Assembly: GCF_030388325.1 (NCBI RefSeq)
Contig: NZ_CP103794.1
Span: forward strand, 2,542,001 to 2,606,000
Reading direction: 5' to 3'
DNA from: Flavobacterium johnsoniae
Lineage (GTDB): Bacteria > Bacteroidota > Bacteroidia > Flavobacteriales > Flavobacteriaceae
DNA length: 64,000 nucleotides
Shown: in pieces, positions 1 to 64,000 of the stretch
How positions within the stretch are numbered: the stretch's first letter is position 1
Layout of the letters: the number at the start of each line of letters is the position of its first letter
Made by a program: the position numbers and the translations under genes
The notes under the pieces: generated by a model
What the model was told of the DNA's origin: nothing
Seen by the model: the letters and a program-made list of their open reading frames with translations, nothing else
Database searches by the model: none

Positions 1-501
1 TTCGTTATATTTTACAACATCAAAATAAACAGAACCGTTGGCTTCGTATCCAATTCCGGTTGCTATAATTTTTTTGATAATCTCAATTTGCTCGATAATA
101 TGTCCGGTTGCAGTTGGCTCGATACTAGGCGGTAAGAAATTGAAAGATTTTAAAATATCATGAAAATCTACCGTATAGCGCTGAACAACCTCCATTGGTT
201 CTAACTGCTCTAAACGTGCTTTTTTTGCAATTTTATCTTCACCTTCATCAACATCATCCACAATATGTCCAACGTCGGTAATATTTCTAACATAGCGAAC
301 TTTATAATCTAAATGAAGAAAATATCTGAAAATTACGTCAAAAGACATAAAAGTTCTCACATTTCCTAAGTGAACATTACTATATACTGTAGGTCCACAA
401 ACATACATTCCAACGTTTCCTTCATGGATTGGTTTGAAATCTTCTTTTTCACCCGAAAGTGAATTGTATATTTTTAGAGGTTGACTATTATATAGTGGCA
501 T
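1..501 (-). CDS. cysS: Cysteinyl-tRNA synthetase, N-terminal part (runs off the window)
   Basis: Charges tRNA-Cys with cysteine in the cytoplasm (class I aminoacyl-tRNA synthetase). The 167 visible residues start [20 protein letters not shown] and contain [13 protein letters not shown], which holds the first zinc-binding cysteine and the HIGH-type signature [24 protein letters not shown], typical of CysRS, follows. The ATG at 499-501 matches the family N-terminus. The C-terminal two thirds, including the KMSKS loop, lie beyond position 1, so the gene is cut by the window edge and is not a broken gene. The next gene upstream is folE, about 105 bases away on the same strand. Confidence 0.95.
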
Positions 502-607
502 ATTGTTTTTTACTTTTTAACCGTTTTGATCGTTGATTTTTTTATTCCTTGATTATTTAATCATTTATTTGTTTTCGATTAAACAAATTAACGATTCACT
601 GATTAAA

Positions 608-1279
608 CTAAAACTGTGTTTCTAATTTAATGTAATCTAAGAATTCTCTTTTAGTTTGAGGATCTTTGAATTTTCCACCAAATTCAGACGTTACTGTGCT
701 GCTTTCGATATCTTTAATTCCGCGAGAATTTACACAAAGGTGTTTTGCATCGATAACGCAAGCAACATCTTCTGTTCCTAAAGCTTTTTGAAGTTCCTGA
801 ACAATCTGCATAGTTAAACGCTCCTGAACCTGAGGTCTTTTTGCGTAGTATTCTACAATTCTGTTCATTTTTGATAAACCAATAACGCGTCCGCTTGAGA
901 TATAAGCCACGTGAGCACGTCCGATAATTGGCAGTAAATGGTGTTCGCAAGTAGAATAAACCGTAATGTTTTTCTCTACAAGCATTTCGCCATATTTGTA
1001 ATTATTATCAAAAGTAGAAGCTTTTGGCTGTTTTGCTGGGTTAAGACCGCCAAAAATTTCTTTTACAAACATTTTTGCAACTCGGTTTGGAGTACCTTTA
1101 ATGCTGTCGTCTGTCAAATCCATTCCAAGAGTTTGTAGAATGCTTTCAACATCTTTTTTAATTTTTTCTATTTTTTCTTCATCAGTTATATCAAAAGCAT
1201 CCGCTCTTAAAGGGTTCTTTGCGTTACTGCTGAAATGATTATCTCCTATTTCGTCTAAAAATTCTTCGTTGTTTATCAT
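608..1279 (-). CDS. folE: GTP cyclohydrolase I
   Basis: Converts GTP to 7,8-dihydroneopterin triphosphate, the first step of tetrahydrofolate and pterin synthesis. The protein is 223 residues, normal for the family. The zinc ligands are visible as Cys111 and His114 in STCEHHLLP and Cys182 in KHLCVNSRGIKD. SKMNRIVEYYAKRPQVQERL (136-155) is the usual substrate-binding stretch. The ATG at 1277-1279 gives a 30-residue non-conserved lead before the domain, as is common in flavobacterial FolE. It sits between cysS and an aminotransferase on the same strand. A terminator-like hairpin at 1427-1460 separates it from the aminotransferase, so it probably has its own promoter. Confidence 0.97.
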   Translation of the reverse strand: MINNEEFLDEIGDNHFSSNAKNPLRADAFDITDEEKIEKIKKDVESILQTLGMDLTDDSIKGTPNRVAKMFVKEIFGGLNPAKQPKASTFDNNYKYGEMLVEKNITVYSTCEHHLLPIIGRAHVAYISSGRVIGLSKMNRIVEYYAKRPQVQERLTMQIVQELQKALGTEDVACVIDAKHLCVNSRGIKDIESSTVTSEFGGKFKDPQTKREFLDYIKLETQF

Positions 1280-1426
1280 TAAAAACTACTATTAGTATAT
1301 GTATTCCTTTTTAAGGCGGTAAAGATAATTAATAAATAGGAAACCTTTTCTATCGTTTTTAGGATTTAATTGCTCCTTTTTGAAGATAATTTAATTTCGC
1401 TATTTAGATTATGCTTTTTTAAAACA

Positions 1427-1462
1427 AAAAAGGCAATAACGAAATAGTTATTACCTTTTTTA
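1427..1462 (-). terminator. Terminator after the aminotransferase gene
   Basis: An imperfect inverted repeat (AAAAGGCAATAAC and GTTATTACCTTTTT around a six-base loop) lies 20 bases past the aminotransferase stop. It ends in a T run on the minus strand. Confidence 0.7.
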
Positions 1463-1481
1463 ATTTTATTTAATCAATTGA

Positions 1482-2678
1482 TTATCTGTTGTTATAAACC
1501 AACAAAGCTTCTTTTAAAATGTTTACGGCTGTAATCAAATCTTTTTTGTTCAATACATAAGCAATACGAACCTGATTTAATCCCATTCCTGGAGTTGAAT
1601 AAAAGCCTTTTGCGGGAGCAATCATGACAGTTTCACCATTTAAATCATAACTTTCTAAAAGCCATTGCGCAAAATCGTCTGAATTTTCTATTGGCAATTC
1701 TGCAATGCAATAAAAAGCTCCTTTTGGTTTTGTTACAATAACTCCATCGATTTTATTTAATTCGGCAATTAATGTATCACGACGTTCTTTATACTCTGAA
1801 ATTACTTCATCAAAATAGCTTTGAGGCGTATCAATTGCAGCTTCACAGGCAATTTGTTCGATTGTTGGCGGACTTAAACGTGCTTGAGCAAATTTCATTA
1901 CTGTTGCTAGAACTTCTTTATTTTTAGTCACTAAACAGCCAATTCTTGCGCCGCACATGCTGTAACGTTTTGATACAGAATCGACCATAATAACGTTTTG
2001 CTGTACATCTTCAAGATTCATTACAGAAAAATGAACATCATTTCCGTCATACAGAAATTCGCGATACACTTCGTCAGCAATTAAGTATAAATCATGTTTT
2101 TTGATTAAACTTGCTAATTGCTTAATCTCTGTTTCAGTATATAAATATCCAGTCGGATTTCCGGGATTGCAAATCAGAATGGCTTTTGTTTTTGGTGTTA
2201 TTAATCTTTCTACTTCTTCAATGCTTGGCAAAGCAAAAGCAGTTTCAATAGTAGAAACAAGAGGAACTACAGTTGCGCTCGTTGAAGATGCAAATGCATG
2301 ATAATTAGCATAAAATGGTTCTGGTATTATGATTTCGTCTCCAGGATCTGTAATTGTGGCCAGCGCAAAAAGTAAGGCTTCAGAACCACCTGTTGTAACA
2401 ATGATGTCTTCTGTGTTAACGTTTACGTTTTGACGCTGGTAAAAATGAGCTAATTTTTTTCTATAGCTTTCATATCCGGCAGACGGACTGTATTCTATAA
2501 GAGTTAAATCAATATTTTTTACCGCCTCGATGGCCACTTCGGGTGTCTTGATATCCGGTTGACCAATGTTTAAGTGATACACTTTGTGTCCTTTTTTCTT
2601 TGCTAAATCTGCAAAAGGAGCCAGCTTGCGTATCGGAGATTCAGGCATGTTTTTGCCTTTGTGTGAAATTGTTGGCAT
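1482..2678 (-). CDS. Pyridoxal-phosphate aminotransferase, class I (aspartate aminotransferase-like)
   Basis: A 398-residue fold-type I aminotransferase that moves amino groups between an amino acid and a 2-oxo acid in the cytoplasm. Visible signatures are the N-terminal NIGQPDIKTP (37-46), the NPGNPTG loop (171-177), ADEVYREF (201-208) and the cofactor lysine Lys237 in DSVSKRYSMCGARIG. NQVRIAYV near the C-terminus carries the arginine expected to bind the substrate carboxylate. The family is broad (aspartate, aromatic and other substrates), so the exact substrate cannot be read from sequence. The first ATG at 2676-2678 is used; Met11 is an alternative start. Confidence 0.9.
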   Translation of the reverse strand: MPTISHKGKNMPESPIRKLAPFADLAKKKGHKVYHLNIGQPDIKTPEVAIEAVKNIDLTLIEYSPSAGYESYRKKLAHFYQRQNVNVNTEDIIVTTGGSEALLFALATITDPGDEIIIPEPFYANYHAFASSTSATVVPLVSTIETAFALPSIEEVERLITPKTKAILICNPGNPTGYLYTETEIKQLASLIKKHDLYLIADEVYREFLYDGNDVHFSVMNLEDVQQNVIMVDSVSKRYSMCGARIGCLVTKNKEVLATVMKFAQARLSPPTIEQIACEAAIDTPQSYFDEVISEYKERRDTLIAELNKIDGVIVTKPKGAFYCIAELPIENSDDFAQWLLESYDLNGETVMIAPAKGFYSTPGMGLNQVRIAYVLNKKDLITAVNILKEALLVYNNR

Positions 2679-2801
2679 GAGTACAAATTATTGAAGTGCA
2701 AATTTGCATTTTTTTTTCGAATTTAACGTAAACAATATAGGTACTTGCAAAAATGTAACAATAATAAATATATTTAGTAATTTTATAATAAAAAATTGTC
2801 A

Positions 2802-4124
2802 ATGAAAAAATATATAGTATTGTTTTTTGGGGTATTCTTACCTTTTGCGCTTTTTGGGCAAAGCGCTTTTTTGATGGAGAACAATGCGACAAAAACCACA
2901 ATTCCTTTTAAACTAATTAATAATCTGATTTTTATTCCGATAAAAGTAAACGGAGTAGAACTTAATTTTCTGCTAGATTCTGGTGTTGAGGAAACAATTC
3001 TGTTTAGTATGGAGGATAAACAGGAAGTTAGTTTTAATAATGTTGAAAAAATCAAACTTCGGGGTTTAGGAAGCGAAGAGGAAATTGAAGGTCTGAAATC
3101 GACTAAAAATGTTTTAGAAACTCATGGTTTAAAGTCGGATGACCATATGGTTTATATTATTTTGGATCAAAGTTTCAATTTGTCTTCGCATATCGGAATT
3201 CCTGTAAATGGAATTATTGGACATAAATTTTTTAAAAATAATTTGGTAGAAATCAATTACCAAAAAAAGAAAATTGTTGTTCATTCTAAAAACACTAAGT
3301 TTCAAGAAAAATTGGATAAAAAATTTAAATTAATTCCGATAACTATTGAAAGATCTAAACCTTATATATTAACCGTTGCAACTGTCAATAACCAAAAAAT
3401 TGAAGCAAAACTGTTAATTGATATTGGTAATAGTGATGCTTTCTGGATTTTTGAAAATGATAAAATTAAACTTCCAAGCAAGAATTTTCCTGATTTTTTA
3501 GGAAAGGGATTTAGCGGTGATATTGAAGGGCATCGTGCTAAAATAGATCAGTTTTCGATTGATGAATTTGATTTTAAAAAACCAATTGTTTCTTTTCCTG
3601 ATTCACTTTCAATTCGAAATGTAAAAATGGTTCCAGGACGTATCGGTTCGTTGGGTGGAGAAATACTCAAAAGATTTACTGTTGTTTTAGATTATAAGGA
3701 TAAAAAACTCTATTTAAAGAAAAACAACAAATTTGGCGAACCTTTTACTTATAACAAAAGCGGAATTTCTGTTCAGCATAACGGACTCCAATGGGTTCAA
3801 GAAACTGTGCATATGGAAACCGTTAGAGTGGTTAATACACCTGATGAGTTTCAGGGGGGTAAAGACAGTAATAATTTTAAATACAAATTTGCCCTAAAAC
3901 CGATTTATGAAATTGTCAATGTGCGTAGAAATTCTGCTGCCGAAAAATGCGGATTACGCAAAGGTGATATTATAGTAAGTATTAATAGAATTCAACCCTA
4001 TAAATACAGCTTGCAGCAAATAAATAATCTTTTAAAGTCAGAGGAAGATATTTGGGTTAACATGGAAGTTGAAAGAAATAGTGTAGTCTTAAAATTTAGA
4101 TTTAAACTTGAAGATGAGCTTTAA
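2802..4124 (+). CDS. Secreted retropepsin-like aspartyl protease with C-terminal PDZ domain
   Basis: A 440-residue exported protein. Residues 1-20 form a signal peptide (MKKYIVLFFGVFLPFALFGQ). Two pepsin-like half-domains follow: the first has LDSG with Asp59, the second a degenerate LLIDIGNSD. A PDZ domain near the C-terminus (IVNVRRNSAAEKCGLRKGDI) probably binds peptide ends. Such retropepsin-PDZ proteins are common and poorly studied in Bacteroidota; a periplasmic or surface protease role is inferred from domain content. The ATG at 2802 directly precedes the signal peptide. It diverges from the aminotransferase gene upstream. Serine in place of the usual threonine after the first catalytic aspartate is tolerated in this group. 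Confidence 0.8.
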   Translation: MKKYIVLFFGVFLPFALFGQSAFLMENNATKTTIPFKLINNLIFIPIKVNGVELNFLLDSGVEETILFSMEDKQEVSFNNVEKIKLRGLGSEEEIEGLKSTKNVLETHGLKSDDHMVYIILDQSFNLSSHIGIPVNGIIGHKFFKNNLVEINYQKKKIVVHSKNTKFQEKLDKKFKLIPITIERSKPYILTVATVNNQKIEAKLLIDIGNSDAFWIFENDKIKLPSKNFPDFLGKGFSGDIEGHRAKIDQFSIDEFDFKKPIVSFPDSLSIRNVKMVPGRIGSLGGEILKRFTVVLDYKDKKLYLKKNNKFGEPFTYNKSGISVQHNGLQWVQETVHMETVRVVNTPDEFQGGKDSNNFKYKFALKPIYEIVNVRRNSAAEKCGLRKGDIIVSINRIQPYKYSLQQINNLLKSEEDIWVNMEVERNSVVLKFRFKLEDEL

Positions 4125-4248
4125 ATAGATATTTTAATATATACTTATTGCAATAACACTATTGAGGGTATATTTTTTTGTGAAAAAATGTTTGTTAAAA
4201 TCGTGTCTATCTTTAGATATTTTAGTATGTTTAACGAAAATTTAATCT

Positions 4249-6882
4249 ATGGCAAAAAACTACATTAATTTATTAAGGTTTGTAATACTTTTTATTTTTT
4301 TAAACTTTTATTCTTCAAAAATTAATGCTCAATGCGCAGGTACAAATGGACAAAAAATAATTTGTGATATTGAGAATCCTGCTAACGAGTCTTTATCTTT
4401 ATTTTCATTATTAGGAGGCTCTCCAGTTCCAGGCGGAACTTGGTCTGATAATAATAATTTGAAAGGTTTAGATCCTGCAACTGGTATTTTACACCCTCAA
4501 CTTATTACTAAAGGAGGTGTTTACGAGTATACTTATACAGCTCCAAATACTGCAGGATGTACAAACAATAAAGCTGTCGTAACCATTACTATTGGTGCAT
4601 TTCAAGGTGTTGGTTCTCAGGCAACTGTTTGTAACGATAGTAATTATTTTAATCTTTTTACAGCATTTGACAGTAATTCGATGGGGCCACATTCAAATGG
4701 ACAATGGACAAATAGCGAAGGAAAAGTTGTGCCGCAATCTATTTATATAGGTGATATAGATAAAAAAACTACGCTACAATTTACATATACAGTGCCGCCC
4801 GTATTAGAATGTTCGCCAGCATCAAAATCTACAACAGTCTTAGTAACAGTTTTAAGAGCTCCTAAACCAGGTGAACCAGAACATTTAAGATTGTGTGGGA
4901 CAACAGATTTAGCTGGATATACCAATTTAAATTTGAATGACCGACTTGAGGGTGAAGATGGTGGAGGTATTTGGACTGGACCTGGAATTACGTCAAACAC
5001 AGATCATAATGTTAACCTTCAGGAATTATTTGATACTTCTGGCCCTGGAGAATACACCTTTAGATATACTGTTTTAGCTGTTCCTGATAATTATATTTGT
5101 AACAATAAGAGTAGCGACGTAATAGTGACTTTAGAAAAAAGACTTGATTTTACAGGCGCAAAAATTGTTGTTGAGAAAGATATTTGTGAATCTGATATTG
5201 CTACCGCAACTTATTCTGCAAAAATTACACAAGGACCAGATAGTATTCCTAACGGTCAATACGTTGTTAATTTTGATGTTACTGGAGCAAGTTCTGGATC
5301 TGGTTATGCAATAGCAGATTTTATAAATGGACAACTTAACTTTCCGATAAATTCGTCATATTTTCAGCGAGTAGGAAGTTACACTGTAAAGGTGACAAAT
5401 ATTTCTCCAAACTTTGGTTTGAATTTATGTACAAATATCTTTAATCCATTTTCAACAGTTTTAACTGTGCACCCATTGCCAAGATTAAACGGAGCTATAC
5501 TTACATCAACACCAACTTGTCAGAATAAACCGGGATTGATGCAATTAAATGCGCCTCAATTACTTGATGGAGATTATCGTATTACTTATAATATAAATGG
5601 AGACAATATAGCAACAGGAGAAACTGCTATTTTAAAAGCGGTAGGAGGGAAAGCAACTTTTGAAATTCCCGGTAGCTTGAATGTAAAGAGTGGCTTATCA
5701 GTCATTATAATTTTGAATATTGTAAACATTACCTACCCAACTCCGCAATGTGCAAGTCCCGCTAATGTGGCTGGAAATTTAACTATAAACCCGCTTCCAA
5801 ATGCTACGACTGTTAGTGTTGTTGCTAATAATTATTGTTTGAATGAACCAGTCCCTGTCGCTATTTCGGGATTAGGAAATTTAACCAATGCAAAAATTTC
5901 ATATCAGCTTTCAGATAGTAATGTTTCTACTGTTCAAACGATTACTCAAGCAGTAACAAACGGAAGAATAGATTTTGTAATTCCAGCGACAATGCTTCCG
6001 AATATTGGCAGTACCAAGATTACATTATTAAATCTAACTAATACAGTAACGACCTGCGATATTAATTTAGTTAATGTAGCAGATGATTTTGTAATATATC
6101 CGCTTCCTGCTGCTCCAAATGTAGACAATCAGCAATTCTGTAAAGTAGATGAGACTACAATCGCTAATCTAGAACCAATAGGAGCTCAATACAAATGGTA
6201 TAATTCTCCAACATCAACAACGCCTCTTGCGAGTACTTTATTATTGCAAAATGGTAATTATTATGTAAGGGAAACTTCTGCGAATGGCTGTAATTCAGAA
6301 GCTTCTGTGGTTGCTGTTATAATAAACGATTCTCCAGTTCCGGTTTTAAATTCAGATGGACAAAATTTCTGTGGCTTAAAAAATCCAACTATAGCTGATT
6401 TATCAAATAATACAAATGTGCCATCAACAGTAGTTTGGTATGATGCTCCAAATGATGGGAATTTATTATCTGCTTCAACTCGTTTAACCGAACAAGGCAG
6501 ATATTACGGATTCAATTTTCCAGATACAGGTTGTTTTTCTTCAGGATATATTGAAGTTACTGTAACGCTAACATCTTGTGATGATGTACCAAACGACTTT
6601 TTTGTGCCCGATGGTTTTTCTCCAAACGGAGATGGTACAAACGATTCATTTGTAATTAAGGATATTGAATTTTTATACCCTGATTATACTCTTGAAATTT
6701 ATAACAGATATGGAATCGAAATGTATAAAGGAGATAAAAATAAACTAGCGTGGGATGGGAAAAATTACGAAAAGAGCGGTATAGCAGGCGGAATTGCACC
6801 CAACGGAGTTTATTTTTATGTACTGCATTTCAATAAAGGCAACAAAAAGCCGCAGCAAGGCCGTCTTTATTTAAATCGATAA
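4249..6882 (+). CDS. Large surface protein with Ig-like repeats and a T9SS type B C-terminal domain
   Basis: 877 residues with a signal peptide (about 1-27, ending INAQ). Repeated beta-sandwich segments with recurrent cysteines and linkers such as FTYTVPP, VTVLRAP and LTVHPLP follow. The last roughly 90 residues are the gliding-motility-associated type B sorting domain: VPDGFSPNGDGTND, then LEIYNRYGIEMYKG, WDGK and PNGVYFYVLHF. This domain targets cargo to the type IX secretion system. The protein is probably exported to the cell surface as an adhesin-like filament or scaffold; binding partners cannot be read from sequence. The PorP/SprF gene starts 32 bases downstream and the OmpA gene follows, the usual three-gene layout for T9SS type B cargo. 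Confidence 0.88.
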   Translation: MAKNYINLLRFVILFIFLNFYSSKINAQCAGTNGQKIICDIENPANESLSLFSLLGGSPVPGGTWSDNNNLKGLDPATGILHPQLITKGGVYEYTYTAPNTAGCTNNKAVVTITIGAFQGVGSQATVCNDSNYFNLFTAFDSNSMGPHSNGQWTNSEGKVVPQSIYIGDIDKKTTLQFTYTVPPVLECSPASKSTTVLVTVLRAPKPGEPEHLRLCGTTDLAGYTNLNLNDRLEGEDGGGIWTGPGITSNTDHNVNLQELFDTSGPGEYTFRYTVLAVPDNYICNNKSSDVIVTLEKRLDFTGAKIVVEKDICESDIATATYSAKITQGPDSIPNGQYVVNFDVTGASSGSGYAIADFINGQLNFPINSSYFQRVGSYTVKVTNISPNFGLNLCTNIFNPFSTVLTVHPLPRLNGAILTSTPTCQNKPGLMQLNAPQLLDGDYRITYNINGDNIATGETAILKAVGGKATFEIPGSLNVKSGLSVIIILNIVNITYPTPQCASPANVAGNLTINPLPNATTVSVVANNYCLNEPVPVAISGLGNLTNAKISYQLSDSNVSTVQTITQAVTNGRIDFVIPATMLPNIGSTKITLLNLTNTVTTCDINLVNVADDFVIYPLPAAPNVDNQQFCKVDETTIANLEPIGAQYKWYNSPTSTTPLASTLLLQNGNYYVRETSANGCNSEASVVAVIINDSPVPVLNSDGQNFCGLKNPTIADLSNNTNVPSTVVWYDAPNDGNLLSASTRLTEQGRYYGFNFPDTGCFSSGYIEVTVTLTSCDDVPNDFFVPDGFSPNGDGTNDSFVIKDIEFLYPDYTLEIYNRYGIEMYKGDKNKLAWDGKNYEKSGIAGGIAPNGVYFYVLHFNKGNKKPQQGRLYLNR

Positions 6883-6914
6883 TTCTCTTTTATATTTTTA
6901 ATATAATTTCCAAA

Positions 6915-7841
6915 ATGAAAAAAATACTACTCTTTATAAATTTCCTTTTCTGTTTGTCGGTTTCTGCGCAGCAAGATCCAGAATATACTCATTATATGTA
7001 TAATATGAGCGTTGTCAATCCTGCGTATGCAACTGGAGTTCCTGCCATGATGAATTTCGGAGGACTATATAGAACACAATGGGTTGGAGCATACGGAGCT
7101 CCTAAAACATTCACATTTTTCGGTCACACTGCTATTACAGATAAAATAGAAGCAGGAATCTCATTTGTTTCAGATGATATTGGTGATGGAGCTAAAAAAG
7201 AAAACAACGTTTATGCAGATTTTGCATATGTTTTAAAATTAAGCAATAAAGATAAACTGTCATTAGGATTGAAAGCTGGATTTTCGTCTATGCAAAGCAA
7301 TTTTAACGGATTTCGTTTTACAGATCCTCAAACCGATTATGCTTTTTCAGAAAACATAAACGCTACAAAACCTAATATTGGAGTTGGAGCCTATTATTTT
7401 AGAGATAATCTTTATGTTGGATTATCTGTTCCGAATCTTTTAAAATCAAAATATATTGAAGAAAAATCAGGTGTCAATGCTTTTGGTTCTGAAGAAATAC
7501 ATACTTTTTTAACAGCAGGATATGTTTTTCAGCTTAATGATATGTTGAAACTGAAACCTGCATTTATGTCCAAATTTGTCAAAGGTTCTCCAATCACTTT
7601 AGATGTTACAGCAAACGTATTGTATAATGAAAAATTTGAATTTGGTGCCGCATATAGAATTGACGATTCTGTAAGTGCATTGTTTAATATTAATGTAACA
7701 CCAACTCTAAGAGTGGGTTATGCTTACGATTATACACTTACAAACTTTGGACAGTTTAATTCGGGAACACACGAAATTATGCTGTTATTCGATTTAGACT
7801 TGTTAGGAAAAGGATTTGATAAATCACCAAGATTCTTCTAA
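6915..7841 (+). CDS. PorP/SprF-family outer-membrane protein
   Basis: 308 residues with a signal peptide ending SVSAQ and the family opening QQDPEYTHYMYNMSVVNPAYA. A beta-barrel-like body follows, ending MLLFDLDLLGKG. PorP/SprF proteins sit in the outer membrane and are needed for secretion or anchoring of specific T9SS type B cargo; SprF of Flavobacterium johnsoniae serves the adhesin SprB. The stop at 7839-7841 lies one base before the next ATG, so it is translationally close-coupled to the OmpA gene. The gene just upstream is the likely cargo. This is probably one of several PorP paralogues in the genome rather than the core copy. Confidence 0.9.
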   Translation: MKKILLFINFLFCLSVSAQQDPEYTHYMYNMSVVNPAYATGVPAMMNFGGLYRTQWVGAYGAPKTFTFFGHTAITDKIEAGISFVSDDIGDGAKKENNVYADFAYVLKLSNKDKLSLGLKAGFSSMQSNFNGFRFTDPQTDYAFSENINATKPNIGVGAYYFRDNLYVGLSVPNLLKSKYIEEKSGVNAFGSEEIHTFLTAGYVFQLNDMLKLKPAFMSKFVKGSPITLDVTANVLYNEKFEFGAAYRIDDSVSALFNINVTPTLRVGYAYDYTLTNFGQFNSGTHEIMLLFDLDLLGKGFDKSPRFF

Positions 7842-7842
7842 G

Positions 7843-9981
7843 ATGAAAAATATGAAAAAACTACTTGTTATTATATTCGTATTTTCAATACAGTTTATAA
7901 ACGCTCAAGATCAGGAATTGATTAGAGCAAAGAAATTTTTTGATAGAACATATTATAGTGAAGCTATTGTTTTATATCAAAAATTAGCAGACGAAAGACC
8001 TTCGCAAGAAGTGATTAAGAATTTAGCCGATTCCTATTTTTATACAAATGATTTGGTTAAAGCACAACGCTATTACAGATTATTGGTAAAGAATTACAAT
8101 AAGGATTTAAATAGAGAATACTATTTCAGATATGCTCAGACCTTAAAAGCAACGAACAGCGTTGAAGACGCAAATAATAATTTAAAGGAATATTATGCGT
8201 TATCTGGAAATCCTGATGATGTTGTAAATTTTGAAAAAAGCTTAAAAACATTAGAAAATGTTTCGGCAATAGGAAAACGTTTTGAGATTAAAAATCTTGC
8301 TATAAATACACCAAATTCAGAATTTGGAGCGGTAAAATACAACGATAATTTAGTCTTCGCGGGTGTAAAATTAAAACCTGGAATATTGGATAAAAAGTTC
8401 AAATGGGATAATGAAACCTATTTGAATTTAGTTTCTATTCCATTAAAAAATATAAATTCAGCAGATTCTACTGTGCAGTATTTTGCAAAAGAATTAAAAA
8501 CTGGAATGCACGAATCGAATGCTGTTTTTACAAAAGATGGCAAAACAATTTATTTTACCAGAAATAATTCTAAAAACGGAAAGAAGAAGAAAGATGAAAA
8601 GAAAATATCAAATCTTCAAATCTTTAAAGCAGAATTGGTAAACGGAAAATGGACGAATATAACGTCACTTCCGTTCAATAGTCCGAATTATTCGGTAGAA
8701 CATCCAGCGTTAAGCGCAGATGAAAAAGTATTGTATTTCGCTTCGGATATGCCAGGTTCTTTAGGCTCTTTTGATATTTATTCGGTTAATATCAATAAAG
8801 GCGCATTTGATACTCCGAAAAATTTAGGTCCGAATGTGAATACAGCTAAAAGAGAGCAATTTCCTTTCGCTTCTGCGGATAATAAACTTTATTTCTCATC
8901 AGAAGGACATTTGGGATACGGATCGTTAGACGTTTTTGTTTCTGAAATTACAGGTTCAGAATATGGAGAAGCCGTAAATATCGGATTGCCATTAAATTCA
9001 AATTTAGATGATTTTGCCTTTAATATTGATTCAAATACCAAAGAAGGATATTTTGCTTCGAATAGAGAAGGAGGAAAAGGCAGCGATGATATTTATCAAT
9101 TTAAAGAAATAAAAGATTTAATTGTTGAAGATTGTAAACAGTTTATTGCCGGAATTATTACCGATGTTGATACCAAATTGGCTTTAGAAAATGCAACTGT
9201 AATTTTGCAAGATTCAGAAAATAAAACTTTGAATACCATTACAACTTCTCCAGACGGAAAATTCAGTTTTACAGTTCCTTGCGAGGCTTCTTATAAGGTT
9301 AGTGCTTTCAAAGAAAATTATACTAATGCTTCTACAATTCTGACTTTGGATAAAACCAGAGATAAAAATAATGACGCTTCTCTAGCCTTAAAATCTTTAG
9401 AAGCCATTAAACAGGAAGAAAAGTTAATTGCTGAAAATAAGAGAAAGCAGGAAATTATTATAGAGGAAAATAATAAGAAGAAAGAAGCGCTTGCGGCAAT
9501 CGAATTGAAAGAAAAAGAGAAGAAAGCCAAAGAAGCCGCGATTGTTGCTGCTGAAGTTAAAAAGAAAGAAAAAGTACAAGAGATTTTAGCGCAAGAAAAA
9601 GATGTTGTAAAAGATAAAGACAGATTAATCATTAAAACTGATCCGATTTATTTTGACTACAATATGTGGTACATTCGTAAAGAATCGAAAGTGGTTTTAG
9701 GAAGAGTTGTCGAATTAATGAAGAAATATCCTGGAATGGTAATTGAAATTGGTTCGCATACCGATTCGAGAGGAAATGCAAAATTCAATGAAGATTTATC
9801 ACAAAAAAGAGCCAATTCGACAAGAGAATTTATCATCCAATCTGGAATCGATGCAAAAAGAGTTTCTGCAAAAGGATATGGAGAATCAGTGCCGATTATA
9901 AAATGTAAAACAGATCAAGCTTGTTCTGAAGAAGATCATGAATTGAACAGAAGATCTGAATTTGTAATTAAAAATTTATAA
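7843..9981 (+). CDS. OmpA-family protein with TPR, PD40 repeats and a carboxypeptidase-regulatory domain
   Basis: About 712 residues. In order: signal peptide ending FINAQ; TPR-like helices (FDRTYYSEAIVLYQKLADER); four WD40-like PD40 blades (KTIYFTRN, KVLYFASDMPGSLGSFDIYS, KLYFSSEGHLGYGSLDVF, GYFASNREGGKGSDDIY); a CarboxypepD_reg-like sandwich; a lysine/glutamate-rich coiled-coil linker; and a C-terminal OmpA domain with SHTDSRGNAKFNEDLSQKRA that binds peptidoglycan. It resembles PorE-like proteins that link T9SS outer-membrane parts to the cell wall. Two ATGs (7843 and 7852) precede the signal peptide; the first is used. It is the last gene of the T9SS operon. Confidence 0.9.
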   Translation: MKNMKKLLVIIFVFSIQFINAQDQELIRAKKFFDRTYYSEAIVLYQKLADERPSQEVIKNLADSYFYTNDLVKAQRYYRLLVKNYNKDLNREYYFRYAQTLKATNSVEDANNNLKEYYALSGNPDDVVNFEKSLKTLENVSAIGKRFEIKNLAINTPNSEFGAVKYNDNLVFAGVKLKPGILDKKFKWDNETYLNLVSIPLKNINSADSTVQYFAKELKTGMHESNAVFTKDGKTIYFTRNNSKNGKKKKDEKKISNLQIFKAELVNGKWTNITSLPFNSPNYSVEHPALSADEKVLYFASDMPGSLGSFDIYSVNINKGAFDTPKNLGPNVNTAKREQFPFASADNKLYFSSEGHLGYGSLDVFVSEITGSEYGEAVNIGLPLNSNLDDFAFNIDSNTKEGYFASNREGGKGSDDIYQFKEIKDLIVEDCKQFIAGIITDVDTKLALENATVILQDSENKTLNTITTSPDGKFSFTVPCEASYKVSAFKENYTNASTILTLDKTRDKNNDASLALKSLEAIKQEEKLIAENKRKQEIIIEENNKKKEALAAIELKEKEKKAKEAAIVAAEVKKKEKVQEILAQEKDVVKDKDRLIIKTDPIYFDYNMWYIRKESKVVLGRVVELMKKYPGMVIEIGSHTDSRGNAKFNEDLSQKRANSTREFIIQSGIDAKRVSAKGYGESVPIIKCKTDQACSEEDHELNRRSEFVIKNL

Positions 9982-10044
9982 AACAATAGTTAGAAAGAAA
10001 AACCTTTTTTATAATTTTATAGTATAACTGCGAAATAAAAAAAT

Positions 10045-10527
10045 ATGAAAAATCTTGTCCTATCTTGTTTGCTTTTGTCTGTTATCGGATTGCAAAGCTG
10101 TAAAAATGAAGAAAAACAAAAAGCTGCTGAAGCCGCTAAAGCCGATGGCGAAAAAGTTGTAAGTACCGAATGTTATAAAGCAATTTATGAAAAGGATACT
10201 ATAGATTTGAAATTAAATACTTTAAAAAACGGAAAATTAGCAGGAGATCTAATTATGAAAGTCGCGCCTTCAACTGTTAGAACAGGAGAAGTTGCGGGTG
10301 AATTTCATGGTGATACTTTATTTGTAGATTATACTTTTAAGGATAATGTAAATAAAGATAAAACCTTCAAAAATCCGATGGCGCTTTTAAAACGCAATAA
10401 TCAGCTTATTTTAGGAAACGGAACAATGCAAACTACAATGGGCGTTACGTACTTAGTAAAAGACAAACCAATTGATTTTGATAGCGTAAAATACAAGTTT
10501 GATTCTGTAGAATGTTCTACAAAGTAA
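10045..10527 (+). CDS. Small lipoprotein, function unknown
   Basis: 160 residues with a lipoprotein signal peptide and lipobox (IGLQSCKN, lipidated Cys19). The mature part is lysine-rich at first (KNEEKQKAAEAAKADGEK), then mostly beta-strand with YKAIYEKDTIDLKLNTLKNG and a FHGDTLFVDYTF segment. It looks like a small beta-sandwich or barrel in the periplasm or on the outer membrane. I do not recognise a named family. It follows the OmpA gene by 63 bases on the same strand and is followed by a strong hairpin at 10563. Confidence 0.75.
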   Translation: MKNLVLSCLLLSVIGLQSCKNEEKQKAAEAAKADGEKVVSTECYKAIYEKDTIDLKLNTLKNGKLAGDLIMKVAPSTVRTGEVAGEFHGDTLFVDYTFKDNVNKDKTFKNPMALLKRNNQLILGNGTMQTTMGVTYLVKDKPIDFDSVKYKFDSVECSTK

Positions 10528-10562
10528 TAAAGAAGCAAAAGCTTTTATATAAAAATAAAACG

Positions 10563-10592
10563 AAGCTGTCTCAAAAGGACAGCTTTTTTGTT
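10563..10592 (+). terminator. Terminator after the lipoprotein gene
   Basis: AAGCTGTC and GACAGCTT pair around TCAAAAG, followed by a T run. The same 23 bases occur inverted at 10801-10823. Confidence 0.8.
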
Positions 10593-10823
10593 GGACATAA
10601 ATATTTATAAAAATTGATGTATTTGAAAAACCCCAGCGGGGTGAAATATTTATAGAATCGTAATAGGACAAATGAAAAAAGCTCCAGAGGAGCGACATAT
10701 ATTTTAAGTCGGTAGAAAAATATGTCGCTCCTCTGGAGCTTTATGTTCTAAATGTTTATTCTTTGCTATAAATATTTTGCTTCTCCGAAGCTTACAAAAA
10801 AAGCTGTCCTTTTGAGACAGCTT
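10563..10823. repeat. Nested inverted-repeat element between two identical terminator hairpins
   Basis: Fills the gene-free stretch 10528-10848. The outer arms are an exact 23-base inverted repeat at 10563-10585 and 10801-10823. Inside are the palindrome ACCCCAGCGGGGT (10630-10642) and a 20-base perfect inverted repeat (10680-10699 and 10721-10740, sequence AGCTCCAGAGGAGCGACATA and its complement). I see no coding potential. Palindromes of this type are scattered through flavobacterial genomes. Confidence 0.75.
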
Positions 10824-10825
10824 TT
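10801..10825 (-). terminator. Terminator after the DUF1573 gene
   Basis: Inverted copy of the 10563 hairpin with an A run on the plus side (T run on minus). It can act in both directions. Confidence 0.65.
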
Positions 10826-10848
10826 TTTGTTATTTATTGTAAAAATCC

Positions 10849-11229
10849 TTATTGAACTTCACCTTTAATTTTTAAGGCAACGCGTCCATCAGGATAATTT
10901 ACTGCATTTGATTCAACAGTAATTGTTTTACGAATAGGTCCTGCGACCATATTATATTTTACATCGATTTTTCCTTTTTTGCCCGGCTGAATTGCTGCCG
11001 CTGGTTTTGTAACGATTATAGAACTTACTGTAGATTCTGCGCCTGTAATTAATAAAGGAGCATCTCCGGTGTTAGTAAATTCAAAGGAACGAAGTCCGTT
11101 GTCACCTTTAGAAATCTTTCCATAATCAATTGTATTGTCTGGGGCTGCAAATTCAATTTTTGGGCCGTTTTGTGCATAACCTATTGCACTAAACAATAAG
11201 ACTGCAATAAAAGAGGCTGCATTTTTCAT
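10849..11229 (-). CDS. DUF1573 domain secreted protein
   Basis: 126 residues: a signal peptide (MKNAASFIAVLLFSAIGYAQ), then a single DUF1573 domain, an ASPM-SPD-2-Hydin-like Ig fold. Typical motifs are IDYGKISKGDNGLRSFEFTN, GDAPLLITGAESTVSSI and KGKIDVKYNM. Proteins of this family are abundant in Bacteroidota and are periplasmic or outer-membrane associated, with no established function. It stands alone on minus, convergent with the lipoprotein gene and divergent from valS. The hairpin at 10801-10823, 26 bases past its stop, is its likely terminator. Confidence 0.88.
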   Translation of the reverse strand: MKNAASFIAVLLFSAIGYAQNGPKIEFAAPDNTIDYGKISKGDNGLRSFEFTNTGDAPLLITGAESTVSSIIVTKPAAAIQPGKKGKIDVKYNMVAGPIRKTITVESNAVNYPDGRVALKIKGEVQ

Positions 11230-11370
11230 ATGAAATTAGTTTTTAATTGTAAGTAAATATACATTCTTTTAATTAACACACAAATTAATAATTCGCTTTT
11301 TATAGTCTACTTAATTATTTACTTTTGCTCTCAGTAATAATTACAAAAATTGAACCAATTTTTTATTTAA

Positions 11371-11510
11371 CTGTTTAATCGTTTATTTGTTTAATCGTTG
11401 AGATTGAATTATAAATGATGTTAGCAAGATAGAAAAACAATTAAAATAATTCAATTTTACATTATAATAATCAAAACCAATTAACGGTTAAACAAATAAA
11501 CGATTAAACA
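11371..11510. repeat. Inverted AT-rich repeat in the valS leader
   Basis: TGTTTAATCGTTTATTTG near 11372 returns in inverse form as CAAATAAACGATTAAACA, ending at 11510 just before the valS ATG. A related AT-rich stretch lies upstream of folE and cysS at about 540-605. It belongs to a dispersed flavobacterial repeat family. Confidence 0.55.
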
Positions 11511-11517
11511 TAAATAG

Positions 11518-14151
11518 ATGACAATTCCAGCACAATTTGACGCTAAAGCGATTGAGAACAAATGGTATGATTACTGGATGAAAAACAATTATTTTCATTC
11601 AGAACCAGATCATAGAACACCTTACACTATTGTAATCCCGCCGCCAAACGTCACTGGAGTCCTTCACATGGGACATATGTTGAATAATACGATTCAAGAT
11701 GTTTTAATTCGTCGTGCGCGTCTTAAAGGTTTCAACGCTTGTTGGGTACCTGGAACAGATCACGCGTCTATTGCTACCGAAGCAAAAGTTGTAGCAAAAT
11801 TAAAAGCAGAAGGAATCAATAAAAATGATTTAACTCGTGAAGAATTCCTAAAACACGCTTGGGAATGGACAGATAAATATGGTGGAACAATCTTGGAGCA
11901 ACTTAAAAAATTAGGTGCTTCATGCGATTGGGAACGTACCAAATTTACAATGGATCCAGATATGTCTGCATCTGTAATTAAATCGTTTGTTGATTTATAT
12001 AACAAAGGATTAATCTACAGAGGATACCGTATGGTTAACTGGGATCCAGAAGCAAAAACTACTCTTTCTGACGAAGAAGTTATTTACGAAGAACAACAAG
12101 GGAAATTATTTTTCTTAAAATATAAAATTGAAGGTTCAGAAGATTTCTTGACGATTGCGACAACGCGTCCAGAAACTATTTTTGGAGATACAGCAATCTG
12201 TATCAATCCAAATGATGAGCGTTTTACACATTTAAAAGGTAAAAAAGCGATCGTTCCAATTTGCGGAAGAGTGATTCCAATTATTGAAGATGAATATGTA
12301 GATGTTGAATTCGGAACAGGATGTTTGAAAGTAACGCCTGCGCACGATATGAACGATAAAACGTTAGGAGAAAAACACAATCTTGAAATCGTTGATATTT
12401 TTAATGAAGACGCAACTTTAAACAGCTTCGGATTACATTATCAAGGAAAAGATCGTTTTGTGGTTCGTACTGAAATTGCAAAAGAATTAGAAGAAATTGG
12501 AGCTTTAGCAAAAACAGAAATCCACTTAAATAAAGTTGGAACTTCTGAAAGAACCAAAGCGGTAATCGAACCTAGATTATCTGACCAATGGTTCTTGAAA
12601 ATGGAAGAATTAGTAAAACCCGCAATTAAGTCGGTTTTAGAAACAGGAGAAATTAAATTACATCCAAAACGTTTCGAAAACACTTATGCACACTGGTTAA
12701 ACAACATTCGCGATTGGAATATTTCTCGTCAATTATGGTGGGGACAGCAAATTCCGGCATATTATTACGGAGACGGAAAAGAAGATTTCGTAGTTGCAGA
12801 AAATATCGAAGATGCACTAAAATTAGCACAAGCTAAAACCAACAACCAACAACTAACAACCGACAACTTAAAACAAGATGTTGATGCGTTAGACACATGG
12901 TTTTCGTCTTGGTTATGGCCAATGTCTGTTTTTGGTGGAATTATGGATCCAGAAAGTCCAGATTTTAAGTATTATTATCCAACAAATGACTTAGTTACAG
13001 GTCCAGATATTTTATTTTTCTGGGTGGCGAGAATGATTATTGCAGGTTATGAATATGCAGGAGAAAAACCATTTACAAATGTGTATTTAACTGGTTTGGT
13101 TCGTGATAAACAACGTCGAAAAATGTCTAAATCATTAGGAAATTCTCCTGATCCTTTAGATTTGATCGATGCTTTTGGAGCAGATGGAGTTCGTGTTGGA
13201 TTGCTTTTAAGCGCTTCGGCAGGAAACGATATTATGTTTGATGAAGAATTATGTAATCAAGGAAAAGCGTTTTCAAACAAGATTTGGAATGCATTTAAAT
13301 TGATTAAAGGTTGGGAAGTTTCTGAAACTATCGCGCAGCCAGAATCATCAAAAGTGGCAATCGAATGGTACGAAGCAAAATTACAGCAGACTTTGGTTGA
13401 CATTGAAGATAATTTTGAGAAATACAGAATTTCAGATTCGTTAATGGCGATCTATAAATTGGTTTGGGATGATTTCTGTTCTTGGTTTTTAGAGATGATC
13501 AAACCAGCTTACCAACAGCCAATTGACAGCGTAACTTTCGCGAAAGCGATTGAAATGTTAGAAAGCAACTTAAAATTACTTCATCCGTTTATGCCATTCT
13601 TGACAGAAGAAATTTGGCAGTTAATTGCTGATAGAACTCCAGAAGAAGCTTTAATCGTATCGACTTGGCCAGAATTAAAACCATTTGATGCAAAATTAAT
13701 TGCTGATTTTGAAAATTCTATTGAAGTAATTTCTGGAATTAGAACAATCAGAAAAGATAAAAATATTCCGTTTAAAGATGCAATCGAATTAAAAGGAATC
13801 AATAGCGAAAATGTTTCTACTTATTTTGATTCAATTATAACGAAGTTAGGAAACGTTTCGGCTTTCGATTATGTTTCTGAAAAAGTAGATGGCGCATTGT
13901 CTTTCCGTGTAAAATCAAATGAATATTTCATTCCGATTACAGGAAACATTGATGTTGAAGCAGAAATTAAAAAATTGACAGAAGAATTGAATTACACAAA
14001 AGGATTCTTGAAATCTGTTGAAGCAAAACTTTCAAACGAGAAATTCGTAAACGGAGCTCCAGAGAAAGTTTTAAATATAGAAAAACAAAAACAAGCCGAT
14101 GCTTTAGCAAAAATTGCTACAATCGAGCAGAGTTTGGCTGGTTTGAAATAA
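11518..14151 (+). CDS. valS: Valyl-tRNA synthetase
   Basis: Charges tRNA-Val; class I synthetase with an editing domain. It has 877 residues, in the usual range. The HIGH motif is HMGH (50-53) in PPNVTGVLHMGHMLNN and the KMSKS motif is at about 535-539 (RRKMSKSLGN). The editing domain contains TTRPETIFGDTA, and the tRNA-binding C-terminal coiled coil is the last 65 residues. The stretch AKTNNQQLTTDNLKQ (about 438-452) is encoded by an ACAACCAACAACTAACAAC repeat that resembles intergenic flavobacterial repeats and lies just before the conserved DALDTWFSSWLWP. A monocistronic unit is likely: its own leader repeat and a strong terminator at 14182. Confidence 0.97.
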   Translation: MTIPAQFDAKAIENKWYDYWMKNNYFHSEPDHRTPYTIVIPPPNVTGVLHMGHMLNNTIQDVLIRRARLKGFNACWVPGTDHASIATEAKVVAKLKAEGINKNDLTREEFLKHAWEWTDKYGGTILEQLKKLGASCDWERTKFTMDPDMSASVIKSFVDLYNKGLIYRGYRMVNWDPEAKTTLSDEEVIYEEQQGKLFFLKYKIEGSEDFLTIATTRPETIFGDTAICINPNDERFTHLKGKKAIVPICGRVIPIIEDEYVDVEFGTGCLKVTPAHDMNDKTLGEKHNLEIVDIFNEDATLNSFGLHYQGKDRFVVRTEIAKELEEIGALAKTEIHLNKVGTSERTKAVIEPRLSDQWFLKMEELVKPAIKSVLETGEIKLHPKRFENTYAHWLNNIRDWNISRQLWWGQQIPAYYYGDGKEDFVVAENIEDALKLAQAKTNNQQLTTDNLKQDVDALDTWFSSWLWPMSVFGGIMDPESPDFKYYYPTNDLVTGPDILFFWVARMIIAGYEYAGEKPFTNVYLTGLVRDKQRRKMSKSLGNSPDPLDLIDAFGADGVRVGLLLSASAGNDIMFDEELCNQGKAFSNKIWNAFKLIKGWEVSETIAQPESSKVAIEWYEAKLQQTLVDIEDNFEKYRISDSLMAIYKLVWDDFCSWFLEMIKPAYQQPIDSVTFAKAIEMLESNLKLLHPFMPFLTEEIWQLIADRTPEEALIVSTWPELKPFDAKLIADFENSIEVISGIRTIRKDKNIPFKDAIELKGINSENVSTYFDSIITKLGNVSAFDYVSEKVDGALSFRVKSNEYFIPITGNIDVEAEIKKLTEELNYTKGFLKSVEAKLSNEKFVNGAPEKVLNIEKQKQADALAKIATIEQSLAGLK

Positions 14152-14181
14152 GAAATAGAGTTTCTATTAATTTATAAATTA

Positions 14182-14215
14182 AACCCGAATGATTTCAAAA
14201 TCATTCGGGTTTCTT
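14182..14215 (+). terminator. Terminator after valS
   Basis: A perfect 14-base stem (AACCCGAATGATTT and AAATCATTCGGGTT) followed by TTCTTGTTTTTG. Confidence 0.85.
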
Positions 14216-14232
14216 GTTTTTGTACGTGCAGT

Positions 14233-14336
14233 TTGTCATTCCGAGGAACGAGGAATCTCCGCGAGAAACTCCACAATCAGAATCGACAATCTTTGTCGAG
14301 CTACTTGCGGAGATTCCTCGTTCCTCGGAATGACAA
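14233..14336. repeat. Dispersed palindrome with TTGTCA and TGACAA ends
   Basis: The arms TTGTCATTCCGAGGAACGAG and its complement bracket a 104-base element between valS and the permease gene. It is structurally like the palindromes at 47096 and 62208. An open frame through it is a by-product of the palindrome. Confidence 0.8.
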
Positions 14337-14368
14337 AATTGAGGTGTTTTTTGGGTAAAAAAAATGTA

Positions 14369-15683
14369 TTATTTTTTCTTCTTTAAAACCAAAAATAAAG
14401 GATAAGAAGCGATTGTAATACCAACAATAATAATAAAACTTTTAGGATCGCTGTAAATAAAACCCATCAATAAACCTATAGAAGCAATAATAGCAATTAT
14501 AGTTGTATATGGATACCAAAAGGAGCGATAAGGTCTTGGTAAATCAGGTTCGGTAATTCTTAATTTTAAAAGCGAATAATAGGCAAGTCCCCAAACAATA
14601 ATCGAGATAAATGCGGCGAAAGAAAACAAGACTTCAAAAGAGCCAATACAGATTAAAAATAAACTGAAAAAGGACGAAACTAAAAGAGCCACGATTGGAG
14701 TTCCGCCTTTATTTACGATTGTTCCTTTTTTAATAAAAAATCCGTCACGGCTTAATCCGTATAGAATTCTTGGCGGAATCATCATAAAGGCATTCAAAAT
14801 ACTGATTAAAGAAAAAATCGAAATTACCGTTACGATTTTGGCACCGTTTTCACCAAAAAGAATTTTAGCAACATCTGCCGCCGCTAGATTAGATTTTGCT
14901 AAAGTTTCAATTGGCAATACATGAAAAAAGGCAGCATTAACTAAGATATAAATTGCTACAACAAGCAAAACGCCACTATAAAGAGATTTCGGAATATTTT
15001 TGCTCGGGTCGTCATTTTCTTCTGCAAAAAAGCAAGCGGCATTCCAACCATTGTAAGTTCCTATAATAAGCTGTAATGATTTAAAAAAGCCAAAGATTAA
15101 ACCAATTTGAAAGATAGAATTGTCTGTTTGAATTTTAGGGATTTGAACTCCAGTATACATAAAACAGGCAATTACTAAAGCTACGAAACAGATTACTTTT
15201 AAGAAACTTGTAATCTGCTGTATTACGCTTCCGTTTTTTACGCCACTTAAATGCAGCAAAACAAAAGCTGCCAATAACGAAATAGCCATTGTTGTTGAAT
15301 AATTGGCTAGAGATGGAAATAAAATAATAATATATTCACTAATTACGATGCAGTAAAATGCGGGCGGAATAGCATTCGTAATATAATCATACCAACCAGA
15401 CAAAAATCCAGCATATTCTCCTAAAGCTCTTTTGATATAATTATAAGATCCGCCTGCTTTTGGTAACATTGTAGCCAGTTCAGAATAAGAATTTGCACCC
15501 AATAAAACATACAAACCTCCGAATAACCAGCAGGCAAGAATAAGCCAGTAATTGTTTAACATTTCTGCAATTGATCCAGGTGTTCTTAAAATTCCAACTC
15601 CGATTGTTCCTCCAATTAATACGGCAATGTTAAAACTAAGACCTAAAGTTTTCTTTAATTGGTTTTTTTTTGAAATCGGACAT
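14369..15683 (-). CDS. APC-family amino acid permease; natural start is out of frame across an A9 run
   Basis: A 12-helix amino acid/polyamine/organocation carrier of the inner membrane. The uninterrupted ATG-started part (14369-15562) gives 397 residues from MLNNYWLILACWLFGGLYVL. The conserved first helix is encoded upstream in the same frame (LKKTLGLSFNIAVLIGG, then TIGVGILRTPGSIAE), back to a stop near 15692, but without an ATG. An ATG at 15681-15683 encodes MSDFKKK and then runs through nine adenines into the wrong frame. With eight adenines it would read MSDFKKNQLKKTLGLSFN, a normal APC start. I therefore place the gene start at 15683 with a one-base frame break near 15663-15671. The break could be a sequencing error, a true mutation or slippage control. 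Confidence 0.8.
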
Positions 15684-15762
15684 ATTTGGAGTTAATTTAA
15701 GAGAATAATAATTGAAGCAAAAGTAGCATTAATTGCAGTATAAATAGCTTTAAAATAAAAAT

Positions 15763-15807
15763 CCCAAGATTTTCTGATTTCATTTTGAAAACAGAAAATC
15801 TTGGGAA
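15763..15807 (-). terminator. Terminator after the first siderophore receptor gene
   Basis: A perfect 14-base stem (CCCAAGATTTTCTG and CAGAAAATCTTGGG), followed on minus by ATTTTTATTTT. Confidence 0.85.
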
Positions 15808-15828
15808 AAACCAACCTAATTCAATGTC

Positions 15829-18057
15829 TTAGAATTTGTAGCGTAAACTTGTCATAAATTGACGAGGCGCTATCGGGTTCACACTGTAATTTTCGTGAAC
15901 AGTATAATTTAATTCGTTTGTAATGTTTGATAATTTGCAAAGAATCGAGAATTTGTTCCAAGTATATCCAACCGAAGCATCAATAGTTGTATAACCTTTG
16001 ATTGGAATTTCTCTATGGTAAATTCCGTCAGGATATTTAACAAGATCTGTACTGTATTGATCATTCCATCCACCTAAACGATCACCAATGTAGTTTCCAA
16101 TTGCTCCAATAGATACACCTTTGAAGAAACCTTCTTGAACTAAATAATAAAAGCTTAAGTTAGCAGTATTTGCAGGAGTTCTAACAAGACGATCGCCTTC
16201 AATAAAACTTCCGTTTAAACCAGATGTTTTTGTGTAACGCATGTCATTGTAGCTATATCCTGCAACTATATTTAAACCTTCAACTGGTCTTGCAGTAACA
16301 TCAATTTCGATACCTTTACTTTTAGTTTCTCCACTCAAAACTTTTACGTTTGTGTCTGTATTTACACTTCCGTCAGCTTTAAATTCTGCTGTTTGCGCCA
16401 AATTGTTGTTTACAATTTGATAAACAGTAACATTTGTGCTTAACATTCCTTCTAAGAAATCGGTTTTAACACCAGCTTCGTATTGATCAATAATAGAAGG
16501 TTCAATTGGTTTTAGATCTGCCGTAGTTCCTGTATTTGGAGTAAACGAAGTAGAATAACTTGCAAATAATGAAACGTCTGTTCTTGGCTGATATATTAAT
16601 CCGAATTTTGGAGAAAATGCATTATCTAATTTTTTTGCACCAACGGTTGGAACTGCATTTTCTGGTTTTACAGTTTGAACTCCAGAAGCAAAAGTTTCTT
16701 TGTAAGTTGTTACTTCAGCTTCTTGCCAAGACCAACGTATACCTGCTAATACTTTTAATTTTTCTGTAATTGAGATTAAATCTTGGAAATAAACCCCAAA
16801 ACGATTTGTTTCTGTTTTTGCAATTTGAGTTGCTCTAGCATTTGGAATATCATTTCTTTGCGTTGACGGATCAAAGTTGAAAAGATTGATTGTGTCATAA
16901 TTTGCAGGATTGAATGCAAAAGTATAAGCAGTTGCAAATGAGTTTTCCCAATCGGCACCTGTGAAAATCTGATGTTTTACAGATCCAGTATTAAAATTTC
17001 CTTGAAGACTTATTTGATCTCCTAATATTTGTTCTGAGTTGTCGTTTTGAACCAATGGTCTTGTCCAATCTCCATTGTCTTTTACTGTAGATAATTGTGC
17101 TGTAGATTTTGAAGCTCTATCGTAAGTTTGGTAAGAACTGTTGAAATTAAGTTTCCAGTTTTTATTAAAATCATGATTTAATAAGACAGAAGCGCTGGCA
17201 GATTTTGTGTTTCCATTTGACCATAATGATCCGTAAAAAGTATTGCGAGGCAAGTCAAGGATTTTTGTGCCGATAATTCCTGTTCCAAAATCTGGAGTCC
17301 AGTCTGCTGTTAAATAATCTCCCTGAACAGTAATTTGTGTTTTCGGATTAATTACAAAAAGTAGGGAAGGATTAATATATAAACGCTCATTTTTTACAAC
17401 ATCTCTAAAGCTTTCTGAATTTTCGTAAGAACCGTTAAGTCTAAAAGCAATAGATTTACTAAGTCCACCGTAAACATCAAAAGCAGGTTTGTAATAAGAA
17501 AAACTTCCTATTTGCATTGATACCTCTCCACCGCTTTTAAATTGAGGCGTTTTAGTAACAAGGTTAAGAATTCCGCCCGGAGCGACATTTCCAAATAAAA
17601 GCGCAGAACCACCTTTTAAGAATTCAACCTTATCTAAACCAGAAACATCAGGAATTGATCCCGCGTTGTAACGAAATCCGTTTTTAAACATATTATTGGC
17701 AGACATATCGTAACCTCTTGAGAAAAAAGATTCTTGAGCGCCACCGCGAGCAGAACCAACATAAACTCCGTTGGCATTTTTAAGAACTTCACTTAATCTG
17801 ATAGCTTGCTGCTGCTCAATAACATCAGATCCAATAACTTGTATAGATTGCGGATTGTCCATTGGCTTTAAGCCAGAACGAACTGCTGTAACTGGTTTTG
17901 GTTCTTTATTTTTAGTAACAACAACTTCGTTTAAGATTTCTCCTTTTTTATTTTTTACAGTATCATTTACTGTAGAAGTGCTTTCGTTACTTGAATAATC
18001 TTGTCCGTAAGAAGCAAGGCTTAATAATCCTAGTGCAAATAGTAAATTATATTTCAT
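15829..18057 (-). CDS. TonB-dependent siderophore receptor
   Basis: 742-residue outer-membrane gated channel for ferric siderophores, powered by TonB-ExbBD. It has a signal peptide (LLFALGLLSLASYGQ) and a plug domain with DNPQSIQVIGSDVIEQQQAI, SRGYDMSANNMFKNG and VEFLKGGSALLFGNVAPGG. A 22-strand-type barrel ends in the aromatic RQFMTSLRYKF. It lacks the CarboxypepD_reg N-domain of the other two receptors here, so it is the classical FhuA/FpvA-like form. A TATATTTG box (18093-18100 on minus) and an iron-box-like motif (18063-18082) lie directly upstream, which points to iron-controlled expression. The siderophore cannot be named from sequence. Confidence 0.93.
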   Translation of the reverse strand: MKYNLLFALGLLSLASYGQDYSSNESTSTVNDTVKNKKGEILNEVVVTKNKEPKPVTAVRSGLKPMDNPQSIQVIGSDVIEQQQAIRLSEVLKNANGVYVGSARGGAQESFFSRGYDMSANNMFKNGFRYNAGSIPDVSGLDKVEFLKGGSALLFGNVAPGGILNLVTKTPQFKSGGEVSMQIGSFSYYKPAFDVYGGLSKSIAFRLNGSYENSESFRDVVKNERLYINPSLLFVINPKTQITVQGDYLTADWTPDFGTGIIGTKILDLPRNTFYGSLWSNGNTKSASASVLLNHDFNKNWKLNFNSSYQTYDRASKSTAQLSTVKDNGDWTRPLVQNDNSEQILGDQISLQGNFNTGSVKHQIFTGADWENSFATAYTFAFNPANYDTINLFNFDPSTQRNDIPNARATQIAKTETNRFGVYFQDLISITEKLKVLAGIRWSWQEAEVTTYKETFASGVQTVKPENAVPTVGAKKLDNAFSPKFGLIYQPRTDVSLFASYSTSFTPNTGTTADLKPIEPSIIDQYEAGVKTDFLEGMLSTNVTVYQIVNNNLAQTAEFKADGSVNTDTNVKVLSGETKSKGIEIDVTARPVEGLNIVAGYSYNDMRYTKTSGLNGSFIEGDRLVRTPANTANLSFYYLVQEGFFKGVSIGAIGNYIGDRLGGWNDQYSTDLVKYPDGIYHREIPIKGYTTIDASVGYTWNKFSILCKLSNITNELNYTVHENYSVNPIAPRQFMTSLRYKF

Positions 18058-18062
18058 GGTAT

Positions 18063-18100
18063 TTATTTAGATTCAATAAAAATTATCGAATGCAAATATA
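18063..18100 (-). promoter_or_regulatory. TAnnTTTG promoter box with adjacent Fur-box-like motif, first receptor
   Basis: On minus: TATATTTG at 18100-18093, then a motif whose plus-strand form at 18063-18082 is TTATTTAGATTCAATAAAAA. The same motif recurs at 19076, 21630 and 25322. A Fur-type repressor site is inferred. Confidence 0.6.
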
Positions 18101-18236
18101 AATACACCTGCTATTTAACATGAAATTATGACGTGGTTTTCTTACTTAAACCTTGCTTATTCTTGTCTTAAGATTTGCTTAATAATTTTCTAATGTTATT
18201 TTAATTTTGTATTAATGAGGTTGTTTTTAAACAAAA

Positions 18237-18265
18237 AAAACCTCACTACAAAGCGAGGTTTTCTC
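18237..18265 (-). terminator. Terminator after the DUF4198 gene
   Basis: AAAACCTC and GAGGTTTT pair around ACTACAAAGC; on minus the hairpin ends in a T8 run. Confidence 0.8.
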
Positions 18266-18301
18266 TAATTGAAATTAAATCTAAGAATGAAATTTCTAAA
18301 A

Positions 18302-19027
18302 TTATTTTACTGCAATTTGGTAAGTAGCCATTTTCCAGATTTCATCGTATTTTTTACCATTATGGTCGCCAGATGCTTTTTCAGTGTGAGCATATTCTAC
18401 CATATAGTTTCCAGACCAGATTGGTGTAAAAGAGAATTCTCCTTTATCGTTTGTCCATAATTCTTTTTCCCAGCCGTTTGGAGCAATTACTTTAATTTTT
18501 GCTTCTTTTGCAGAAACTCCATCATAAAGAGCAAATCCAGTAATTTTTGTATCTTTTTTAGCTACATCAGCATTTTCAGAAAATAAACCAATCTGATTTT
18601 TATTTGCTGTAGCATAATTTCCAGCAGTTTTATTTCCAACCACTACAGTTGCGCTTGAGTTATAATCTAAAACCATAGTTCCGTAAACGTCTTTTACTTT
18701 ATGGTGCATTACAACAGTGTAAACTCCATCTTCATCTGGTGTGAAAAATGCTTGATACTTATTTTCTAAAGCTTTAGAAGTTAATTTTGTTTCTTTTTTT
18801 GAAGGAGAAATTAACACTAAAGAGAAATCTTTTAAATCAGAAAACCATTTGTCTGCTTTTGTAATGTCGTTATCAGAGAATTCTCCAAAGTAAACTGAGA
18901 TTTCCTGAGCTTTTCCTTTTGTTCCAGTTGCTTTAGTTTCGATCCAAAGTGCATGTGCGAAGATTTGCGGTGCGGCAAAAAGCATTAGAAATAAAAAGGT
19001 TATTGTTTTTAAAGTATTTGATTTCAT
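18302..19027 (-). CDS. DUF4198 periplasmic protein
   Basis: 241 residues with a signal peptide (residues 1-24, ending PQIFA); the mature protein opens HALWIETKATG, the family hallmark. DUF4198 proteins are periplasmic beta-sandwich proteins often found beside metal-uptake genes and thought to help handle metal ions; the family is poorly characterised. Two Ig-like halves are visible: FTPDEDGVYTVVMHHKVKDV, then a transthyretin-like GFALYDGVSAKEAKIKV and FSFTPIWSGNYMVEY. It lies between two siderophore receptor genes. It carries the same operator motif upstream (19076-19095) plus a related copy at 19041-19060, so it probably belongs to the same iron regulon. Confidence 0.85.
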   Translation of the reverse strand: MKSNTLKTITFLFLMLFAAPQIFAHALWIETKATGTKGKAQEISVYFGEFSDNDITKADKWFSDLKDFSLVLISPSKKETKLTSKALENKYQAFFTPDEDGVYTVVMHHKVKDVYGTMVLDYNSSATVVVGNKTAGNYATANKNQIGLFSENADVAKKDTKITGFALYDGVSAKEAKIKVIAPNGWEKELWTNDKGEFSFTPIWSGNYMVEYAHTEKASGDHNGKKYDEIWKMATYQIAVK

Positions 19028-19040
19028 AAGATCAAGTTTA

Positions 19041-19095
19041 AATTATTAGAATGAAATTTTCTACAAACATAAGTCTTATTTAGAATAATTAAAAA
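19041..19095 (-). promoter_or_regulatory. TATGTTTG promoter box flanked by two Fur-box-like motifs, DUF4198 gene
   Basis: The -7 box is at 19064-19071 (minus). TTATTTAGAATAATTAAAAA (19076-19095) lies on its upstream side and AATTATTAGAATGAAATTTT (19041-19060) on its downstream side. Confidence 0.6.
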
Positions 19096-19105
19096 TAAAA
19101 ACCAT

Positions 19106-19156
19106 AAAAAAAGCCTCAAAATTCATTATTATTAAATGATTTCGAGGCTTTTTTGT
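19106..19156 (-). terminator. Terminator after the second siderophore receptor gene
   Basis: AAAAAAGCCTC and GAGGCTTTTTT form the stem around a 26-base interval that can itself pair (ATTCATTA with ATGATTTC partly). Confidence 0.75.
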
Positions 19157-19170
19157 GATTTATAATTGAT

Positions 19171-21597
19171 CTAGAATTTATAAGCGAAACTTGCTACAAC
19201 ATTTCTAGGTTTTTGCGGATTTACTGTAGACCAGCCTCCGTTAAAATAATCTTTGTTTGTAATGTTATTTACATTTAAGCTTACACGGAATTTAGTTGAA
19301 TTGTAAAATACAGAACCATTGATAACTGTGTAAGAAGGCAAGATAAATTTACCCGTAACTTCGCTATCTAAAATGGCATTGTCGCTAGCATAATTTCCAC
19401 CAAAACCAAGACCGAAATTTTCTAAAGTTCCTTCTTCAAATTTATAAGTTGCCCAAAGATTTACTAAGTTTTTTGGACCAGCCCAGAAAGGTCTTTTTCC
19501 TTGATCTAACCAAACATTGTTTTCGTCTCCTTTAGTAATTTCACTTTGATTATAGCTATATCCAGCAATAATGCTTAAGCCTTTTAATGGGGCAGCATTC
19601 AAATCAAATTCAAAACCTTGGCTTCTTGCTTCACCTCCTTGCGCGCTGTACATTGGATTGCTAGTAACTAAATTAGCAACATTGATGTCGTAATAACTCA
19701 TTGTCGCAGTTAATCTGTTTGAAAACAAATCGGCTTTAATTCCAGCTTCTAACTGATTGGCGTGTTCTGGTTTAAAAGTTTGAGAACCAATAAAATTTCC
19801 ATCAGTATCATAAATGGCACTTGGAGCAATATTTCTAAAACCATTCATATAATTAGCAAATACAGATAATTGATCTTTAATTGGCTGATAAACAACTCCA
19901 AATTTTGGAGATAATGCCGTTTGAGTATAGTTGTCTGTATCGGTTTTAATGTTTCCTTCTGTATCGAAATAATCTACTCTTAAACTTGCCATTGCTAATA
20001 ATGAAGGCGTAATATTTAAAACATCAGATGCATAAGCACTATAAGTTGCATCTTTAGAATTATAATTTGGACCAGCTTCTGCCGCCAATAATTGATCTAC
20101 TGAAGTCTGGCTAAGATTATATGGGTTTGCAGGATCTATTTGTCTTACTTCGCCTTGAGCGGTAACATTGTATAATTTTCCGTAACCAGAACCAGCAAAC
20201 ATAAGATTTCTGTCAAAATAATCTAAACCTACAACAAGACGATTTCTCATACTGCCGATTTTAAAATCTCCAATAAAATTCTGCTGAATATCGGTTGTTG
20301 ACGTTTGTGAATTCTCTTTAGTAATCCAAAAAGCAAAATCTCGGTTTCCGTCTTCATTGTCGTAGATATAAGAATAATATCCTCTTGATTTAGAAGATGT
20401 TCTTGATAAAACCGTTTGAGATGTCCATTGCTCAGAGATTTTATAAGTCATTTGTCCTTGCAAATTAAATCTCGGATTTTTCATCGGAAGATCGTTGCTG
20501 TAAAAAGATAAATCGGTATTGTAATTTAAATCGGCTAAGTCTTTGAATTGCAATTGTGAATCTCTTCCTAAAAACAACATAGAAGGCGTTGTTTTTTCTT
20601 CAGACATAAATTCTGTATTGATTAAGAAAGATAATTTGTCGTTTACTTTGTAAGAAAGGGAAGGAGCTACAAAAATTGAAGTACGGAATCCTGCATCTTG
20701 AAAACTATTTTCTGTTTGGTAAGCGGCATTAATTCTAAAAAGTACATCATTATTATCGTCTAGCGGAGTATTTACATCGGCAGTAACTCTGTTTAAACCA
20801 AAACTTCCGGCAAGATAAGAAACTTCACCGCCAAAACCGCTGTAAGGTTTTTTAGTAACCGTATTGATAAGTCCGCCGTAACTTACTAAACTGCTTCCGA
20901 ATAAAGTTCCAGAAGGACCTTTGATAACTTCGATTCTTTCAATATTTGAAGGATCTAAAGTTCCGCTTGTAACGCCTGGTAAACCGTTTACAATATTAGC
21001 CTGAACTTCAAATCCGCGAAGCGAATAATAAGAACCTCCATCGCCGCCACGACCTGTAGACTCCCAAAGTTTCTGAATTCCAGGAACATTTTTTAAGGCA
21101 TCTTCATAGTTAGTAATTGCTTGTTCTTTCATTAATTCAGATGAAACGATATTGTAAACCTGTGGATTTTCTACATTTTTAAGAGGCATTTTTGAAACAT
21201 AAGTACTTTGTTTCGGAAACGCTTTTCCTCTATTATTAGTGATAATAACCTCTTGAAGCTGTTTATTTGAAACCGTTAATTTTAAATTGAGTGAATTGGT
21301 TTCATTAGCTATAACTGTAACTTGCTGTTCTAGAGTTTCGTAACCAGTAAGAGAAACTTGTAAAGTGTACGTATTAGGTTTAACACGATTAAATTCAAAA
21401 GCTCCATCTTCGTCGGTAACGGTGCCGTATTTTGAATTTTTAAGGATAATGTTAACCCCAACTGCGTTTTCTCCGTCAGAGGTTGTAATTGTACCTTTAA
21501 TTTTTCCCAAGTTTTGCTGGGCAAAAATAGCGTTGCAAAATAAAAAGAACAGGCAGAATATGGTACTTATCTGCTTGATGCGATTTGAATAATTCAT
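19171..21597 (-). CDS. TonB-dependent siderophore receptor with N-terminal carboxypeptidase-regulatory domain
   Basis: 808 residues. In order: signal peptide (ending CNAIFAQQ); CarboxypepD_reg-like sandwich (GKIKGTITTSDGENAVGVNI to about residue 110); plug (PSGTLFGSSLVSYGGLINTV); and a barrel ending RNVVASFAYKF. It imports a ferric chelate across the outer membrane using TonB. It is a paralogue of the 768-residue receptor at 22984-25290: the first 110 residues are almost the same (GKIKGTITTSDG, KYGTV, DGxFxFNRV). The -7 box TATTTTTG (21655-21662) and iron-box motif (21630-21649) lie upstream. The PepSY gene upstream on the same strand may work with it. Confidence 0.93.
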   Translation of the reverse strand: MNYSNRIKQISTIFCLFFLFCNAIFAQQNLGKIKGTITTSDGENAVGVNIILKNSKYGTVTDEDGAFEFNRVKPNTYTLQVSLTGYETLEQQVTVIANETNSLNLKLTVSNKQLQEVIITNNRGKAFPKQSTYVSKMPLKNVENPQVYNIVSSELMKEQAITNYEDALKNVPGIQKLWESTGRGGDGGSYYSLRGFEVQANIVNGLPGVTSGTLDPSNIERIEVIKGPSGTLFGSSLVSYGGLINTVTKKPYSGFGGEVSYLAGSFGLNRVTADVNTPLDDNNDVLFRINAAYQTENSFQDAGFRTSIFVAPSLSYKVNDKLSFLINTEFMSEEKTTPSMLFLGRDSQLQFKDLADLNYNTDLSFYSNDLPMKNPRFNLQGQMTYKISEQWTSQTVLSRTSSKSRGYYSYIYDNEDGNRDFAFWITKENSQTSTTDIQQNFIGDFKIGSMRNRLVVGLDYFDRNLMFAGSGYGKLYNVTAQGEVRQIDPANPYNLSQTSVDQLLAAEAGPNYNSKDATYSAYASDVLNITPSLLAMASLRVDYFDTEGNIKTDTDNYTQTALSPKFGVVYQPIKDQLSVFANYMNGFRNIAPSAIYDTDGNFIGSQTFKPEHANQLEAGIKADLFSNRLTATMSYYDINVANLVTSNPMYSAQGGEARSQGFEFDLNAAPLKGLSIIAGYSYNQSEITKGDENNVWLDQGKRPFWAGPKNLVNLWATYKFEEGTLENFGLGFGGNYASDNAILDSEVTGKFILPSYTVINGSVFYNSTKFRVSLNVNNITNKDYFNGGWSTVNPQKPRNVVASFAYKF

Positions 21598-21629
21598 GGT
21601 AATTTTTTTGGATTAATTTTCTGCTTTTA

Positions 21630-21662
21630 TTATTTAGAATAATTAAAAACAAGGCAAAAATA
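21630..21662 (-). promoter_or_regulatory. TATTTTTG promoter box with Fur-box-like motif, second receptor
   Basis: The -7 box is at 21655-21662 on minus. TTATTTAGAATAATTAAAAA (21630-21649) lies five bases further towards the gene, so a bound repressor would cover the transcription start. Confidence 0.6.
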
Positions 21663-21722
21663 GAAATTATAATTTCCTTAACAAAAAAAATCCACTATTT
21701 AGAGGTTATTAAATTTTAAAAA

Positions 21723-21750
21723 AAAAGCCTATTTTTTATTAAACAGGCTT
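21723..21750 (-). terminator. Terminator overlapping the PepSY gene end
   Basis: AAGCCT and AGGCTT pair around an A/T-rich loop. The outer arm lies within the last codons of the PepSY gene, and a T9 run follows on minus. Confidence 0.65.
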
Positions 21751-22899
21751 CGGATTTGCTTTTTTCTTCTTATTTCGTCCCCACCAAATTAGAAAACCTG
21801 TTATGGGTAAACTGGCGCATACAAGACTGGCAAAGAATGCTAATACTTTTCCTGGAAATCCAAGAATGCTTCCAACATGCAAATCATAATTTATAAATCG
21901 GAATTTTTCGCCATTATTTTTGTCTTCGTATTTTGTTATTTTAAGATTCTTGCCTGTATATTGGTCAAACTCCATTGACACGTCATCAAAACGATTTTCG
22001 TAGCGAATAAATGTTTGATAAGTTGCCAAAGAATCTTTTTCTTCGGGCGTAAACAAAAAGTAACATTTAGCTTTAGGATTTGCTTTTACAGTCGCTAAAT
22101 ATATTTTATCGGTAGCGCTAATTTTGGTATAATGAGTGGTGTCTGAAACGATTCTTTCTTCTTTTGGAAAAGTTTTCCCTCCGTTAAATAACCATTGAAT
22201 TCCTTGGTCATAACATCTGAAAGCCCAAACTAAGCCCGTTAATGCAATTATTAAAGCGAAAATCATCATATAAAAACCCATAATATTATGCAGATCGTAG
22301 TTTTTACGTTTCCATTTGGTGGTATTTTTCCATTGAAACCAAAAACGTTGTTTTGCCGCACTTTTATTTTTTGGCCACCAAAGAATCAAACCTGTAATTA
22401 GTGAAATAATAAATATAATGGTTGCTGTTCCCACAATTGGATCTCCAATTTCGCTATTTAAGCAAAGTGTTTGATGAAGCATTCGTACAAATACGAAAAA
22501 CTCAAAATTGTAATCTTCAATTTTCTTTATGCTTCCTGTGTATGGATCTACATAAACGTAAGTTGTATGATATTGATTCCAGTACCAAATAGCATCTTTG
22601 TCTATTTCTTCATAAAACCAGGTTTCAATAGTGCGTTTGTCATCATTAAATGTTTTGCATCCTGAAAAGGTTTGTTTTGGATGAATTTTTTTGTTGGTTT
22701 CTTTTGCGATTTCTATTAAATGGCTGATCGGTAGTTTTTTATCTTTTACCTGATCAACATAATAATGATTGTGAATTATTGGACGTAATTCTTCTTCAAA
22801 AGCGTACAGACAACCCGTAATTCCAAGTATGACAACGATTATTCCAGAAGACAATCCTAGCCATAAATGTATTTTTAGTATTAGTTTTTTAAAAGTCAT
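21739..22899 (-). CDS. PepSY-associated membrane protein (iron-uptake reductase-like)
   Basis: 386 residues with four clear membrane helices (about 15-36, 145-170, 205-228 and 350-372), the first containing GLSSGIIVVILGITGCLYAF. A PepSY-type periplasmic domain lies between the first two helices. Conserved histidines include His11 in KIHLWLGL and those in MLHQTLC and DLHNIMGFY. The family often lies beside TonB siderophore receptors and is thought to help release iron by reduction; that role is inferred. It sits between two receptor genes. A terminator at 22938 separates it from the receptor gene upstream, and I do not see a copy of the shared operator motif directly in front of it. Confidence 0.85.
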   Translation of the reverse strand: MTFKKLILKIHLWLGLSSGIIVVILGITGCLYAFEEELRPIIHNHYYVDQVKDKKLPISHLIEIAKETNKKIHPKQTFSGCKTFNDDKRTIETWFYEEIDKDAIWYWNQYHTTYVYVDPYTGSIKKIEDYNFEFFVFVRMLHQTLCLNSEIGDPIVGTATIIFIISLITGLILWWPKNKSAAKQRFWFQWKNTTKWKRKNYDLHNIMGFYMMIFALIIALTGLVWAFRCYDQGIQWLFNGGKTFPKEERIVSDTTHYTKISATDKIYLATVKANPKAKCYFLFTPEEKDSLATYQTFIRYENRFDDVSMEFDQYTGKNLKITKYEDKNNGEKFRFINYDLHVGSILGFPGKVLAFFASLVCASLPITGFLIWWGRNKKKKANPKPV

Positions 22900-22937
22900 T
22901 TTATAAAAAATTAAAAAATAAAATTGATAAAAAAAGA

Positions 22938-22970
22938 AACACCTCTGCAGCTAAACAGAGGTGTTTTTTT
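22938..22970 (-). terminator. Terminator after the third siderophore receptor gene
   Basis: A ten-base stem AACACCTCTG and CAGAGGTGTT, with A/T runs on both sides, so it can act in both directions. Confidence 0.8.
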
Positions 22971-22983
22971 TAAGAAAATGACT

Positions 22984-25290
22984 TTAGAATTTCAATGTCA
23001 AATTAACCAAAAAGTTTGACGGAGCTTGAGAGTTTCCGTAGAAATCCCAATATTTTTCATTAGATAAATTGTTGAATTTAACTCCAATTCTCCAAGTCGG
23101 TTGATCGTAAAATACGGTTGCATTTGCTGTTGTGTAAGATGGAATGTAGAAAACGTTGTCTTCAAACATATAGCTTTTTCCAACATAATTTATTCCAAAT
23201 CCAGCACCTAAACCTTTTACAGTATTTTGTAACGTATAAGTTGTCCAGAAATTAGCAACATTTTCTGGAGCTCCGACAGCTTTTTTTCCAGTTGCGGGAA
23301 TAGTATTATCGTTGAAAGCATATCCAGCAATAATATTAAAACCATTTATTGGATTCGCAATTAATTCAAAATCAAAGCCTTTACTCACTTGTTCGCCATT
23401 CTGAAATGCAAAACCATCATTATCATATTGTACAGCGTTATCAATTTTGATGTTATAATAACTTAAAGTAGTGCTCAATTTTTTATTGAATGCTTCTACT
23501 TTTACACCAAATTCATATTGTGCCGCGTAAACAGGATCTAAAATTAATCTTGTAGCATCGGGCTGTGTAGCAGGAGGCGAGTTTTGGAATCCGTTCATGT
23601 AGTTTCCAAAAACCGAAACTTGATCTTGAACAATTTGATACACTAATCCTAATTTTGGAGATAATGCTGTTTGATCGTAACCTTCTGTACTTTCGTCTGT
23701 GTCTAATTTAAAATTATCTAAACGTAAACTCAACATGGCAGATAATCTATCAGTAAAATTAATAACATCAGAAGCGTAAACACTAAAAGTTTTGCTAGTT
23801 GTAACAGGATAAGCAGTTTGGGTTAAAGTTGCATCAACTGTTTTTCTTCTCATCGGATTAAAAGGAGTTCTCACATCGATAGTGTCAAGATATCTTGTAA
23901 CTCCAGAAGAGAAACCACTTTTGTTGAAGCTGTAGTTTGCACCAACTAAAAGCTTGTGTTTAATGCTTCCAGTTTTAAACTGGCCATTAAAGTTTTGCTG
24001 AATATTTGTATAGTTGTCATAAATAGGACCCCAGTTTCCAACTCTTCTTGCTGCTTCGTAAGGGTTTAGCCAAAGCGTATAAGTTTGATAACTGCGTTCT
24101 ACGTTTTCTCCCATAAATGAGAATAACGTAGTAGATTTCCAATTATCAGATATTTGATATTCTGCCTGAGCAAAAACTTTATTTGCAGAAGTTTTAGCAT
24201 CGTTATCATCGTAAAATAATGATTTTCTATAACCAATTTTCAAATCTCCAGGATTTGTAATTCCAGAAGCGGCGTCATATCTATGGTAAGTACGTCTTGT
24301 ATTGTTTGAGCTGATATATTCAGCATCGATATTGAAAGTAAGTTTGTCGCTTGCTTTAAAAGTTAAGCTTGGCGTAAAAGCAACCGTATTATTAAAGCCA
24401 TAATCTAAAAAGCTTTTCTCTCTGTTAACTGCTGCATTCACTCTAAATAATACCGTTTTATCTTTGTTTAAAGGAGTATTTACATCAGCAGTAAAACGAT
24501 TTAAATTAAAACTCCCCATTGTATAAGATACTTCTGTAGCAGTGGTTTCGAAGGGTTTTTTAGTTACAAGGTTTACTACACCACCAAAAGATGAAATAGT
24601 AGAACCGAATAAAGTTCCAGAAGGTCCTTTCAAAACCTCAATTCTTTCAACGTTGGCAAGGTCTGTAGAAGAACGGTTGGTAGACATTTCCATACCATTT
24701 CTAGCATTAATACCCGTTGTAAAACCTCTAAAAGTTACTCCAACTCCTCCAGAAGGATACGTAACCGGCACAGATCCAGGAGAGTTTTGTACCGCACTTT
24801 TTACATCTATAGAAACTTGTTCTAATAAAAGTTCTTTATGTATTACATTGTAAACCTGAGGATTTTCAAGATTTTTTAATGGCATTCTGGCAACGTAATC
24901 GGTTTTTTTAGATGCGATGCTCTTTTTACCGCTAACTACAACTTCTTGCAATTCTTTGTTCGAAACTTTAAGTTGTAGATTAAGAGAAGTGGTTTCATTT
25001 TCGGTTACTGTCACTTGAGTTTCTAAAGTTTCATAACCTGTTAAAGAGATTTGTAGCGTATAAGAATTCGCTCTTACTCTGTTAAAATCGAAAGTACCGT
25101 CATCATTAGAAACAGTACCGTATTTAGTATTTTTTAGAATAATATTTACTCCGGCAGCAGCGTCGCCATCTGAAGTTGTAATTGTTCCTTTAATTTTTCC
25201 GTTGTTCTGTTGTGCAAAAATGGATAAGAACGAAAACAAAAAGCTGATTGAAAATAGAAAACGTAAGGTTTTCTGATTGAGGTAATTCAT
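22984..25290 (-). CDS. TonB-dependent siderophore receptor with N-terminal carboxypeptidase-regulatory domain
   Basis: 768 residues. The order is the same as in the 808-residue paralogue: signal peptide ending LSIFAQQN; CarboxypepD_reg-like domain with IKGTITTSDGDAAAGVNI; plug with VERIEVLKGPSGTLFGSTIS; and a barrel ending PSNFLVNLTLKF. It imports a ferric chelate. The two paralogues differ most in the barrel, so they probably take different siderophores. A TACATTTG box (25347-25354) and the shared operator motif (25322-25341) lie upstream. An MFS gene diverges from this end and could export or import a related chelate. Confidence 0.93.
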   Translation of the reverse strand: MNYLNQKTLRFLFSISFLFSFLSIFAQQNNGKIKGTITTSDGDAAAGVNIILKNTKYGTVSNDDGTFDFNRVRANSYTLQISLTGYETLETQVTVTENETTSLNLQLKVSNKELQEVVVSGKKSIASKKTDYVARMPLKNLENPQVYNVIHKELLLEQVSIDVKSAVQNSPGSVPVTYPSGGVGVTFRGFTTGINARNGMEMSTNRSSTDLANVERIEVLKGPSGTLFGSTISSFGGVVNLVTKKPFETTATEVSYTMGSFNLNRFTADVNTPLNKDKTVLFRVNAAVNREKSFLDYGFNNTVAFTPSLTFKASDKLTFNIDAEYISSNNTRRTYHRYDAASGITNPGDLKIGYRKSLFYDDNDAKTSANKVFAQAEYQISDNWKSTTLFSFMGENVERSYQTYTLWLNPYEAARRVGNWGPIYDNYTNIQQNFNGQFKTGSIKHKLLVGANYSFNKSGFSSGVTRYLDTIDVRTPFNPMRRKTVDATLTQTAYPVTTSKTFSVYASDVINFTDRLSAMLSLRLDNFKLDTDESTEGYDQTALSPKLGLVYQIVQDQVSVFGNYMNGFQNSPPATQPDATRLILDPVYAAQYEFGVKVEAFNKKLSTTLSYYNIKIDNAVQYDNDGFAFQNGEQVSKGFDFELIANPINGFNIIAGYAFNDNTIPATGKKAVGAPENVANFWTTYTLQNTVKGLGAGFGINYVGKSYMFEDNVFYIPSYTTANATVFYDQPTWRIGVKFNNLSNEKYWDFYGNSQAPSNFLVNLTLKF

Positions 25291-25321
25291 TGCTATTTTT
25301 TAATTGGTTTATAAATAGTTT

Positions 25322-25354
25322 TTATTTAGAATGAATAAAAACAATGCAAATGTA
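25322..25354 (-). promoter_or_regulatory. TACATTTG promoter box with Fur-box-like motif, third receptor
   Basis: The -7 box is at 25347-25354 on minus. TTATTTAGAATGAATAAAAA (25322-25341) follows after five bases, the same geometry as at 21630-21662. Confidence 0.6.
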
Positions 25355-25516
25355 GCTATAAAAATTTCTTTAGCAAATATTATTTTTAAGGATTTTATAA
25401 GCATTTGTTAAGATTATTTTAAGAAAGTAAGAGATGTTTTATGTTTTAATTTTAAAAATAAAATCAAGTTTTTGTGAAAACAGAAAAAAGTAGAACGCTC
25501 ACCCTAAAAAAAGCCT

Positions 25517-25524
25517 TAATTTTG
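25517..25524 (+). promoter_or_regulatory. TAATTTTG -7 box for the MFS gene
   Basis: Matches TAnnTTTG and lies 19 bases before the ATG at 25544. Confidence 0.5.
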
Positions 25525-25543
25525 CAGTCTGAAAAACAATTTC

Positions 25544-26704
25544 ATGATTTTATCTTTCTTCAAAAAAATTCAAAATACACCTCGAGGATACCGAATAGCT
25601 AATACTGTTTTTTTCTTTTTATCTGGTTTCGGATATTCTTCGTGGGTTTCTAGAATTCCACATATACAAGCACAATTACATTTATCTGAAGCGCAGTTTG
25701 GAGCTGTTTTATTTGCATTTCCAATTGGTTTAATGCTGACAATGCCCTTTACAGGAAAATTATTAAACAAGTACAGTAGCCGTTATATTATGCTTTTGGG
25801 CGCTATTATGTTCAATATTGTGCTGTCTTTACCAGGTTTGGTGGCTTTTGTTTGGCAGTTGGTTATTGTACTTTTAATTTTTGGAGCTTCACGAAATATC
25901 TTCAACTTATCGATTAATGCGCAATCTTTAGAAGTGCAGAAATTATATCCGAAATCTATTATTACTCGATTTCATGCGGTTTGGAGTATTGCCGTATTTT
26001 CTGGAGCTGGTTTAGGATATGTTATGGTGACACAGAAAATCGCGCCATCGCATCATTTGTTGGGAGTTAGTGTTTTTATGCTAGCGCTTACAGCTTGTTT
26101 TTATCCGATGAGTATTCATAACGAACCTGTTCCTGTTAAAAAGAAGTTTTTCTCAATGCCTGAAAAAAATCTAGTAAAATTTGCTATGATTTGCTTTGTT
26201 TCAATGGCTTGCGAAAATACAATGTACGACTGGAGCGGAATTTATTTTGAAAACATCTTAAAAGCTTCACCAAAATTAACGAGTGCTGCGTTTGTATTTT
26301 TTGCTTCGGCTGTAACTTTAGGACGTATTTTTGGTGATTATGGCGTTATGAGATTCGGAACTAAAAAAATCCTTCTCTATAGCGGAATTCTAATCACTTT
26401 AGGTTTCGGAATTTGCTTTATTCTTCCATACGCATATCCAACTATTTTTGGTTATGTTTTAATCGGATTTGGAGTGTCTTGTGTTGTTCCGTTGGTATTT
26501 AGCATAGCCGGAAGATCTTCAAAATTAAGCAGCGGTTCTGCCTTAACTTCGATTTCTACAATCGGTTATTTAGGATTTTTATTGGTTCCGCCAATGGTTG
26601 GTTTTATTTCTGAATATCTAAGTATGAAATGGGCGTTTTTAGTGATGGCGCTTTTAGGTATTCTAATGATTTTTATGGTGAATAAGATCGGGGAGAATGA
26701 GTAG
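25544..26704 (+). CDS. MFS transporter
   Basis: 386 residues with about 12 membrane helices, typical of the major facilitator superfamily in the inner membrane. The opening GYRIANTVFFFLSGFGYSSW and RIPHIQAQLHLSEAQFGAVL fit an FucP/YbjJ-like subgroup. The substrate cannot be told from sequence. It diverges from the third siderophore receptor gene, so a link with siderophore or iron chemistry is possible but not shown; its own upstream region lacks the shared iron-type motif. The ATG at 25544 is preceded by a TAATTTTG box. Confidence 0.88.
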   Translation: MILSFFKKIQNTPRGYRIANTVFFFLSGFGYSSWVSRIPHIQAQLHLSEAQFGAVLFAFPIGLMLTMPFTGKLLNKYSSRYIMLLGAIMFNIVLSLPGLVAFVWQLVIVLLIFGASRNIFNLSINAQSLEVQKLYPKSIITRFHAVWSIAVFSGAGLGYVMVTQKIAPSHHLLGVSVFMLALTACFYPMSIHNEPVPVKKKFFSMPEKNLVKFAMICFVSMACENTMYDWSGIYFENILKASPKLTSAAFVFFASAVTLGRIFGDYGVMRFGTKKILLYSGILITLGFGICFILPYAYPTIFGYVLIGFGVSCVVPLVFSIAGRSSKLSSGSALTSISTIGYLGFLLVPPMVGFISEYLSMKWAFLVMALLGILMIFMVNKIGENE

Positions 26705-26709
26705 TTTTT

Positions 26710-26850
26710 AAGTTGCTAAGGTTCTGAGATGCTGAGGTTCTAAGGTTTTTATACTTTTTATACTTAATAAAGATTCCATTTTTGTTGATAATTTTTAAAA
26801 TTCCGTAGGAATGAACTATTTTGTAGCAACGGATTTTGATCCGTTGGAGA
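26710..26850. repeat. Dispersed repeats: AAGGTTCTGAG-type and AACGGATTTTGATCCGTT palindrome
   Basis: A copy of the AGGTTCTAAGG family lies at 26710-26750 and an 18-base perfect palindrome at about 26829-26846. I see no gene in this gap. Confidence 0.5.
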
Positions 26851-26868
26851 AACGAATTATGTATTTTA

Positions 26869-27297
26869 CTAAAATGAACATATTTTAGAGCTATTCGCGT
26901 CTATTTCTTTTTTAAATTCTGAAGGTAATTGTATTTTATATCTGCACAAATCTTTCATTTCATATTGCTGTGTTTTTTGATTGAAAAGAATTGTTTGATA
27001 AGACATATAATCTGAGTTGTAATACCACACATTAGCATTTTGGTCAACATATAAAACCCAATAATGATAAGGGCTAAAAGTTTCGTCTAAGCTTTGTTGA
27101 AACAATATTTTATTTTTGCCATTTCTTATGGCAAAAATTTTTGATTCGTCTTTTAATTCTTTAATTAAAATATTTCGATCTTTGCCAGGAATAGTATAAA
27201 TTCCATCTTCATACAAAAAGCCTGATTTAATGCTTTTATAATTTAATTGATAGTTATTGCAAGACAAAAAAAGAAGAATTAGAATAATACTGCACAT
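26869..27297 (-). CDS. Small lipoprotein, function unknown
   Basis: From the ATG at 27295-27297 it has 142 residues, with a short lipoprotein signal MCSIILILLFLSC (lipidated Cys13). The frame can be extended to 27345, but that adds a charged lead (MMFLIKTKIEKRRIRI) before the signal, so the inner start is preferred. The mature part is beta-rich (YTIPGKDRNILIKELKD, VLYVDQNANVWYYNSDYMS); I do not recognise a family. The start codon lies at the edge of the loop of an 18-base-pair hairpin (27271-27313). That hairpin also serves as a likely terminator for the gene before it, 49 bases upstream. Nothing in the neighbourhood explains its job. Confidence 0.65.
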   Translation of the reverse strand: MCSIILILLFLSCNNYQLNYKSIKSGFLYEDGIYTIPGKDRNILIKELKDESKIFAIRNGKNKILFQQSLDETFSPYHYWVLYVDQNANVWYYNSDYMSYQTILFNQKTQQYEMKDLCRYKIQLPSEFKKEIDANSSKICSF

Positions 27298-27313
27298 TAT
27301 TCTAATTCTTCTT
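27271..27313 (-). terminator. Hairpin spanning the lipoprotein start; possible terminator or attenuator
   Basis: Perfect 18-base arms (AAGAAGAATTAGAATAAT and its complement) surround a seven-base loop. On minus the hairpin is followed by a T7 run, as in an intrinsic terminator, but it lies inside the next gene's translation start. Confidence 0.55.
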
Positions 27314-27346
27314 TTCTCTATTTTAGTTTTTATCAAAAACATCAAA

Positions 27347-27823
27347 TTACTTCTTCGTCATAACAAATTTCTCAGAACTAGGTTTTCCGTTCAAATTTCC
27401 AGAAATCTCAGCTGTCAAAGAATTATTTGCGCCTTTTGTGTACGTGATTTTTTGAGGATAATCATGTTTCGGATTTTCGAAAACCAATTGCTGTTCCGTT
27501 TCAGAAGTTGATGGAAAAAATACAGGTTTGTCATCATTTTGACCTTTTACGGTTGCTTTATAAGTCAAAGTTTCTCCTAACTGCGCTAGAATAATACTTT
27601 CAGAATGAATGGTGTCTTTTCCTTTTATAAAATAAGAAACCGCACTAAAAGTACTATCATTTAGTTTTTGCCAGTTTTCAGATAAAACTCCGTCTGGTGT
27701 TGTATTTTCCCAGTTTCCGATTAACCAGTCGGCTTTTTTGATTTTATCTTTTTCAACAGTTTCTTTTTTTTGGCAAGAAACAAAAGCTATTGTAAGTGCG
27801 ATAAGAGTAATTCTTTGAAACAT
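27347..27823 (-). CDS. DUF6265-type lipoprotein
   Basis: 158 residues with a lipobox (AFVSCQKK, Cys17). The mature part opens KADWLIGNWENTTPDGVLSE and contains STFSAVSYFIKGKDTIHSES and LVFENPKHDYPQKITYTK, the pattern of the lipocalin-like DUF6265 family. The role is unknown; a small-molecule-binding beta-barrel is inferred from the pattern. It lies upstream of the small lipoprotein gene on the same strand. Confidence 0.75.
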   Translation of the reverse strand: MFQRITLIALTIAFVSCQKKETVEKDKIKKADWLIGNWENTTPDGVLSENWQKLNDSTFSAVSYFIKGKDTIHSESIILAQLGETLTYKATVKGQNDDKPVFFPSTSETEQQLVFENPKHDYPQKITYTKGANNSLTAEISGNLNGKPSSEKFVMTKK

Positions 27824-27922
27824 AATTTTTGAGTTTTGATTGTACTAATGTATGAAAAAAATGTTTGCCACTGTTTACACAAATTTCCATGAATTATATT
27901 TGAAATTGCGAGATAAATTTTT

Positions 27923-28105
27923 GCCACAGATTAAAAGGATTTTAAAGATTTTTTTCACGCAGATTTGCAGATTCTGGCAGATTTAATTTTATAAATCTGC
28001 GAATATCTACTTACATCTGTAAAATCTGCGTGAAATAAATTTGTGGAAATTTGTGGCAACAGGCAAAGCAAAAAGAAATCTGTGCTAATCCTTTTAATCT
28101 GTGGC
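27923..28105. repeat. Nested inverted-repeat element
   Basis: Perfect 19-base ends (GCCACAGATTAAAAGGATT and its complement) surround a second pair (TTTCACGCAGATTT and AAATCTGCGTGAAA) and the repeated word AATCTGCG. It fills most of the gap between topoisomerase III and the DUF6265 gene and codes for nothing I can see. Confidence 0.8.
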
Positions 28106-28118
28106 TAAAAAAAATAGT

Positions 28119-30422
28119 TTAAACGCTTTCCTTTAAAATAGAATAAACCAATTCTTTCGTAGGTTTTTGATCTCCGAGTTTTGCACGAACGTCATCAAAA
28201 GTTACTTTAAAATCGCAACCCGATTTGTATTCTGCACAACCGTAAGCCGTTTTTCCTTTTAGAATTGTTCCTTTTTTACATTTCGGACAAACCAAAGTAT
28301 CGGAACTTTCTGTGGCTGTAGCTTTATTTTCTGTTTTTTTTGGCTCTAATTTCAGTTTGTAATTTTCCTCAAAACGAATTAATCCCTCAACAGTTCCAGA
28401 ATCGGTTTTAAAACCTTTTATGTTTACAGTCGAACCTTTTTGAATCAATCGTAAATATTGGCTTTCTGTGATTTTTTTGCCATAAAAAACAAATGGTAAA
28501 ACAAAATCACAACCCGATTTGTATTCGCTGCATCCAAAAGCTGATTTTCCTTTGAGAATATTTCCTTTTTGACATTTCGGACACGTTTCTGCTGAAATTC
28601 CAGAAGCTTTCTTTTTTTCTGCTTTTATCACAGGTTTCTGAATCGTTGCGGCATGCGAAATATTGGCGTGTTTGGTTTCGCTTCTAACTTCATAAACTAA
28701 AGCTTCCACCATGCTTTTCATATTTCGAATGAATGCTGCTGCGGTAAAAGTACCTTTTTCAATATCTTTCAATTGTTTTTCCCAAGTTCCGGTAAGTTCA
28801 GCCGATTTAACCAATTCATTCTGAATCGTATCAATCAATTGAATTCCTGTTAAAGTCGGTAAAACCTGTTTTTTATTTCGAACAATATACTGGCGTTTAA
28901 AAAGCGTTTCGATAATATTAGCACGCGTAGACGGACGACCGATTCCGTTTTCTTTCATCAGTTCGCGTAAATCTTCGTCGTCGACCTGTTTTCCAGCAGT
29001 TTCCATTGCACGCAATAAAGTCGCTTCTGTAAACTGATTAGGTGGTTTGGTTTCTTTTTGAAGGAAAGAAGGCTCGTGCGGACCTTTTTCGCCAACAACA
29101 AAACTCGGCAATAAATCGGGTTCTTTTTCTTTCGCGTTCGGATCTTCAAAAACAACTCGAAAACCTTTTTTCAAGATTTCTTTTCCTGTAGCTTTAAAAG
29201 TTACATCGGCAGCTTTTCCAATTACTGTGGTATTCGCAACCAAACAATCATCATAAAAAACAGCAATAAAACGCCTTGTAATTATATCGTAAACCTGCTG
29301 CTGATTGTATGCTAAATTATTTTGAACTCCAGTTGGAATAATCGCATGGTGATCGGTTACTTTTTTATCATTGAAAACCTTTGGCGATTTTTTGATTTTT
29401 TTCTCTAAAATTGGTTGTGTCAATTCTGCATAATTGGTTAATTTCTGCAAAATTCCAGGCACTTTTGGGTAAATATCTCCAGGTAAAAAAGTCGTATCAA
29501 CTCTCGGATATGTAATCACTTTTTGTTCGTACAAAGTCTGTGCAATTTTCAGCGTTTCTTCTGCCGAAAATCCAAATTTTTGGTTGCAATAAACCTGTAA
29601 ACCTGTTAAGTCAAAGAGTTTTGGCGCATATTCATTTCCGTTTTTTTTGTCGACAGAAACAATTTCAAAATCGCTTTCTTTAACTTTTTCGGCTAAGATT
29701 TCTCCATCTTCTTTTTTCAAGAAACGACCTTCTTCATAACTAAAAAGTGTATCTCTGTATAAAGTCTGCAATTCCCAATAGGGTTGAGGTTTAAAATTTT
29801 CGATTTCTCTAAAACGATCTACAACCATTGCCAATGTTGGCGTTTGCACGCGTCCGATTGACAAAACTTGTTTGTAACCACCATGTTTTACGGTATACAA
29901 ACGTGTAGCATTCATACCCAAAAGCCAATCGCCAATGGCTCTCGAAAATCCGGCGTAAAATAAATTATCGTAATTGGTAGATGGTTTTAAGTTTTCAAAA
30001 CCTTCTTTTATGGCTTCAGTTGTAAGAGACGAAATCCATAATCGCTGAATTTCACCTTTATAATTCGCCTCGTTCATCACCCAACGCTGAATCAATTCTC
30101 CTTCCTGTCCAGCATCCCCGCAGTTTATGACTACATCGGCTTTGTCAAAAAGACTTTTTATGATTTTAAACTGTTTTTGAATTCCAGAATTCTGAACCAC
30201 TTTTGTTTCAAATTTTTCAGGAAGCATCGGAAGATTGTTCAAATCCCAGCTTTTCCAATGCGGTTTGTAATCGTTTGGTTCTTTTAAGGTGCACAAATGC
30301 CCGAAAGTGTAAGTTACTGCATAACCGTTGCCTTCATAATAGCCATCGTGTTTGGTATTAGCACCTAAAACAGATGCGATTTCACGTGCTACACTTGGTT
30401 TCTCGGCAATACAGACCTTCAT
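28119..30422 (-). CDS. topB: DNA topoisomerase III (type IA)
   Basis: Relaxes and decatenates DNA through a 5'-phosphotyrosine intermediate. 767 residues. The TOPRIM domain has Glu7 in AEKPSVA and the acidic loop CGDAGQEGEL (101-110). The catalytic tyrosine is Tyr305 in VITYPRVDTT, and SIGRVQTPTLAMV (188-200) is a family motif. The C-terminus holds two related zinc-ribbon-like modules, each with CPKC, GC and GCDF (about 617 and 712), as in many Bacteroidota TopB proteins. Such enzymes occur both on chromosomes and on conjugative elements; no mobilisation genes are nearby, so this looks chromosomal. A nested repeat lies past its end. Confidence 0.95.
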   Translation of the reverse strand: MKVCIAEKPSVAREIASVLGANTKHDGYYEGNGYAVTYTFGHLCTLKEPNDYKPHWKSWDLNNLPMLPEKFETKVVQNSGIQKQFKIIKSLFDKADVVINCGDAGQEGELIQRWVMNEANYKGEIQRLWISSLTTEAIKEGFENLKPSTNYDNLFYAGFSRAIGDWLLGMNATRLYTVKHGGYKQVLSIGRVQTPTLAMVVDRFREIENFKPQPYWELQTLYRDTLFSYEEGRFLKKEDGEILAEKVKESDFEIVSVDKKNGNEYAPKLFDLTGLQVYCNQKFGFSAEETLKIAQTLYEQKVITYPRVDTTFLPGDIYPKVPGILQKLTNYAELTQPILEKKIKKSPKVFNDKKVTDHHAIIPTGVQNNLAYNQQQVYDIITRRFIAVFYDDCLVANTTVIGKAADVTFKATGKEILKKGFRVVFEDPNAKEKEPDLLPSFVVGEKGPHEPSFLQKETKPPNQFTEATLLRAMETAGKQVDDEDLRELMKENGIGRPSTRANIIETLFKRQYIVRNKKQVLPTLTGIQLIDTIQNELVKSAELTGTWEKQLKDIEKGTFTAAAFIRNMKSMVEALVYEVRSETKHANISHAATIQKPVIKAEKKKASGISAETCPKCQKGNILKGKSAFGCSEYKSGCDFVLPFVFYGKKITESQYLRLIQKGSTVNIKGFKTDSGTVEGLIRFEENYKLKLEPKKTENKATATESSDTLVCPKCKKGTILKGKTAYGCAEYKSGCDFKVTFDDVRAKLGDQKPTKELVYSILKESV

Positions 30423-30541
30423 TTTTTCTTTTCTAGTTAGTGAGCGAAATTAGCGATTTTATTGGAAAGGGGCAAAGGTTCTAAGGAGCAAAGGGTTTTA
30501 ATGAATTTTTACTTTTTTTGTAATTCTAAAGTTTTTAAAAA

Positions 30542-31060
30542 TTAAAATCTTAGTGCTGAAATGATTTTCTGATATAAGTCATTTTTTCCAATCAGACTTA
30601 TTACTGAATAGCCAATAAGAGCCAAACCAATAAAAATAAACAGAATCAAAATAACGCTGTTTGATTTTCTTTCTTTTATTACAAAATTTTCAGGACTTTT
30701 GGCGCTGTAAAGGATTGCGATTTTGGTGTTTATATTTTGCTGATAAGCTTCAAGTTTATCTAAATCAGATGATGCATGTATAAAAGGCTCTCCTCTAAAA
30801 TTCTTTCCATCTGTAGTTTGGTATTCAATAGTAGGAGTTTTATGTCCTTCTTCATCTGATTTGTACGACACGATTTTTCCAATACTTTCGATTCCGTTTT
30901 TATGGATATTATCTAAGAAGATAAAACCCGCAATTGAATAAATTAAAAACAAAAACCCAAGTAATAATAAACAAATTAAGATATTATAAAAGCTTATAGC
31001 CACGAAAAGAATAAAGAAAATGGCAAAAAAAATGGGTACGTATTTTTTATTAAATAACAT
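30542..31060 (-). CDS. DUF3592-like membrane protein
   Basis: From the ATG at 31058-31060 it has 172 residues: two N-terminal membrane helices (FFAIFFILFVAISFYNILIC, LLGFLFLIYSIAGFIFL), a roughly 75-residue soluble domain (GIESIGKIVSYKSDEEGHKT, ATLYSAKSPENFV-type end), and a C-terminal helix (VILILFIFIGLALIGYSVIS). This layout fits DUF3592. The frame extends to 31096 but would overlap the gene before it, so the inner ATG, 16 bases past that stop, is preferred. It probably forms an operon with 31077-31502. The function is unknown. Confidence 0.7.
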   Translation of the reverse strand: MLFNKKYVPIFFAIFFILFVAISFYNILICLLLLGFLFLIYSIAGFIFLDNIHKNGIESIGKIVSYKSDEEGHKTPTIEYQTTDGKNFRGEPFIHASSDLDKLEAYQQNINTKIAILYSAKSPENFVIKERKSNSVILILFIFIGLALIGYSVISLIGKNDLYQKIISALRF

Positions 31061-31076
31061 GTAATGGGTGTTTGGC

Positions 31077-31502
31077 TTAAACTTTAAAAATATCAATTCT
31101 TTTCATCCAAGGAATTTCCGATTCTAGAAATTGAAGCTTTGTTTTCACTACTTTATCGCTTTTATCCCTTGGGTTTTTAGTTACAAATCTAGCTTTCGAA
31201 TTGTTAAAATCTAAAGTGTTTTTTGCATCAAAATCATCTTTTTTGTCGGAAGAAAAAGTAATAACATTATCTTTTAGGCTCCATTTTCCTTTTCCATATT
31301 TATTTTCTTCTGGTAGAGTTCCGCCTTGCATTTTTCTATACGAATGAAATAGAAATGTTCCGTCTTGATTTAAGGTTAGTTTATATTCAATTATATGTTT
31401 ATCGTCAGAAAGAGAACGAGCGTAATCGCCCGAAAACTGATTAGATTGTGCTGATAAACTTATGCCAGAAATTAAAAGCAAAGTGATGATAAAGTGTTTC
31501 AT
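31077..31502 (-). CDS. Small secreted protein, lipocalin-like
   Basis: 141 residues with a signal peptide (ending GISLSAQ). The mature part reads FSGDYARSLSDDKHIIEYKL, DGTFLFHSYRKMQGG and YGKGKWSLKDNVITFSSDK: a GxW motif and alternating strands as in small copper-resistance or lipocalin-like barrels. No named family is certain. It directly precedes the DUF3592-like gene, 16 bases apart. Confidence 0.65.
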   Translation of the reverse strand: MKHFIITLLLISGISLSAQSNQFSGDYARSLSDDKHIIEYKLTLNQDGTFLFHSYRKMQGGTLPEENKYGKGKWSLKDNVITFSSDKKDDFDAKNTLDFNNSKARFVTKNPRDKSDKVVKTKLQFLESEIPWMKRIDIFKV

Positions 31503-31580
31503 TTAATTAAGTTTTTATGGTTTTAAAGTAAAATGTTTGATAGTGCATCTACAAGTATTTTTTTCTTTTATAAAAACACT

Positions 31581-32075
31581 TTAATTATTTATCATCGGAT
31601 TCAAATTACTGTCTTTATTTCTTAAATCCAATCCACCTTCGTAAACCGATTTTAGATTAGTGAGATAAAAATGCCAACCGTTTGAACAGCCTAATCTAAT
31701 ATATTGTTTAGAAAAATCATCTGTTGGAATATTATGATGACGAAGTTCTATCAAAGTATAGCCATTATTTTCACTCAAATTGATATCAACCAGACAAGTT
31801 CCTTCAAAGGTAAATTGTAAATGATCTTTTCCGTTTGCCGAAATAATTTTTCCTTTCATAGCATCATCATATAAATACCAAAGCCATTCATATGTATTTC
31901 CTGCAGAAACGCTTTCGTCTTTACTTCTAAGTTTTTGGTCAGAATCGAAAAAAGTTACTTTCTCTAGAAACCATTTTTCTAATGCATTAGCTTTTGTCCA
32001 AGAATCGTAAATATCAGAAAGTTTAGCTTTTACAGCTATTTTTTTGGTGAAAGAAGTCCAGTCGAAGTTTTCCAT
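31581..32075 (-). CDS. SRPBCC (AHSA1-type) domain protein
   Basis: 164 residues of the START/Bet v1-like fold, a hydrophobic-ligand or co-chaperone type domain. Visible features are the opening FTKKIAVKAKLSDIYDSWTK, then LEKWFLEKVTF, GNTYEWLWYLYDDAMKGKII and the C-terminal helix GCSNGWHFYLTNLKSVYEGG. The protein is cytoplasmic. Ligand and process are unknown. A divergent promoter region on the other side leads to the Gre-like gene. Confidence 0.85.
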   Translation of the reverse strand: MENFDWTSFTKKIAVKAKLSDIYDSWTKANALEKWFLEKVTFFDSDQKLRSKDESVSAGNTYEWLWYLYDDAMKGKIISANGKDHLQFTFEGTCLVDINLSENNGYTLIELRHHNIPTDDFSKQYIRLGCSNGWHFYLTNLKSVYEGGLDLRNKDSNLNPMINN

Positions 32076-32199
32076 CTTAGAGGTTTGATTTATTTTGTTT
32101 CAGTAGCTTTTAAATTCTGGAGATAAATTTTAAAGATTTAAAGATATTGATTTTTAATCAAATAGTAGTTTGTGATTTTATTTTTCATAAGAAAAAGTT

Positions 32200-32207
32200 T
32201 ATATTTG
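32200..32207 (+). promoter_or_regulatory. TATATTTG -7 box
   Basis: Exact TAnnTTTG match upstream of the short frame at 32232 and the Gre-like gene. Confidence 0.5.
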
Positions 32208-32231
32208 TAGAATATTAGAATAATTACAATA

Positions 32232-32363
32232 ATGGTAACCGCAAATTTTTATTTACTAAATAGCTGTTTGATGTGCTTAATGTACACCTTATTGTATTTG
32301 CATGACGATACTTTCTTAAAAAGCTCAAAAGAGTTTATTTCTTTTGCCCTGTCACAACTCTAG
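32232..32363 (+). CDS. Possible 43-residue leader peptide upstream of the Gre-like gene
   Basis: ATG at 32232 to TAG at 32361-32363, encoding MVTANFYLLNSCLMCLMYTL, then LYLHDDTFLKSSKEF and a short tail. It is cysteine- and leucine-rich, hydrophobic in its first half, and starts 25 bases after a TATATTTG box. A small hairpin (CCCTGTC and GACAGGG) covers its end. The remaining 145 bases to the Gre-like ATG hold nothing else that I recognise. It could be a small membrane peptide, a leader or chance. Confidence 0.35.
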   Translation: MVTANFYLLNSCLMCLMYTLLYLHDDTFLKSSKEFISFALSQL

Positions 32364-32507
32364 ACAGGGATTCTCGCAATTATATTGCCTATTTATAAAA
32401 TTTCCATTTTCGTTCGTGATGAAATAGCACTGAATTAGTCTGGGCTGCAATTATTCAGTACGGAGTTGTATTTCATTGTTTATGAAAATGAAGCAAATAA
32501 GAAAGTG

Positions 32508-32885
32508 ATGTCACAAAATATTATTTTAACAACAGGAACATACGATTTAATTAAAGATCATGTAAGAAGAAAAAAAGTAACTGTACAAGAAGAAGAATTA
32601 TTATTAAATCAATTAAAAAATGCTTCTCAAGTATTAAGAAAAAATCTGCCAGAAGATATCGTTTCGATAAACCGAAGAATCACTTATAAAGACCACGCAA
32701 ATAACGAAGAGAAAACCATTCTTCTTGTTGGTCCTGAAAAAGCAAAAGTGAGTAAAAATAAAATTTCGGTTCTTTCTGATGAAGGAATTGCAATGATTGG
32801 TTACAAAGTAGGAGATCTTGTAGAATGGCCTGCTAAAAAAGGAAACCTAAAATTAGAGATTTTAAAAGTAGAAGAGGAAGTTTAA
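32508..32885 (+). CDS. Short GreA/GreB-Rnk-type factor
   Basis: 125 residues from the ATG at 32508 (MSQNIILTTGTYDLIKDHVR); a TTG-started extension to 32466 is less likely. The C-terminal half is the FKBP-like domain of Gre factors (ISVLSDEGIAMIGYKVGDLV, EWPAKKGNLKLEILKVEEE). The N-terminal half is only about 45 residues of helix, far shorter than the 75-residue GreA coiled coil. The layout therefore resembles Rnk or the TraR/Gre-like secondary-channel proteins. It probably binds RNA polymerase; transcript-cleavage activity is unlikely without the full acidic coiled-coil tip. It stands alone with a strong terminator at 32917. Confidence 0.8.
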   Translation: MSQNIILTTGTYDLIKDHVRRKKVTVQEEELLLNQLKNASQVLRKNLPEDIVSINRRITYKDHANNEEKTILLVGPEKAKVSKNKISVLSDEGIAMIGYKVGDLVEWPAKKGNLKLEILKVEEEV

Positions 32886-32916
32886 TTATGGTTTCGTTTT
32901 CGATTTAAGTTAGTAG

Positions 32917-32949
32917 CATCCCGATAGAATTTTCTATCGGGATGTTTTT
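32917..32949 (+). terminator. Terminator after the Gre-like gene
   Basis: A perfect 13-base stem, CATCCCGATAGAA and TTCTATCGGGATG, followed by TTTTTG. The rest of the gap 32950-33346 holds a weak inverted repeat (TTACACA and TGTGTAA, about 33031-33059) and a TATCTTCG sequence near 33290 that may be the -7 box of the next gene. Confidence 0.85.
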
Positions 32950-33346
32950 GTTTTTTGATGAAATATTTTTAGAATTTTTGTTTCAATCAAAAGAAATACT
33001 CAAACTAGAAACATTTTTTTAGCGGTTTGTTACACATAATTTTTTACGAATTGTGTAAAAGAGCAAACCTTTTTAGCTTCATTTGAGTGTATTAATTATA
33101 AATTTACAATAAGAATATTAGTATTAATTATTCGTGTAAAACTTCAATCCTCATCCCGCGCCAACGTTGCAATCGGCGGTTTTTTTATACTTCAGAAAAA
33201 CAATAATAAATCATTGAAAAATATACTTTTTGTATAACTTTTTTTATGTTTTTTTAAAAATGAATAAGATTATACGTATAAAATTATATATCTTCGCCTC
33301 TCATTAACTGAATTATTATTAACCATTTAACAATTAAATTAAAAAA

Positions 33347-34126
33347 ATGAGAAAGTTATTACTTACAAGTTTATTATTAGTTTTCGTAAGCGCGGCTTAC
33401 ATTAGTTGTACAAAAGAACAAGCATCAGAAACTGAAGTTTCAAAAACAGAAAACACTATTCCAATTTCTGATTATGGATTTTATCATAACGAAGCTTTAG
33501 AATTGTATTATAAAAATCATGGCAGTGTAAGTGGTAAGACAACAGCTGTAATAATCGAAGAGATGACTGCTGACTTAAAAGCTAAATATCCAGAAAAATT
33601 TAAAAATGTAAATATTGAAGAAATCAAACTTGCATTTAAAGATGTTGATCCTAAAAAGTTTGATATTAATTTATTTTGGAAATCTCAAAAACCAGGATTG
33701 TTAGCTTCGAATAAAATTTCAAGTAAAATGGGAGCTTTTGTTGATGATGTACTTAAAGATGATCTAAAATACGAACAGTATATTGCAAAAGCTAATGAAT
33801 TTAACACAAATAGTTTGCTGACATCTGATGAAAAAGATGGTTTAGTAATTTTTACAAATGTTATAAAAAGTTCAAACGAATATTGGAGTTTGCAAATTAA
33901 CCCAACAGGAAAAACAGCAAATAAACCAGGTTCTAAAGTAATTGTTGCAGATACATTAGGAGCTTTAATGTTTGCTTACAGCGGGCCAGGAGCAATTATT
34001 GCGGGTGGAATTAGTTCATTGTTTGTTAATGAAGCGTTGCCTCCAATGCAAGTTCCAGTTGATGAAATTGGTCCTTTAGATCCAGATGTACCAGCAAATC
34101 CAGATCCAATATTTATTGGAGAGTAA
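33347..34126 (+). CDS. Lipoprotein, function unknown
   Basis: 259 residues with a lipobox (AAYISCTK, Cys21). The mature protein is mostly helical at first (KSQKPGLLASNKISSKMGAF, TSDEKDGLVIFTNVIKSSNE), then has a glycine-rich hydrophobic patch (ALMFAYSGPGAIIAGGISSL) and a proline-rich acidic tail (GPLDPDVPANPDP). The glycine-rich patch resembles membrane-active or self-contacting segments of small secreted bacterial peptides, but I recognise no family. It has its own strong terminator and no partner gene nearby. Confidence 0.7.
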   Translation: MRKLLLTSLLLVFVSAAYISCTKEQASETEVSKTENTIPISDYGFYHNEALELYYKNHGSVSGKTTAVIIEEMTADLKAKYPEKFKNVNIEEIKLAFKDVDPKKFDINLFWKSQKPGLLASNKISSKMGAFVDDVLKDDLKYEQYIAKANEFNTNSLLTSDEKDGLVIFTNVIKSSNEYWSLQINPTGKTANKPGSKVIVADTLGALMFAYSGPGAIIAGGISSLFVNEALPPMQVPVDEIGPLDPDVPANPDPIFIGE

Positions 34127-34148
34127 ACTCTAAGTATATTTAATAAAA

Positions 34149-34187
34149 AATCCCAAAAAGAAAATCTCTTTTTGGGATTTTTTTTGT
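34149..34187 (+). terminator. Terminator after the lipoprotein gene
   Basis: A perfect 12-base stem AATCCCAAAAAG and CTTTTTGGGATT, followed by T8. Confidence 0.85.
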
Positions 34188-34233
34188 TATTCGTTATTTA
34201 TGATTATAATTTTCTGATGAACATGAATGCGTC

Positions 34234-34644
34234 TTATTTACTTGATCTCATTGCTTTCACTTTTTTTATTTTGTCATCAGTCAAGTAATTTTGATATTCA
34301 TTTGTTTCCAATCCGTACAAAGCTATTTTTCCATTATTGTCATTGTGAATTCCAAACCCATAGGTTTTTGTGAGAGGCGAGGCGCGAAGACAGGCTTGCC
34401 CTTTTGAGAAAAATTGTTCTTTTGCTTTTTTGTATTCACTTTCTGCTAGATCATTTCGAACAGCAAATACCAGAAACAGAATATCATCAGAAGAGTATTT
34501 GTATGGATTTTTGGCTATTAATTCGTATTGCATTTCTGCAACCGTTTTTTTGTCTTTGCTTGGTGGTTTTATTCCACGATCTGCTTTGGTATCTTCAGCA
34601 GCTTCTATAAAAGTGTCGAAATAGTTTGTGGTGTGTACTTTCAT
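34234..34644 (-). CDS. DUF6157 family protein
   Basis: 136 residues, cytoplasmic. It opens MKVHTTNYFDTFIEAAEDTK and includes DRGIKPP, VAEMQYELIAKNPYKYSSDD, LFLVFAVRN and the ending ACLRASPLTKTYGFGIHND. This pattern matches DUF6157, a family of unknown function seen in many soil and plant bacteria. It is monocistronic and lies next to the Pmp3-like gene. Confidence 0.75.
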   Translation of the reverse strand: MKVHTTNYFDTFIEAAEDTKADRGIKPPSKDKKTVAEMQYELIAKNPYKYSSDDILFLVFAVRNDLAESEYKKAKEQFFSKGQACLRASPLTKTYGFGIHNDNNGKIALYGLETNEYQNYLTDDKIKKVKAMRSSK

Positions 34645-34683
34645 TTCTTTGTAAGTTTTTTTTAAATATTATTCCCAACGTTC

Positions 34684-34911
34684 CTACATGAAACTAATAT
34701 TTTTTACTTTAAGACCTGTTTTCATCGCTTTTATTAGTTTCTCATTGCGTTTATCTGCTCTCGCATTCTGTAAAGAAATAACAGCCCAAATTGCTGCTGG
34801 AATCCAGCCAATCAGAGTGATTTGCAAAATGAGACAAATAATCGAAGTTAATATTTTTCCTCTCAAAAAGAAAGAAACAAACGGAAAGAAAATGGCAATT
34901 AAGGTCATCAT
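34684..34911 (-). CDS. YqaE/Pmp3-family membrane protein
   Basis: 75 residues with two helices: FFPFVSFFLRGKILTSIICL and LQITLIGWIPAAIWAVISL. This is the layout of Pmp3/YqaE stress proteins of the inner membrane, involved in ion balance in yeast and plants; the bacterial role is uncertain. A charged tail of about 25 residues extends beyond the usual end. Two adjacent ATGs (34911 and 34908) are equally good starts. Confidence 0.85.
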   Translation of the reverse strand: MMTLIAIFFPFVSFFLRGKILTSIICLILQITLIGWIPAAIWAVISLQNARADKRNEKLIKAMKTGLKVKNISFM

Positions 34912-35063
34912 TTGGAGTTGTTTTTTTTGGTTTGGACTAAAGTAAACTCTGTTTTTGGGTTTATATATTTGTATGCATTTTATTTTTAATGTTACATTTC
35001 CTTTTCAATACTATTTCTTCCTGCTGACACGGTTTGCAAATGAAGACTATCGGGTTAAGATTA

Positions 35064-35234
35064 TTATTTGTCTTTTTTTGTTGCTATATAAATGATATAA
35101 CTGAAACTTAAAACATAAGTCATAAAGCTTATTAATGAAATTGCTGTATTGTTCATTCCTGAGGTAACTATATTTGTTCCGATTCCTATAATAAAAAGGA
35201 GAATAGCAAGTAGAATTTTTGTTGAATTTCGCAT
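35064..35234 (-). CDS. Small membrane protein, 56 residues
   Basis: ATG at 35232-35234 to TAA at 35064-35066. It encodes MRNSTKILLAILLFIIGIGT, then NIVTSGMNNTAISL and a second helix ISFMTYVLSFSYIIYIATKK. Two membrane helices with a charged end make it a plausible small membrane protein, and its codon use is like that of its neighbours. The family is unknown. A palindromic repeat begins 34 bases upstream. Confidence 0.5.
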   Translation of the reverse strand: MRNSTKILLAILLFIIGIGTNIVTSGMNNTAISLISFMTYVLSFSYIIYIATKKDK

Positions 35235-35267
35235 GAATTGTAATTAAATTTGGTGGAGTATCACGTT

Positions 35268-35363
35268 AGCGCAGATTTGGAATCCGTGCCCGCAAAGATT
35301 GGTTTATTTTTGAAGATTTTTATTATGTCTTATTGTTGCGGGCACGGGTTGTAAATCCGCGCT
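35268..35363. repeat. REP-like palindrome (GTGCCCGC type)
   Basis: AGCGCAGATTTGGAATCCGT and GCCCGCAA return inverted as TTGCGGGCACGGG and AAATCCGCGCT, with about 40 bases between. It lies just past the end of the HNH gene. It is more GC-rich than its surroundings and resembles REP elements mobilised by RAYT enzymes. Confidence 0.75.
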
Positions 35364-35379
35364 ATTTGGTATCGAAAAA

Positions 35380-36210
35380 TTACTTATTCCAACCTAAATG
35401 ATTGTCATTGAATTGAATAATTTTACCATTTTCTAAAACGATTTTCTTTTCAGTATCAATTGTTATTATACCTCTTGTTTTTTTGCTATGACAATTTGGA
35501 CATAAAACCCAAAGATTATTAATCGTTTCTCCACCACCCTGTCCTTTATCGATAATATGATCAATCTCTATTATCCAAGATTTATTACCTTTATTATTAA
35601 TATATCCACAACTAAAATTACAGATTTGACAGGTATTGTTTTCTAAAATAGCTATTCTGGTTTTTTGAGCTTTACTTTCTTTTCTATACTTTGTTTTCTT
35701 TTCACTTAAATAATACTGTTGAGTGTAATCTGAAAAATCTTCTGCTTGTTTTTTTATTTTTTCCAGATCAGTTGACTGTAAATCAATATTTATTAAATTC
35801 TCATCATACAATAAATAATCAGTAATTATAATTTCTTTTCTAGAGTTGTAAAGAATTATTTCAGTGTCAAATTTTATTCTAATGTGGTAATGTTTAATTT
35901 CATTTTTTAAATTATTGAATGAAAAATCTGCAGTTTTAATATATTCATTTAGGATTTTTACTGGTAATTTTATAATGCCTTCATAACCAAGAGTGAAACA
36001 AAAGAAATCTACATTCTGTTCTTTAGAAGTTTTGATTGATTTTGGGGTAATTCCAAACCAATAACTTATTCCGTCTTCATATAGTTTTGAAAATTTAATT
36101 AAAAAACTTTCATTGTCTTTTGTTGAATAAATTTTTATTGATTTTTTATTGTAAATCAAATTACAATTACCAATTAATTCTAATGAATTATCAATGCTTA
36201 AATATCCCAT
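35380..36210 (-). CDS. HNH endonuclease
   Basis: 276 residues. The first 180 form a beta-rich domain I do not recognise (DNSLELIGNCNLIYNKKSIK, GISYWFGITPKSIKT). The C-terminus is an HNH nuclease: CQIC (Cys194, Cys197), EIDHIIDKGQGG (Asp217-His218), NNLWVLCPNCHSKKTR (Asn231/232, Cys237, Cys240, His241). The zinc and catalytic ligands all look present. It follows the putAbiC-like gene by 50 bases on the same strand, so the two are probably co-transcribed. A DNA-cutting effector with an N-terminal sensing or binding domain fits. A housekeeping role is not excluded. Confidence 0.8.
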   Translation of the reverse strand: MGYLSIDNSLELIGNCNLIYNKKSIKIYSTKDNESFLIKFSKLYEDGISYWFGITPKSIKTSKEQNVDFFCFTLGYEGIIKLPVKILNEYIKTADFSFNNLKNEIKHYHIRIKFDTEIILYNSRKEIIITDYLLYDENLINIDLQSTDLEKIKKQAEDFSDYTQQYYLSEKKTKYRKESKAQKTRIAILENNTCQICNFSCGYINNKGNKSWIIEIDHIIDKGQGGGETINNLWVLCPNCHSKKTRGIITIDTEKKIVLENGKIIQFNDNHLGWNK

Positions 36211-36260
36211 TTATGTTCTTTTTTATATTTTCCGTTAACGGGGATTTTGTGAATAATAAA

Positions 36261-36950
36261 TTAAAATTCTGAAAAAATATAATTACCAATGTAAGATATA
36301 AAATCGTTTTGGTATTCAATATATTTTGTAAAAGTTTTATTTTCTACAAATCTTTTTTCTGATTGTTCTTTGCAAAGCTGTGCTAATGTCTCCATTAATT
36401 TGTCGTATTTTTCTACAAATTCGTCCTTTAAAAATAGATCAGAGAATAGATATTTAACGTGGAGGAAGTTTTCAAGCTCACCTAAAATAATAATCCAAAC
36501 AATTACTTTGCTTTGATCTTTTTCTTCCTTTTCTTTTATCGAGTTTGTCAATATCATTTGTTCCATTTTAGTTTTTGGACTATGCAAAGATAATTTGTCA
36601 GCTTCGTAAATATATAAATTGGTTTTCTTTATAAGACTTTCTAAAGCATTTTGTCTCATTTGGTTAATTGTGATTCTTTTTTGCATTTCTATCGCCTCTT
36701 CGGCTTTTTGACTTTCACTCTTTGAAATTATGTAAGTTAAAAAAATTAGAGAAACTGTAGATAATAGTGTAAAAAGAGGATTTAGAATTCCTCCAATAAA
36801 ATCACCAAATTCATTTTGCTTGAATTCAGACTCTTCATTAATATTGTCTATGTAATATAGTTTTAGCCCATAAGTTATGGCAAAATAAATAATTAATAAT
36901 GTAACACTTGATATCAAAATTATGGTAATAATTCTAGTTCTATTATTCAT
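36261..36950 (-). CDS. putAbiC-like membrane protein
   Basis: 229 residues with two N-terminal helices (about 8-28 and 55-77) and a helical cytoplasmic tail. Residues 47-60 (EFGDFIGGILNPLF) match the GDFxGGxLNPxF signature between the helices of putative phage abortive infection proteins (putAbiC). The tail contains KRITINQMRQNALESLIKKT and a later HVKYLFSDLF segment. It is the first gene of a probable two-gene unit with the HNH nuclease. A defence role is inferred from the signature and the partner, not from any experiment. Confidence 0.65.
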   Translation of the reverse strand: MNNRTRIITIILISSVTLLIIYFAITYGLKLYYIDNINEESEFKQNEFGDFIGGILNPLFTLLSTVSLIFLTYIISKSESQKAEEAIEMQKRITINQMRQNALESLIKKTNLYIYEADKLSLHSPKTKMEQMILTNSIKEKEEKDQSKVIVWIIILGELENFLHVKYLFSDLFLKDEFVEKYDKLMETLAQLCKEQSEKRFVENKTFTKYIEYQNDFISYIGNYIFSEF

Positions 36951-37166
36951 ATTTTTAGTTTTAAAAGATCTTAAGACTATAGTTAATTATATCACTATCT
37001 TAGTTTAATTTATTTAATGATTAATTCTATTTTTAAAACAAACATCGTTTTTAATTTAAATTAATCCCCAAGTAAAAACACCTGATTTTATTTAAATTGA
37101 TTTATATCAAAAATAAATCCCTTTAATTGAATGCTTTTACAGAAATCCATAAGGTTAATTAAAGAC

Positions 37167-37280
37167 CGAGCGCCCTAGCCCTGATAGCAGCGGCATCCTT
37201 TTTAGGCAAACGAAAAAGATCTTATTAAAATCGTAAAATTTCTGCTTAAAAAGATATAGCGGATAGCAGGATTAGCTCCA
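37167..37280. ncRNA. Flavo-1-like structured RNA element
   Basis: Contains GAGCGCCCTAGCCCTGATAG, GCAGCGGCATCCTTTTT, AAAAAGATATAGCGGATAGC and AGGATTAGCTCC. GAGC pairs with GCTC, CTA with TAG, CCTG with CAGG, and ATCCTTTTT with AAAAAGAT. This agrees with my memory of the Flavo-1 motif (Rfam), which is scattered through flavobacterial intergenic regions. It is in the 442-base gap upstream of prfA; the rest of that gap is plain AT-rich sequence with a promoter box at 37360. The strand is not settled. Confidence 0.5.
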
Positions 37281-37359
37281 AAAAATCATTATAATTCCAC
37301 TAAATATCCTCCTCAAAAAACACAAAAACACAAGACTAGAATAATCAATAAATATTTCG

Positions 37360-37367
37360 TAATTTTG
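37360..37367 (+). promoter_or_regulatory. TAATTTTG -7 box for prfA
   Basis: Exact TAnnTTTG match 25 bases before the prfA ATG. Confidence 0.55.
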
Positions 37368-37392
37368 CCGTCCAAATAAAAGGAATTAGAAA

Positions 37393-38469
37393 ATGTTAGA
37401 TAGACTTCAATATGTAAAGCAGCGTTTTGATGAGATTTCGGATTTGATTATTCAGCCGGATGTTATTTCTGATCAAAAACGATATAAGCTACTCAACCAA
37501 GAATATAAAAGCATTAAAGCTTTGGTTGATAAAAGAGAAGAATACATTCTTGTTTTAGCCAATATTGACGAAGCAAACGAAATTATTGCTGACGGTAGCG
37601 ATGCCGATATGGTGGAAATGGCTAAAATGCAGTTGGATGAAGCAAAAGAACGTTTGCCAGAATTGGAGGATGAAATCAAATTTATGTTGATTCCTAAAGA
37701 TCCTGAAGATGCTAAAAACGTTATGGTGGAGATTCGCGCGGGAACGGGTGGAGATGAAGCGAGTATTTTTGCAGGTGACTTATTCAGAATGTATACAAAA
37801 TATTGCGAAAGCATGGGGTGGAGAACTTCTGTTGTAGATATGAATGAAGGTACTTCGGGTGGTTTCAAAGAGGTTATTTTTGAAGTTACTGGAGAAGATG
37901 TTTACGGAACTTTGAAGTTTGAAGCTGGTGTACACCGTGTACAACGTGTTCCGCAAACTGAAACGCAAGGTCGTGTACATACGTCGGCGGCTACGGTTAT
38001 GGTTTTGCCAGAAGCGGAGGAGTTTGATGTTCAGGTTGATATGAACGATGTTCGTGTGGATTTCTTCTGTTCGTCTGGACCTGGTGGACAGTCGGTAAAT
38101 ACAACGAAATCGGCTGTACGTTTAACGCACATTCCAACTGGATTGGTAGCGCAATGTCAGGACGAGAAATCGCAACATAAGAATAAAGATAAAGCTTTAA
38201 TGGTATTACGTTCTCGATTGTACGAAATGGAATTAGCCAAAAAGCAAGAGGAAGATGCTAAAAAACGTAGTTCTCAGGTAAGTTCTGGAGACCGTTCGGC
38301 AAAAATCCGTACGTATAACTATGCGCAAGGTCGCGTAACTGATCACCGTGTTGGTTTAACGCTTTACGATTTAGGAAATATCATGAATGGTGATATTCAG
38401 AAAATTGTTGCCGAGTTACAATTGGTAAACAATATGGAGAAATTGAAAGAAGCTTCGGAAGTTTACTAA
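37393..38469 (+). CDS. prfA: Peptide chain release factor 1
   Basis: Recognises UAA and UAG stop codons and triggers peptide release on the ribosome. 358 residues, standard length. The codon-reading PxT motif is Pro187-Gln-Thr189 ([16 protein letters not shown]), which identifies RF1 rather than RF2 (SPF). The catalytic GGQ is at 231-233 ([17 protein letters not shown]). Monocistronic: it has its own -7 box and two terminators downstream. Confidence 0.97.
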
Positions 38470-38483
38470 ACGTAAACTTCTTG

Positions 38484-38674
38484 GGTTCAAAGGTACATAG
38501 GTACAAAGGTTCAGAGGTTTTCTGGATTTGATATAATTAAAGCCGAACTTTGTTCGGCTTTTTTGTTTTTAGAAAACAAAGTAAGAAAGTATTTGCAGGT
38601 TTGTAACGATTAAAAAAAATGTACAAAAAGTATATAAACCTCTGAGCCTTTGTACCTCTGAACCTTTATACCTT
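38484..38674. repeat. Inverted copies of the AAGGTTCAAAGG-type repeat around a terminator
   Basis: GGTACAAAGGTTCAGAGGTT (38501-38520 region) returns inverted as AACCTCTGAGCCTTTGTACC from about 38637. Same family as 40111, 51485 and 52523. Confidence 0.65.
38540..38565 (+). terminator. Terminator after prfA
   Basis: AAGCCGAAC and GTTCGGCTT around TTT, followed by a T run. Confidence 0.85.
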
Positions 38675-38684
38675 TTCAAAAAAA

Positions 38685-38719
38685 ACTTAACGAATTCATA
38701 ATTCGTTAAGTTTTTTTTT
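38685..38719 (+). terminator. Second hairpin before the DUF5723 gene
   Basis: ACTTAACGAAT and ATTCGTTAAGT around TCATA, followed by T8. Confidence 0.7.
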
Positions 38720-38775
38720 GACTTTTTTTACCTCATATTTGCTGGACCAAAAATAACCAACATTAAAATTAATCT

Positions 38776-40107
38776 ATGAAGAAAACTTTACTTTTATTAT
38801 GCTTCTTTGGAAGCTTTTTTTATGCGCGATCGCAATCGTATTTCGGATTTAGAGATGACAATTATGCGGGAATTCAGTCGGCAATTTTTAATCCGTCTGC
38901 TATTGCAGCTTCAAAGTACAGCGCCGATGTTACTCTTTTTTCTGCGAGCGGAACAGGTCAGAATGATTTGTACAGTGTGAATTTTGCCAGCATTTTAGAC
39001 GGCAGTTACGATTTTGACACCGAAGCTAATAAAAACTTTAAATCGAACAATAGAGGAAACTTTAATATCGATGTTTTAGGACCGTCTGTTATGTTCAATA
39101 TTACGCCTGTGCATAGTATGGCGATTTTTACTCGCGTGCGTAGCATTACCAATATCGTAGATGTAAACGGACAGCTTGTAGATGAGGTAAATAAGGATAC
39201 GGATTTTTCTAACAGCTTTATGATTCAAGGCGGAAATCCGAATGGTGTTACCAATTCTTGGGCAGAAATCGGAGCAAGTTATGCAACAGTTTTGCTAGAT
39301 CGCGACGATAATTTTATAAAAGGAGGAATTACCGTAAAATACTTAATGGCAGGAGTAAACGGTTACCTTAACGGAAATGACATCAGCGTAGCATTCAACA
39401 GAAATAATGCTAATCCGCAACAAAGTGAATATTATTCTACGGGAACTTTAAGAACAGCTGCAAGTTACGATTATGATAATGGCGAAGATCCGAAATTCGA
39501 TGCTGGTTCTGCTGGCGTAGGAGTTGATTTGGGTTTTACTTATGAATATCAAACTAATTGCCATACTTGTATTGGAAATAGATATAAGTTTAAATTAGCA
39601 GCTTCTATTACCGATATCGGAAAATTGAATTATAAAAATGTTGTAGAGAATACTTATAACTTAAACGGAAGAGTAACGCAAGATGATATAGAAAGTGCCG
39701 ATAATATTTTTGAATTCTTCAACGCAAATTATACTAAAGTTTCGTCGAGAAAAGGAATTCAGGCAAATCTTCCAACGGCTTTGCATACTAACTTTGATTG
39801 GAATATCAACCAGAAATTTTACTTGAATTTAAGCACTGATTTTAGTTTAGTTGATGCTAAAAAAGTAAACGGAACTGCAATTGCCAATTCGGTAAGTTTT
39901 ACGCCAAGATACGAAACAAGACAATTTAGTTTCTATGTTCCCGTAACTTACATGCAATATAGCGGAACGCAAATTGGAGCAGGTTTTAGAGCTGGACCTT
40001 TATTTGTGGGTTCTGGAACTCTTTTTACTAATTTGTTTTCAAACTCTTCTAAAGGATGCAATATTTACGCAGGTTTGAAAATTCCGATTTATCAAAATTA
40101 TAATTAA
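38776..40107 (+). CDS. DUF5723 outer-membrane protein
   Basis: 443 residues with a signal peptide (ending GSFFYARSQ). The mature part opens SYFGFRDDNYAGIQSAIFNP, the mark of DUF5723, a Bacteroidota family with PorP-like beta-barrel character. Features include FRDDNYAG near the start, CHTCIGNRYKFKL in the middle, and an ending GCNIYAGLKIPIYQNYN. Membership in the outer membrane is likely; the function is unknown and may touch T9SS or gliding. Monocistronic. Confidence 0.85.
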   Translation: MKKTLLLLCFFGSFFYARSQSYFGFRDDNYAGIQSAIFNPSAIAASKYSADVTLFSASGTGQNDLYSVNFASILDGSYDFDTEANKNFKSNNRGNFNIDVLGPSVMFNITPVHSMAIFTRVRSITNIVDVNGQLVDEVNKDTDFSNSFMIQGGNPNGVTNSWAEIGASYATVLLDRDDNFIKGGITVKYLMAGVNGYLNGNDISVAFNRNNANPQQSEYYSTGTLRTAASYDYDNGEDPKFDAGSAGVGVDLGFTYEYQTNCHTCIGNRYKFKLAASITDIGKLNYKNVVENTYNLNGRVTQDDIESADNIFEFFNANYTKVSSRKGIQANLPTALHTNFDWNINQKFYLNLSTDFSLVDAKKVNGTAIANSVSFTPRYETRQFSFYVPVTYMQYSGTQIGAGFRAGPLFVGSGTLFTNLFSNSSKGCNIYAGLKIPIYQNYN

Positions 40108-40110
40108 GAA

Positions 40111-40185
40111 GGGACAAAGAAACAAAGGTTCAAAGTTGCAGAGGTTTTCACCTTTGTTCCTTTGAACCTTTGAGACTTTGTCCCT
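40111..40185. repeat. Palindrome of the AAGGTTCAAAGG family
   Basis: GGGACAAAGAAACAAAGGTT and its imperfect complement AACCTTTGAGACTTTGTCCC form a nearly complete palindrome 3 bases past the DUF5723 gene. Confidence 0.75.
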
Positions 40186-40189
40186 AAAA

Positions 40190-40230
40190 AAAAGAGCAAA
40201 ATATACCAAAGGTAAATTTTGCTCTTTTTA
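40190..40230. terminator. Bidirectional terminator
   Basis: AAGAGCAAAAT and ATTTTGCTCTT with A and T runs outside. The rest of the gap to 40429 holds only a doubtful 32-codon minus-strand frame (40291-40389). Confidence 0.75.
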
Positions 40231-40429
40231 AAAATATAGTGAAGGTCTTATCTTCATTAACCGCTTTCCCCAAGAAGCGTATAATGAAAGTTAGATACCT
40301 AGAAATACTCTCGTATATTCAAAACATTTATATAGATTAGAGTAAACGTATACACCATTTTTTAATACTATTTCGCTTAACTTTTCCATAATACTTAAAT
40401 ATTAAGTTAGACAATTACTCTTTAGACGT

Positions 40430-40804
40430 TTAATATTGTGATTCTTCGTCTTCTTCTTCAGAAGCTTGATTTGAAGATTCGTTTTGTGGTTTAGAAACCA
40501 GATTAGTTACAATCAATTGGACAACAGATCCTAGAATGCCTTTAAACATAGAATCTCCTTTTCCGACAATAAATCTTTTAGCCAGATATCCGATTCCGAT
40601 GCTAATAGCAGATTGTGCCAAATGACTTTTGAAACCTACCGTTTCATTAATTTCTTCAACCGTATTTCGAATTAGATTTATCGGTTTTAGATTTTCTTTA
40701 ATCTCGTCAACATGATTTTTGATGGCGCACCATTCTGTATCTTGACGAACTTCTAATTCTTGAATTTTTTGATTTAATTGATCAATATTGTAAATGGCTT
40801 CCAT
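40430..40804 (-). CDS. Small helical protein with one membrane-like segment
   Basis: 124 residues. The first 60 are coiled-coil-like (NIDQLNQKIQELEVRQDTEW); then comes a hydrophobic/glycine stretch (LAQSAISIGIGYLAKRFIVG, SMFKGILGSVVQLIVTNLVS) and an acidic, serine-rich tail. I recognise no named family. It is the last gene of a stress-type cluster and follows the holin-like gene by 37 bases, so co-transcription is likely. It may act at the membrane with its neighbours. Confidence 0.65.
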   Translation of the reverse strand: MEAIYNIDQLNQKIQELEVRQDTEWCAIKNHVDEIKENLKPINLIRNTVEEINETVGFKSHLAQSAISIGIGYLAKRFIVGKGDSMFKGILGSVVQLIVTNLVSKPQNESSNQASEEEDEESQY

Positions 40805-40841
40805 AAATTAGTCTTTTAAAATTATCAATAAATTAAACCTT

Positions 40842-41201
40842 TTAGTTTTTAGTTTCTTTTAGTATACTCGAAATGATAGTATTACCAATTGGAGTCTTAA
40901 TTATTTTATGATGTGATTTTACCACTATTATGGCAACTAACAGATAAAAAAGTGCCATAATAAAAAATCCATAATAATATTCTCCCAGTTCTTTCCCAAT
41001 CCATAAACTGATTCCGATATTTAAAAACAAGGTAAAAAATGCAACAACAATACCGATTGCAATCTTAGATGCCAACGATGATACACCATCGGCCACTGAA
41101 CATACAGTTTTCAGTTTTAATAATTCTAAACTTGTTTTTGCGTAGTTTTCAGCTTTTTCGTAAAGATTTAAATCTTCGTTTGTTGTTGCATTTGGTTCCA
41201 T
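40842..41201 (-). CDS. Holin-like superfamily III membrane protein
   Basis: 119 residues: an N-terminal amphipathic helix (NLYEKAENYAKTSLELLKLK) and two membrane helices (IAIGIVVAFFTLFLNIGISL and YYGFFIMALFYLLVAIIVV). This layout matches the phage holin/YqjE-type family (DUF1469), which in chromosomes accompanies YtxH and stress genes. Not evidence of a prophage. Likely in one operon with the 40430 gene and with YtxH. Confidence 0.75.
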   Translation of the reverse strand: MEPNATTNEDLNLYEKAENYAKTSLELLKLKTVCSVADGVSSLASKIAIGIVVAFFTLFLNIGISLWIGKELGEYYYGFFIMALFYLLVAIIVVKSHHKIIKTPIGNTIISSILKETKN

Positions 41202-41268
41202 GATATAGGGTTTTATGGTTTGAAAATTTCACTAATTAATTCTGAGATTAATAGAATTAATTCTGAGA

Positions 41269-41553
41269 TTAATAGTTTGATTTTACTGTTTTAACATCAT
41301 CTTTCAAGGTGTTGTAATCCTCTTTCACTTGGTTTAATTTAGATTTTCCTTCTTCAAGAATTTCTTTACCGTTTGAAGTGATAGTGTTTACTACGTTATC
41401 AAATTTTGTTTTAAGGTTATCTCCGTAATCTTTCGATTTATCTTTGATTTTTTTTCTAGTGTTAGAACCTTTGTCTGGTGCAAACAATACTCCAATAAAT
41501 GCTCCCGCCGCTGCGGCTCCTAATATTCCTAAAATTGTGCTACTTGCTTTCAT
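41269..41553 (-). CDS. YtxH-domain protein
   Basis: 94 residues. An N-terminal membrane segment rich in glycine and alanine (ILGILGAAAAGAFIGVLFAP) is followed by DKGSNTRKKIKDKSKDYGDN and a long amphipathic helix. YtxH proteins are general-stress proteins in Bacillus and are frequent in Bacteroidota; the molecular role is open. It lies between the holin-like and lmo0937-like genes. Confidence 0.85.
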   Translation of the reverse strand: MKASSTILGILGAAAAGAFIGVLFAPDKGSNTRKKIKDKSKDYGDNLKTKFDNVVNTITSNGKEILEEGKSKLNQVKEDYNTLKDDVKTVKSNY

Positions 41554-41607
41554 AATAATTGATTTAGTGATTAATATTTAATAAATTGTTGATTTAATAT
41601 GTGATTT

Positions 41608-41760
41608 TTAAATTTCTCGACCTTTAATAAGTCTAAGAAGAATGGCAATAATGGCAATAACTAACAGTATATGGATAATGCTTCCGAAACTGTAAACAAA
41701 GAACCCTAAAGCCCAAAGTATTACCAGAATAACCGCGATTGTATATAATAAATTTGACAT
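41608..41760 (-). CDS. lmo0937-family small membrane protein
   Basis: 50 residues: MSNLLYTIAVILVILWALGF, then FVYSFGSIIHILLVI and AIIAILLRLIKGREI. Two helices joined by the conserved GSIIHILLVIA motif define this family, known from Listeria stress genes. The ATG is at 41758-41760 and the stop at 41608-41610. It sits in the stress cluster between YtxH and the beta-barrel gene. Confidence 0.85.
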   Translation of the reverse strand: MSNLLYTIAVILVILWALGFFVYSFGSIIHILLVIAIIAILLRLIKGREI

Positions 41761-41796
41761 GGTTTTTATTTTACTGGTTAATAATTAATTCTTTTT

Positions 41797-42444
41797 TTAA
41801 TTTAACTTATACGAAAGATATAATGTCAAATTGCTGTTTTTTGCGTCTGGAAATGTGTAAGTTGTTCCTAAAGTGGTTCTTTCTTTTCCAACAGTTGTTA
41901 AACCGTAATTGTAACGTACGCCAATACTAACTGGATCAAAATCAACTCCAACACCAGCTGCGATACCTGCATCAAATTTGGCAAGGTCATCTCTGTCAAT
42001 ATTTTGTTCGAATTCAATATCTCCGCTCCCAGTTACTTTAGAACTAACTAAATAAGAAGCATAACCACCCGCGTGAATGTTAAAGTTCTTAGTTACATTT
42101 ACTCTAACTAACAATGGAACTTCAATATAATTCAATTTGAACTTTGCATCTCCATTAAATCCAGCACCGCTGTATTCTAGTTTTGCTCCTTTAGTAGTGA
42201 ATAAAACCTCTGGCTGAATAGCTACAAAGTCAGAGATAGGAAGTGTAGCGTAAACCCCAGCATTAAATCCGTATAAGATATTGTTGTCATCTACGTCATC
42301 TCCGTTATTTACTAAGTTTGACATATTGAATCCTCCTTTTACCCCAAATTCGGTGTTTACATTATTGTCCTGTGCGTGCAGCATTCCAAACGAAGCTGAT
42401 AAAAAAAGTGTTAAGGCGCATAAAAAATTGGCTTGTAATTTCAT
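41797..42444 (-). CDS. Outer-membrane beta-barrel protein (PorT-like family)
   Basis: 215 residues with a signal peptide (ending SFGMLHAQ) and an 8-strand-type barrel: TEFGVKGGFNMSNLV, FVAIQPEVLFTTKGAKL, NYIEVPLLVRVNVTKNFNIH and AGVGVDFDPVSIGVRYNYGL, ending LTLYLSYKLN. These are the marks of the PF13568-type outer membrane barrels of Bacteroidota. A structural or stress-barrier role is inferred from its place in the cluster. Confidence 0.85.
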   Translation of the reverse strand: MKLQANFLCALTLFLSASFGMLHAQDNNVNTEFGVKGGFNMSNLVNNGDDVDDNNILYGFNAGVYATLPISDFVAIQPEVLFTTKGAKLEYSGAGFNGDAKFKLNYIEVPLLVRVNVTKNFNIHAGGYASYLVSSKVTGSGDIEFEQNIDRDDLAKFDAGIAAGVGVDFDPVSIGVRYNYGLTTVGKERTTLGTTYTFPDAKNSNLTLYLSYKLN

Positions 42445-42480
42445 AGTTAAAAATTTAGTTAATAGATTGATAATAGGCGT

Positions 42481-43050
42481 TTATACATTTTGTTTTCTTA
42501 ATCTTTCGGTTTCCCTTAAAAGTTTGTATTGTTCAGGCAGATATCGCAGTACTAATTCCAAGATTTTTTTATCATTTGTTTCTCTTGAAATAGATTCAAA
42601 TAACTCAATCTGGTCGTCTAAAGCTTCTTTCGTGGCGTTTAAATAAATATCATTAAAATCATTTGTTTTTGCATCAGTTAGGTTGTACAGGTCTATTTTG
42701 TGCATGGCATTGATTTCCGTTATTACAATGAGCTTTCTATTGGCCATTCTTGTTATTTCATTTAGCAATTGCGTTTCTCTGAATTCGATTCTCTGACTTA
42801 ATTGCTTTACGATAACGTCTGAACTTTTTTGTTGTGCAATTTGACTTTTAGAAATAATTCCTTTACTTAAATTCGCCGTCGAAATAAAAAAGAAAACTTC
42901 TGTTTTTTCTTTTTCATTAATTGCAAAAGATTGATTCTTTAAAGACTTTTCTATTGGATTTATTCTTTTGCAAGATGAGCTGCAAATGATTATCGCCGAT
43001 AAGAAAAAGACTTTAAAAAAGATAGTCTTTAGATGGTGAATTTTGTTCAT
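42481..43050 (-). CDS. DUF4142-like lipoprotein
   Basis: 189 residues with a lipobox (CSSSCKR, Cys27). The mature part is all-helical: FFISTANLSKGIISKSQIAQ, QKSSDVIVKQLSQRIEFRET, then LLNEITRMANRKLIV and LPEQYKLLRETERLR. The helix lengths and the position of the QKSSDVIVKQ segment fit the ferritin-like DUF4142 family, often found with stress genes, but key residues are weak. The -7 region upstream reads CATCTTTGTAATGTAATA on minus, shared with the sRNA-like units at 49305 and 49711. Confidence 0.6.
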   Translation of the reverse strand: MNKIHHLKTIFFKVFFLSAIIICSSSCKRINPIEKSLKNQSFAINEKEKTEVFFFISTANLSKGIISKSQIAQQKSSDVIVKQLSQRIEFRETQLLNEITRMANRKLIVITEINAMHKIDLYNLTDAKTNDFNDIYLNATKEALDDQIELFESISRETNDKKILELVLRYLPEQYKLLRETERLRKQNV

Positions 43051-43122
43051 TATTACTTCATAAAGTATTACATTACAAAGATGCTAACGAATGCAAGAAT
43101 TTACTTTACAGCATAAAAAAGA

Positions 43123-43162
43123 AACGTTATATAATTCCCATAATGGATTTATATAACGTTAT
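43123..43162 (-). terminator. Hairpin after the histidine kinase gene
   Basis: A perfect 12-base stem AACGTTATATAA and TTATATAACGTT around a 14-base loop, followed by an AT-rich run. Confidence 0.6.
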
Positions 43163-43184
43163 TTATGTGTTTTTTTAATGAAGT

Positions 43185-44969
43185 TTAATCGGGTAGAAAC
43201 ACCGTAAATACTGAGCCTTCGCCCATAGTACTGTTGGCTATAATATGACCTTTATGATTCTCTACAATTTTTTTGCAGATAGCCAAACCAATTCCAGTTC
43301 CGGGATATTCTGTTTTAGAATGAAGACGCTGAAAAAGAATAAAAATGGTTTCTTTAAATTGCGGATCAAATCCCATTCCGTTATCGGTGAAAGTTATTTT
43401 ATGGAATTTCTTTACAGATTGATCGACAATTTCTGGATAATCTGAAGAACTAACTTTTTCGCTAGAAATTGAAATTTCTGGTTCAACTCCAGGGCGACTA
43501 TATTTTAATGAATTTCCAATTAAATTAATGAACAGCTGTTCGATCTGATATGGAATTACCGATAATTTTGGAAGCTTGTTTGATTTGATAACAGCCTTCT
43601 TGTCTTCAATTACTTCTGCTAATTCAGACTCAGCATTATCAAGAAGTTCGTTGAGATTTATTTTTATAAATTCCTTTTTAGTAGTGTTAGTTCGAGAAAA
43701 TAAAAGCAAATCATCAATTAAGACACGCATTCTTTTAGCAGAAACCTCAATTTTTGTGATATAATTTTTACCGCTTTCAGACATAACTTCTTTATCTGCA
43801 TCTGAAACTCGAGAAATGAAAGTTTGAATTTTTCTAAGAGGTTCCTGCAAATCGTGACTCGCAACATGATTGAAAGAAGCTAATTCTTTATTGCTTTTTT
43901 CTAATTCTTTGTTTCGTTCCTGAAGTTCGATATTTAGTAAATGTTCGTCAGTAATATCGAAATTGATTCCTAATAAAATTTTACTTCCTTGTTGATCTGT
44001 AACCAATTTTCCGGCAGTTTTAAAGTAACGAACCTCAAAATCTGGTCGCACAATTTTATAATATAAAAAAGGAACCTTTTTGTCTTCGATAATTTCGTCT
44101 ATAGATTTTGCTACAGCGTCTTTATCGTCTGGATGCACATATTTTAAAAGTGTTTCTTTGCTCGGTACAAAAGAATTGGGTTCGAAACCTAATAATCTGA
44201 ACTGATTGTCAGAATAGTCAATTTTATCGGCATCCAAATCCCATTGCCAAGTACTGAAATTACCAATACTTTCAGATTCGGCAATTAAACCAGAAGAAAT
44301 TAAAAGTCTTTTGTTGAATACTTTTAGGCGTTCAAAATCACGGCTGATTTGTCTATAAGCCAATAAGATAAAACTTAAGGCAACCAGGAATAATGAAATC
44401 GAAAAAAGAGGACTTAAAGAAATTTCCGCATCATAAATTTTAAGTCTTTTTTTGAGATAGGTTTTTTCAATATCATTCATTTCATCTACCTTAAAACGAA
44501 TGTTTTCCATCAAAATTCGACCACCAAACATGTGATTGTCTAATTTTCTTTTATCGTATGTTTTTGGATCGCTGTATTTTAAACAGTTTTCAAAAGAAAC
44601 AAAACGAAGCGTAATGAGTTTGAAAAGTTTTTGAAGATTTTCCTGCTGCTGCGGATTATCAGCAGTTAATTTTTTTAAGGTAATAAAAGATGTATTTACT
44701 TTATCTCGAGAATAAATATAAGGAGTCAAAAAACGGGCGTTGCGAGTAATGATATATCCTCGCTGGCCCGTTTCTGCATCTTTTATAGCCGACATTAAGC
44801 GTTCGAGCTGAATGTTTATTTCATAAGTATGCATAACCAGTTTGCTCGATTCGTTCAAGTCCTGATTATGTTTGTAAGCAATTGAAGATAGAAATAACAG
44901 AATGAAAACTGCGATTACAAAAATAACTCTCAAAGAGTTTGAAGAATTAAAATTTGGTATCCATTTCAT
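43185..44969 (-). CDS. Sensor histidine kinase with CHASE3 and PAS domains
   Basis: 594 residues. In order: membrane helix (about 13-31); CHASE3 domain with MSAIKDAETGQRGYIITRN (59-77); second helix (about 185-205); PAS domain with YSDNQFRLLGFEPNSF; HisKA with phospho-acceptor His372 in ASHDLQEPLRKIQ; and an ATPase domain with NLIGNSLKYSRPG, FTDNGMGFDP and GTGIGLAICKKIVENHKG. It senses an outside or membrane signal and passes phosphate on. The response regulator gene is 10 bases upstream on the same strand and is its likely partner. CHASE3 ligands are not known. Confidence 0.93.
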   Translation of the reverse strand: MKWIPNFNSSNSLRVIFVIAVFILLFLSSIAYKHNQDLNESSKLVMHTYEINIQLERLMSAIKDAETGQRGYIITRNARFLTPYIYSRDKVNTSFITLKKLTADNPQQQENLQKLFKLITLRFVSFENCLKYSDPKTYDKRKLDNHMFGGRILMENIRFKVDEMNDIEKTYLKKRLKIYDAEISLSPLFSISLFLVALSFILLAYRQISRDFERLKVFNKRLLISSGLIAESESIGNFSTWQWDLDADKIDYSDNQFRLLGFEPNSFVPSKETLLKYVHPDDKDAVAKSIDEIIEDKKVPFLYYKIVRPDFEVRYFKTAGKLVTDQQGSKILLGINFDITDEHLLNIELQERNKELEKSNKELASFNHVASHDLQEPLRKIQTFISRVSDADKEVMSESGKNYITKIEVSAKRMRVLIDDLLLFSRTNTTKKEFIKINLNELLDNAESELAEVIEDKKAVIKSNKLPKLSVIPYQIEQLFINLIGNSLKYSRPGVEPEISISSEKVSSSDYPEIVDQSVKKFHKITFTDNGMGFDPQFKETIFILFQRLHSKTEYPGTGIGLAICKKIVENHKGHIIANSTMGEGSVFTVFLPD

Positions 44970-44979
44970 TGGTATGCAC

Positions 44980-45429
44980 TTATTTTAGTCGCAGCAAGAA
45001 ATTATCACGGTTTAACCCAGAGGTATGATAGTGCCAGTTTACGGTCACGACTTCATTAATTATTTTTTTTAACGTATTAAAATCGCTTGGCTTTTTAATG
45101 TAAATATTTGCACCCTGGATAAAGGTATCTTCAATATCTTCCTCAGAAGAAGAGGTAGAATAAATTGCAATAATTATATCTTTTAAACGATCCGTTTTTT
45201 TGATTTCGATTAAACATTCTTTACCCGTTTTTTTAGGCATGTTCAAATCTAGAAACAAAATATCTGGAAGTTTATTGTCTGTATTATGTAGATGATCCAT
45301 TAATTGCATCCCGTCGTGAACAAAACTTACATTAGTTTGTATTTTTATTTCTTCAAAAGCATCTTTAAAGAAAAGACGGTCATCTTCATCATCATCGGCA
45401 AGTAAAATGTGTAATGCGTTTTTTTGCAT
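44980..45429 (-). CDS. Single-domain response regulator
   Basis: 149 residues, one receiver domain and no output domain. The acidic pocket is ADDDEDD (11-17), the phospho-acceptor Asp61 is in FLDLNMPKKTG, and the conserved lysine is in IYIKKPSDF. This is the Rcp1-like type often paired with phytochrome- or CHASE3-type kinases. It lies between the kinase and an AraC-type regulator, and probably relays the signal by protein contacts. Confidence 0.9.
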   Translation of the reverse strand: MQKNALHILLADDDEDDRLFFKDAFEEIKIQTNVSFVHDGMQLMDHLHNTDNKLPDILFLDLNMPKKTGKECLIEIKKTDRLKDIIIAIYSTSSSEEDIEDTFIQGANIYIKKPSDFNTLKKIINEVVTVNWHYHTSGLNRDNFLLRLK

Positions 45430-45450
45430 TTGCGTTCGGTATTTGGGTTT

Positions 45451-46002
45451 TTATTTTAAATTTTCTCTTCGTTTCTTAATAATTCTCTGAAAAGCAGACG
45501 GAGTAATTCCGGTTGTGTTTTTAAATTGTGTACTCAAATGCGCAACACTTGAATAGTTTAATAAAAATGCAATCTCGGTTAAACTCATTTCATTGATAAT
45601 AATCAATTGTTTTGCTCTTTCAATTTTCTGCAAAATAATAAAGTTTTCTATAGAAGAGTATGTTACTTCTGAGAAAACATTTGATAAATATCCATAACTG
45701 TGATTTAGCTTTTCAGCCAAAAAAACAGAACTTTTATAATTATTGCTGTCGTCCATAAAGACCAATTCTATAATTGCGTCTTTAATTTTTTGGACTAATA
45801 CACTTTTTTGATTTTCAACAACTTCAAAGCCGCATGGCGTCAATTTTTGTTTTAAATTTTCAAGTGCGTCAGCATCAATATTGTCCTCGATTTCGATTTC
45901 GCCAAAACCCAGCGTCGTAAAATTCACATTGTTCTGCTCCAAATTCAGTTTCAGATATTGAGAGCAAATAGTGTTAATGTCGAACTTTATAAATAGTTTC
46001 AT
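45451..46002 (-). CDS. AraC-family regulator with a small N-terminal ferredoxin-like domain
   Basis: 183 residues. The N-terminal 65 residues look like a degenerate HMA-type fold (CSQYLKLNLEQNNVNFTTLG, then ENLKQKLTPCGFEVVENQKS). The C-terminal AraC helix-turn-helix has SIENFIILQKIERAKQLIII and LTEIAFLLNYSSVAHLSTQF, then KNTTGITPSAF. It is 21 bases from the response regulator gene, so the three genes probably form one signalling operon. The metal-binding CxxC of true HMA domains is absent. Confidence 0.85.
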   Translation of the reverse strand: MKLFIKFDINTICSQYLKLNLEQNNVNFTTLGFGEIEIEDNIDADALENLKQKLTPCGFEVVENQKSVLVQKIKDAIIELVFMDDSNNYKSSVFLAEKLNHSYGYLSNVFSEVTYSSIENFIILQKIERAKQLIIINEMSLTEIAFLLNYSSVAHLSTQFKNTTGITPSAFQRIIKKRRENLK

Positions 46003-46109
46003 TTTATAGAAATTTGGTTAAAGATACTTATTTTATTTTTGGTTACCGCTTTTAAACAGTGTAGAATTGTTAGATAATGATGTTTTTTTTAAAATAAAAC
46101 CCTCAAAAA

Positions 46110-46147
46110 AATACCGCCTAATATTATTTATTTACTAGACGGTATTT
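46110..46147 (-). terminator. Terminator after the CsbD gene
   Basis: ATACCG and CGGTAT with partial further pairing around an AT loop; on minus a T7 run follows. Confidence 0.6.
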
Positions 46148-46167
46148 CCTGATTGAGTTGTAAGGAT

Positions 46168-46353
46168 TTACAAATCAGCAATGATTTTACGAACTTCATC
46201 TTTTGTTTTACCTAATTTTTGTTGAAGTTTTCCGTACATTTCGTCTTCTTTCCCTTCATCATAAAGTAAATCATCATCTGTTAAATCCGCATATTTTTGC
46301 TTCAATTTTCCTTTTAACTCATTCCAGTTTCCTTTTATCTCTGTAGTATTCAT
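46168..46353 (-). CDS. CsbD-family stress protein
   Basis: 61 residues from the ATG at 46353 ([20 protein letters not shown]). A longer frame to 46404 has no family match. [20 protein letters not shown] and [18 protein letters not shown] complete the four-helix CsbD pattern. CsbD is a general-stress protein in Bacillus with unknown activity. It lies between the AraC-type gene and Dps. Confidence 0.9.
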
Positions 46354-46504
46354 GACGTTTTTGTTTATTGTTATTAATATTGTAAAGGTCGGATTTACAT
46401 TCAACTCTTTGTTACATTAATTTCAAATGCTGTTGCATAATTCTCATTTTACTTTAGTTTTTGAATAGATAATTAGTTATCAATTGTCAATTATCAATTA
46501 TCAG

Positions 46505-46978
46505 TTAAACTTGATATCTTCTCAGTACCCAAGCCATTTTTTCGTGCTCTTGTAGTAAACCCGTAACAAAATCTGCTGAACCAACATCTTTTGTTTCTTC
46601 TTCAAATATTGGAATATAGCTTCTAAATTCTGTCACCAATTGTTCGTGGTTTTCTAAAAGTTCAGAAAGCATATGTTTTTGCGAAGCATATTCTTTTGGA
46701 GATTCTTTTAAGGTAGAATTATCGATAAACTCTTTCATTGTACCAATTGTTTTTTCTCCTAATTGACTGATGCGTTCCGCAACTTCATCGATTTGTGCTT
46801 CTAGAATTCTATATTGTTCTTCAAATAATTTATGCAATTCCATAAAACTGTTTCCAGAAATATTCCAGTGAAATTTTCTGGTTTTTACATATAAAGTCAT
46901 TTCGTTAGATAAGATTGTTCCTAAAATAGAAGCACTCTTTTTTAGATTTGCAGGCGTAATTCCGATATGTGGGCTCAT
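46505..46978 (-). CDS. dps: Dps-family ferroxidase / DNA-protection protein
   Basis: 157 residues from the ATG at 46978 (MSPHIGITPANLKKSASILG); an upstream in-frame ATG at 47005 would add nine basic residues. The ferroxidase ligands are visible: His37 (FHWNISG), His49 (ELHKLF), Asp64 and Glu68 (IDEVAERI). Dps shells oxidise and store iron and protect DNA under peroxide or starvation stress. It is the outermost gene of the stress cluster and about 3 kb from a catalase. Confidence 0.93.
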   Translation of the reverse strand: MSPHIGITPANLKKSASILGTILSNEMTLYVKTRKFHWNISGNSFMELHKLFEEQYRILEAQIDEVAERISQLGEKTIGTMKEFIDNSTLKESPKEYASQKHMLSELLENHEQLVTEFRSYIPIFEEETKDVGSADFVTGLLQEHEKMAWVLRRYQV

Positions 46979-47095
46979 AATTGTCTTTTTTATGTGTTTT
47001 TTCAAAGATAAAAGAGCCTCTCTTGTTTTTTCTTATATAATTTTAGATGGAAGTTATAGGAATTCAATGTTGTAATGAATAATTAATATACTCAA

Positions 47096-47151
47096 TGTCA
47101 CCCTGAGCGAAGTCGAAGACCACAATGGCTTCGACTTCGCTCAGCCTGACA
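47096..47151. repeat. Dispersed palindrome with TGTCA and TGACA ends
   Basis: CCTGAGCGAAGTCGAAG and CTTCGACTTCGCTCAG form the arms. It is flanked by GTTTCAAG-type repeats. Same architecture as 14233 and 62208. Confidence 0.8.
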
Positions 47152-47210
47152 AACCTGAAACCTGAAACTTGAAACAAATTAAACCATTTACAATTCACAA
47201 TTATAATTTG

Positions 47211-47218
47211 TAATTTTG
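47211..47218 (+). promoter_or_regulatory. TAATTTTG -7 box for pyrF
   Basis: Exact TAnnTTTG match 20 bases before the pyrF ATG. Confidence 0.55.
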
Positions 47219-47238
47219 CAGCACAAGCAAAACACAAT

Positions 47239-48066
47239 ATGACAACACAACAATTACACGAACAAATTCTTCAAAAAAAAACATTTTTATGTGTGGGTTT
47301 AGATCCTGATATGGACAAAATGCCACAACATTTATTAGATACCGAAGATCCTATTTTCGAATTCAATAAAGCAATAATCGATGCTACGCATGATCTAACT
47401 GTAGGATATAAACCAAATACAGCTTTTTTTGAGGCTTACGGAATTAAAGGTTGGATGTCTCTTCAGAAAACAATCAATTACATCAACGAAAATTATCCTG
47501 ATATTTTTACAATCGCAGACGCAAAACGCGGTGATATCGGAAATACGTCTAGCATGTATGCAAAAGCCTTTTTTGAAGATTTGAATTTTGATAGTGTAAC
47601 GGTTGCTCCATATATGGGAAAAGATTCTGTAGAACCTTTTTTGGCTTTCGAAAATAAACATACTATTATGTTGGCTTTGACTTCAAATGAAGGCGCTTTC
47701 GATTTTCAGACTTTGAATACTGACGGAAAAGAATTATACAAACAAGTTTTAGAAACATCTAAAACTTGGAAAAACAGCGAAAACTTAATGTACGTTGTAG
47801 GCGCTACAAAAGCAGAATATTTTGCCGAAATTAGAAAAATTGTTCCAGACAGTTTCTTGTTAGTGCCAGGAATTGGCGCTCAAGGCGGAAGCTTATCAGA
47901 AGTTTGTAAATACGGAATGAACGATAAAATTGGTCTTTTAGTAAATTCGGCAAGAGCAATTATTTACGCTTCAAAAGGAACAGATTTTGCTGAAAAGGCT
48001 AGAGAAGAAGCTTTGAAAGTGCAACAAGAAATGGAAGAGATTATTAATTTGAAGTTTCAGGTTTAA
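47239..48066 (+). CDS. pyrF: Orotidine 5'-phosphate decarboxylase
   Basis: Converts OMP to UMP, the last step of pyrimidine synthesis. 275 residues of the long (type 2) form. The catalytic motif is [19 protein letters not shown], with [10 protein letters not shown] near the N-terminus and [15 protein letters not shown] near the phosphate-binding loop. The final residues (LKFQV) are encoded by sequence that belongs to the downstream AAGTTTCAGGTTT-type repeat, so the C-terminus seems to run into a repeat. Confidence 0.96.
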
Positions 48067-48095
48067 ATTTTCAAGTTTACTTCGAACATAATTTT

Positions 48096-48288
48096 AACGC
48101 AAAGTGCGCTAAGTTTTTTCGCAAAGTTCGCAGAGATTTATCTTTTTAAATTAAAGTTTTTTAAAAGTTCTCAAAGCTTTGATAAAGCAAAACTTAAGCA
48201 CTTACTTCGAGAACTTTAAAAAAACTTTTACAAGACTGCCGATAATTTCTTTGTGCGCTTTGCGAAAAAACTTAGCGCTCTTTGCGTT
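48096..48288. repeat. Inverted CGCAAAG-type repeat
   Basis: AACGCAAAGTGCGCTAAG and CTTAGCGCTCTTTGCGTT are the ends; more CGCAAAG words lie inside. Same family as 49141, 49525 and 63810. It covers the upstream extension of the next gene, which argues against a start at 48253. Confidence 0.8.
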
Positions 48289-48306
48289 AAAAAAAATATC
48301 CCAATA

Positions 48307-49107
48307 ATGAAACAACTAAAAGATCAGCTTGGTACTTTACATGAATTTGAAGCAGCTCCAAAACGAATTATTTCGCTGGTTCCTTCACAAACTGAATTAT
48401 TATACGATTTAGGTTTAGAAGAAAAAATTATCGGAATTACAAAGTTCTGCGTGCATCCGTTTCATTTTAAATCTACCAAAAAGATTGTCGGCGGAACGAA
48501 GAAAATCCATTTTGAGAAAATGAAACTGCTTCAACCTGATATTATTATTTGCAATAAAGAAGAGAATACAGAAGAAATCGTAAATCAGTTAAAAGAAATT
48601 TGTCCGGTTTGGGTTACGAATATTGTTTCTATAGAAGATAATTTTCAGATGATTTCAGATTTCGGACAATTATTTAATTGCAGAACCGAAGCCCAAAAGT
48701 GGAATGATAAATTGGCTTTCGCCTTGAGCGATTTCAAAAACTATATAAAAGATATTAAAGAGAAAAAGGCAGCATATTTTATTTGGAAAAATCCTTATAT
48801 GGTTGCTGGAAATGATACTTATATAAATGAGTTATTAAAACTAAATCATTTTAGGAATATTTACGAGGACAAAGGCCGTTATCCTGAAATCGAATTAAAA
48901 AAAATGCGTTTAGAAGGAGATCCAGATTTGGTTTTTCTTTCTTCAGAACCTTATCCATTTAAAGAAGAAGATGCTTTCGAAATAGGAAGATTTACACATC
49001 ACGCCAAAACTATTTTTGTAGATGGCGAAATGTTCTCTTGGCACGGAAGCAGATTATTAAAGGCTTTCTCGTATTTCAAATTGCTTCACGAAAGATTGAA
49101 GAATTAG
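48307..49107 (+). CDS. Helical-backbone metal receptor / BtuF-like substrate-binding protein
   Basis: 266 residues from the ATG at 48307 (MKQLKDQLGTLHEFEAAPKR). The fold is that of cobalamin or siderophore binding proteins: RIISLVPSQTELLYDLGLEE, IVGGTKKIHFEKMKLLQPDI and WLG-like AYFIWKNPYMVAGNDTYINE. No signal peptide is visible, so it may be cytoplasmic or attached to the membrane by a partner; that is odd for a BtuF homologue but common for this subgroup. No permease or ATPase gene lies beside it. The substrate may be cobalamin, which the IcmF enzyme at 56992 would use. Confidence 0.82.
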   Translation: MKQLKDQLGTLHEFEAAPKRIISLVPSQTELLYDLGLEEKIIGITKFCVHPFHFKSTKKIVGGTKKIHFEKMKLLQPDIIICNKEENTEEIVNQLKEICPVWVTNIVSIEDNFQMISDFGQLFNCRTEAQKWNDKLAFALSDFKNYIKDIKEKKAAYFIWKNPYMVAGNDTYINELLKLNHFRNIYEDKGRYPEIELKKMRLEGDPDLVFLSSEPYPFKEEDAFEIGRFTHHAKTIFVDGEMFSWHGSRLLKAFSYFKLLHERLKN

Positions 49108-49140
49108 TTTTTTTGTTTCAAGTTTCAGGTTGTAAAATTT

Positions 49141-49259
49141 AACCGCAAAGACGCTATGAGTTACGCAAAGTTCGCAGAGTTTTTTTAGATAAAGCTTTGA
49201 GAACTTTGCGTTTTATATAAAACTTCTTAAGCAAAAAATCTTAGCGCTCTTTGCGTTTA
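49141..49259. repeat. Inverted CGCAAAG-type repeat
   Basis: AACCGCAAAGACGCTATGAG and TTAGCGCTCTTTGCGTTTAA are the ends. Confidence 0.7.
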
Positions 49260-49304
49260 AAACTAACCACAAAGCAAAGCAACTTGAAACCTGAAACAAA
49301 AAAA

Positions 49305-49455
49305 TGCCGACATCTCGAAGACATCGGCATTATTTAACTAACCAAAACCAAAATAATAAATAACCAGTTTATTACATTACAAAGATCCGACATAAATCAA
49401 TCTAATGCTGTTAAGATCTTGTTATTACTTTGTTGGATATTAGTTAATGTTTTAA
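49305..49455 (-). ncRNA. Putative small RNA gene, copy 1
   Basis: On minus, a promoter-like stretch (GATCTTTGTAATGTAATA) is followed by AAACTGGTTATTTATTATTT, TGGTTTTGGTTAGTTAAAT and a hairpin UGCCGAUGUC / GAUGUCGGCA with a T7 run. Allowing G-U pairs, the stem is complete only on the minus-strand RNA. A 53-base core is identical to copy 2 at 49711. No protein is encoded. Confidence 0.5.
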
Positions 49456-49524
49456 AACTTGCAGTTTTTGTTTCAAGTTTTCTTTGTTTCAAGTTTCAAG
49501 TTTGACTTATACAACGTTGATTTT

Positions 49525-49637
49525 AAACGCAAAGAGCGCTAAGAATTACGCAAAGCACGCAAAGTTTTTTCATACAAAGCTTTGCGAACTTTAAAAACTT
49601 CTTTAATAAAAAAAATCTTCGCGCCCTTTGCGTTTAA
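49525..49637. repeat. Inverted CGCAAAG-type repeat
   Basis: AAACGCAAAGAGCGCTAAG and CTTCGCGCCCTTTGCGTTT are the ends. It belongs to the second copy of the tandem duplication. Confidence 0.7.
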
Positions 49638-49710
49638 AATTAAGCGGATCGTATGTCAACTTGAAACAAAGAAAACCTAAAACTTGAAACCAAACTTCAT
49701 AAAAAAAGAA

Positions 49711-49858
49711 TGCCGGCATCTCGAAGACGCCGGCATCATTTAACTAACCAAAACCAAAATAATAAATAACCAGTTTATTACATTACAAAGGTCAGACATA
49801 AATTGATGTATTGCTGTTAAGGTTTTGTTATTACTTTGTTGACCATAAGTTAAGATTT
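49711..49858 (-). ncRNA. Putative small RNA gene, copy 2
   Basis: Same layout as copy 1, 406 bases away. The terminator stem is UGCCGGCGUC / GAUGCCGGCA: compared with copy 1 one A-U pair became G-C on both sides and one G-U pair became G-C, so the stem is kept while the sequence changes. The promoter-like stretch is GACCTTTGTAATGTAATA. Confidence 0.5.
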
Positions 49859-49960
49859 GTAAAGTAGTTGTTTTGAGCTTTCTGCAACGTTGGATAATTT
49901 TTTATTATTAAAATATAATAACAATCAATTTTGTTTATTAATATGATAACGATTAGTTTG

Positions 49961-49968
49961 TATATTTG
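49961..49968 (+). promoter_or_regulatory. TATATTTG -7 box for the catalase gene
   Basis: Exact TAnnTTTG match 23 bases before the ATG at 49992. Confidence 0.55.
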
Positions 49969-49991
49969 GTAAAACATTAAAAATCAGCAAA

Positions 49992-51485
49992 ATGGAAGAA
50001 CACAAAAAATTAACAACTGCAACAGGAACTCCCGTTCCAGACAATCAAAACATTCAAACAGCTGGCCCTCGCGGACCTGTTTTATTACAAGATTTTTGGT
50101 TTTTAGAAAAAATGGCGCATTTTGATCGAGAAGTAATTCCCGAGAGAAGAATGCATGCTAAGGGTTCTGGTGCGTACGGAACTTTTACCGTAACACACGA
50201 CATTACCAAATATTCAAAAGCAGATTTGTTTTCGGAAATTGGTAAGAAAACAGAAATGTTTGTACGTTTCTCAACTGTTGCAGGAGAAAGAGGTGCTGCT
50301 GATGCCGAAAGAGACATTCGTGGTTTTGCCATGAAATTTTACACAAACGAAGGAAATTGGGATTTGGTAGGAAACAATACTCCCGTATTCTTCTTTCGTG
50401 ATCCGATGAAATTTCCTGACTTAAACCACGCGGTTAAACGTGATCCAAAAACCAACTTGAGAAGTGCTGATAACAATTGGGATTTTTGGACATTATTACC
50501 AGAAGCTTTGCATCAGGTTACCATTGTAATGAGCGACAGGGGAATTCCGAGATCATACAGAGAAATGCACGGTTTTGGAAGTCATACTTTTAGTTTCATT
50601 AATGCACAAAACGAAAGACATTGGGTTAAATTTCACTTGGTTTCGCAACAAGGAATTGAAAATCTTTCAGATGAAGAAGCCGCTTCTTTAGTAGGAAAAG
50701 ATAGAGAAAGCCACCAAAGAGATTTGTTTAATGCGATTGAAGAAAGGAACTTCCCGAAATGGAAAATGTTCGTTCAAATTATGTCGGAAGAACAAGCAAA
50801 AAACTATCGTTTTCACCCATTCGATTTGACGAAAGTTTGGTTAAAAGGAGATTTCCCATTAATTCCTGTTGGAGAATTTGAGTTGAATAAAAATCCAGAA
50901 AATTATTTTGCAGAAGTAGAGCAAGCTGCCTTTAACCCAGCTCACGTGGTTCCTGGAATTGGATTTTCGCCAGATAAAATGCTTCAAGGACGTTTGTTTT
51001 CTTACGGAGATGCGCACCGTTATCGTTTAGGAGTTAATAATTATCAGATTCCAGTAAATTCATCAAGATGCCCTTATAACAGTTTCCACAGAGATGGAGC
51101 GATGCGTGTTGATGGAAATTATGGAGGTAGAAAACATTATGAGCCAAATAGTTTTGGTGAATGGCAAGATCAGCCAGAAACAAAAGAACCGCCATTGGCA
51201 ATCTATGGAGATGCATATGCGCACAATTTTAGAGAAGACGATAACGATTATTTTACGCAGCCTGGATTATTATTCAATTTATTGACACCAGAGAAAAAAC
51301 AGCTTTTGTTTAAAAATACTGCGGGACAAGTTGGAGGAGCACAAAAGTTTATTCAAGTTCGTCACATAAGAAATTGCTTTAAAGCTGATCCAGCTTATGG
51401 CGAAGGCGTGGCAAATGCTCTAGGAATGACAATGGCTGAAGTAGATGCTTTTGATGATCCAAGATTGAAGATAGTTGTTAGATAA
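49992..51485 (+). CDS. katA: Catalase (small-subunit, haem)
   Basis: Splits hydrogen peroxide into water and oxygen in the cytoplasm. 497 residues, normal for small-subunit catalases. Distal His55 is in [14 protein letters not shown]; the active-site signature is [20 protein letters not shown] (92-111); the [12 protein letters not shown] loop is at 127-138; the proximal haem ligand Tyr338 is in [14 protein letters not shown]. Its own -7 box lies at 49961. The sRNA-like units upstream are transcribed away from it. Peroxide control is expected from the family but I do not see a clear regulator site. Confidence 0.96.
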
Positions 51486-51641
51486 AGAGACAAAGTAACA
51501 AAGGTTCAAAGCGACAAAGGTTTTGACTTGTTAATTGAATTCAAAAATAAACCCGACAAGTTTTTAAAACCTGTCGGGTTTGATTATTTAATTTGACAAG
51601 AAAAACCTTTGAACCTCTGTGGCTTTGCTACTTTGAACCTT
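51485..51641. repeat. Inverted AAGGTTCAAAG-type repeat around a terminator
   Basis: The arms lie at about 51485-51523 and 51604-51641, with the 51550 hairpin between them. Confidence 0.65.
51550..51582. terminator. Bidirectional terminator between katA and purU
   Basis: AACCCGACA and TGTCGGGTT around AGTTTTTAAAACC, with T/A-rich flanks. Confidence 0.75.
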
Positions 51642-51649
51642 CAAAAAAA

Positions 51650-52504
51650 CTAAGAAAAAACAACTGTTTTGTTACTATAAACCATTGTTTTACGTTCAGA
51701 ATGCAATTTTATTGCTCTTGCTAAAACTATTCTTTCTAAATCTCGTCCTTTCATAATAAAATCTTCTACAGAATGAATGTGAGAAACTCTTGCAATATCC
51801 TGTTCGATAATCGGACCTTCGTCTAATTCTTCTGTTACATAATGACTTGTTGCGCCAATAATTTTCACACCGCGTTTAAAAGCAGAATGATACGGCTTTG
51901 CTCCTGGAAAAGCAGGTAAAAACGAATGGTGAATGTTAATGATTTTATTTTCGTAAAGCGAAATCAAATTTGGAGTTATAATCTGCATGTAACGAGCTAA
52001 AACAATAAAATTGATTTCATATCTTTTTAATAATTCAATTTGTTTTGCTTCGCCTTCTTCTTTATTATCTTTTGTAAAAGGAACATAATGAAACGGAATA
52101 TCAAAACGTTCTGCAATCGATCTTAAATCGTTATGATTACTAATAATTAGCGGAATTTCTATATTTAATTCACCAGCACTGTAACGTCCCAAAATATCAA
52201 AAAGACAATGGTCATATTTAGAAACAAACAAAGCCATTTTTGGTTTTTGATCCTGATTGTACAAATCCCAAGACATATCAAATTTAGATGCAAGAGCTTG
52301 TTCGAAATCATCTTTAAAACTTTCGATGGTTATTTCAGAATTGGTAAATTCACATTCCAATCTCATAAAAAACACGTTTTGTTCAACATCAACATGTTGG
52401 TCGATGTAAGTAATATTTCCGCCCACTTTAGCAATAAAAGTAGTCACTGATGCGATAATATTCTTTTGATCTTTACAGTGAATTAGAATTGTAATTTTCT
52501 GCAT
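51650..52504 (-). CDS. purU: Formyltetrahydrofolate deformylase
   Basis: Releases formate from 10-formyltetrahydrofolate, supplying formate for purine synthesis and balancing C1 pools. 284 residues: an N-terminal ACT domain (ITILIHCKDQKNIIASVTTF) and a formyl-transferase-type domain with HHSFLPAFPGAKPYHSAFKR and IGATSHYVTEELDEGPIIEQ. The catalytic Asn-His-Asp set of the formyltransferase fold is consistent with NIHHS and the LDEGPI aspartate. Monocistronic. Confidence 0.93.
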   Translation of the reverse strand: MQKITILIHCKDQKNIIASVTTFIAKVGGNITYIDQHVDVEQNVFFMRLECEFTNSEITIESFKDDFEQALASKFDMSWDLYNQDQKPKMALFVSKYDHCLFDILGRYSAGELNIEIPLIISNHNDLRSIAERFDIPFHYVPFTKDNKEEGEAKQIELLKRYEINFIVLARYMQIITPNLISLYENKIINIHHSFLPAFPGAKPYHSAFKRGVKIIGATSHYVTEELDEGPIIEQDIARVSHIHSVEDFIMKGRDLERIVLARAIKLHSERKTMVYSNKTVVFS

Positions 52505-52522
52505 TTGGTTATTTTTTGGTTA

Positions 52523-52594
52523 GTTACAAAGTTGCAAAGGTTCAGAGTTACAGAGGTCACTTTGTATCTTGGTTACTATGAACCTTTGAACCTT
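52523..52594. repeat. Palindrome of the AAGGTTCAAAG family
   Basis: GTTACAAAGTTGCAAAGGTT and the complementary AACCTTTGAACCTT end with imperfect pairing between purU and the DUF4197 gene. Confidence 0.65.
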
Positions 52595-52603
52595 CAGAAA
52601 AAT

Positions 52604-53320
52604 CTATTTTCCATCTTGCAGAGCAAATACACTTTTTAATAAAGGCGTTGTTCTTGCAGAGATGTTATTGCGTATTTCTTTTTCTTCAACAGCAATCATT
52701 TTAAAAACTCCAGACAAAGCTTGAGTTGTGGTATAATCTGTTAAATCTGGATTTACTTTTTTGACTAGCGGAATTGTATTGTATTTTGTAATAATGTTTT
52801 TCCACACTACATCAGCGCCTACTTTTTCAAAAGAACTTTTTATTACTGGATTAAATTTTCCGTATAAGGCAGTTGTAGTGCTTCCTTGCAAATAAGTTGT
52901 TGCAGCGCTGTCATTTCCTAAAAGGATATTTTTAGCATCTGTAAATGACATATTTTTAACAGCGGTAACAAAAATTGGAGTTGCTTCTTTTACAGCATCT
53001 TCTGCGGCACGATTTAGCATTTTGATTCCTTCGTCTGCAAGAGAACTTAAACCTACTTTTCGTAAAGTTGCATCTACTTTTTGCAATTCTTCGGGCATTA
53101 AGATTTTTACAGCTTCATTTTTATAAAACCCGTCAACGGCAGTTAATTTACTCACTTGTTGAGTAATTCCTTTGTTTAAAGCTTCTTTCAATCCAGAAGC
53201 AATATCTGCATTGCCAACCGGAAGCTGTGATGCTATTTGTGGCAGCTGATTTAAAGTCTGTTGAACTTGTGCACAAGAAGTAAGCGAAAACGCAAAGGCT
53301 AATAGAATAATCTTTTTCAT
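52604..53320 (-). CDS. DUF4197 lipoprotein
   Basis: 238 residues with a lipobox (SLTSCAQV, Cys16). All-helical DUF4197 body: ASGLKEALNKGITQQVSKLT, VDATLRKVGLSSLADEGIKM, LNRAAEDAVKEATPIFVTAV and FTDAKNILLGNDSAATTYLQ. The family is widespread in Bacteroidota and Proteobacteria with no known function; the protein is probably in the periplasm or on the outer membrane. Confidence 0.9.
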   Translation of the reverse strand: MKKIILLAFAFSLTSCAQVQQTLNQLPQIASQLPVGNADIASGLKEALNKGITQQVSKLTAVDGFYKNEAVKILMPEELQKVDATLRKVGLSSLADEGIKMLNRAAEDAVKEATPIFVTAVKNMSFTDAKNILLGNDSAATTYLQGSTTTALYGKFNPVIKSSFEKVGADVVWKNIITKYNTIPLVKKVNPDLTDYTTTQALSGVFKMIAVEEKEIRNNISARTTPLLKSVFALQDGK

Positions 53321-53547
53321 TATGGAGTTTTATTTAAGTTTCAAAAATACTACTTATTCAAAAACAAAGCCACAATTTTATTGCTATAGAAGAAAGATTT
53401 TGTTGGATAAATAACAGGAATCGCAATTGTTTAAAAACTGAGATAAAATGGCTTCTTCAAATGCATTTTAGTTATTTTTTTAAATTGTTTTTTATTGAAA
53501 AGTAAATCTTGAAAAGATATTTTATTTTAAGTTTGGAGTAATAAAAA

Positions 53548-53574
53548 AAATCATCTTATAAAAGATGATTTTTA
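53548..53574 (-). terminator. Terminator after the SGNH-like gene
   Basis: AAATCATCTT and AAGATGATTT, with T/A runs on both sides. Confidence 0.7.
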
Positions 53575-53586
53575 AATTTTAATTAT

Positions 53587-54462
53587 TTAACGATTACTAA
53601 AAGCAATTTCTTCTAAAGCTTTTGCATTACTAATTGCTTTGCTGACTTCTTGTTTTTTCATGTCGTCATTATCTCCAGTACCAGTGCTTAAAGTAAGTTC
53701 TTTTGGCATAATTGGTTTTTTGTCAAAGATTGTTGCAAATAAAAGTGCTCCTTGCATATAACCTCCATCGTTTAAAAGATGCAATGTGTTTTCGCCATAA
53801 CGAAGATTGTCTTTGTTTCCTACTAAATATTTATAATTACTCTTACCATTGTAAGCATCATTAACAGCGTCGCCAACTCTCAATAAACCAGAGTTTTTGG
53901 TTGATTTTACAACTTCAAAAGCATTTTTACGAATTTCATCGTAATATTCTTTATAATCAGAATCTGTAAAAGGAGTTGGAGACATTGCTTCATAAATATA
54001 AACAGCAACATCTGGACTATTTTTACGAATTTTATCTACAATCATCTTAACATTAGTTTTATATTGGTCTAGTTCGGCTAATGCTACAGGTGTTGATTCT
54101 TGTAGAATTACATAATCGTAATAATTACCATCTTTATCTGTTTTTGCAAAATTTGCTTCTGCTTCAGAAACGTGATCATCATAAATTTTTTCAATAGAAA
54201 CTCCCATTGTTACCAGTTGATCAATATTCATTGGCTGATTATTTGCTTTGCAGATTTCTCCAAATATAATTGGTGAACTAACGAAAAATTCGGTGTGACT
54301 GTTTCCTATAAATAAGATTCTTGGAGTTCCTTCTGCTTTCGGAGCTTTTGGTTTTGAAGAAGTCTCTTCACTTGAGGTCAGGTTTTCGGTAGTAGCTGAT
54401 TTGTCTTTGCAAGAAGTAAAAAGAATTGCAGCAATACCGAAAAGTAAAATGTGTTTTTTCAT
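53587..54462 (-). CDS. SGNH/GDSL-hydrolase-like lipoprotein
   Basis: 291 residues with a lipobox (LFTSCKDK, Cys18), a low-complexity serine/lysine linker (to about residue 47), then an SGNH-like domain: RILFIGNSHTEFF (block I with a nucleophile serine in GNSH), YDYVILQESTP (block III type) and AMSPTPF, GDAVNDAYN later. A hydrolase acting on esters or sugars outside the cell is inferred; the substrate is not known. Monocistronic, with a terminator just past its end. Confidence 0.75.
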   Translation of the reverse strand: MKKHILLFGIAAILFTSCKDKSATTENLTSSEETSSKPKAPKAEGTPRILFIGNSHTEFFVSSPIIFGEICKANNQPMNIDQLVTMGVSIEKIYDDHVSEAEANFAKTDKDGNYYDYVILQESTPVALAELDQYKTNVKMIVDKIRKNSPDVAVYIYEAMSPTPFTDSDYKEYYDEIRKNAFEVVKSTKNSGLLRVGDAVNDAYNGKSNYKYLVGNKDNLRYGENTLHLLNDGGYMQGALLFATIFDKKPIMPKELTLSTGTGDNDDMKKQEVSKAISNAKALEEIAFSNR

Positions 54463-54594
54463 TGTGAGTTTTAATTAAAAGATTTGCTTTTTATAAAAAA
54501 ATTTTGGCAAATCTCTTTTTAAAGACTCACAATTAGAACCTCAAAAAGGCTAAAAACTAATAGTTTAAGACATAAGACTCGAAAGAATTTTAAG

Positions 54595-54948
54595 TTAAGA
54601 TTGGTTTAAATGTTGCAGATCAGGACGATATAAAGGATTGTTGTTTTTTAACTCATTCAAAATATCCTGCGTATAATCTTTTCCGCCCTTAAACAGATAA
54701 TAAATAGATTTAAGCACATAAATTGGTCCATACGGAATACTGCGGCAGCTTAAAGATAAATTTAGAAAGAAATGTTTTAAGGCGTATTTAAATGTATTTT
54801 CGTTTGGACGAATAAAATAGATGTTCGAAAGTTTAAATTTTTTGTAAAGCTTCGAAATGGTATTTGGAAAAATCACAAATTTTCCGCCCTGTTGCACCAA
54901 TACATTTATTTCAAACATTGTTAGACCTTCGATGTTATTTGTTTTCAT
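54595..54948 (-). CDS. Conserved small protein, function unknown
   Basis: 117 residues. It opens MKTNNIEGLTMFEINVLVQQ and has GGKFVIFPNTISKLYKKFKL, SNIYFIRPNENTFKYALKHF, SIPYGPIYVLKSIYYLFKGG and KDYTQDILNEL. The order YFIRxxE, PxGPIY, GGKDxT matches a small conserved unknown family seen in several bacteria and some eukaryotes. It is probably membrane-associated through the middle hydrophobic segment. The neighbours give no hint of its job. Confidence 0.65.
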   Translation of the reverse strand: MKTNNIEGLTMFEINVLVQQGGKFVIFPNTISKLYKKFKLSNIYFIRPNENTFKYALKHFFLNLSLSCRSIPYGPIYVLKSIYYLFKGGKDYTQDILNELKNNNPLYRPDLQHLNQS

Positions 54949-55088
54949 AATAGTTAGCTTTTAAGTATTATAAAATAAGTGGTATATTTTTGAGCAAAAG
55001 TCGGGAGGTTTAAGAAAATGTTTTGTCTGTAAAAGGTTTAATAGTAATAAGTTAAGGTTTTTTTTGCTTTCTAAAAAAGACTAAAAAA

Positions 55089-55123
55089 GAGAGAAATTAC
55101 CAAAAAATGATAATTTCTCTCTA
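55089..55123 (-). terminator. Terminator after the L,D-transpeptidase gene
   Basis: GAGAGAAATTA and TAATTTCTCTC around 11 bases; on minus a T6 run follows. Confidence 0.75.
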
Positions 55124-55141
55124 AGATTGAATAAAATTGTA

Positions 55142-56698
55142 TTATTGAGCTACAATCGCAGTTTCGCTTGTAACTTCTTTATCTTTTTCATAAACATCTT
55201 GAAAAAATCCGATTTCGCCATTTTCATTTACTAATGAAGTAAAATACGTAATGTAGATAGGTACTTTTTTAGTTAGTTTAAAACTGTTTTCGGTTTTTCC
55301 TTCCATTGCTTTATCAATTTTTGCCTGAGTCCATTCTGGATAATCTTGCAACATAGCAACTGCTAATTCTTTAGCCATTTTTACATTAATACAACCGTGG
55401 CTAAAAGTTCTTTTTTCAAAATCGAATAACGTTTTAGAAGGCGTATCGTGCATGTAAATATCATCTGAATTTGGAAACATAAATTTTACCAAACCTAAAG
55501 AATTATCTGGACCTGGTTTTTGTCTTACTTGTCCGTTTATCATTTCCATATTTTTTTCAGCCAAATAATTTGGATCTGAAGCGATTTTAGATCTTAACTC
55601 ATTTTGAACAATACTTTGTGGAACTGTCCAATACGGACTAAAAACAATTCTATCAATTTCGCCGTTAAAAATGGTAGTTTTAGTTAAAGGTGCTCCGACA
55701 AAAACAGGTGAGGTTAACTGTATTTTTCCGTTTTTAACATAGATCATTTCATAAGAAGGAACATTTACCAATACATATTCATCACTTGCAGCAATTTGAG
55801 CAGCAATCGCGCGGCATCTTTCCATATTTAACTGTAAAGTTTCCATTTTTTCAGAAAGCGGAATATTCATTTCTTTAATATGTTCTTCAGCAAGAATATA
55901 ATTTGGTTTAAATCCGTTACGAACTTTATATTTCATTACAGCATCCATTAATTCTCTATCGTAAACATCACTTTTAGAATCCTGTTTTAAATCCCCCAAT
56001 AAATATAAACGGGTTCTAACTTGTGCAATTGTATTAGAAACAGCATCTGGACGTAAATCTTTATATGGAACTTCAGTTTCAATAGGTTTCCATTTATGAG
56101 AACGGTCTAGTTTTTTATATTTTTTTAAAACATCTTGCAATTTATAATATTGGTCATATTCTACTTTTGCATCAAGATTTGCAGTTGCAGATGATTCTTC
56201 AATAGTGCTGTAGTTCAAGAAATCTTTAAGCATTACATCATAAGCCAATTTCTTTTTGTCAGCATTATTTTTTTTAGTGTACATTACATACAATGAGCTT
56301 AAAAGCATATCAGCATCTGTTTTAGAAATATTAGATTCTGATTTAGAATCAAATAACAGATCTATTTCTTTTTGGTAAGGAACAATTAAATCGTTAGTTT
56401 TTTTGGCTTTTTCATACAATACAGAACCAAATTCGTTAATTTCATCTTCATCAAACCAAATACTTCCAAGCGTTCTGCTTTTGTATAATGACATAATATC
56501 CGATTTGTATTTTTTTAAATCAGAATATCTTTTGAAAAAGTCATTAGCTTTCTCAGCGTTTGCAAGATCTCTATCATTGAAAACGATTGTGTGGTTTGAA
56601 GTTTTTTTATGGGAAAAATTGCTGTTTTCAATCGTATTGAAAGAAAATATAAAGAAACTCAAACCCAAAATTACGGTGAATGAATAAAATGTTTTCAT
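55142..56698 (-). CDS. L,D-transpeptidase, YcbB-like
   Basis: Cross-links peptidoglycan stems or attaches proteins to the wall, in the periplasm. 518 residues: an N-terminal signal or anchor segment (VILGLSFFIFSFN), a helical LDT scaffold domain (about 40-220), a peptidoglycan-binding-like segment (TRLYLLGDLKQDSKSDVYDR) and the YkuD catalytic domain with HDTPSKTLFDFEKRTFSHGC, catalytic Cys436 and conserved His434. The order matches YcbB-type enzymes. Monocistronic. Confidence 0.9.
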   Translation of the reverse strand: MKTFYSFTVILGLSFFIFSFNTIENSNFSHKKTSNHTIVFNDRDLANAEKANDFFKRYSDLKKYKSDIMSLYKSRTLGSIWFDEDEINEFGSVLYEKAKKTNDLIVPYQKEIDLLFDSKSESNISKTDADMLLSSLYVMYTKKNNADKKKLAYDVMLKDFLNYSTIEESSATANLDAKVEYDQYYKLQDVLKKYKKLDRSHKWKPIETEVPYKDLRPDAVSNTIAQVRTRLYLLGDLKQDSKSDVYDRELMDAVMKYKVRNGFKPNYILAEEHIKEMNIPLSEKMETLQLNMERCRAIAAQIAASDEYVLVNVPSYEMIYVKNGKIQLTSPVFVGAPLTKTTIFNGEIDRIVFSPYWTVPQSIVQNELRSKIASDPNYLAEKNMEMINGQVRQKPGPDNSLGLVKFMFPNSDDIYMHDTPSKTLFDFEKRTFSHGCINVKMAKELAVAMLQDYPEWTQAKIDKAMEGKTENSFKLTKKVPIYITYFTSLVNENGEIGFFQDVYEKDKEVTSETAIVAQ

Positions 56699-56991
56699 TT
56701 TTTAAATTTTTACGTTATTACTTTTTTTGATGGTAAGCTTTGGTAAAAATTTGGGGCTTTTCTACAATGCTAAATTACTTTAGAAGGCCTTGAAACATGT
56801 TTTCTGATTTTATTTAAATGTTGCGAAATTGCCATGTCTTTAAGCTTTCTTTAACTATATCAATTAGTTACGTAAATTGTTACCCTTTCGGTTTACGAAA
56901 TCGATTTATTTTTGTTAAGATAAGCTTAGAGGAAGAATCAAATATTAAAATATTTTGTAAATTGCCCTCATAAAATTATCATATTCATAAA

Positions 56992-59900
56992 ATGGAACAA
57001 CAAATACCATATATTCCTAAAAATAAAGTAAGAATTGTAACTGCTGCTTCACTTTTTGACGGACATGACGCTGCCATTAATATTATGCGCCGTATTATCC
57101 AGTCAACAGGAGTTGAGGTAATTCATTTAGGTCACGACCGAAGTGTCGAAGAAGTGGTAAATACTGCCATTCAAGAAGATGCCAATGCAATTGCAATGAC
57201 TTCTTATCAAGGCGGACACAATGAATACTTTAAATATATGTATGATTTGCTTCGCGAAAAAGGAGCGGGGCATATTAAAATCTTCGGCGGCGGCGGCGGA
57301 GTAATTTTGCCAAGCGAAATTTCAGAATTACATGAATATGGAATTACAAGAATTTATTCTCCAGATGACGGTCGTTCTTTAGGACTTCAGGGAATGATTA
57401 ATGATTTGGTTCAGCAGTCAGATTTTCCTATTGGAGATAAATTGAATGGAGAAATAGATCATATCGAAAATAAAGTTCCAACAGCAATTGCAAGATTAAT
57501 CTCTGCAGCCGAGAATTTCCCTGAAATTGCAAAACCTGTTTTTGATAAAATTCATGAAAGTAATTCTGATTCTAAAATTCCAGTTTTAGGAATTACAGGA
57601 ACAGGTGGAGCAGGAAAATCTTCTTTAGTTGACGAATTGGTTCGCCGTTTTCTAGTTGATTTCCCAGAAAAGACAATCGGGTTAATTTCTGTCGATCCTT
57701 CGAAAAGAAAAACAGGAGGAGCACTTTTAGGAGACAGAATCCGTATGAATGCGATTAATAATCCTCGTGTTTATATGCGTTCGCTGGCTACACGTCAGTC
57801 GAATTTAGCTTTGTCTAAATATGTAGCCGAAGCAATTCAGGTTTTGAAAGCCGCAAAATACGATTTGATTATTCTCGAAACTTCAGGAATTGGTCAGTCT
57901 GATACCGAGATTATGGATCATTCAGACGTTTCTTTATATGTAATGACGCCAGAATTTGGTGCAGCGACACAATTGGAAAAAATTGACATGCTTGATTTTG
58001 CTGATTTGGTAGCTTTAAACAAATTTGATAAACGTGGAGCATTGGATGCGTTACGCGATGTAAAAAAACAATATCAAAGAAACCATAATCTTTGGGATAA
58101 AAATCCTGAGGAAATGCCAGTCTTCGGAACAATTGCTTCGCAGTTTAACGATCCGGGAATGAACACGCTGTACAAAGCGATTATGGATAAAGTGGTAGAA
58201 AAAACCGATTCTGACTTGAAATCGACTTTTGAAATCACTAAAGAAATGAGCGAGAAGATCTTCGTGATTCCGCCAGGAAGAACACGTTATTTATCTGAAA
58301 TCGCTGAGAATAACAGATCTTATGATGAAACAGCAATTGCACAGCAAAAAGTAGCACAGAAATTATACGGAATTTTCAAAACCATCGAATCGGTTTCAGG
58401 AAAAGTTCCTCAAATTACAAAAGCAGGAATAGACGATTCAACCGTTTTACCAAGCGGAATCGCAGAACACGACGAAAACAGAATCTTTTTAAATCTCTTG
58501 CTCAATCAGTTTGATAAAGTAAAAATGGACTTAGATCCATACAATTGGGAAATTATCTTGAATTGGGATGATAAAGTAGCGAAATACAAAAATCCCGTTT
58601 ATTCTTTTAAAGTGCGTGACAAAGAAATCAAGATTGCAACGCATTCTGAGAGTTTATCGCATTTGCAAATTCCGAAAATTGCTTTACCTAAATATGAAGG
58701 CTGGGGCGATATTCTGCGTTGGAATTTACAGGAAAACGTTCCTGGGGAATTTCCATTTGCTTCGGGATTATATCCGTTTAAGCGTGAAGGCGAAGATCCG
58801 TCAAGAATGTTTGCGGGTGAGGGCGGACCAGAAAGAACCAATAAACGTTTTCATTATGTAAGTGCGGGAATGCCAGCAAAGCGTCTTTCGACAGCTTTTG
58901 ACAGCGTTACTTTGTACGGAAACGATCCAGATTTACGTCCAGATATTTACGGAAAAATAGGAAATGCTGGAGTTTCAATCTGCTGTTTGGACGATGCTAA
59001 AAAACTATATTCAGGTTTTGATTTGGTTCATGCTTTAACATCTGTAAGTATGACGATTAATGGACCTGCACCAATGTTGTTAGGTTTCTTTATGAATGCG
59101 GCGATTGATCAGCAATGCGAATTGTACATCAAGGCAAATGAATTAGAAAAAGAAGTTGAAGCCAAAATCAACAAATTATATAAAAACAAAGGAATCGAAA
59201 GACCGAAATATCAAGGCGAACTTCCTGCTGGAAACAACGGTTTAGGATTAATGCTTTTGGGCGTAACCGGAGATCAGGTTTTGCCTTTGGAAGTTTATAA
59301 TGAAATAAAAGTAAAAACGTTAGCTCAAGTTCGTGGAACAGTTCAAGCCGATATTTTAAAAGAAGATCAGGCGCAGAATACTTGTATATTCTCAACTGAA
59401 TTTGCTTTGCGATTAATGGGTGACGTTCAGGAATATTTTATTACTAAAAACGTTCGTAATTTCTATTCGGTTTCGATTTCAGGATATCATATTGCTGAGG
59501 CAGGAGCAAATCCAATTACGCAATTGGCGTTTACGCTTTCTAATGGTTTCACTTACGTGGAATATTATTTGAGCCGTGGCATGAACATCAACGATTTTGG
59601 ACCAAATTTATCGTTCTTCTTCTCTAATGGAGTAGATCCAGAATATTCGGTTATTGGTCGTGTGGCGCGTAAAATTTGGGCAAAAGCCATGAAAAACAAA
59701 TACGGAGCCAACGAAAGAGCACAAATGCTGAAATATCATATTCAGACATCTGGACGTTCGTTGCACGCGCAGGAAATTGATTTCAACGATATTAGAACGA
59801 CTTTACAGGCTTTATACGCGATTTATGACAACTGTAATTCATTGCACACCAATGCTTACGACGAAGCGATTACAACGCCAACAGAAGAATCTGTACGTCG

Positions 59901-60432
59901 TGCGATGGCGATTCAGCTGATTATTAATAAAGAATTAGGTTTAGCGAAAAACGAAAACCCAATTCAGGGTTCTTTCATCATCGAAGAATTGACAGATTTA
60001 GTTGAAGCTGCGGTTCTTCAAGAATTCGACAGAATTACAGAAAGAGGAGGAGTTTTGGGCGCAATGGAAACGATGTACCAAAGATCTAAAATTCAGGAAG
60101 AAAGTTTGTATTATGAAACTTTAAAACACAATGGTGATTTCCCAATTGTTGGTGTAAATACTTTCCTGAGTTCAAAAGGTTCGCCAACGGTAATTCCGGC
60201 AGAAGTTATTCGAGCTACAGAAGAAGAAAAACAATATCAAATTACGATGTTGGATAATCTGCATCAATTTCACGAAGCAAAAGTAAACGAGCATTTAAAT
60301 AATTTACAACAAGCGGCTATTAAAAACGAAAATTTATTTGATCATTTAATGGAAGCTACAAAGGTTTGTTCTTTGGGGCAGATTACTTCGGCATTGTTTG
60401 AGGTTGGTGGGCAGTATAGAAGGAATATGTAA
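56992..60432 (+). CDS. icmF: Fused acyl-CoA mutase, IcmF type (isobutyryl-CoA mutase fused)
   Basis: 1146-residue adenosylcobalamin enzyme that joins all parts of a mutase in one chain. The B12-binding domain comes first ([16 protein letters not shown] with the base-on His25, and [10 protein letters not shown]). Next is a MeaB-like G-protein chaperone with P-loop GTGGAGKS (203-210), [11 protein letters not shown] and NKFD. Then the mutase barrel, with [40 protein letters not shown] and a C-terminus ending VGGQYRRNM. IcmF isomerises isobutyryl- and n-butyryl-CoA; related fusions act on pivalyl- or isovaleryl-CoA. The acyl specificity here is not proven. Single gene with its own terminator; it probably needs cobalamin salvage. 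Confidence 0.92.
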
Positions 60433-60452
60433 TTTTGTACTTATATTTATGA

Positions 60453-60485
60453 AAAAACCTCTCAGAATATGAGAGGTTTTTTTGT
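60453..60485 (+). terminator. Terminator after icmF
   Basis: AAACCTCTC and GAGAGGTTT around AGAATAT, followed by T7. Confidence 0.85.
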
Positions 60486-60514
60486 TAAACTATCTGAAAA
60501 ATGTTGGTTTTTAA

Positions 60515-61444
60515 TTATAATATAATTTGTTCAGGATTAGTTTTCCTTTCAAAAATATCAAGTAATTCGTATGTTGTTTTATCCGTTCCGGACATAAAAT
60601 GAGTATGTGAACGTCGCATATGAACAGTACAAGGATGATTTAAAAATGAAATAACAATATCTTCTGGGAGATTTGTATTTATCATTCCGGTAAATCTGTA
60701 ACCATCTTCACTAACAAACTCAAATTTTGCTGTTTCCAATAATGCGCCTCTTAATATTCCATCTTCAAATATTTCTTCATCTTCTTTGTTTGCTGCATTA
60801 ACTCTTACGAATCCTTTATGAATATCTTCTTCAGAAATACTCACTAGATTTGTCCCCGATACCATTTTGAGAATTGATTTTTCTTTATCAATATACTTTA
60901 AAAAATTTTTAAGATTATTTAAGTTTCTAGCAGGTGTAATTTCTAAAATTTCTTCAAATTCCTCATCACTAGTAGTTGAAGCTTCAACTAGTTCCATTAC
61001 TTGATGAATTGCAGTTGAAATATCTTCTTCTGCAAAAATATCAGATGGATCAATTTGAGATAGTTCTACGCCAAATGATCCTGTAGGTAATGCCGTTAAA
61101 TACAAATCTGAAATTTTAGAATTTTTTGATTTTCCTCTTTTACCAACTTTTCCATACCTTACTAAAGCAGTTTGTGTTTTAATAAGTTCTTGGAATGGTT
61201 TTAAAGCATCACTTATAAATTTTGTCTTAATGCCTTTTGAACCAATTACAGCTTTGCCACTAAAAAGAAGACTAACTTTAGGTTCATTTATGTCTTCTGG
61301 TAATTCATTTAATTGTTCGTTTAGCTCTTCCAGTTTTTTTTCTAAACTAAAAGACATGAGCGGATGATCCTTCACTAAAGAGAGTAAATGCTCAGTATCT
61401 ATTATCTGGGCTTTTAATTGATCTTTATCTACAGGTAAACTCAT
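60515..61444 (-). CDS. Uncharacterised partner of a DUF6932-type protein
   Basis: 309 residues, cytoplasmic. It opens with a helical hairpin (KAQIIDTEHLLSLVKDHPLM, SFSLEKKLEELNEQLNELPE), then a beta-rich core with VSLLFSGKAVIGSKGIKTKF and LYLTALPTGSFGVELSQID, an acidic helical part, and a C-terminal sandwich (GYRFTGMINTNLPEDIVISF). No named domain is known to me, but the same opening and LTALPxGSFGxELSQ core recur, in memory, next to DUF6932 proteins in other bacteria. Its ATG overlaps the stop of the upstream gene by four bases (ATGA), so the two are surely co-translated. Confidence 0.75.
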   Translation of the reverse strand: MSLPVDKDQLKAQIIDTEHLLSLVKDHPLMSFSLEKKLEELNEQLNELPEDINEPKVSLLFSGKAVIGSKGIKTKFISDALKPFQELIKTQTALVRYGKVGKRGKSKNSKISDLYLTALPTGSFGVELSQIDPSDIFAEEDISTAIHQVMELVEASTTSDEEFEEILEITPARNLNNLKNFLKYIDKEKSILKMVSGTNLVSISEEDIHKGFVRVNAANKEDEEIFEDGILRGALLETAKFEFVSEDGYRFTGMINTNLPEDIVISFLNHPCTVHMRRSHTHFMSGTDKTTYELLDIFERKTNPEQIIL

Positions 61445-62010
61445 TTTTTAAGTGATTCTAAATATTCCTTTGCTTGTTGGTCAATATCAGGAGTGTTTAA
61501 TTCTATACGCAACATTCCTTTCCAAATATTTAATCTATTATGAGAAAAAAGTTGAATCCAATATCTTGCCTGTTCAATTGTTGCATCTGGGGAATATCCA
61601 TAATCAATACCATAATGATCTAATTTATAAACAGTTTTAGAAAGTTTTGGATCCAAGAACTCATTAAAGTTAGTCAATATATTATTGAAAATACGATTAC
61701 GTTCATCTATTGGTATAAACATTTTATAAAATGTTATTAAGTCCAAATCTTTAGGAGGTCTACTTTCACTAGATTCAATATTTTCTGTAAAACTCCCATC
61801 TAACCATTGAAATCCATCAATTATACCGAAATTATTCATCTTTTCTCTAAATGCAATATAACCTTCAAGAATTTCAATTCTTTCTTTTGAGGTTGCAAAT
61901 TTAGTGCAGAATTCTAAAATGTTACATAAATATGGGCTTAAATCATTTCTATTAGTTGGATTACTAACGAAAGGAGGTATAACATTATTATGATTAAAAT
62001 TTGGAATCAT
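61441..62010 (-). CDS. DUF6932-type, nucleotidyltransferase-like protein
   Basis: 189 residues. The opening MIPNFNHNNVIPPFVSNP is the family mark. A nucleotidyltransferase-like core follows: GFQWLDGSFTENIE (Gly72-Ser73) and PPKDLDLITF (Asp88, Asp90), the GS and DxD arrangement of the pol-beta-type fold, then YSPDATIEQARYWIQLFSHN and WKGMLRIEL, which may give the third acidic residue (Glu). Enzymes of this fold move nucleotides onto proteins or RNA and include toxins of MNT-type pairs. It is the first gene of a two-gene unit with an ATGA overlap. A regulatory or defence role is inferred. Confidence 0.8.
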   Translation of the reverse strand: MIPNFNHNNVIPPFVSNPTNRNDLSPYLCNILEFCTKFATSKERIEILEGYIAFREKMNNFGIIDGFQWLDGSFTENIESSESRPPKDLDLITFYKMFIPIDERNRIFNNILTNFNEFLDPKLSKTVYKLDHYGIDYGYSPDATIEQARYWIQLFSHNRLNIWKGMLRIELNTPDIDQQAKEYLESLKK

Positions 62011-62207
62011 TGTTTATACAATAAGCTAAGTTTTTTTGTAAATATACTGATTATGAGTATTAATCCTAATTTTGTATTCATTTCAAGATTATATTGAGTA
62101 AAATTACGTAAGATAAATTCTATATTATTAAGCATTCCTTTTGTGAACGCAAAGTAACGCACGAGCGAGACGCTCGCACCAGCAAAAAAAATAAAAGCCC
62201 ATAAAGT

Positions 62208-62313
62208 TTGTCATTTCGACCGAAGGGAGAAATCACACTAGATACTAGACAAAGAAAGTCGCCAATCTTTGCAGAATTACTTGTGTGATTTCTCCCTTCG
62301 GTCGAAATGACAA
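62208..62313. repeat. Dispersed palindrome with TTGTCA and TGACAA ends
   Basis: TTGTCATTTCGACCGAAGGG and AGAAATCACAC form one arm, and their complements the other. A smaller palindrome (GAGCGAGACGCTC) lies just upstream at 62163-62175. Together they fill most of the 385-base gap 62011-62395. Confidence 0.8.
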
Positions 62314-62341
62314 TATCGCGGTAAAATTATAATGATAATAA

Positions 62342-62372
62342 AAAAGCAGCTTCTGGTACGAGCTGCTTTTCT
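62342..62372 (-). terminator. Terminator after the first small secreted-protein gene
   Basis: AAAAGCAGCT and AGCTGCTTTT around TCTGGTACG; on minus a T run follows. Confidence 0.8.
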
Positions 62373-62395
62373 AATTTTTGGGGGCAAAAAAGTGA

Positions 62396-62782
62396 TTAAC
62401 GACGGAATCCTGGGCTATGATTAGCAGAATTGTCTAATTTCACAGTTTTCACCTTCTTAGCAGCAACTTTAATTTCGTGTTTCGCAACTTTGTCGTTTGC
62501 TTTCAATTCTAGAACGTAAGTTCCAGCAGGAAAGTTTTCTAAACTAATTGTTTTTGAAACCTCTAACTTATCTGCTAAAGCGTCTCCCGCATAAAGTAAG
62601 TTGTGGTTCTCATCATAAATAGAGAAAGATGAACTCTCAACAGTGTCTAAAGTAAAGCTAACTACTTTTCCGTTTCCTGTTTTAATGTTTAATATATAGT
62701 CACCTTTTCCATCAATGGCATAGGTAAACACAGTCGCTAAAAAAAAGGCAGCAACTAAACCAGCTTTGGTAAATTTTGTCAT
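62396..62782 (-). CDS. Small secreted protein resembling a free T9SS C-terminal domain, paralogue 1
   Basis: 128 residues with a signal peptide (ending FTYAIDGKG). The mature part is one beta-sandwich: VVSFTLDTVESSSFSIYDEN, LLYAGDAL, ISLENFPAGTYVLELKANDK, VAKHEIKVAAKK. The SIYDxNxxLLY and LxxFPAGTYVLEL pattern is like the type A sorting domain of T9SS cargo, but with no cargo in front. The very basic end (KKVKTVKLDN, GFRR) is unusual. Paralogue of 63162-63566 on the same strand, 379 bases away. Confidence 0.75.
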   Translation of the reverse strand: MTKFTKAGLVAAFFLATVFTYAIDGKGDYILNIKTGNGKVVSFTLDTVESSSFSIYDENHNLLYAGDALADKLEVSKTISLENFPAGTYVLELKANDKVAKHEIKVAAKKVKTVKLDNSANHSPGFRR

Positions 62783-63066
62783 GTTTTTTTTAATTGTTAA
62801 TTACTAAATGTGGAACGCGTAAAACTACAAATACAAATTTAATTTTTAGCAAAAAAATAGCATTTTTAAACACTTAAGTTGCTGAATTAAAACTATTTCT
62901 ATTCTTTGTTTGAACTATGTACGTAAATACTGGGATTGCGGATTTATTTTTTTTAAAATTTTTTCGATTTTTTTTACGGCTTAAAAATCAGATAGTTGAA
63001 TTAATAAGAATATTTTTTCAGAAACCGATTTAGTGTAAAAACTACCTTTAATTTTAAGCACAAAAA

Positions 63067-63099
63067 AACAGCTCGTTAACCAACAAAGAGCTGTTCTTT
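63067..63099 (-). terminator. Terminator after the second small secreted-protein gene
   Basis: AACAGCTC and GAGCTGTT around GTTAACCAACAAA; on minus a T run follows. Nearly identical to the hairpin at 63955. The rest of the gap 62783-63066 shows nothing I recognise. Confidence 0.75.
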
Positions 63100-63161
63100 T
63101 GACATTAAAAGTTTACTTTTTAATTTTTTCTAACCTCATTTTATACCTTTAGTATAAAATC

Positions 63162-63566
63162 TTAACGAGCTGCGACATTTGTATTTTTTACAAAACCAGA
63201 TTTGTAAACTGATGAAACTGCATTTCTAGATAAAACAGTTGCTTCGTCAGTTACCTTTATTTCATATTTTGCTCTTTTTACATTGTCTTCAACTTCTAAG
63301 AAGTAAGTTCCTTCTGGAAATTCTTCTAAACTGAAAGTTCTCAAAATTCCTTCTTTGCCAGAAGCATTTTCAGAATAAATTAGCGTTCCGTCTTTGTCAT
63401 AAATTGCTAAACTGGCTTTCTGTACTTTGTTAAGAGCGAAAGTGATCAGTTTTCCATTAGCTTTCAATACGTGAAGATTAAACTCCGACGTTCCGTCAAT
63501 TGCGTATGTGCTTATTCCTGTGAAAAGCAACGCTGCTACTAAACTCATTTTTGCAATCTTTTTCAT
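63162..63566 (-). CDS. Small secreted protein resembling a free T9SS C-terminal domain, paralogue 2
   Basis: 134 residues with a signal peptide (ending GISTYAIDGTS). The mature part reads LITFALNKVQKASLAIYDKD, TLIYSENASGKEG, FSLEEFPEGTYFLEVEDNVK and RAKYEIKVTDEA. It shares the YAIDGxxxxxLxxxxxxGKxxxFxL opening and the LExFPxGTYxLE core with paralogue 1. A secreted surface or matrix component is the simplest guess; the function is unknown. Confidence 0.75.
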   Translation of the reverse strand: MKKIAKMSLVAALLFTGISTYAIDGTSEFNLHVLKANGKLITFALNKVQKASLAIYDKDGTLIYSENASGKEGILRTFSLEEFPEGTYFLEVEDNVKRAKYEIKVTDEATVLSRNAVSSVYKSGFVKNTNVAAR

Positions 63567-63809
63567 GGGACTTAATTTTTAAATTATTAGTTCTAATTCT
63601 CTGATGCTAAATTACTTATGATATACATGAAATAGCGCAACTGTGTTTTCCTATTTATATGCTATATTCTCATTTACGAAACCGTTATAGGTTAAAACTT
63701 GAATTATATTTAATGTTTTTGTTAATTCAGTTGTTATTTTTTAATGTTTCTCTTGATTTTAACTTTACAGTCGATTAAGAATTTATTTACATAATGGATT
63801 GAGGTTTTT

Positions 63810-63930
63810 AACGCAAAGTCCGCTAAGTTTTTTTTAAATTTTGAGACTTATAGAAAGCGCAAAGTCCGCAAAGCTTTGTGTAAAAAACTTTGCGGACTTT
63901 GCGCTTTTTCTTTGCGAACTTTGCGTTAAA
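63810..63930. repeat. Inverted CGCAAAG-type repeat
   Basis: AACGCAAAGTCCGCTAAG is at one end and GCGAACTTTGCGTTA at the other, with GCAAAGTCCGCAAAG and CTTTGCGGACTTTGC inside as a second, nested palindrome. Confidence 0.8.
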
Positions 63931-63954
63931 AACTTTAAATAAAAAGCAAAAAAA

Positions 63955-63985
63955 AACAGCTCAGTAACCACAAAGAGCTGTTTTT
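63955..63985 (-). terminator. Hairpin like the 63067 terminator, probably ending a gene beyond the window
   Basis: AACAGCTC and GAGCTGTT around AGTAACCACAAA, with A9 on the left side (T run on minus). It lies 18 bases from the window end and implies a minus-strand gene to the right. Confidence 0.65.
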
Positions 63986-64000
63986 AAAACTTTAAAAAGT

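What the first reader, a model, noticed from the sequence alone, without database searches (positions are those of the whole stretch)
60515..62010. Two-gene unit of a nucleotidyltransferase-like DUF6932 protein and an uncharacterised partner
The upstream gene shows a GS...DxD nucleotidyltransferase core (Gly72-Ser73, Asp88, Asp90). The downstream gene starts inside its stop codon (ATGA) and has no known domain. The pair sits alone between a metabolic gene and a dispersed palindrome, like an accessory cassette. Nucleotidyltransferase pairs of this kind (MNT/HEPN, AbiE) are toxin-antitoxin or anti-phage systems, and I know of no published role for this pair. If the pair is conserved across phyla, it is a candidate undescribed defence or toxin-antitoxin system. 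Alternative: a housekeeping RNA- or protein-modifying pair.
Basis: partly seen in the sequence, partly recalled or inferred. Interest (0 to 1): 0.75.

Follow-up and report, generated by a model that had tools for sequence, protein, structure and literature searches.

The report
Uncharacterised two-gene anti-phage defence candidate
Two overlapping genes in a Flavobacterium-like genome encode an enzyme-like nucleotidyltransferase and a partner with a nucleic-acid-binding-type domain; relatives of the pair are found beside immune genes and next to the master switch of dormant viruses in other bacteria, which makes it a good, still unproven, antiviral defence candidate.

The parts
61441..62010 (-). 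Gene A: DUF6932 protein, 189 aa, nucleotidyltransferase-like (PADLOC PDC-M63A)
   Evidence: ORF; PF22014; PDC-M63A E 3.8e-14; AF2 pLDDT 96; structural matches
60515..61444 (-). Gene B: 309 aa partner (PADLOC PDC-M63B), N-terminal alpha/beta region plus C-terminal OB fold
   Evidence: ORF; PDC-M63B E 2.1e-6; AF2 pLDDT 83
61441..61444 (-). ATGA overlap: stop of A and start of B
   Evidence: a -4 overlap is the commonest arrangement, 26 of 78 pairs
61792..61797 (-). A: Gly72-Ser73 of the nucleotidyltransferase core
   Evidence: G 89/89, S 88/89
61741..61749 (-). A: Asp88-Leu89-Asp90 (DxD)
   Evidence: D88 88/89, D90 88/89
61618..61620 (-). A: Asp131, candidate third acidic residue, in strand 130-136
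   Evidence: nearly invariant in A4/A5; 82/89 (printed there as 130 because one window residue was dropped in that alignment); strand
61076..61081 (-). B: invariant Gly122-Ser123 loop
   Evidence: 75/75 sequences; invariant in the 17-row alignment
60536..60790 (-). B: C-terminal OB-fold domain (residues 219-303)
60432..62328 (.). Stretch absent from a congener (empty site): insert carrying the pair and the repeat
   Evidence: window 60001-60431 and 62329-63760 match locus L049 4510-4940 and 4949-6389; ten other congener loci match on to 60482-60503, so the hairpin with T-run at 60458-60483 probably belongs to the upstream gene
62208..62313 (.). Dispersed inverted repeat upstream of A, inside the insert

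Best explanation
The pair is a mobile, two-gene anti-phage module of the PDC-M63 type, most likely acting by abortive infection or superinfection exclusion. A is a small nucleotidyltransferase that transfers a nucleotide with its GS...DxD site. B is the effector, which binds nucleic acid (or a ribonucleoprotein) through its OB fold. The most likely wiring is that A acts on B (for instance nucleotidylating the invariant Gly122-Ser123 loop) or makes the signal B needs, so that B is held inactive or is armed only when a phage infects. Shown here: the genes, the conserved core, the predicted folds, the linkage, mobility, and the defence and prophage contexts. Inferred: catalysis, which protein harms the cell, that A acts on B, the trigger, and protection itself.
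For: A: G72 89/89, S73 88/89, D88 88/89, D90 88/89; model pLDDT 96; by title about 46 of the 50 VIA-align rows are nucleotidyltransferase-fold proteins (AadA, ANT, MNT, cGAS, CdnC/CdnD/CdnE, poly(A) polymerases); Foldseek's first hit is a putative nucleotidyltransferase and its third an MNT antitoxin. B: OB fold; BFVD best match a DUF6575 protein at E 4e-14, and DUF6575 is among the domains of the 21 tested anti-phage systems of PMC9519451. Linkage: 27/27 genome loci, 43/43 viral contigs, tree-distance r 0.873 over 78 pairs, 0/2000 permutations. Mobility: empty site; plasmids; a tyrosine-integrase-like family in 4 loci; 26 of 5426 E. coli genomes hold at least 80% of one provirus pair. Defence context: type I restriction genes in 5 of 26 loci against 0.16 expected, between hsdS and hsdR in L029 and L031; in L103 hsdS-A-B-Abi_C-AAA_13; a PD-T4-7-like gene about 45 bp after B in L009; a putAbiC gene just before A in L122. 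Repressor slot: 14 of 24 provirus clusters, E. coli example. Asymmetry: no full-length B was found away from A (G306, split by contig ends, is the one unclear case), but in 8 of 17 genomes over the DUF6932 cut-off no B was found.
Confidence: 0.5

Rival explanations
1. Reverse wiring: A is the harmful enzyme (adds nucleotides to tRNA or a protein, like MenT- or AbiEii-type nucleotidyltransferase toxins, recalled) and B is its sensor or antitoxin, its OB fold reading phage nucleic acid.
For: A is the only member with a recognisable catalytic core; B's conserved residues are mostly Gly, Ser, Phe with no obvious catalytic set.
Against: DUF6932 without a found B is common (8 of 17 genomes), whereas no full-length B was found away from A.
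Confidence: 0.25
2. Plain addiction or stabilisation toxin-antitoxin module of mobile elements, with no dedicated defence role.
For: Found on plasmids and in proviruses; overlapping two-gene layout; null phage test.
Against: Placement inside restriction operons and after phage repressors suits host- or prophage-protective expression better than segregational stability.
Confidence: 0.15
3. Phage-centred function: the pair serves lysogeny of the phage that carries it (repressor control, induction) and host copies are relics.
For: Repressor-adjacent position in 14 of 24 clusters.
Against: Host copies are open frames conserved in both proteins and some lie within restriction operons. Phage genes were not systematically sought around host copies.
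Confidence: 0.07
4. Housekeeping RNA- or protein-modifying pair.
For: Strong co-conservation of both proteins.
Against: Sparse and patchy: B in 10 of 296 and DUF6932 in 21 of 296 genomes of the phylum; empty site in a congener; no recurrent metabolic neighbour.
Confidence: 0.03

Closest known systems
PADLOC PDC-M63 (PDC-M63A + PDC-M63B), unverified phage-defence candidate
   Same: Both proteins match its models (A 50.9 bits, B 25.2 bits); same two-gene layout. Of 17 B relatives scanned, six PDC-M63B models matched 2 to 4 members each, best E 1.1e-127 (which members is not told).
   Different: The window's B is a divergent branch (25 bits, a match over residues 30-188 only). PDC-M63 has no mechanism in the papers found, and the one test found gave no protection.
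HEPN/MNT toxin-antitoxin (HepT/MntA)
   Same: Small nucleotidyltransferase with GS...DxD paired with a partner; MNT antitoxins are among Foldseek's best hits for A. MntA adenylylates HepT (PMC7641770, listing and start of abstract).
   Different: B is no HEPN protein: R-x(4-6)-H occurs in 38 of 76 sequences and no His column exceeds 30%; B carries an OB fold.
AbiE (AbiEii nucleotidyltransferase toxin / AbiEi antitoxin)
   Same: Two-gene module with a nucleotidyltransferase and phage defence role (recalled).
   Different: No AbiEi or AbiEii match for either protein at E <= 1 in Pfam, PADLOC or NCBIfam.
DUF6575 protein of a tested anti-phage system (PMC9519451)
   Same: B's model matches a viral DUF6575 protein at E 4e-14.
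   Different: No sequence match to DUF6575; the passages and section that I read do not name which of the 21 systems carries it.
Lambda RexAB (phage exclusion genes after cI)
   Same: Same slot after the repressor, same strand, in lambdoid prophages (the lambda gene order itself is recalled).
   Different: No sign of a membrane segment in A or B (highest 19-residue hydropathy 0.42 and 0.74), unlike RexB (recalled). No direct comparison with RexA or RexB was run.

Membership tests
PADLOC PDC-M63 | First gene matches PDC-M63A | tested here: met
   E 3.8e-14, residues 34-172
PADLOC PDC-M63 | Second gene matches PDC-M63B | tested here: met
   E 2.1e-6, residues 30-188, weak; PADLOC's own acceptance cut-off was not shown
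PADLOC PDC-M63 | Adjacent two-gene operon | tested here: met
PADLOC PDC-M63 | Protection against phage | not testable with these tools
   One published test of an E. coli copy was negative
Nucleotidyltransferase superfamily (protein A) | hG[GS]...D-x-D core (motif recalled) | tested here: met
   88-89 of 89 sequences
Nucleotidyltransferase superfamily (protein A) | Polymerase-beta-like nucleotidyltransferase fold | tested here: inconclusive
Nucleotidyltransferase superfamily (protein A) | Nucleotide transfer activity | not testable with these tools
   no assay
HEPN/MNT | Partner carries conserved R-x(4-6)-H HEPN motif (motif recalled) | tested here: not met
   commonest His column 30% of 76 sequences; no HEPN family
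AbiE | AbiEi-type antitoxin or AbiEii-type toxin family match | tested here: not met
   no such match at E <= 1 in Pfam, PADLOC or NCBIfam
DUF6575 | Sequence match of B to PF20215 | tested here: not met
   no match at E <= 1 for the window's B, nor in 18 pair-bearing genomes or records at E <= 10
DUF6575 | Same fold as B | tested here: inconclusive
   BFVD E 4e-14 but TM 0.38/0.32, rmsd 15.8
Lambda RexAB | Homology to RexA or RexB | not tested
   only the genomic slot was compared

The most novel reading that the evidence does not exclude
A nucleotidyltransferase-controlled immune module of a new biochemical type: A nucleotidylates (or otherwise switches) B, a non-HEPN, OB-fold, DUF6575-like effector, at its invariant GS loop, and phages undo or trigger this. 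Temperate phages carry it in their repressor operon as a rex-like exclusion cassette, and bacteria also build it into type I restriction operons as a second line.
Probability: 0.25. Interest if true: 0.78.

Novelty: new member of a known kind. Interest (0 to 1): 0.52.

Why it matters
PDC-M63 is a candidate found in several phyla, with no mechanism and one negative test in the papers found. This work adds what a bench group would need: a probable catalytic site to mutate (S73, D88, D90), an OB-fold partner with a remote structural link to a domain from a tested defence system, evidence that B occurs with A, and the repressor-adjacent position in prophages. The last suggests testing the pair as a lysogen's exclusion system, under the repressor's own promoter and against temperate phages. 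The published test used virulent double-stranded DNA phages, as its authors say in their discussion.

Full report
What is there. The window lies at bases 2542001-2606000 of a single-contig 5.32 Mb genome, Flavobacterium-like by its best named protein matches. On the minus strand A (61441-62010, 189 aa) is followed by B (60515-61444, 309 aa), overlapping as ATGA. A is DUF6932, PF22014, 92.3 bits; B has no Pfam family over its cut-off and no NCBIfam match. Both match PADLOC's PDC-M63: A at E 3.8e-14, B at E 2.1e-6. PHROGs holds both as families of unknown function, phrog_9194 and phrog_18731. A is single-copy in the genome.

Linkage. A profile-based scan of genome contigs for B gave 27 loci, and in 27 of 27 A lies directly upstream on the same strand (L027 and L028 are near duplicates, so 26 independent). 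Scans of viral contigs with B or A (one search had found none) gave 51 loci on 43 distinct contigs, 30 clusters at 90% identity of B, and all carry A then B. These include all 37 loci fetched with A alone, though the pattern used there favours the long form of A. Plasmid records gave A in 6 and B in 3. Annotation or profile hits show the pair in the Pseudomonas, Methylobacterium, Bradyrhizobium and Paraburkholderia records; no B was found beside A in the Rhizobium record; the sixth A hit, Pigmentibacter, was partial and not opened. Of 91 loci with both genes, 9 lying on a contig already counted or near-duplicate were dropped, leaving 82, and 4 with identical A, leaving 78 (the window's own pair is not among them): all 78 same strand, -4 overlap in 26 (some larger overlaps come from taking the first start codon), tree-distance correlation 0.873 with 0 of 2000 permutations reaching it. 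Congruence shows co-inheritance, not binding.

With and without. In 296 genomes of the phylum DUF6932 was found in 21 (17 over the cut-off) and B in 10. Of those 10, seven have A adjacent, one (G306) has A near one contig's end and B at another contig's start, and two (G371, G390) are weak partial matches to the C-terminal part only. Of the 17 genomes over the DUF6932 cut-off, eight have B next to A by the widened profile (one a divergent B, G337), G306 is split, and in eight no B was found (G405, G207, G335, G359, G391, G323, G162, G355). Of these, G355 was covered only by the narrower profile, and the widened A profile did not recover A in G162's stretch. Two Flavobacterium genomes (G051, G066) have a short DUF6932 followed by a divergent B. 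Other short DUF6932 genes are followed by small ORFs or, in G405, by a 483-aa protein with sub-threshold HTH and IrrE-like peptidase matches. So B seems to need A more than A needs B.

An insert. In a congener (locus L049) the sequences matching window 60001-60431 and 62329-63760 are 8 bases apart; the pair and the repeat are absent. In 150 relatives DUF6932 was found in 7, own genome included. GC is 28.9% for the pair against 37.6% for the upstream gene and 32.2% for the window. An inverted repeat with 48-nt arms lies inside the insert.

Neighbourhood. Of the 26 independent genome loci, five carry type I restriction genes within about 8 kb: L010, L023, L029, L031, L033 (assigned from PADLOC scans and clustering). 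HsdM_N density in 99 genomes of the phylum is 146 matches in 340 Mb, which predicts 0.16 in the 382 kb examined; the Poisson chance of 5 or more is 9e-7. That comparison flatters the result: any accessory gene is likelier than average to lie near other accessory genes, the loci were typed with whole-gene models and not HsdM_N, and a few loci are from other phyla. In L029 the order is hsdM-hsdS-A-B-hsdR and in L031 hsdM-YhcG nuclease-small ORF-hsdS-A-B-hsdR. In L103 (genome G251, outside the 26) hsdS is followed by A-B-Abi_C-AAA_13 (the last a PADLOC candidate, PDC-S06), then a 127-aa frame that fell in the hsdR cluster but matched no PADLOC model at E 1e-12. In L023 a PrrC gene lies with the hsd genes. 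L009 has a PD-T4-7-like gene about 45 bp after B. Further candidates (PDC-S25, PDC-S31) matched one neighbour each in loci that the bulk scan does not name. The Bradyrhizobium pair sits beside multiubiquitin and ThiF genes and the Paraburkholderia pair beside a helicase, DUF4391 and methyltransferase run. Of ten neighbours scanned with Pfam several are ordinary (TonB receptor, transcription-repair factor, urocanase, ABC ATPase, alpha-2-macroglobulin, GlnD). Apart from restriction genes the commonest neighbour family is in four loci and is integrase-like (L010, L016, L023, L025). Only the 25 commonest of 129 and 235 matching PADLOC models were shown, so other defence neighbours may be hidden.

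Prophages. In an E. coli chromosome (strain ST540) the pair lies 0.3 kb downstream of the LexA-family repressor, same strand, with Cro, CII and replication genes on the other side and gam, bet and exonuclease genes beyond. Two further E. coli records opened have the same arrangement, but they are near-identical copies. The query matched 34 of 5426 E. coli genomes, 26 with at least 80% coverage; by identity 26 are at 99% or more and 8 at 60-80%; I opened 3 of the 34. Over 24 provirus clusters with at least 2 kb upstream, 14 have a CI/S24-type repressor within 2 kb upstream on the same strand and 10 do not (of ten upstream genes scanned with Pfam, six are Peptidase_S24, one HTH_3 only, one putAbiC, two nothing). 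This is the place of rexA and rexB after cI in lambda (gene order recalled; their exclusion role seen in passages of PMC11436027).

What is in print. DUF6932 is in none of the papers searched. PDC-M63 is in one: PMC12409345 (abstract, sections 6 and 8, and passages read). It deleted PDC-M63AB, which lies in a prophage, in E. coli NILS69 and saw no change in infectivity of 10 phages. Of systems cloned in K-12, PD-T4-3 and PD-T7-1 protected and no other; that section does not name M63AB. PMC12409356 (passages) discards PADLOC's PDC class among labels that are non-defence, unverified or unpublished. The library lacks preprints and most subscription journals, so other reports may exist.

Mechanism. 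Shown: genes, core, predicted folds, linkage, mobility and contexts. Inferred: catalysis, the toxic member, A acting on B, the trigger and protection. I favour A controlling or arming B because B was not found away from A while A was found without B, because B's invariant residues form a Gly-Ser loop that could be a modification site, and because MntA/HepT is a precedent for a nucleotidyltransferase modifying its partner (PMC7641770, start of abstract seen in the listing). The reverse wiring remains open.

Verdict.

Noticed in passing
62208-62313: Inverted repeat with 48-nt arms, 85% complementary; a 24-base piece occurs exactly at two other places in the genome (contig 1, 4288702 and 5303407), control zero.
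   Followed up: partly
62396-62782 and 63162-63566: Two small proteins (128 and 134 aa), similar in layout, tandem on the minus strand, with sub-threshold Por_Secre_tail and DUF3244 matches.
   Followed up: no
L102 4594-6478: A short DUF6932 gene overlaps a 483-aa gene with sub-threshold HTH_3 and Peptidase_M78 (IrrE) matches: DUF6932 with a different partner.
   Followed up: partly
L107 5396-5617, L111 4759-4992, L114 5537-5764, L119 5398-5700: Short DUF6932 genes are followed by ORFs of 74-101 aa with no Pfam match; possible alternative partners.
   Followed up: partly
L120 5379-6308, L121 5463-6392, L108 2535-3512: A divergent B subfamily follows short DUF6932 genes in two Flavobacterium-genus genomes and another genome of the phylum.
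   Followed up: partly
L103 3638-9503: After hsdS of a type I restriction operon: A, B, an Abi_C protein and an AAA_13 protein, several candidate defence units in one run of genes.
   Followed up: partly
L038 7471-11763: Pair on a conjugative Bradyrhizobium plasmid beside multiubiquitin, ThiF and DUF6527 genes.
   Followed up: no
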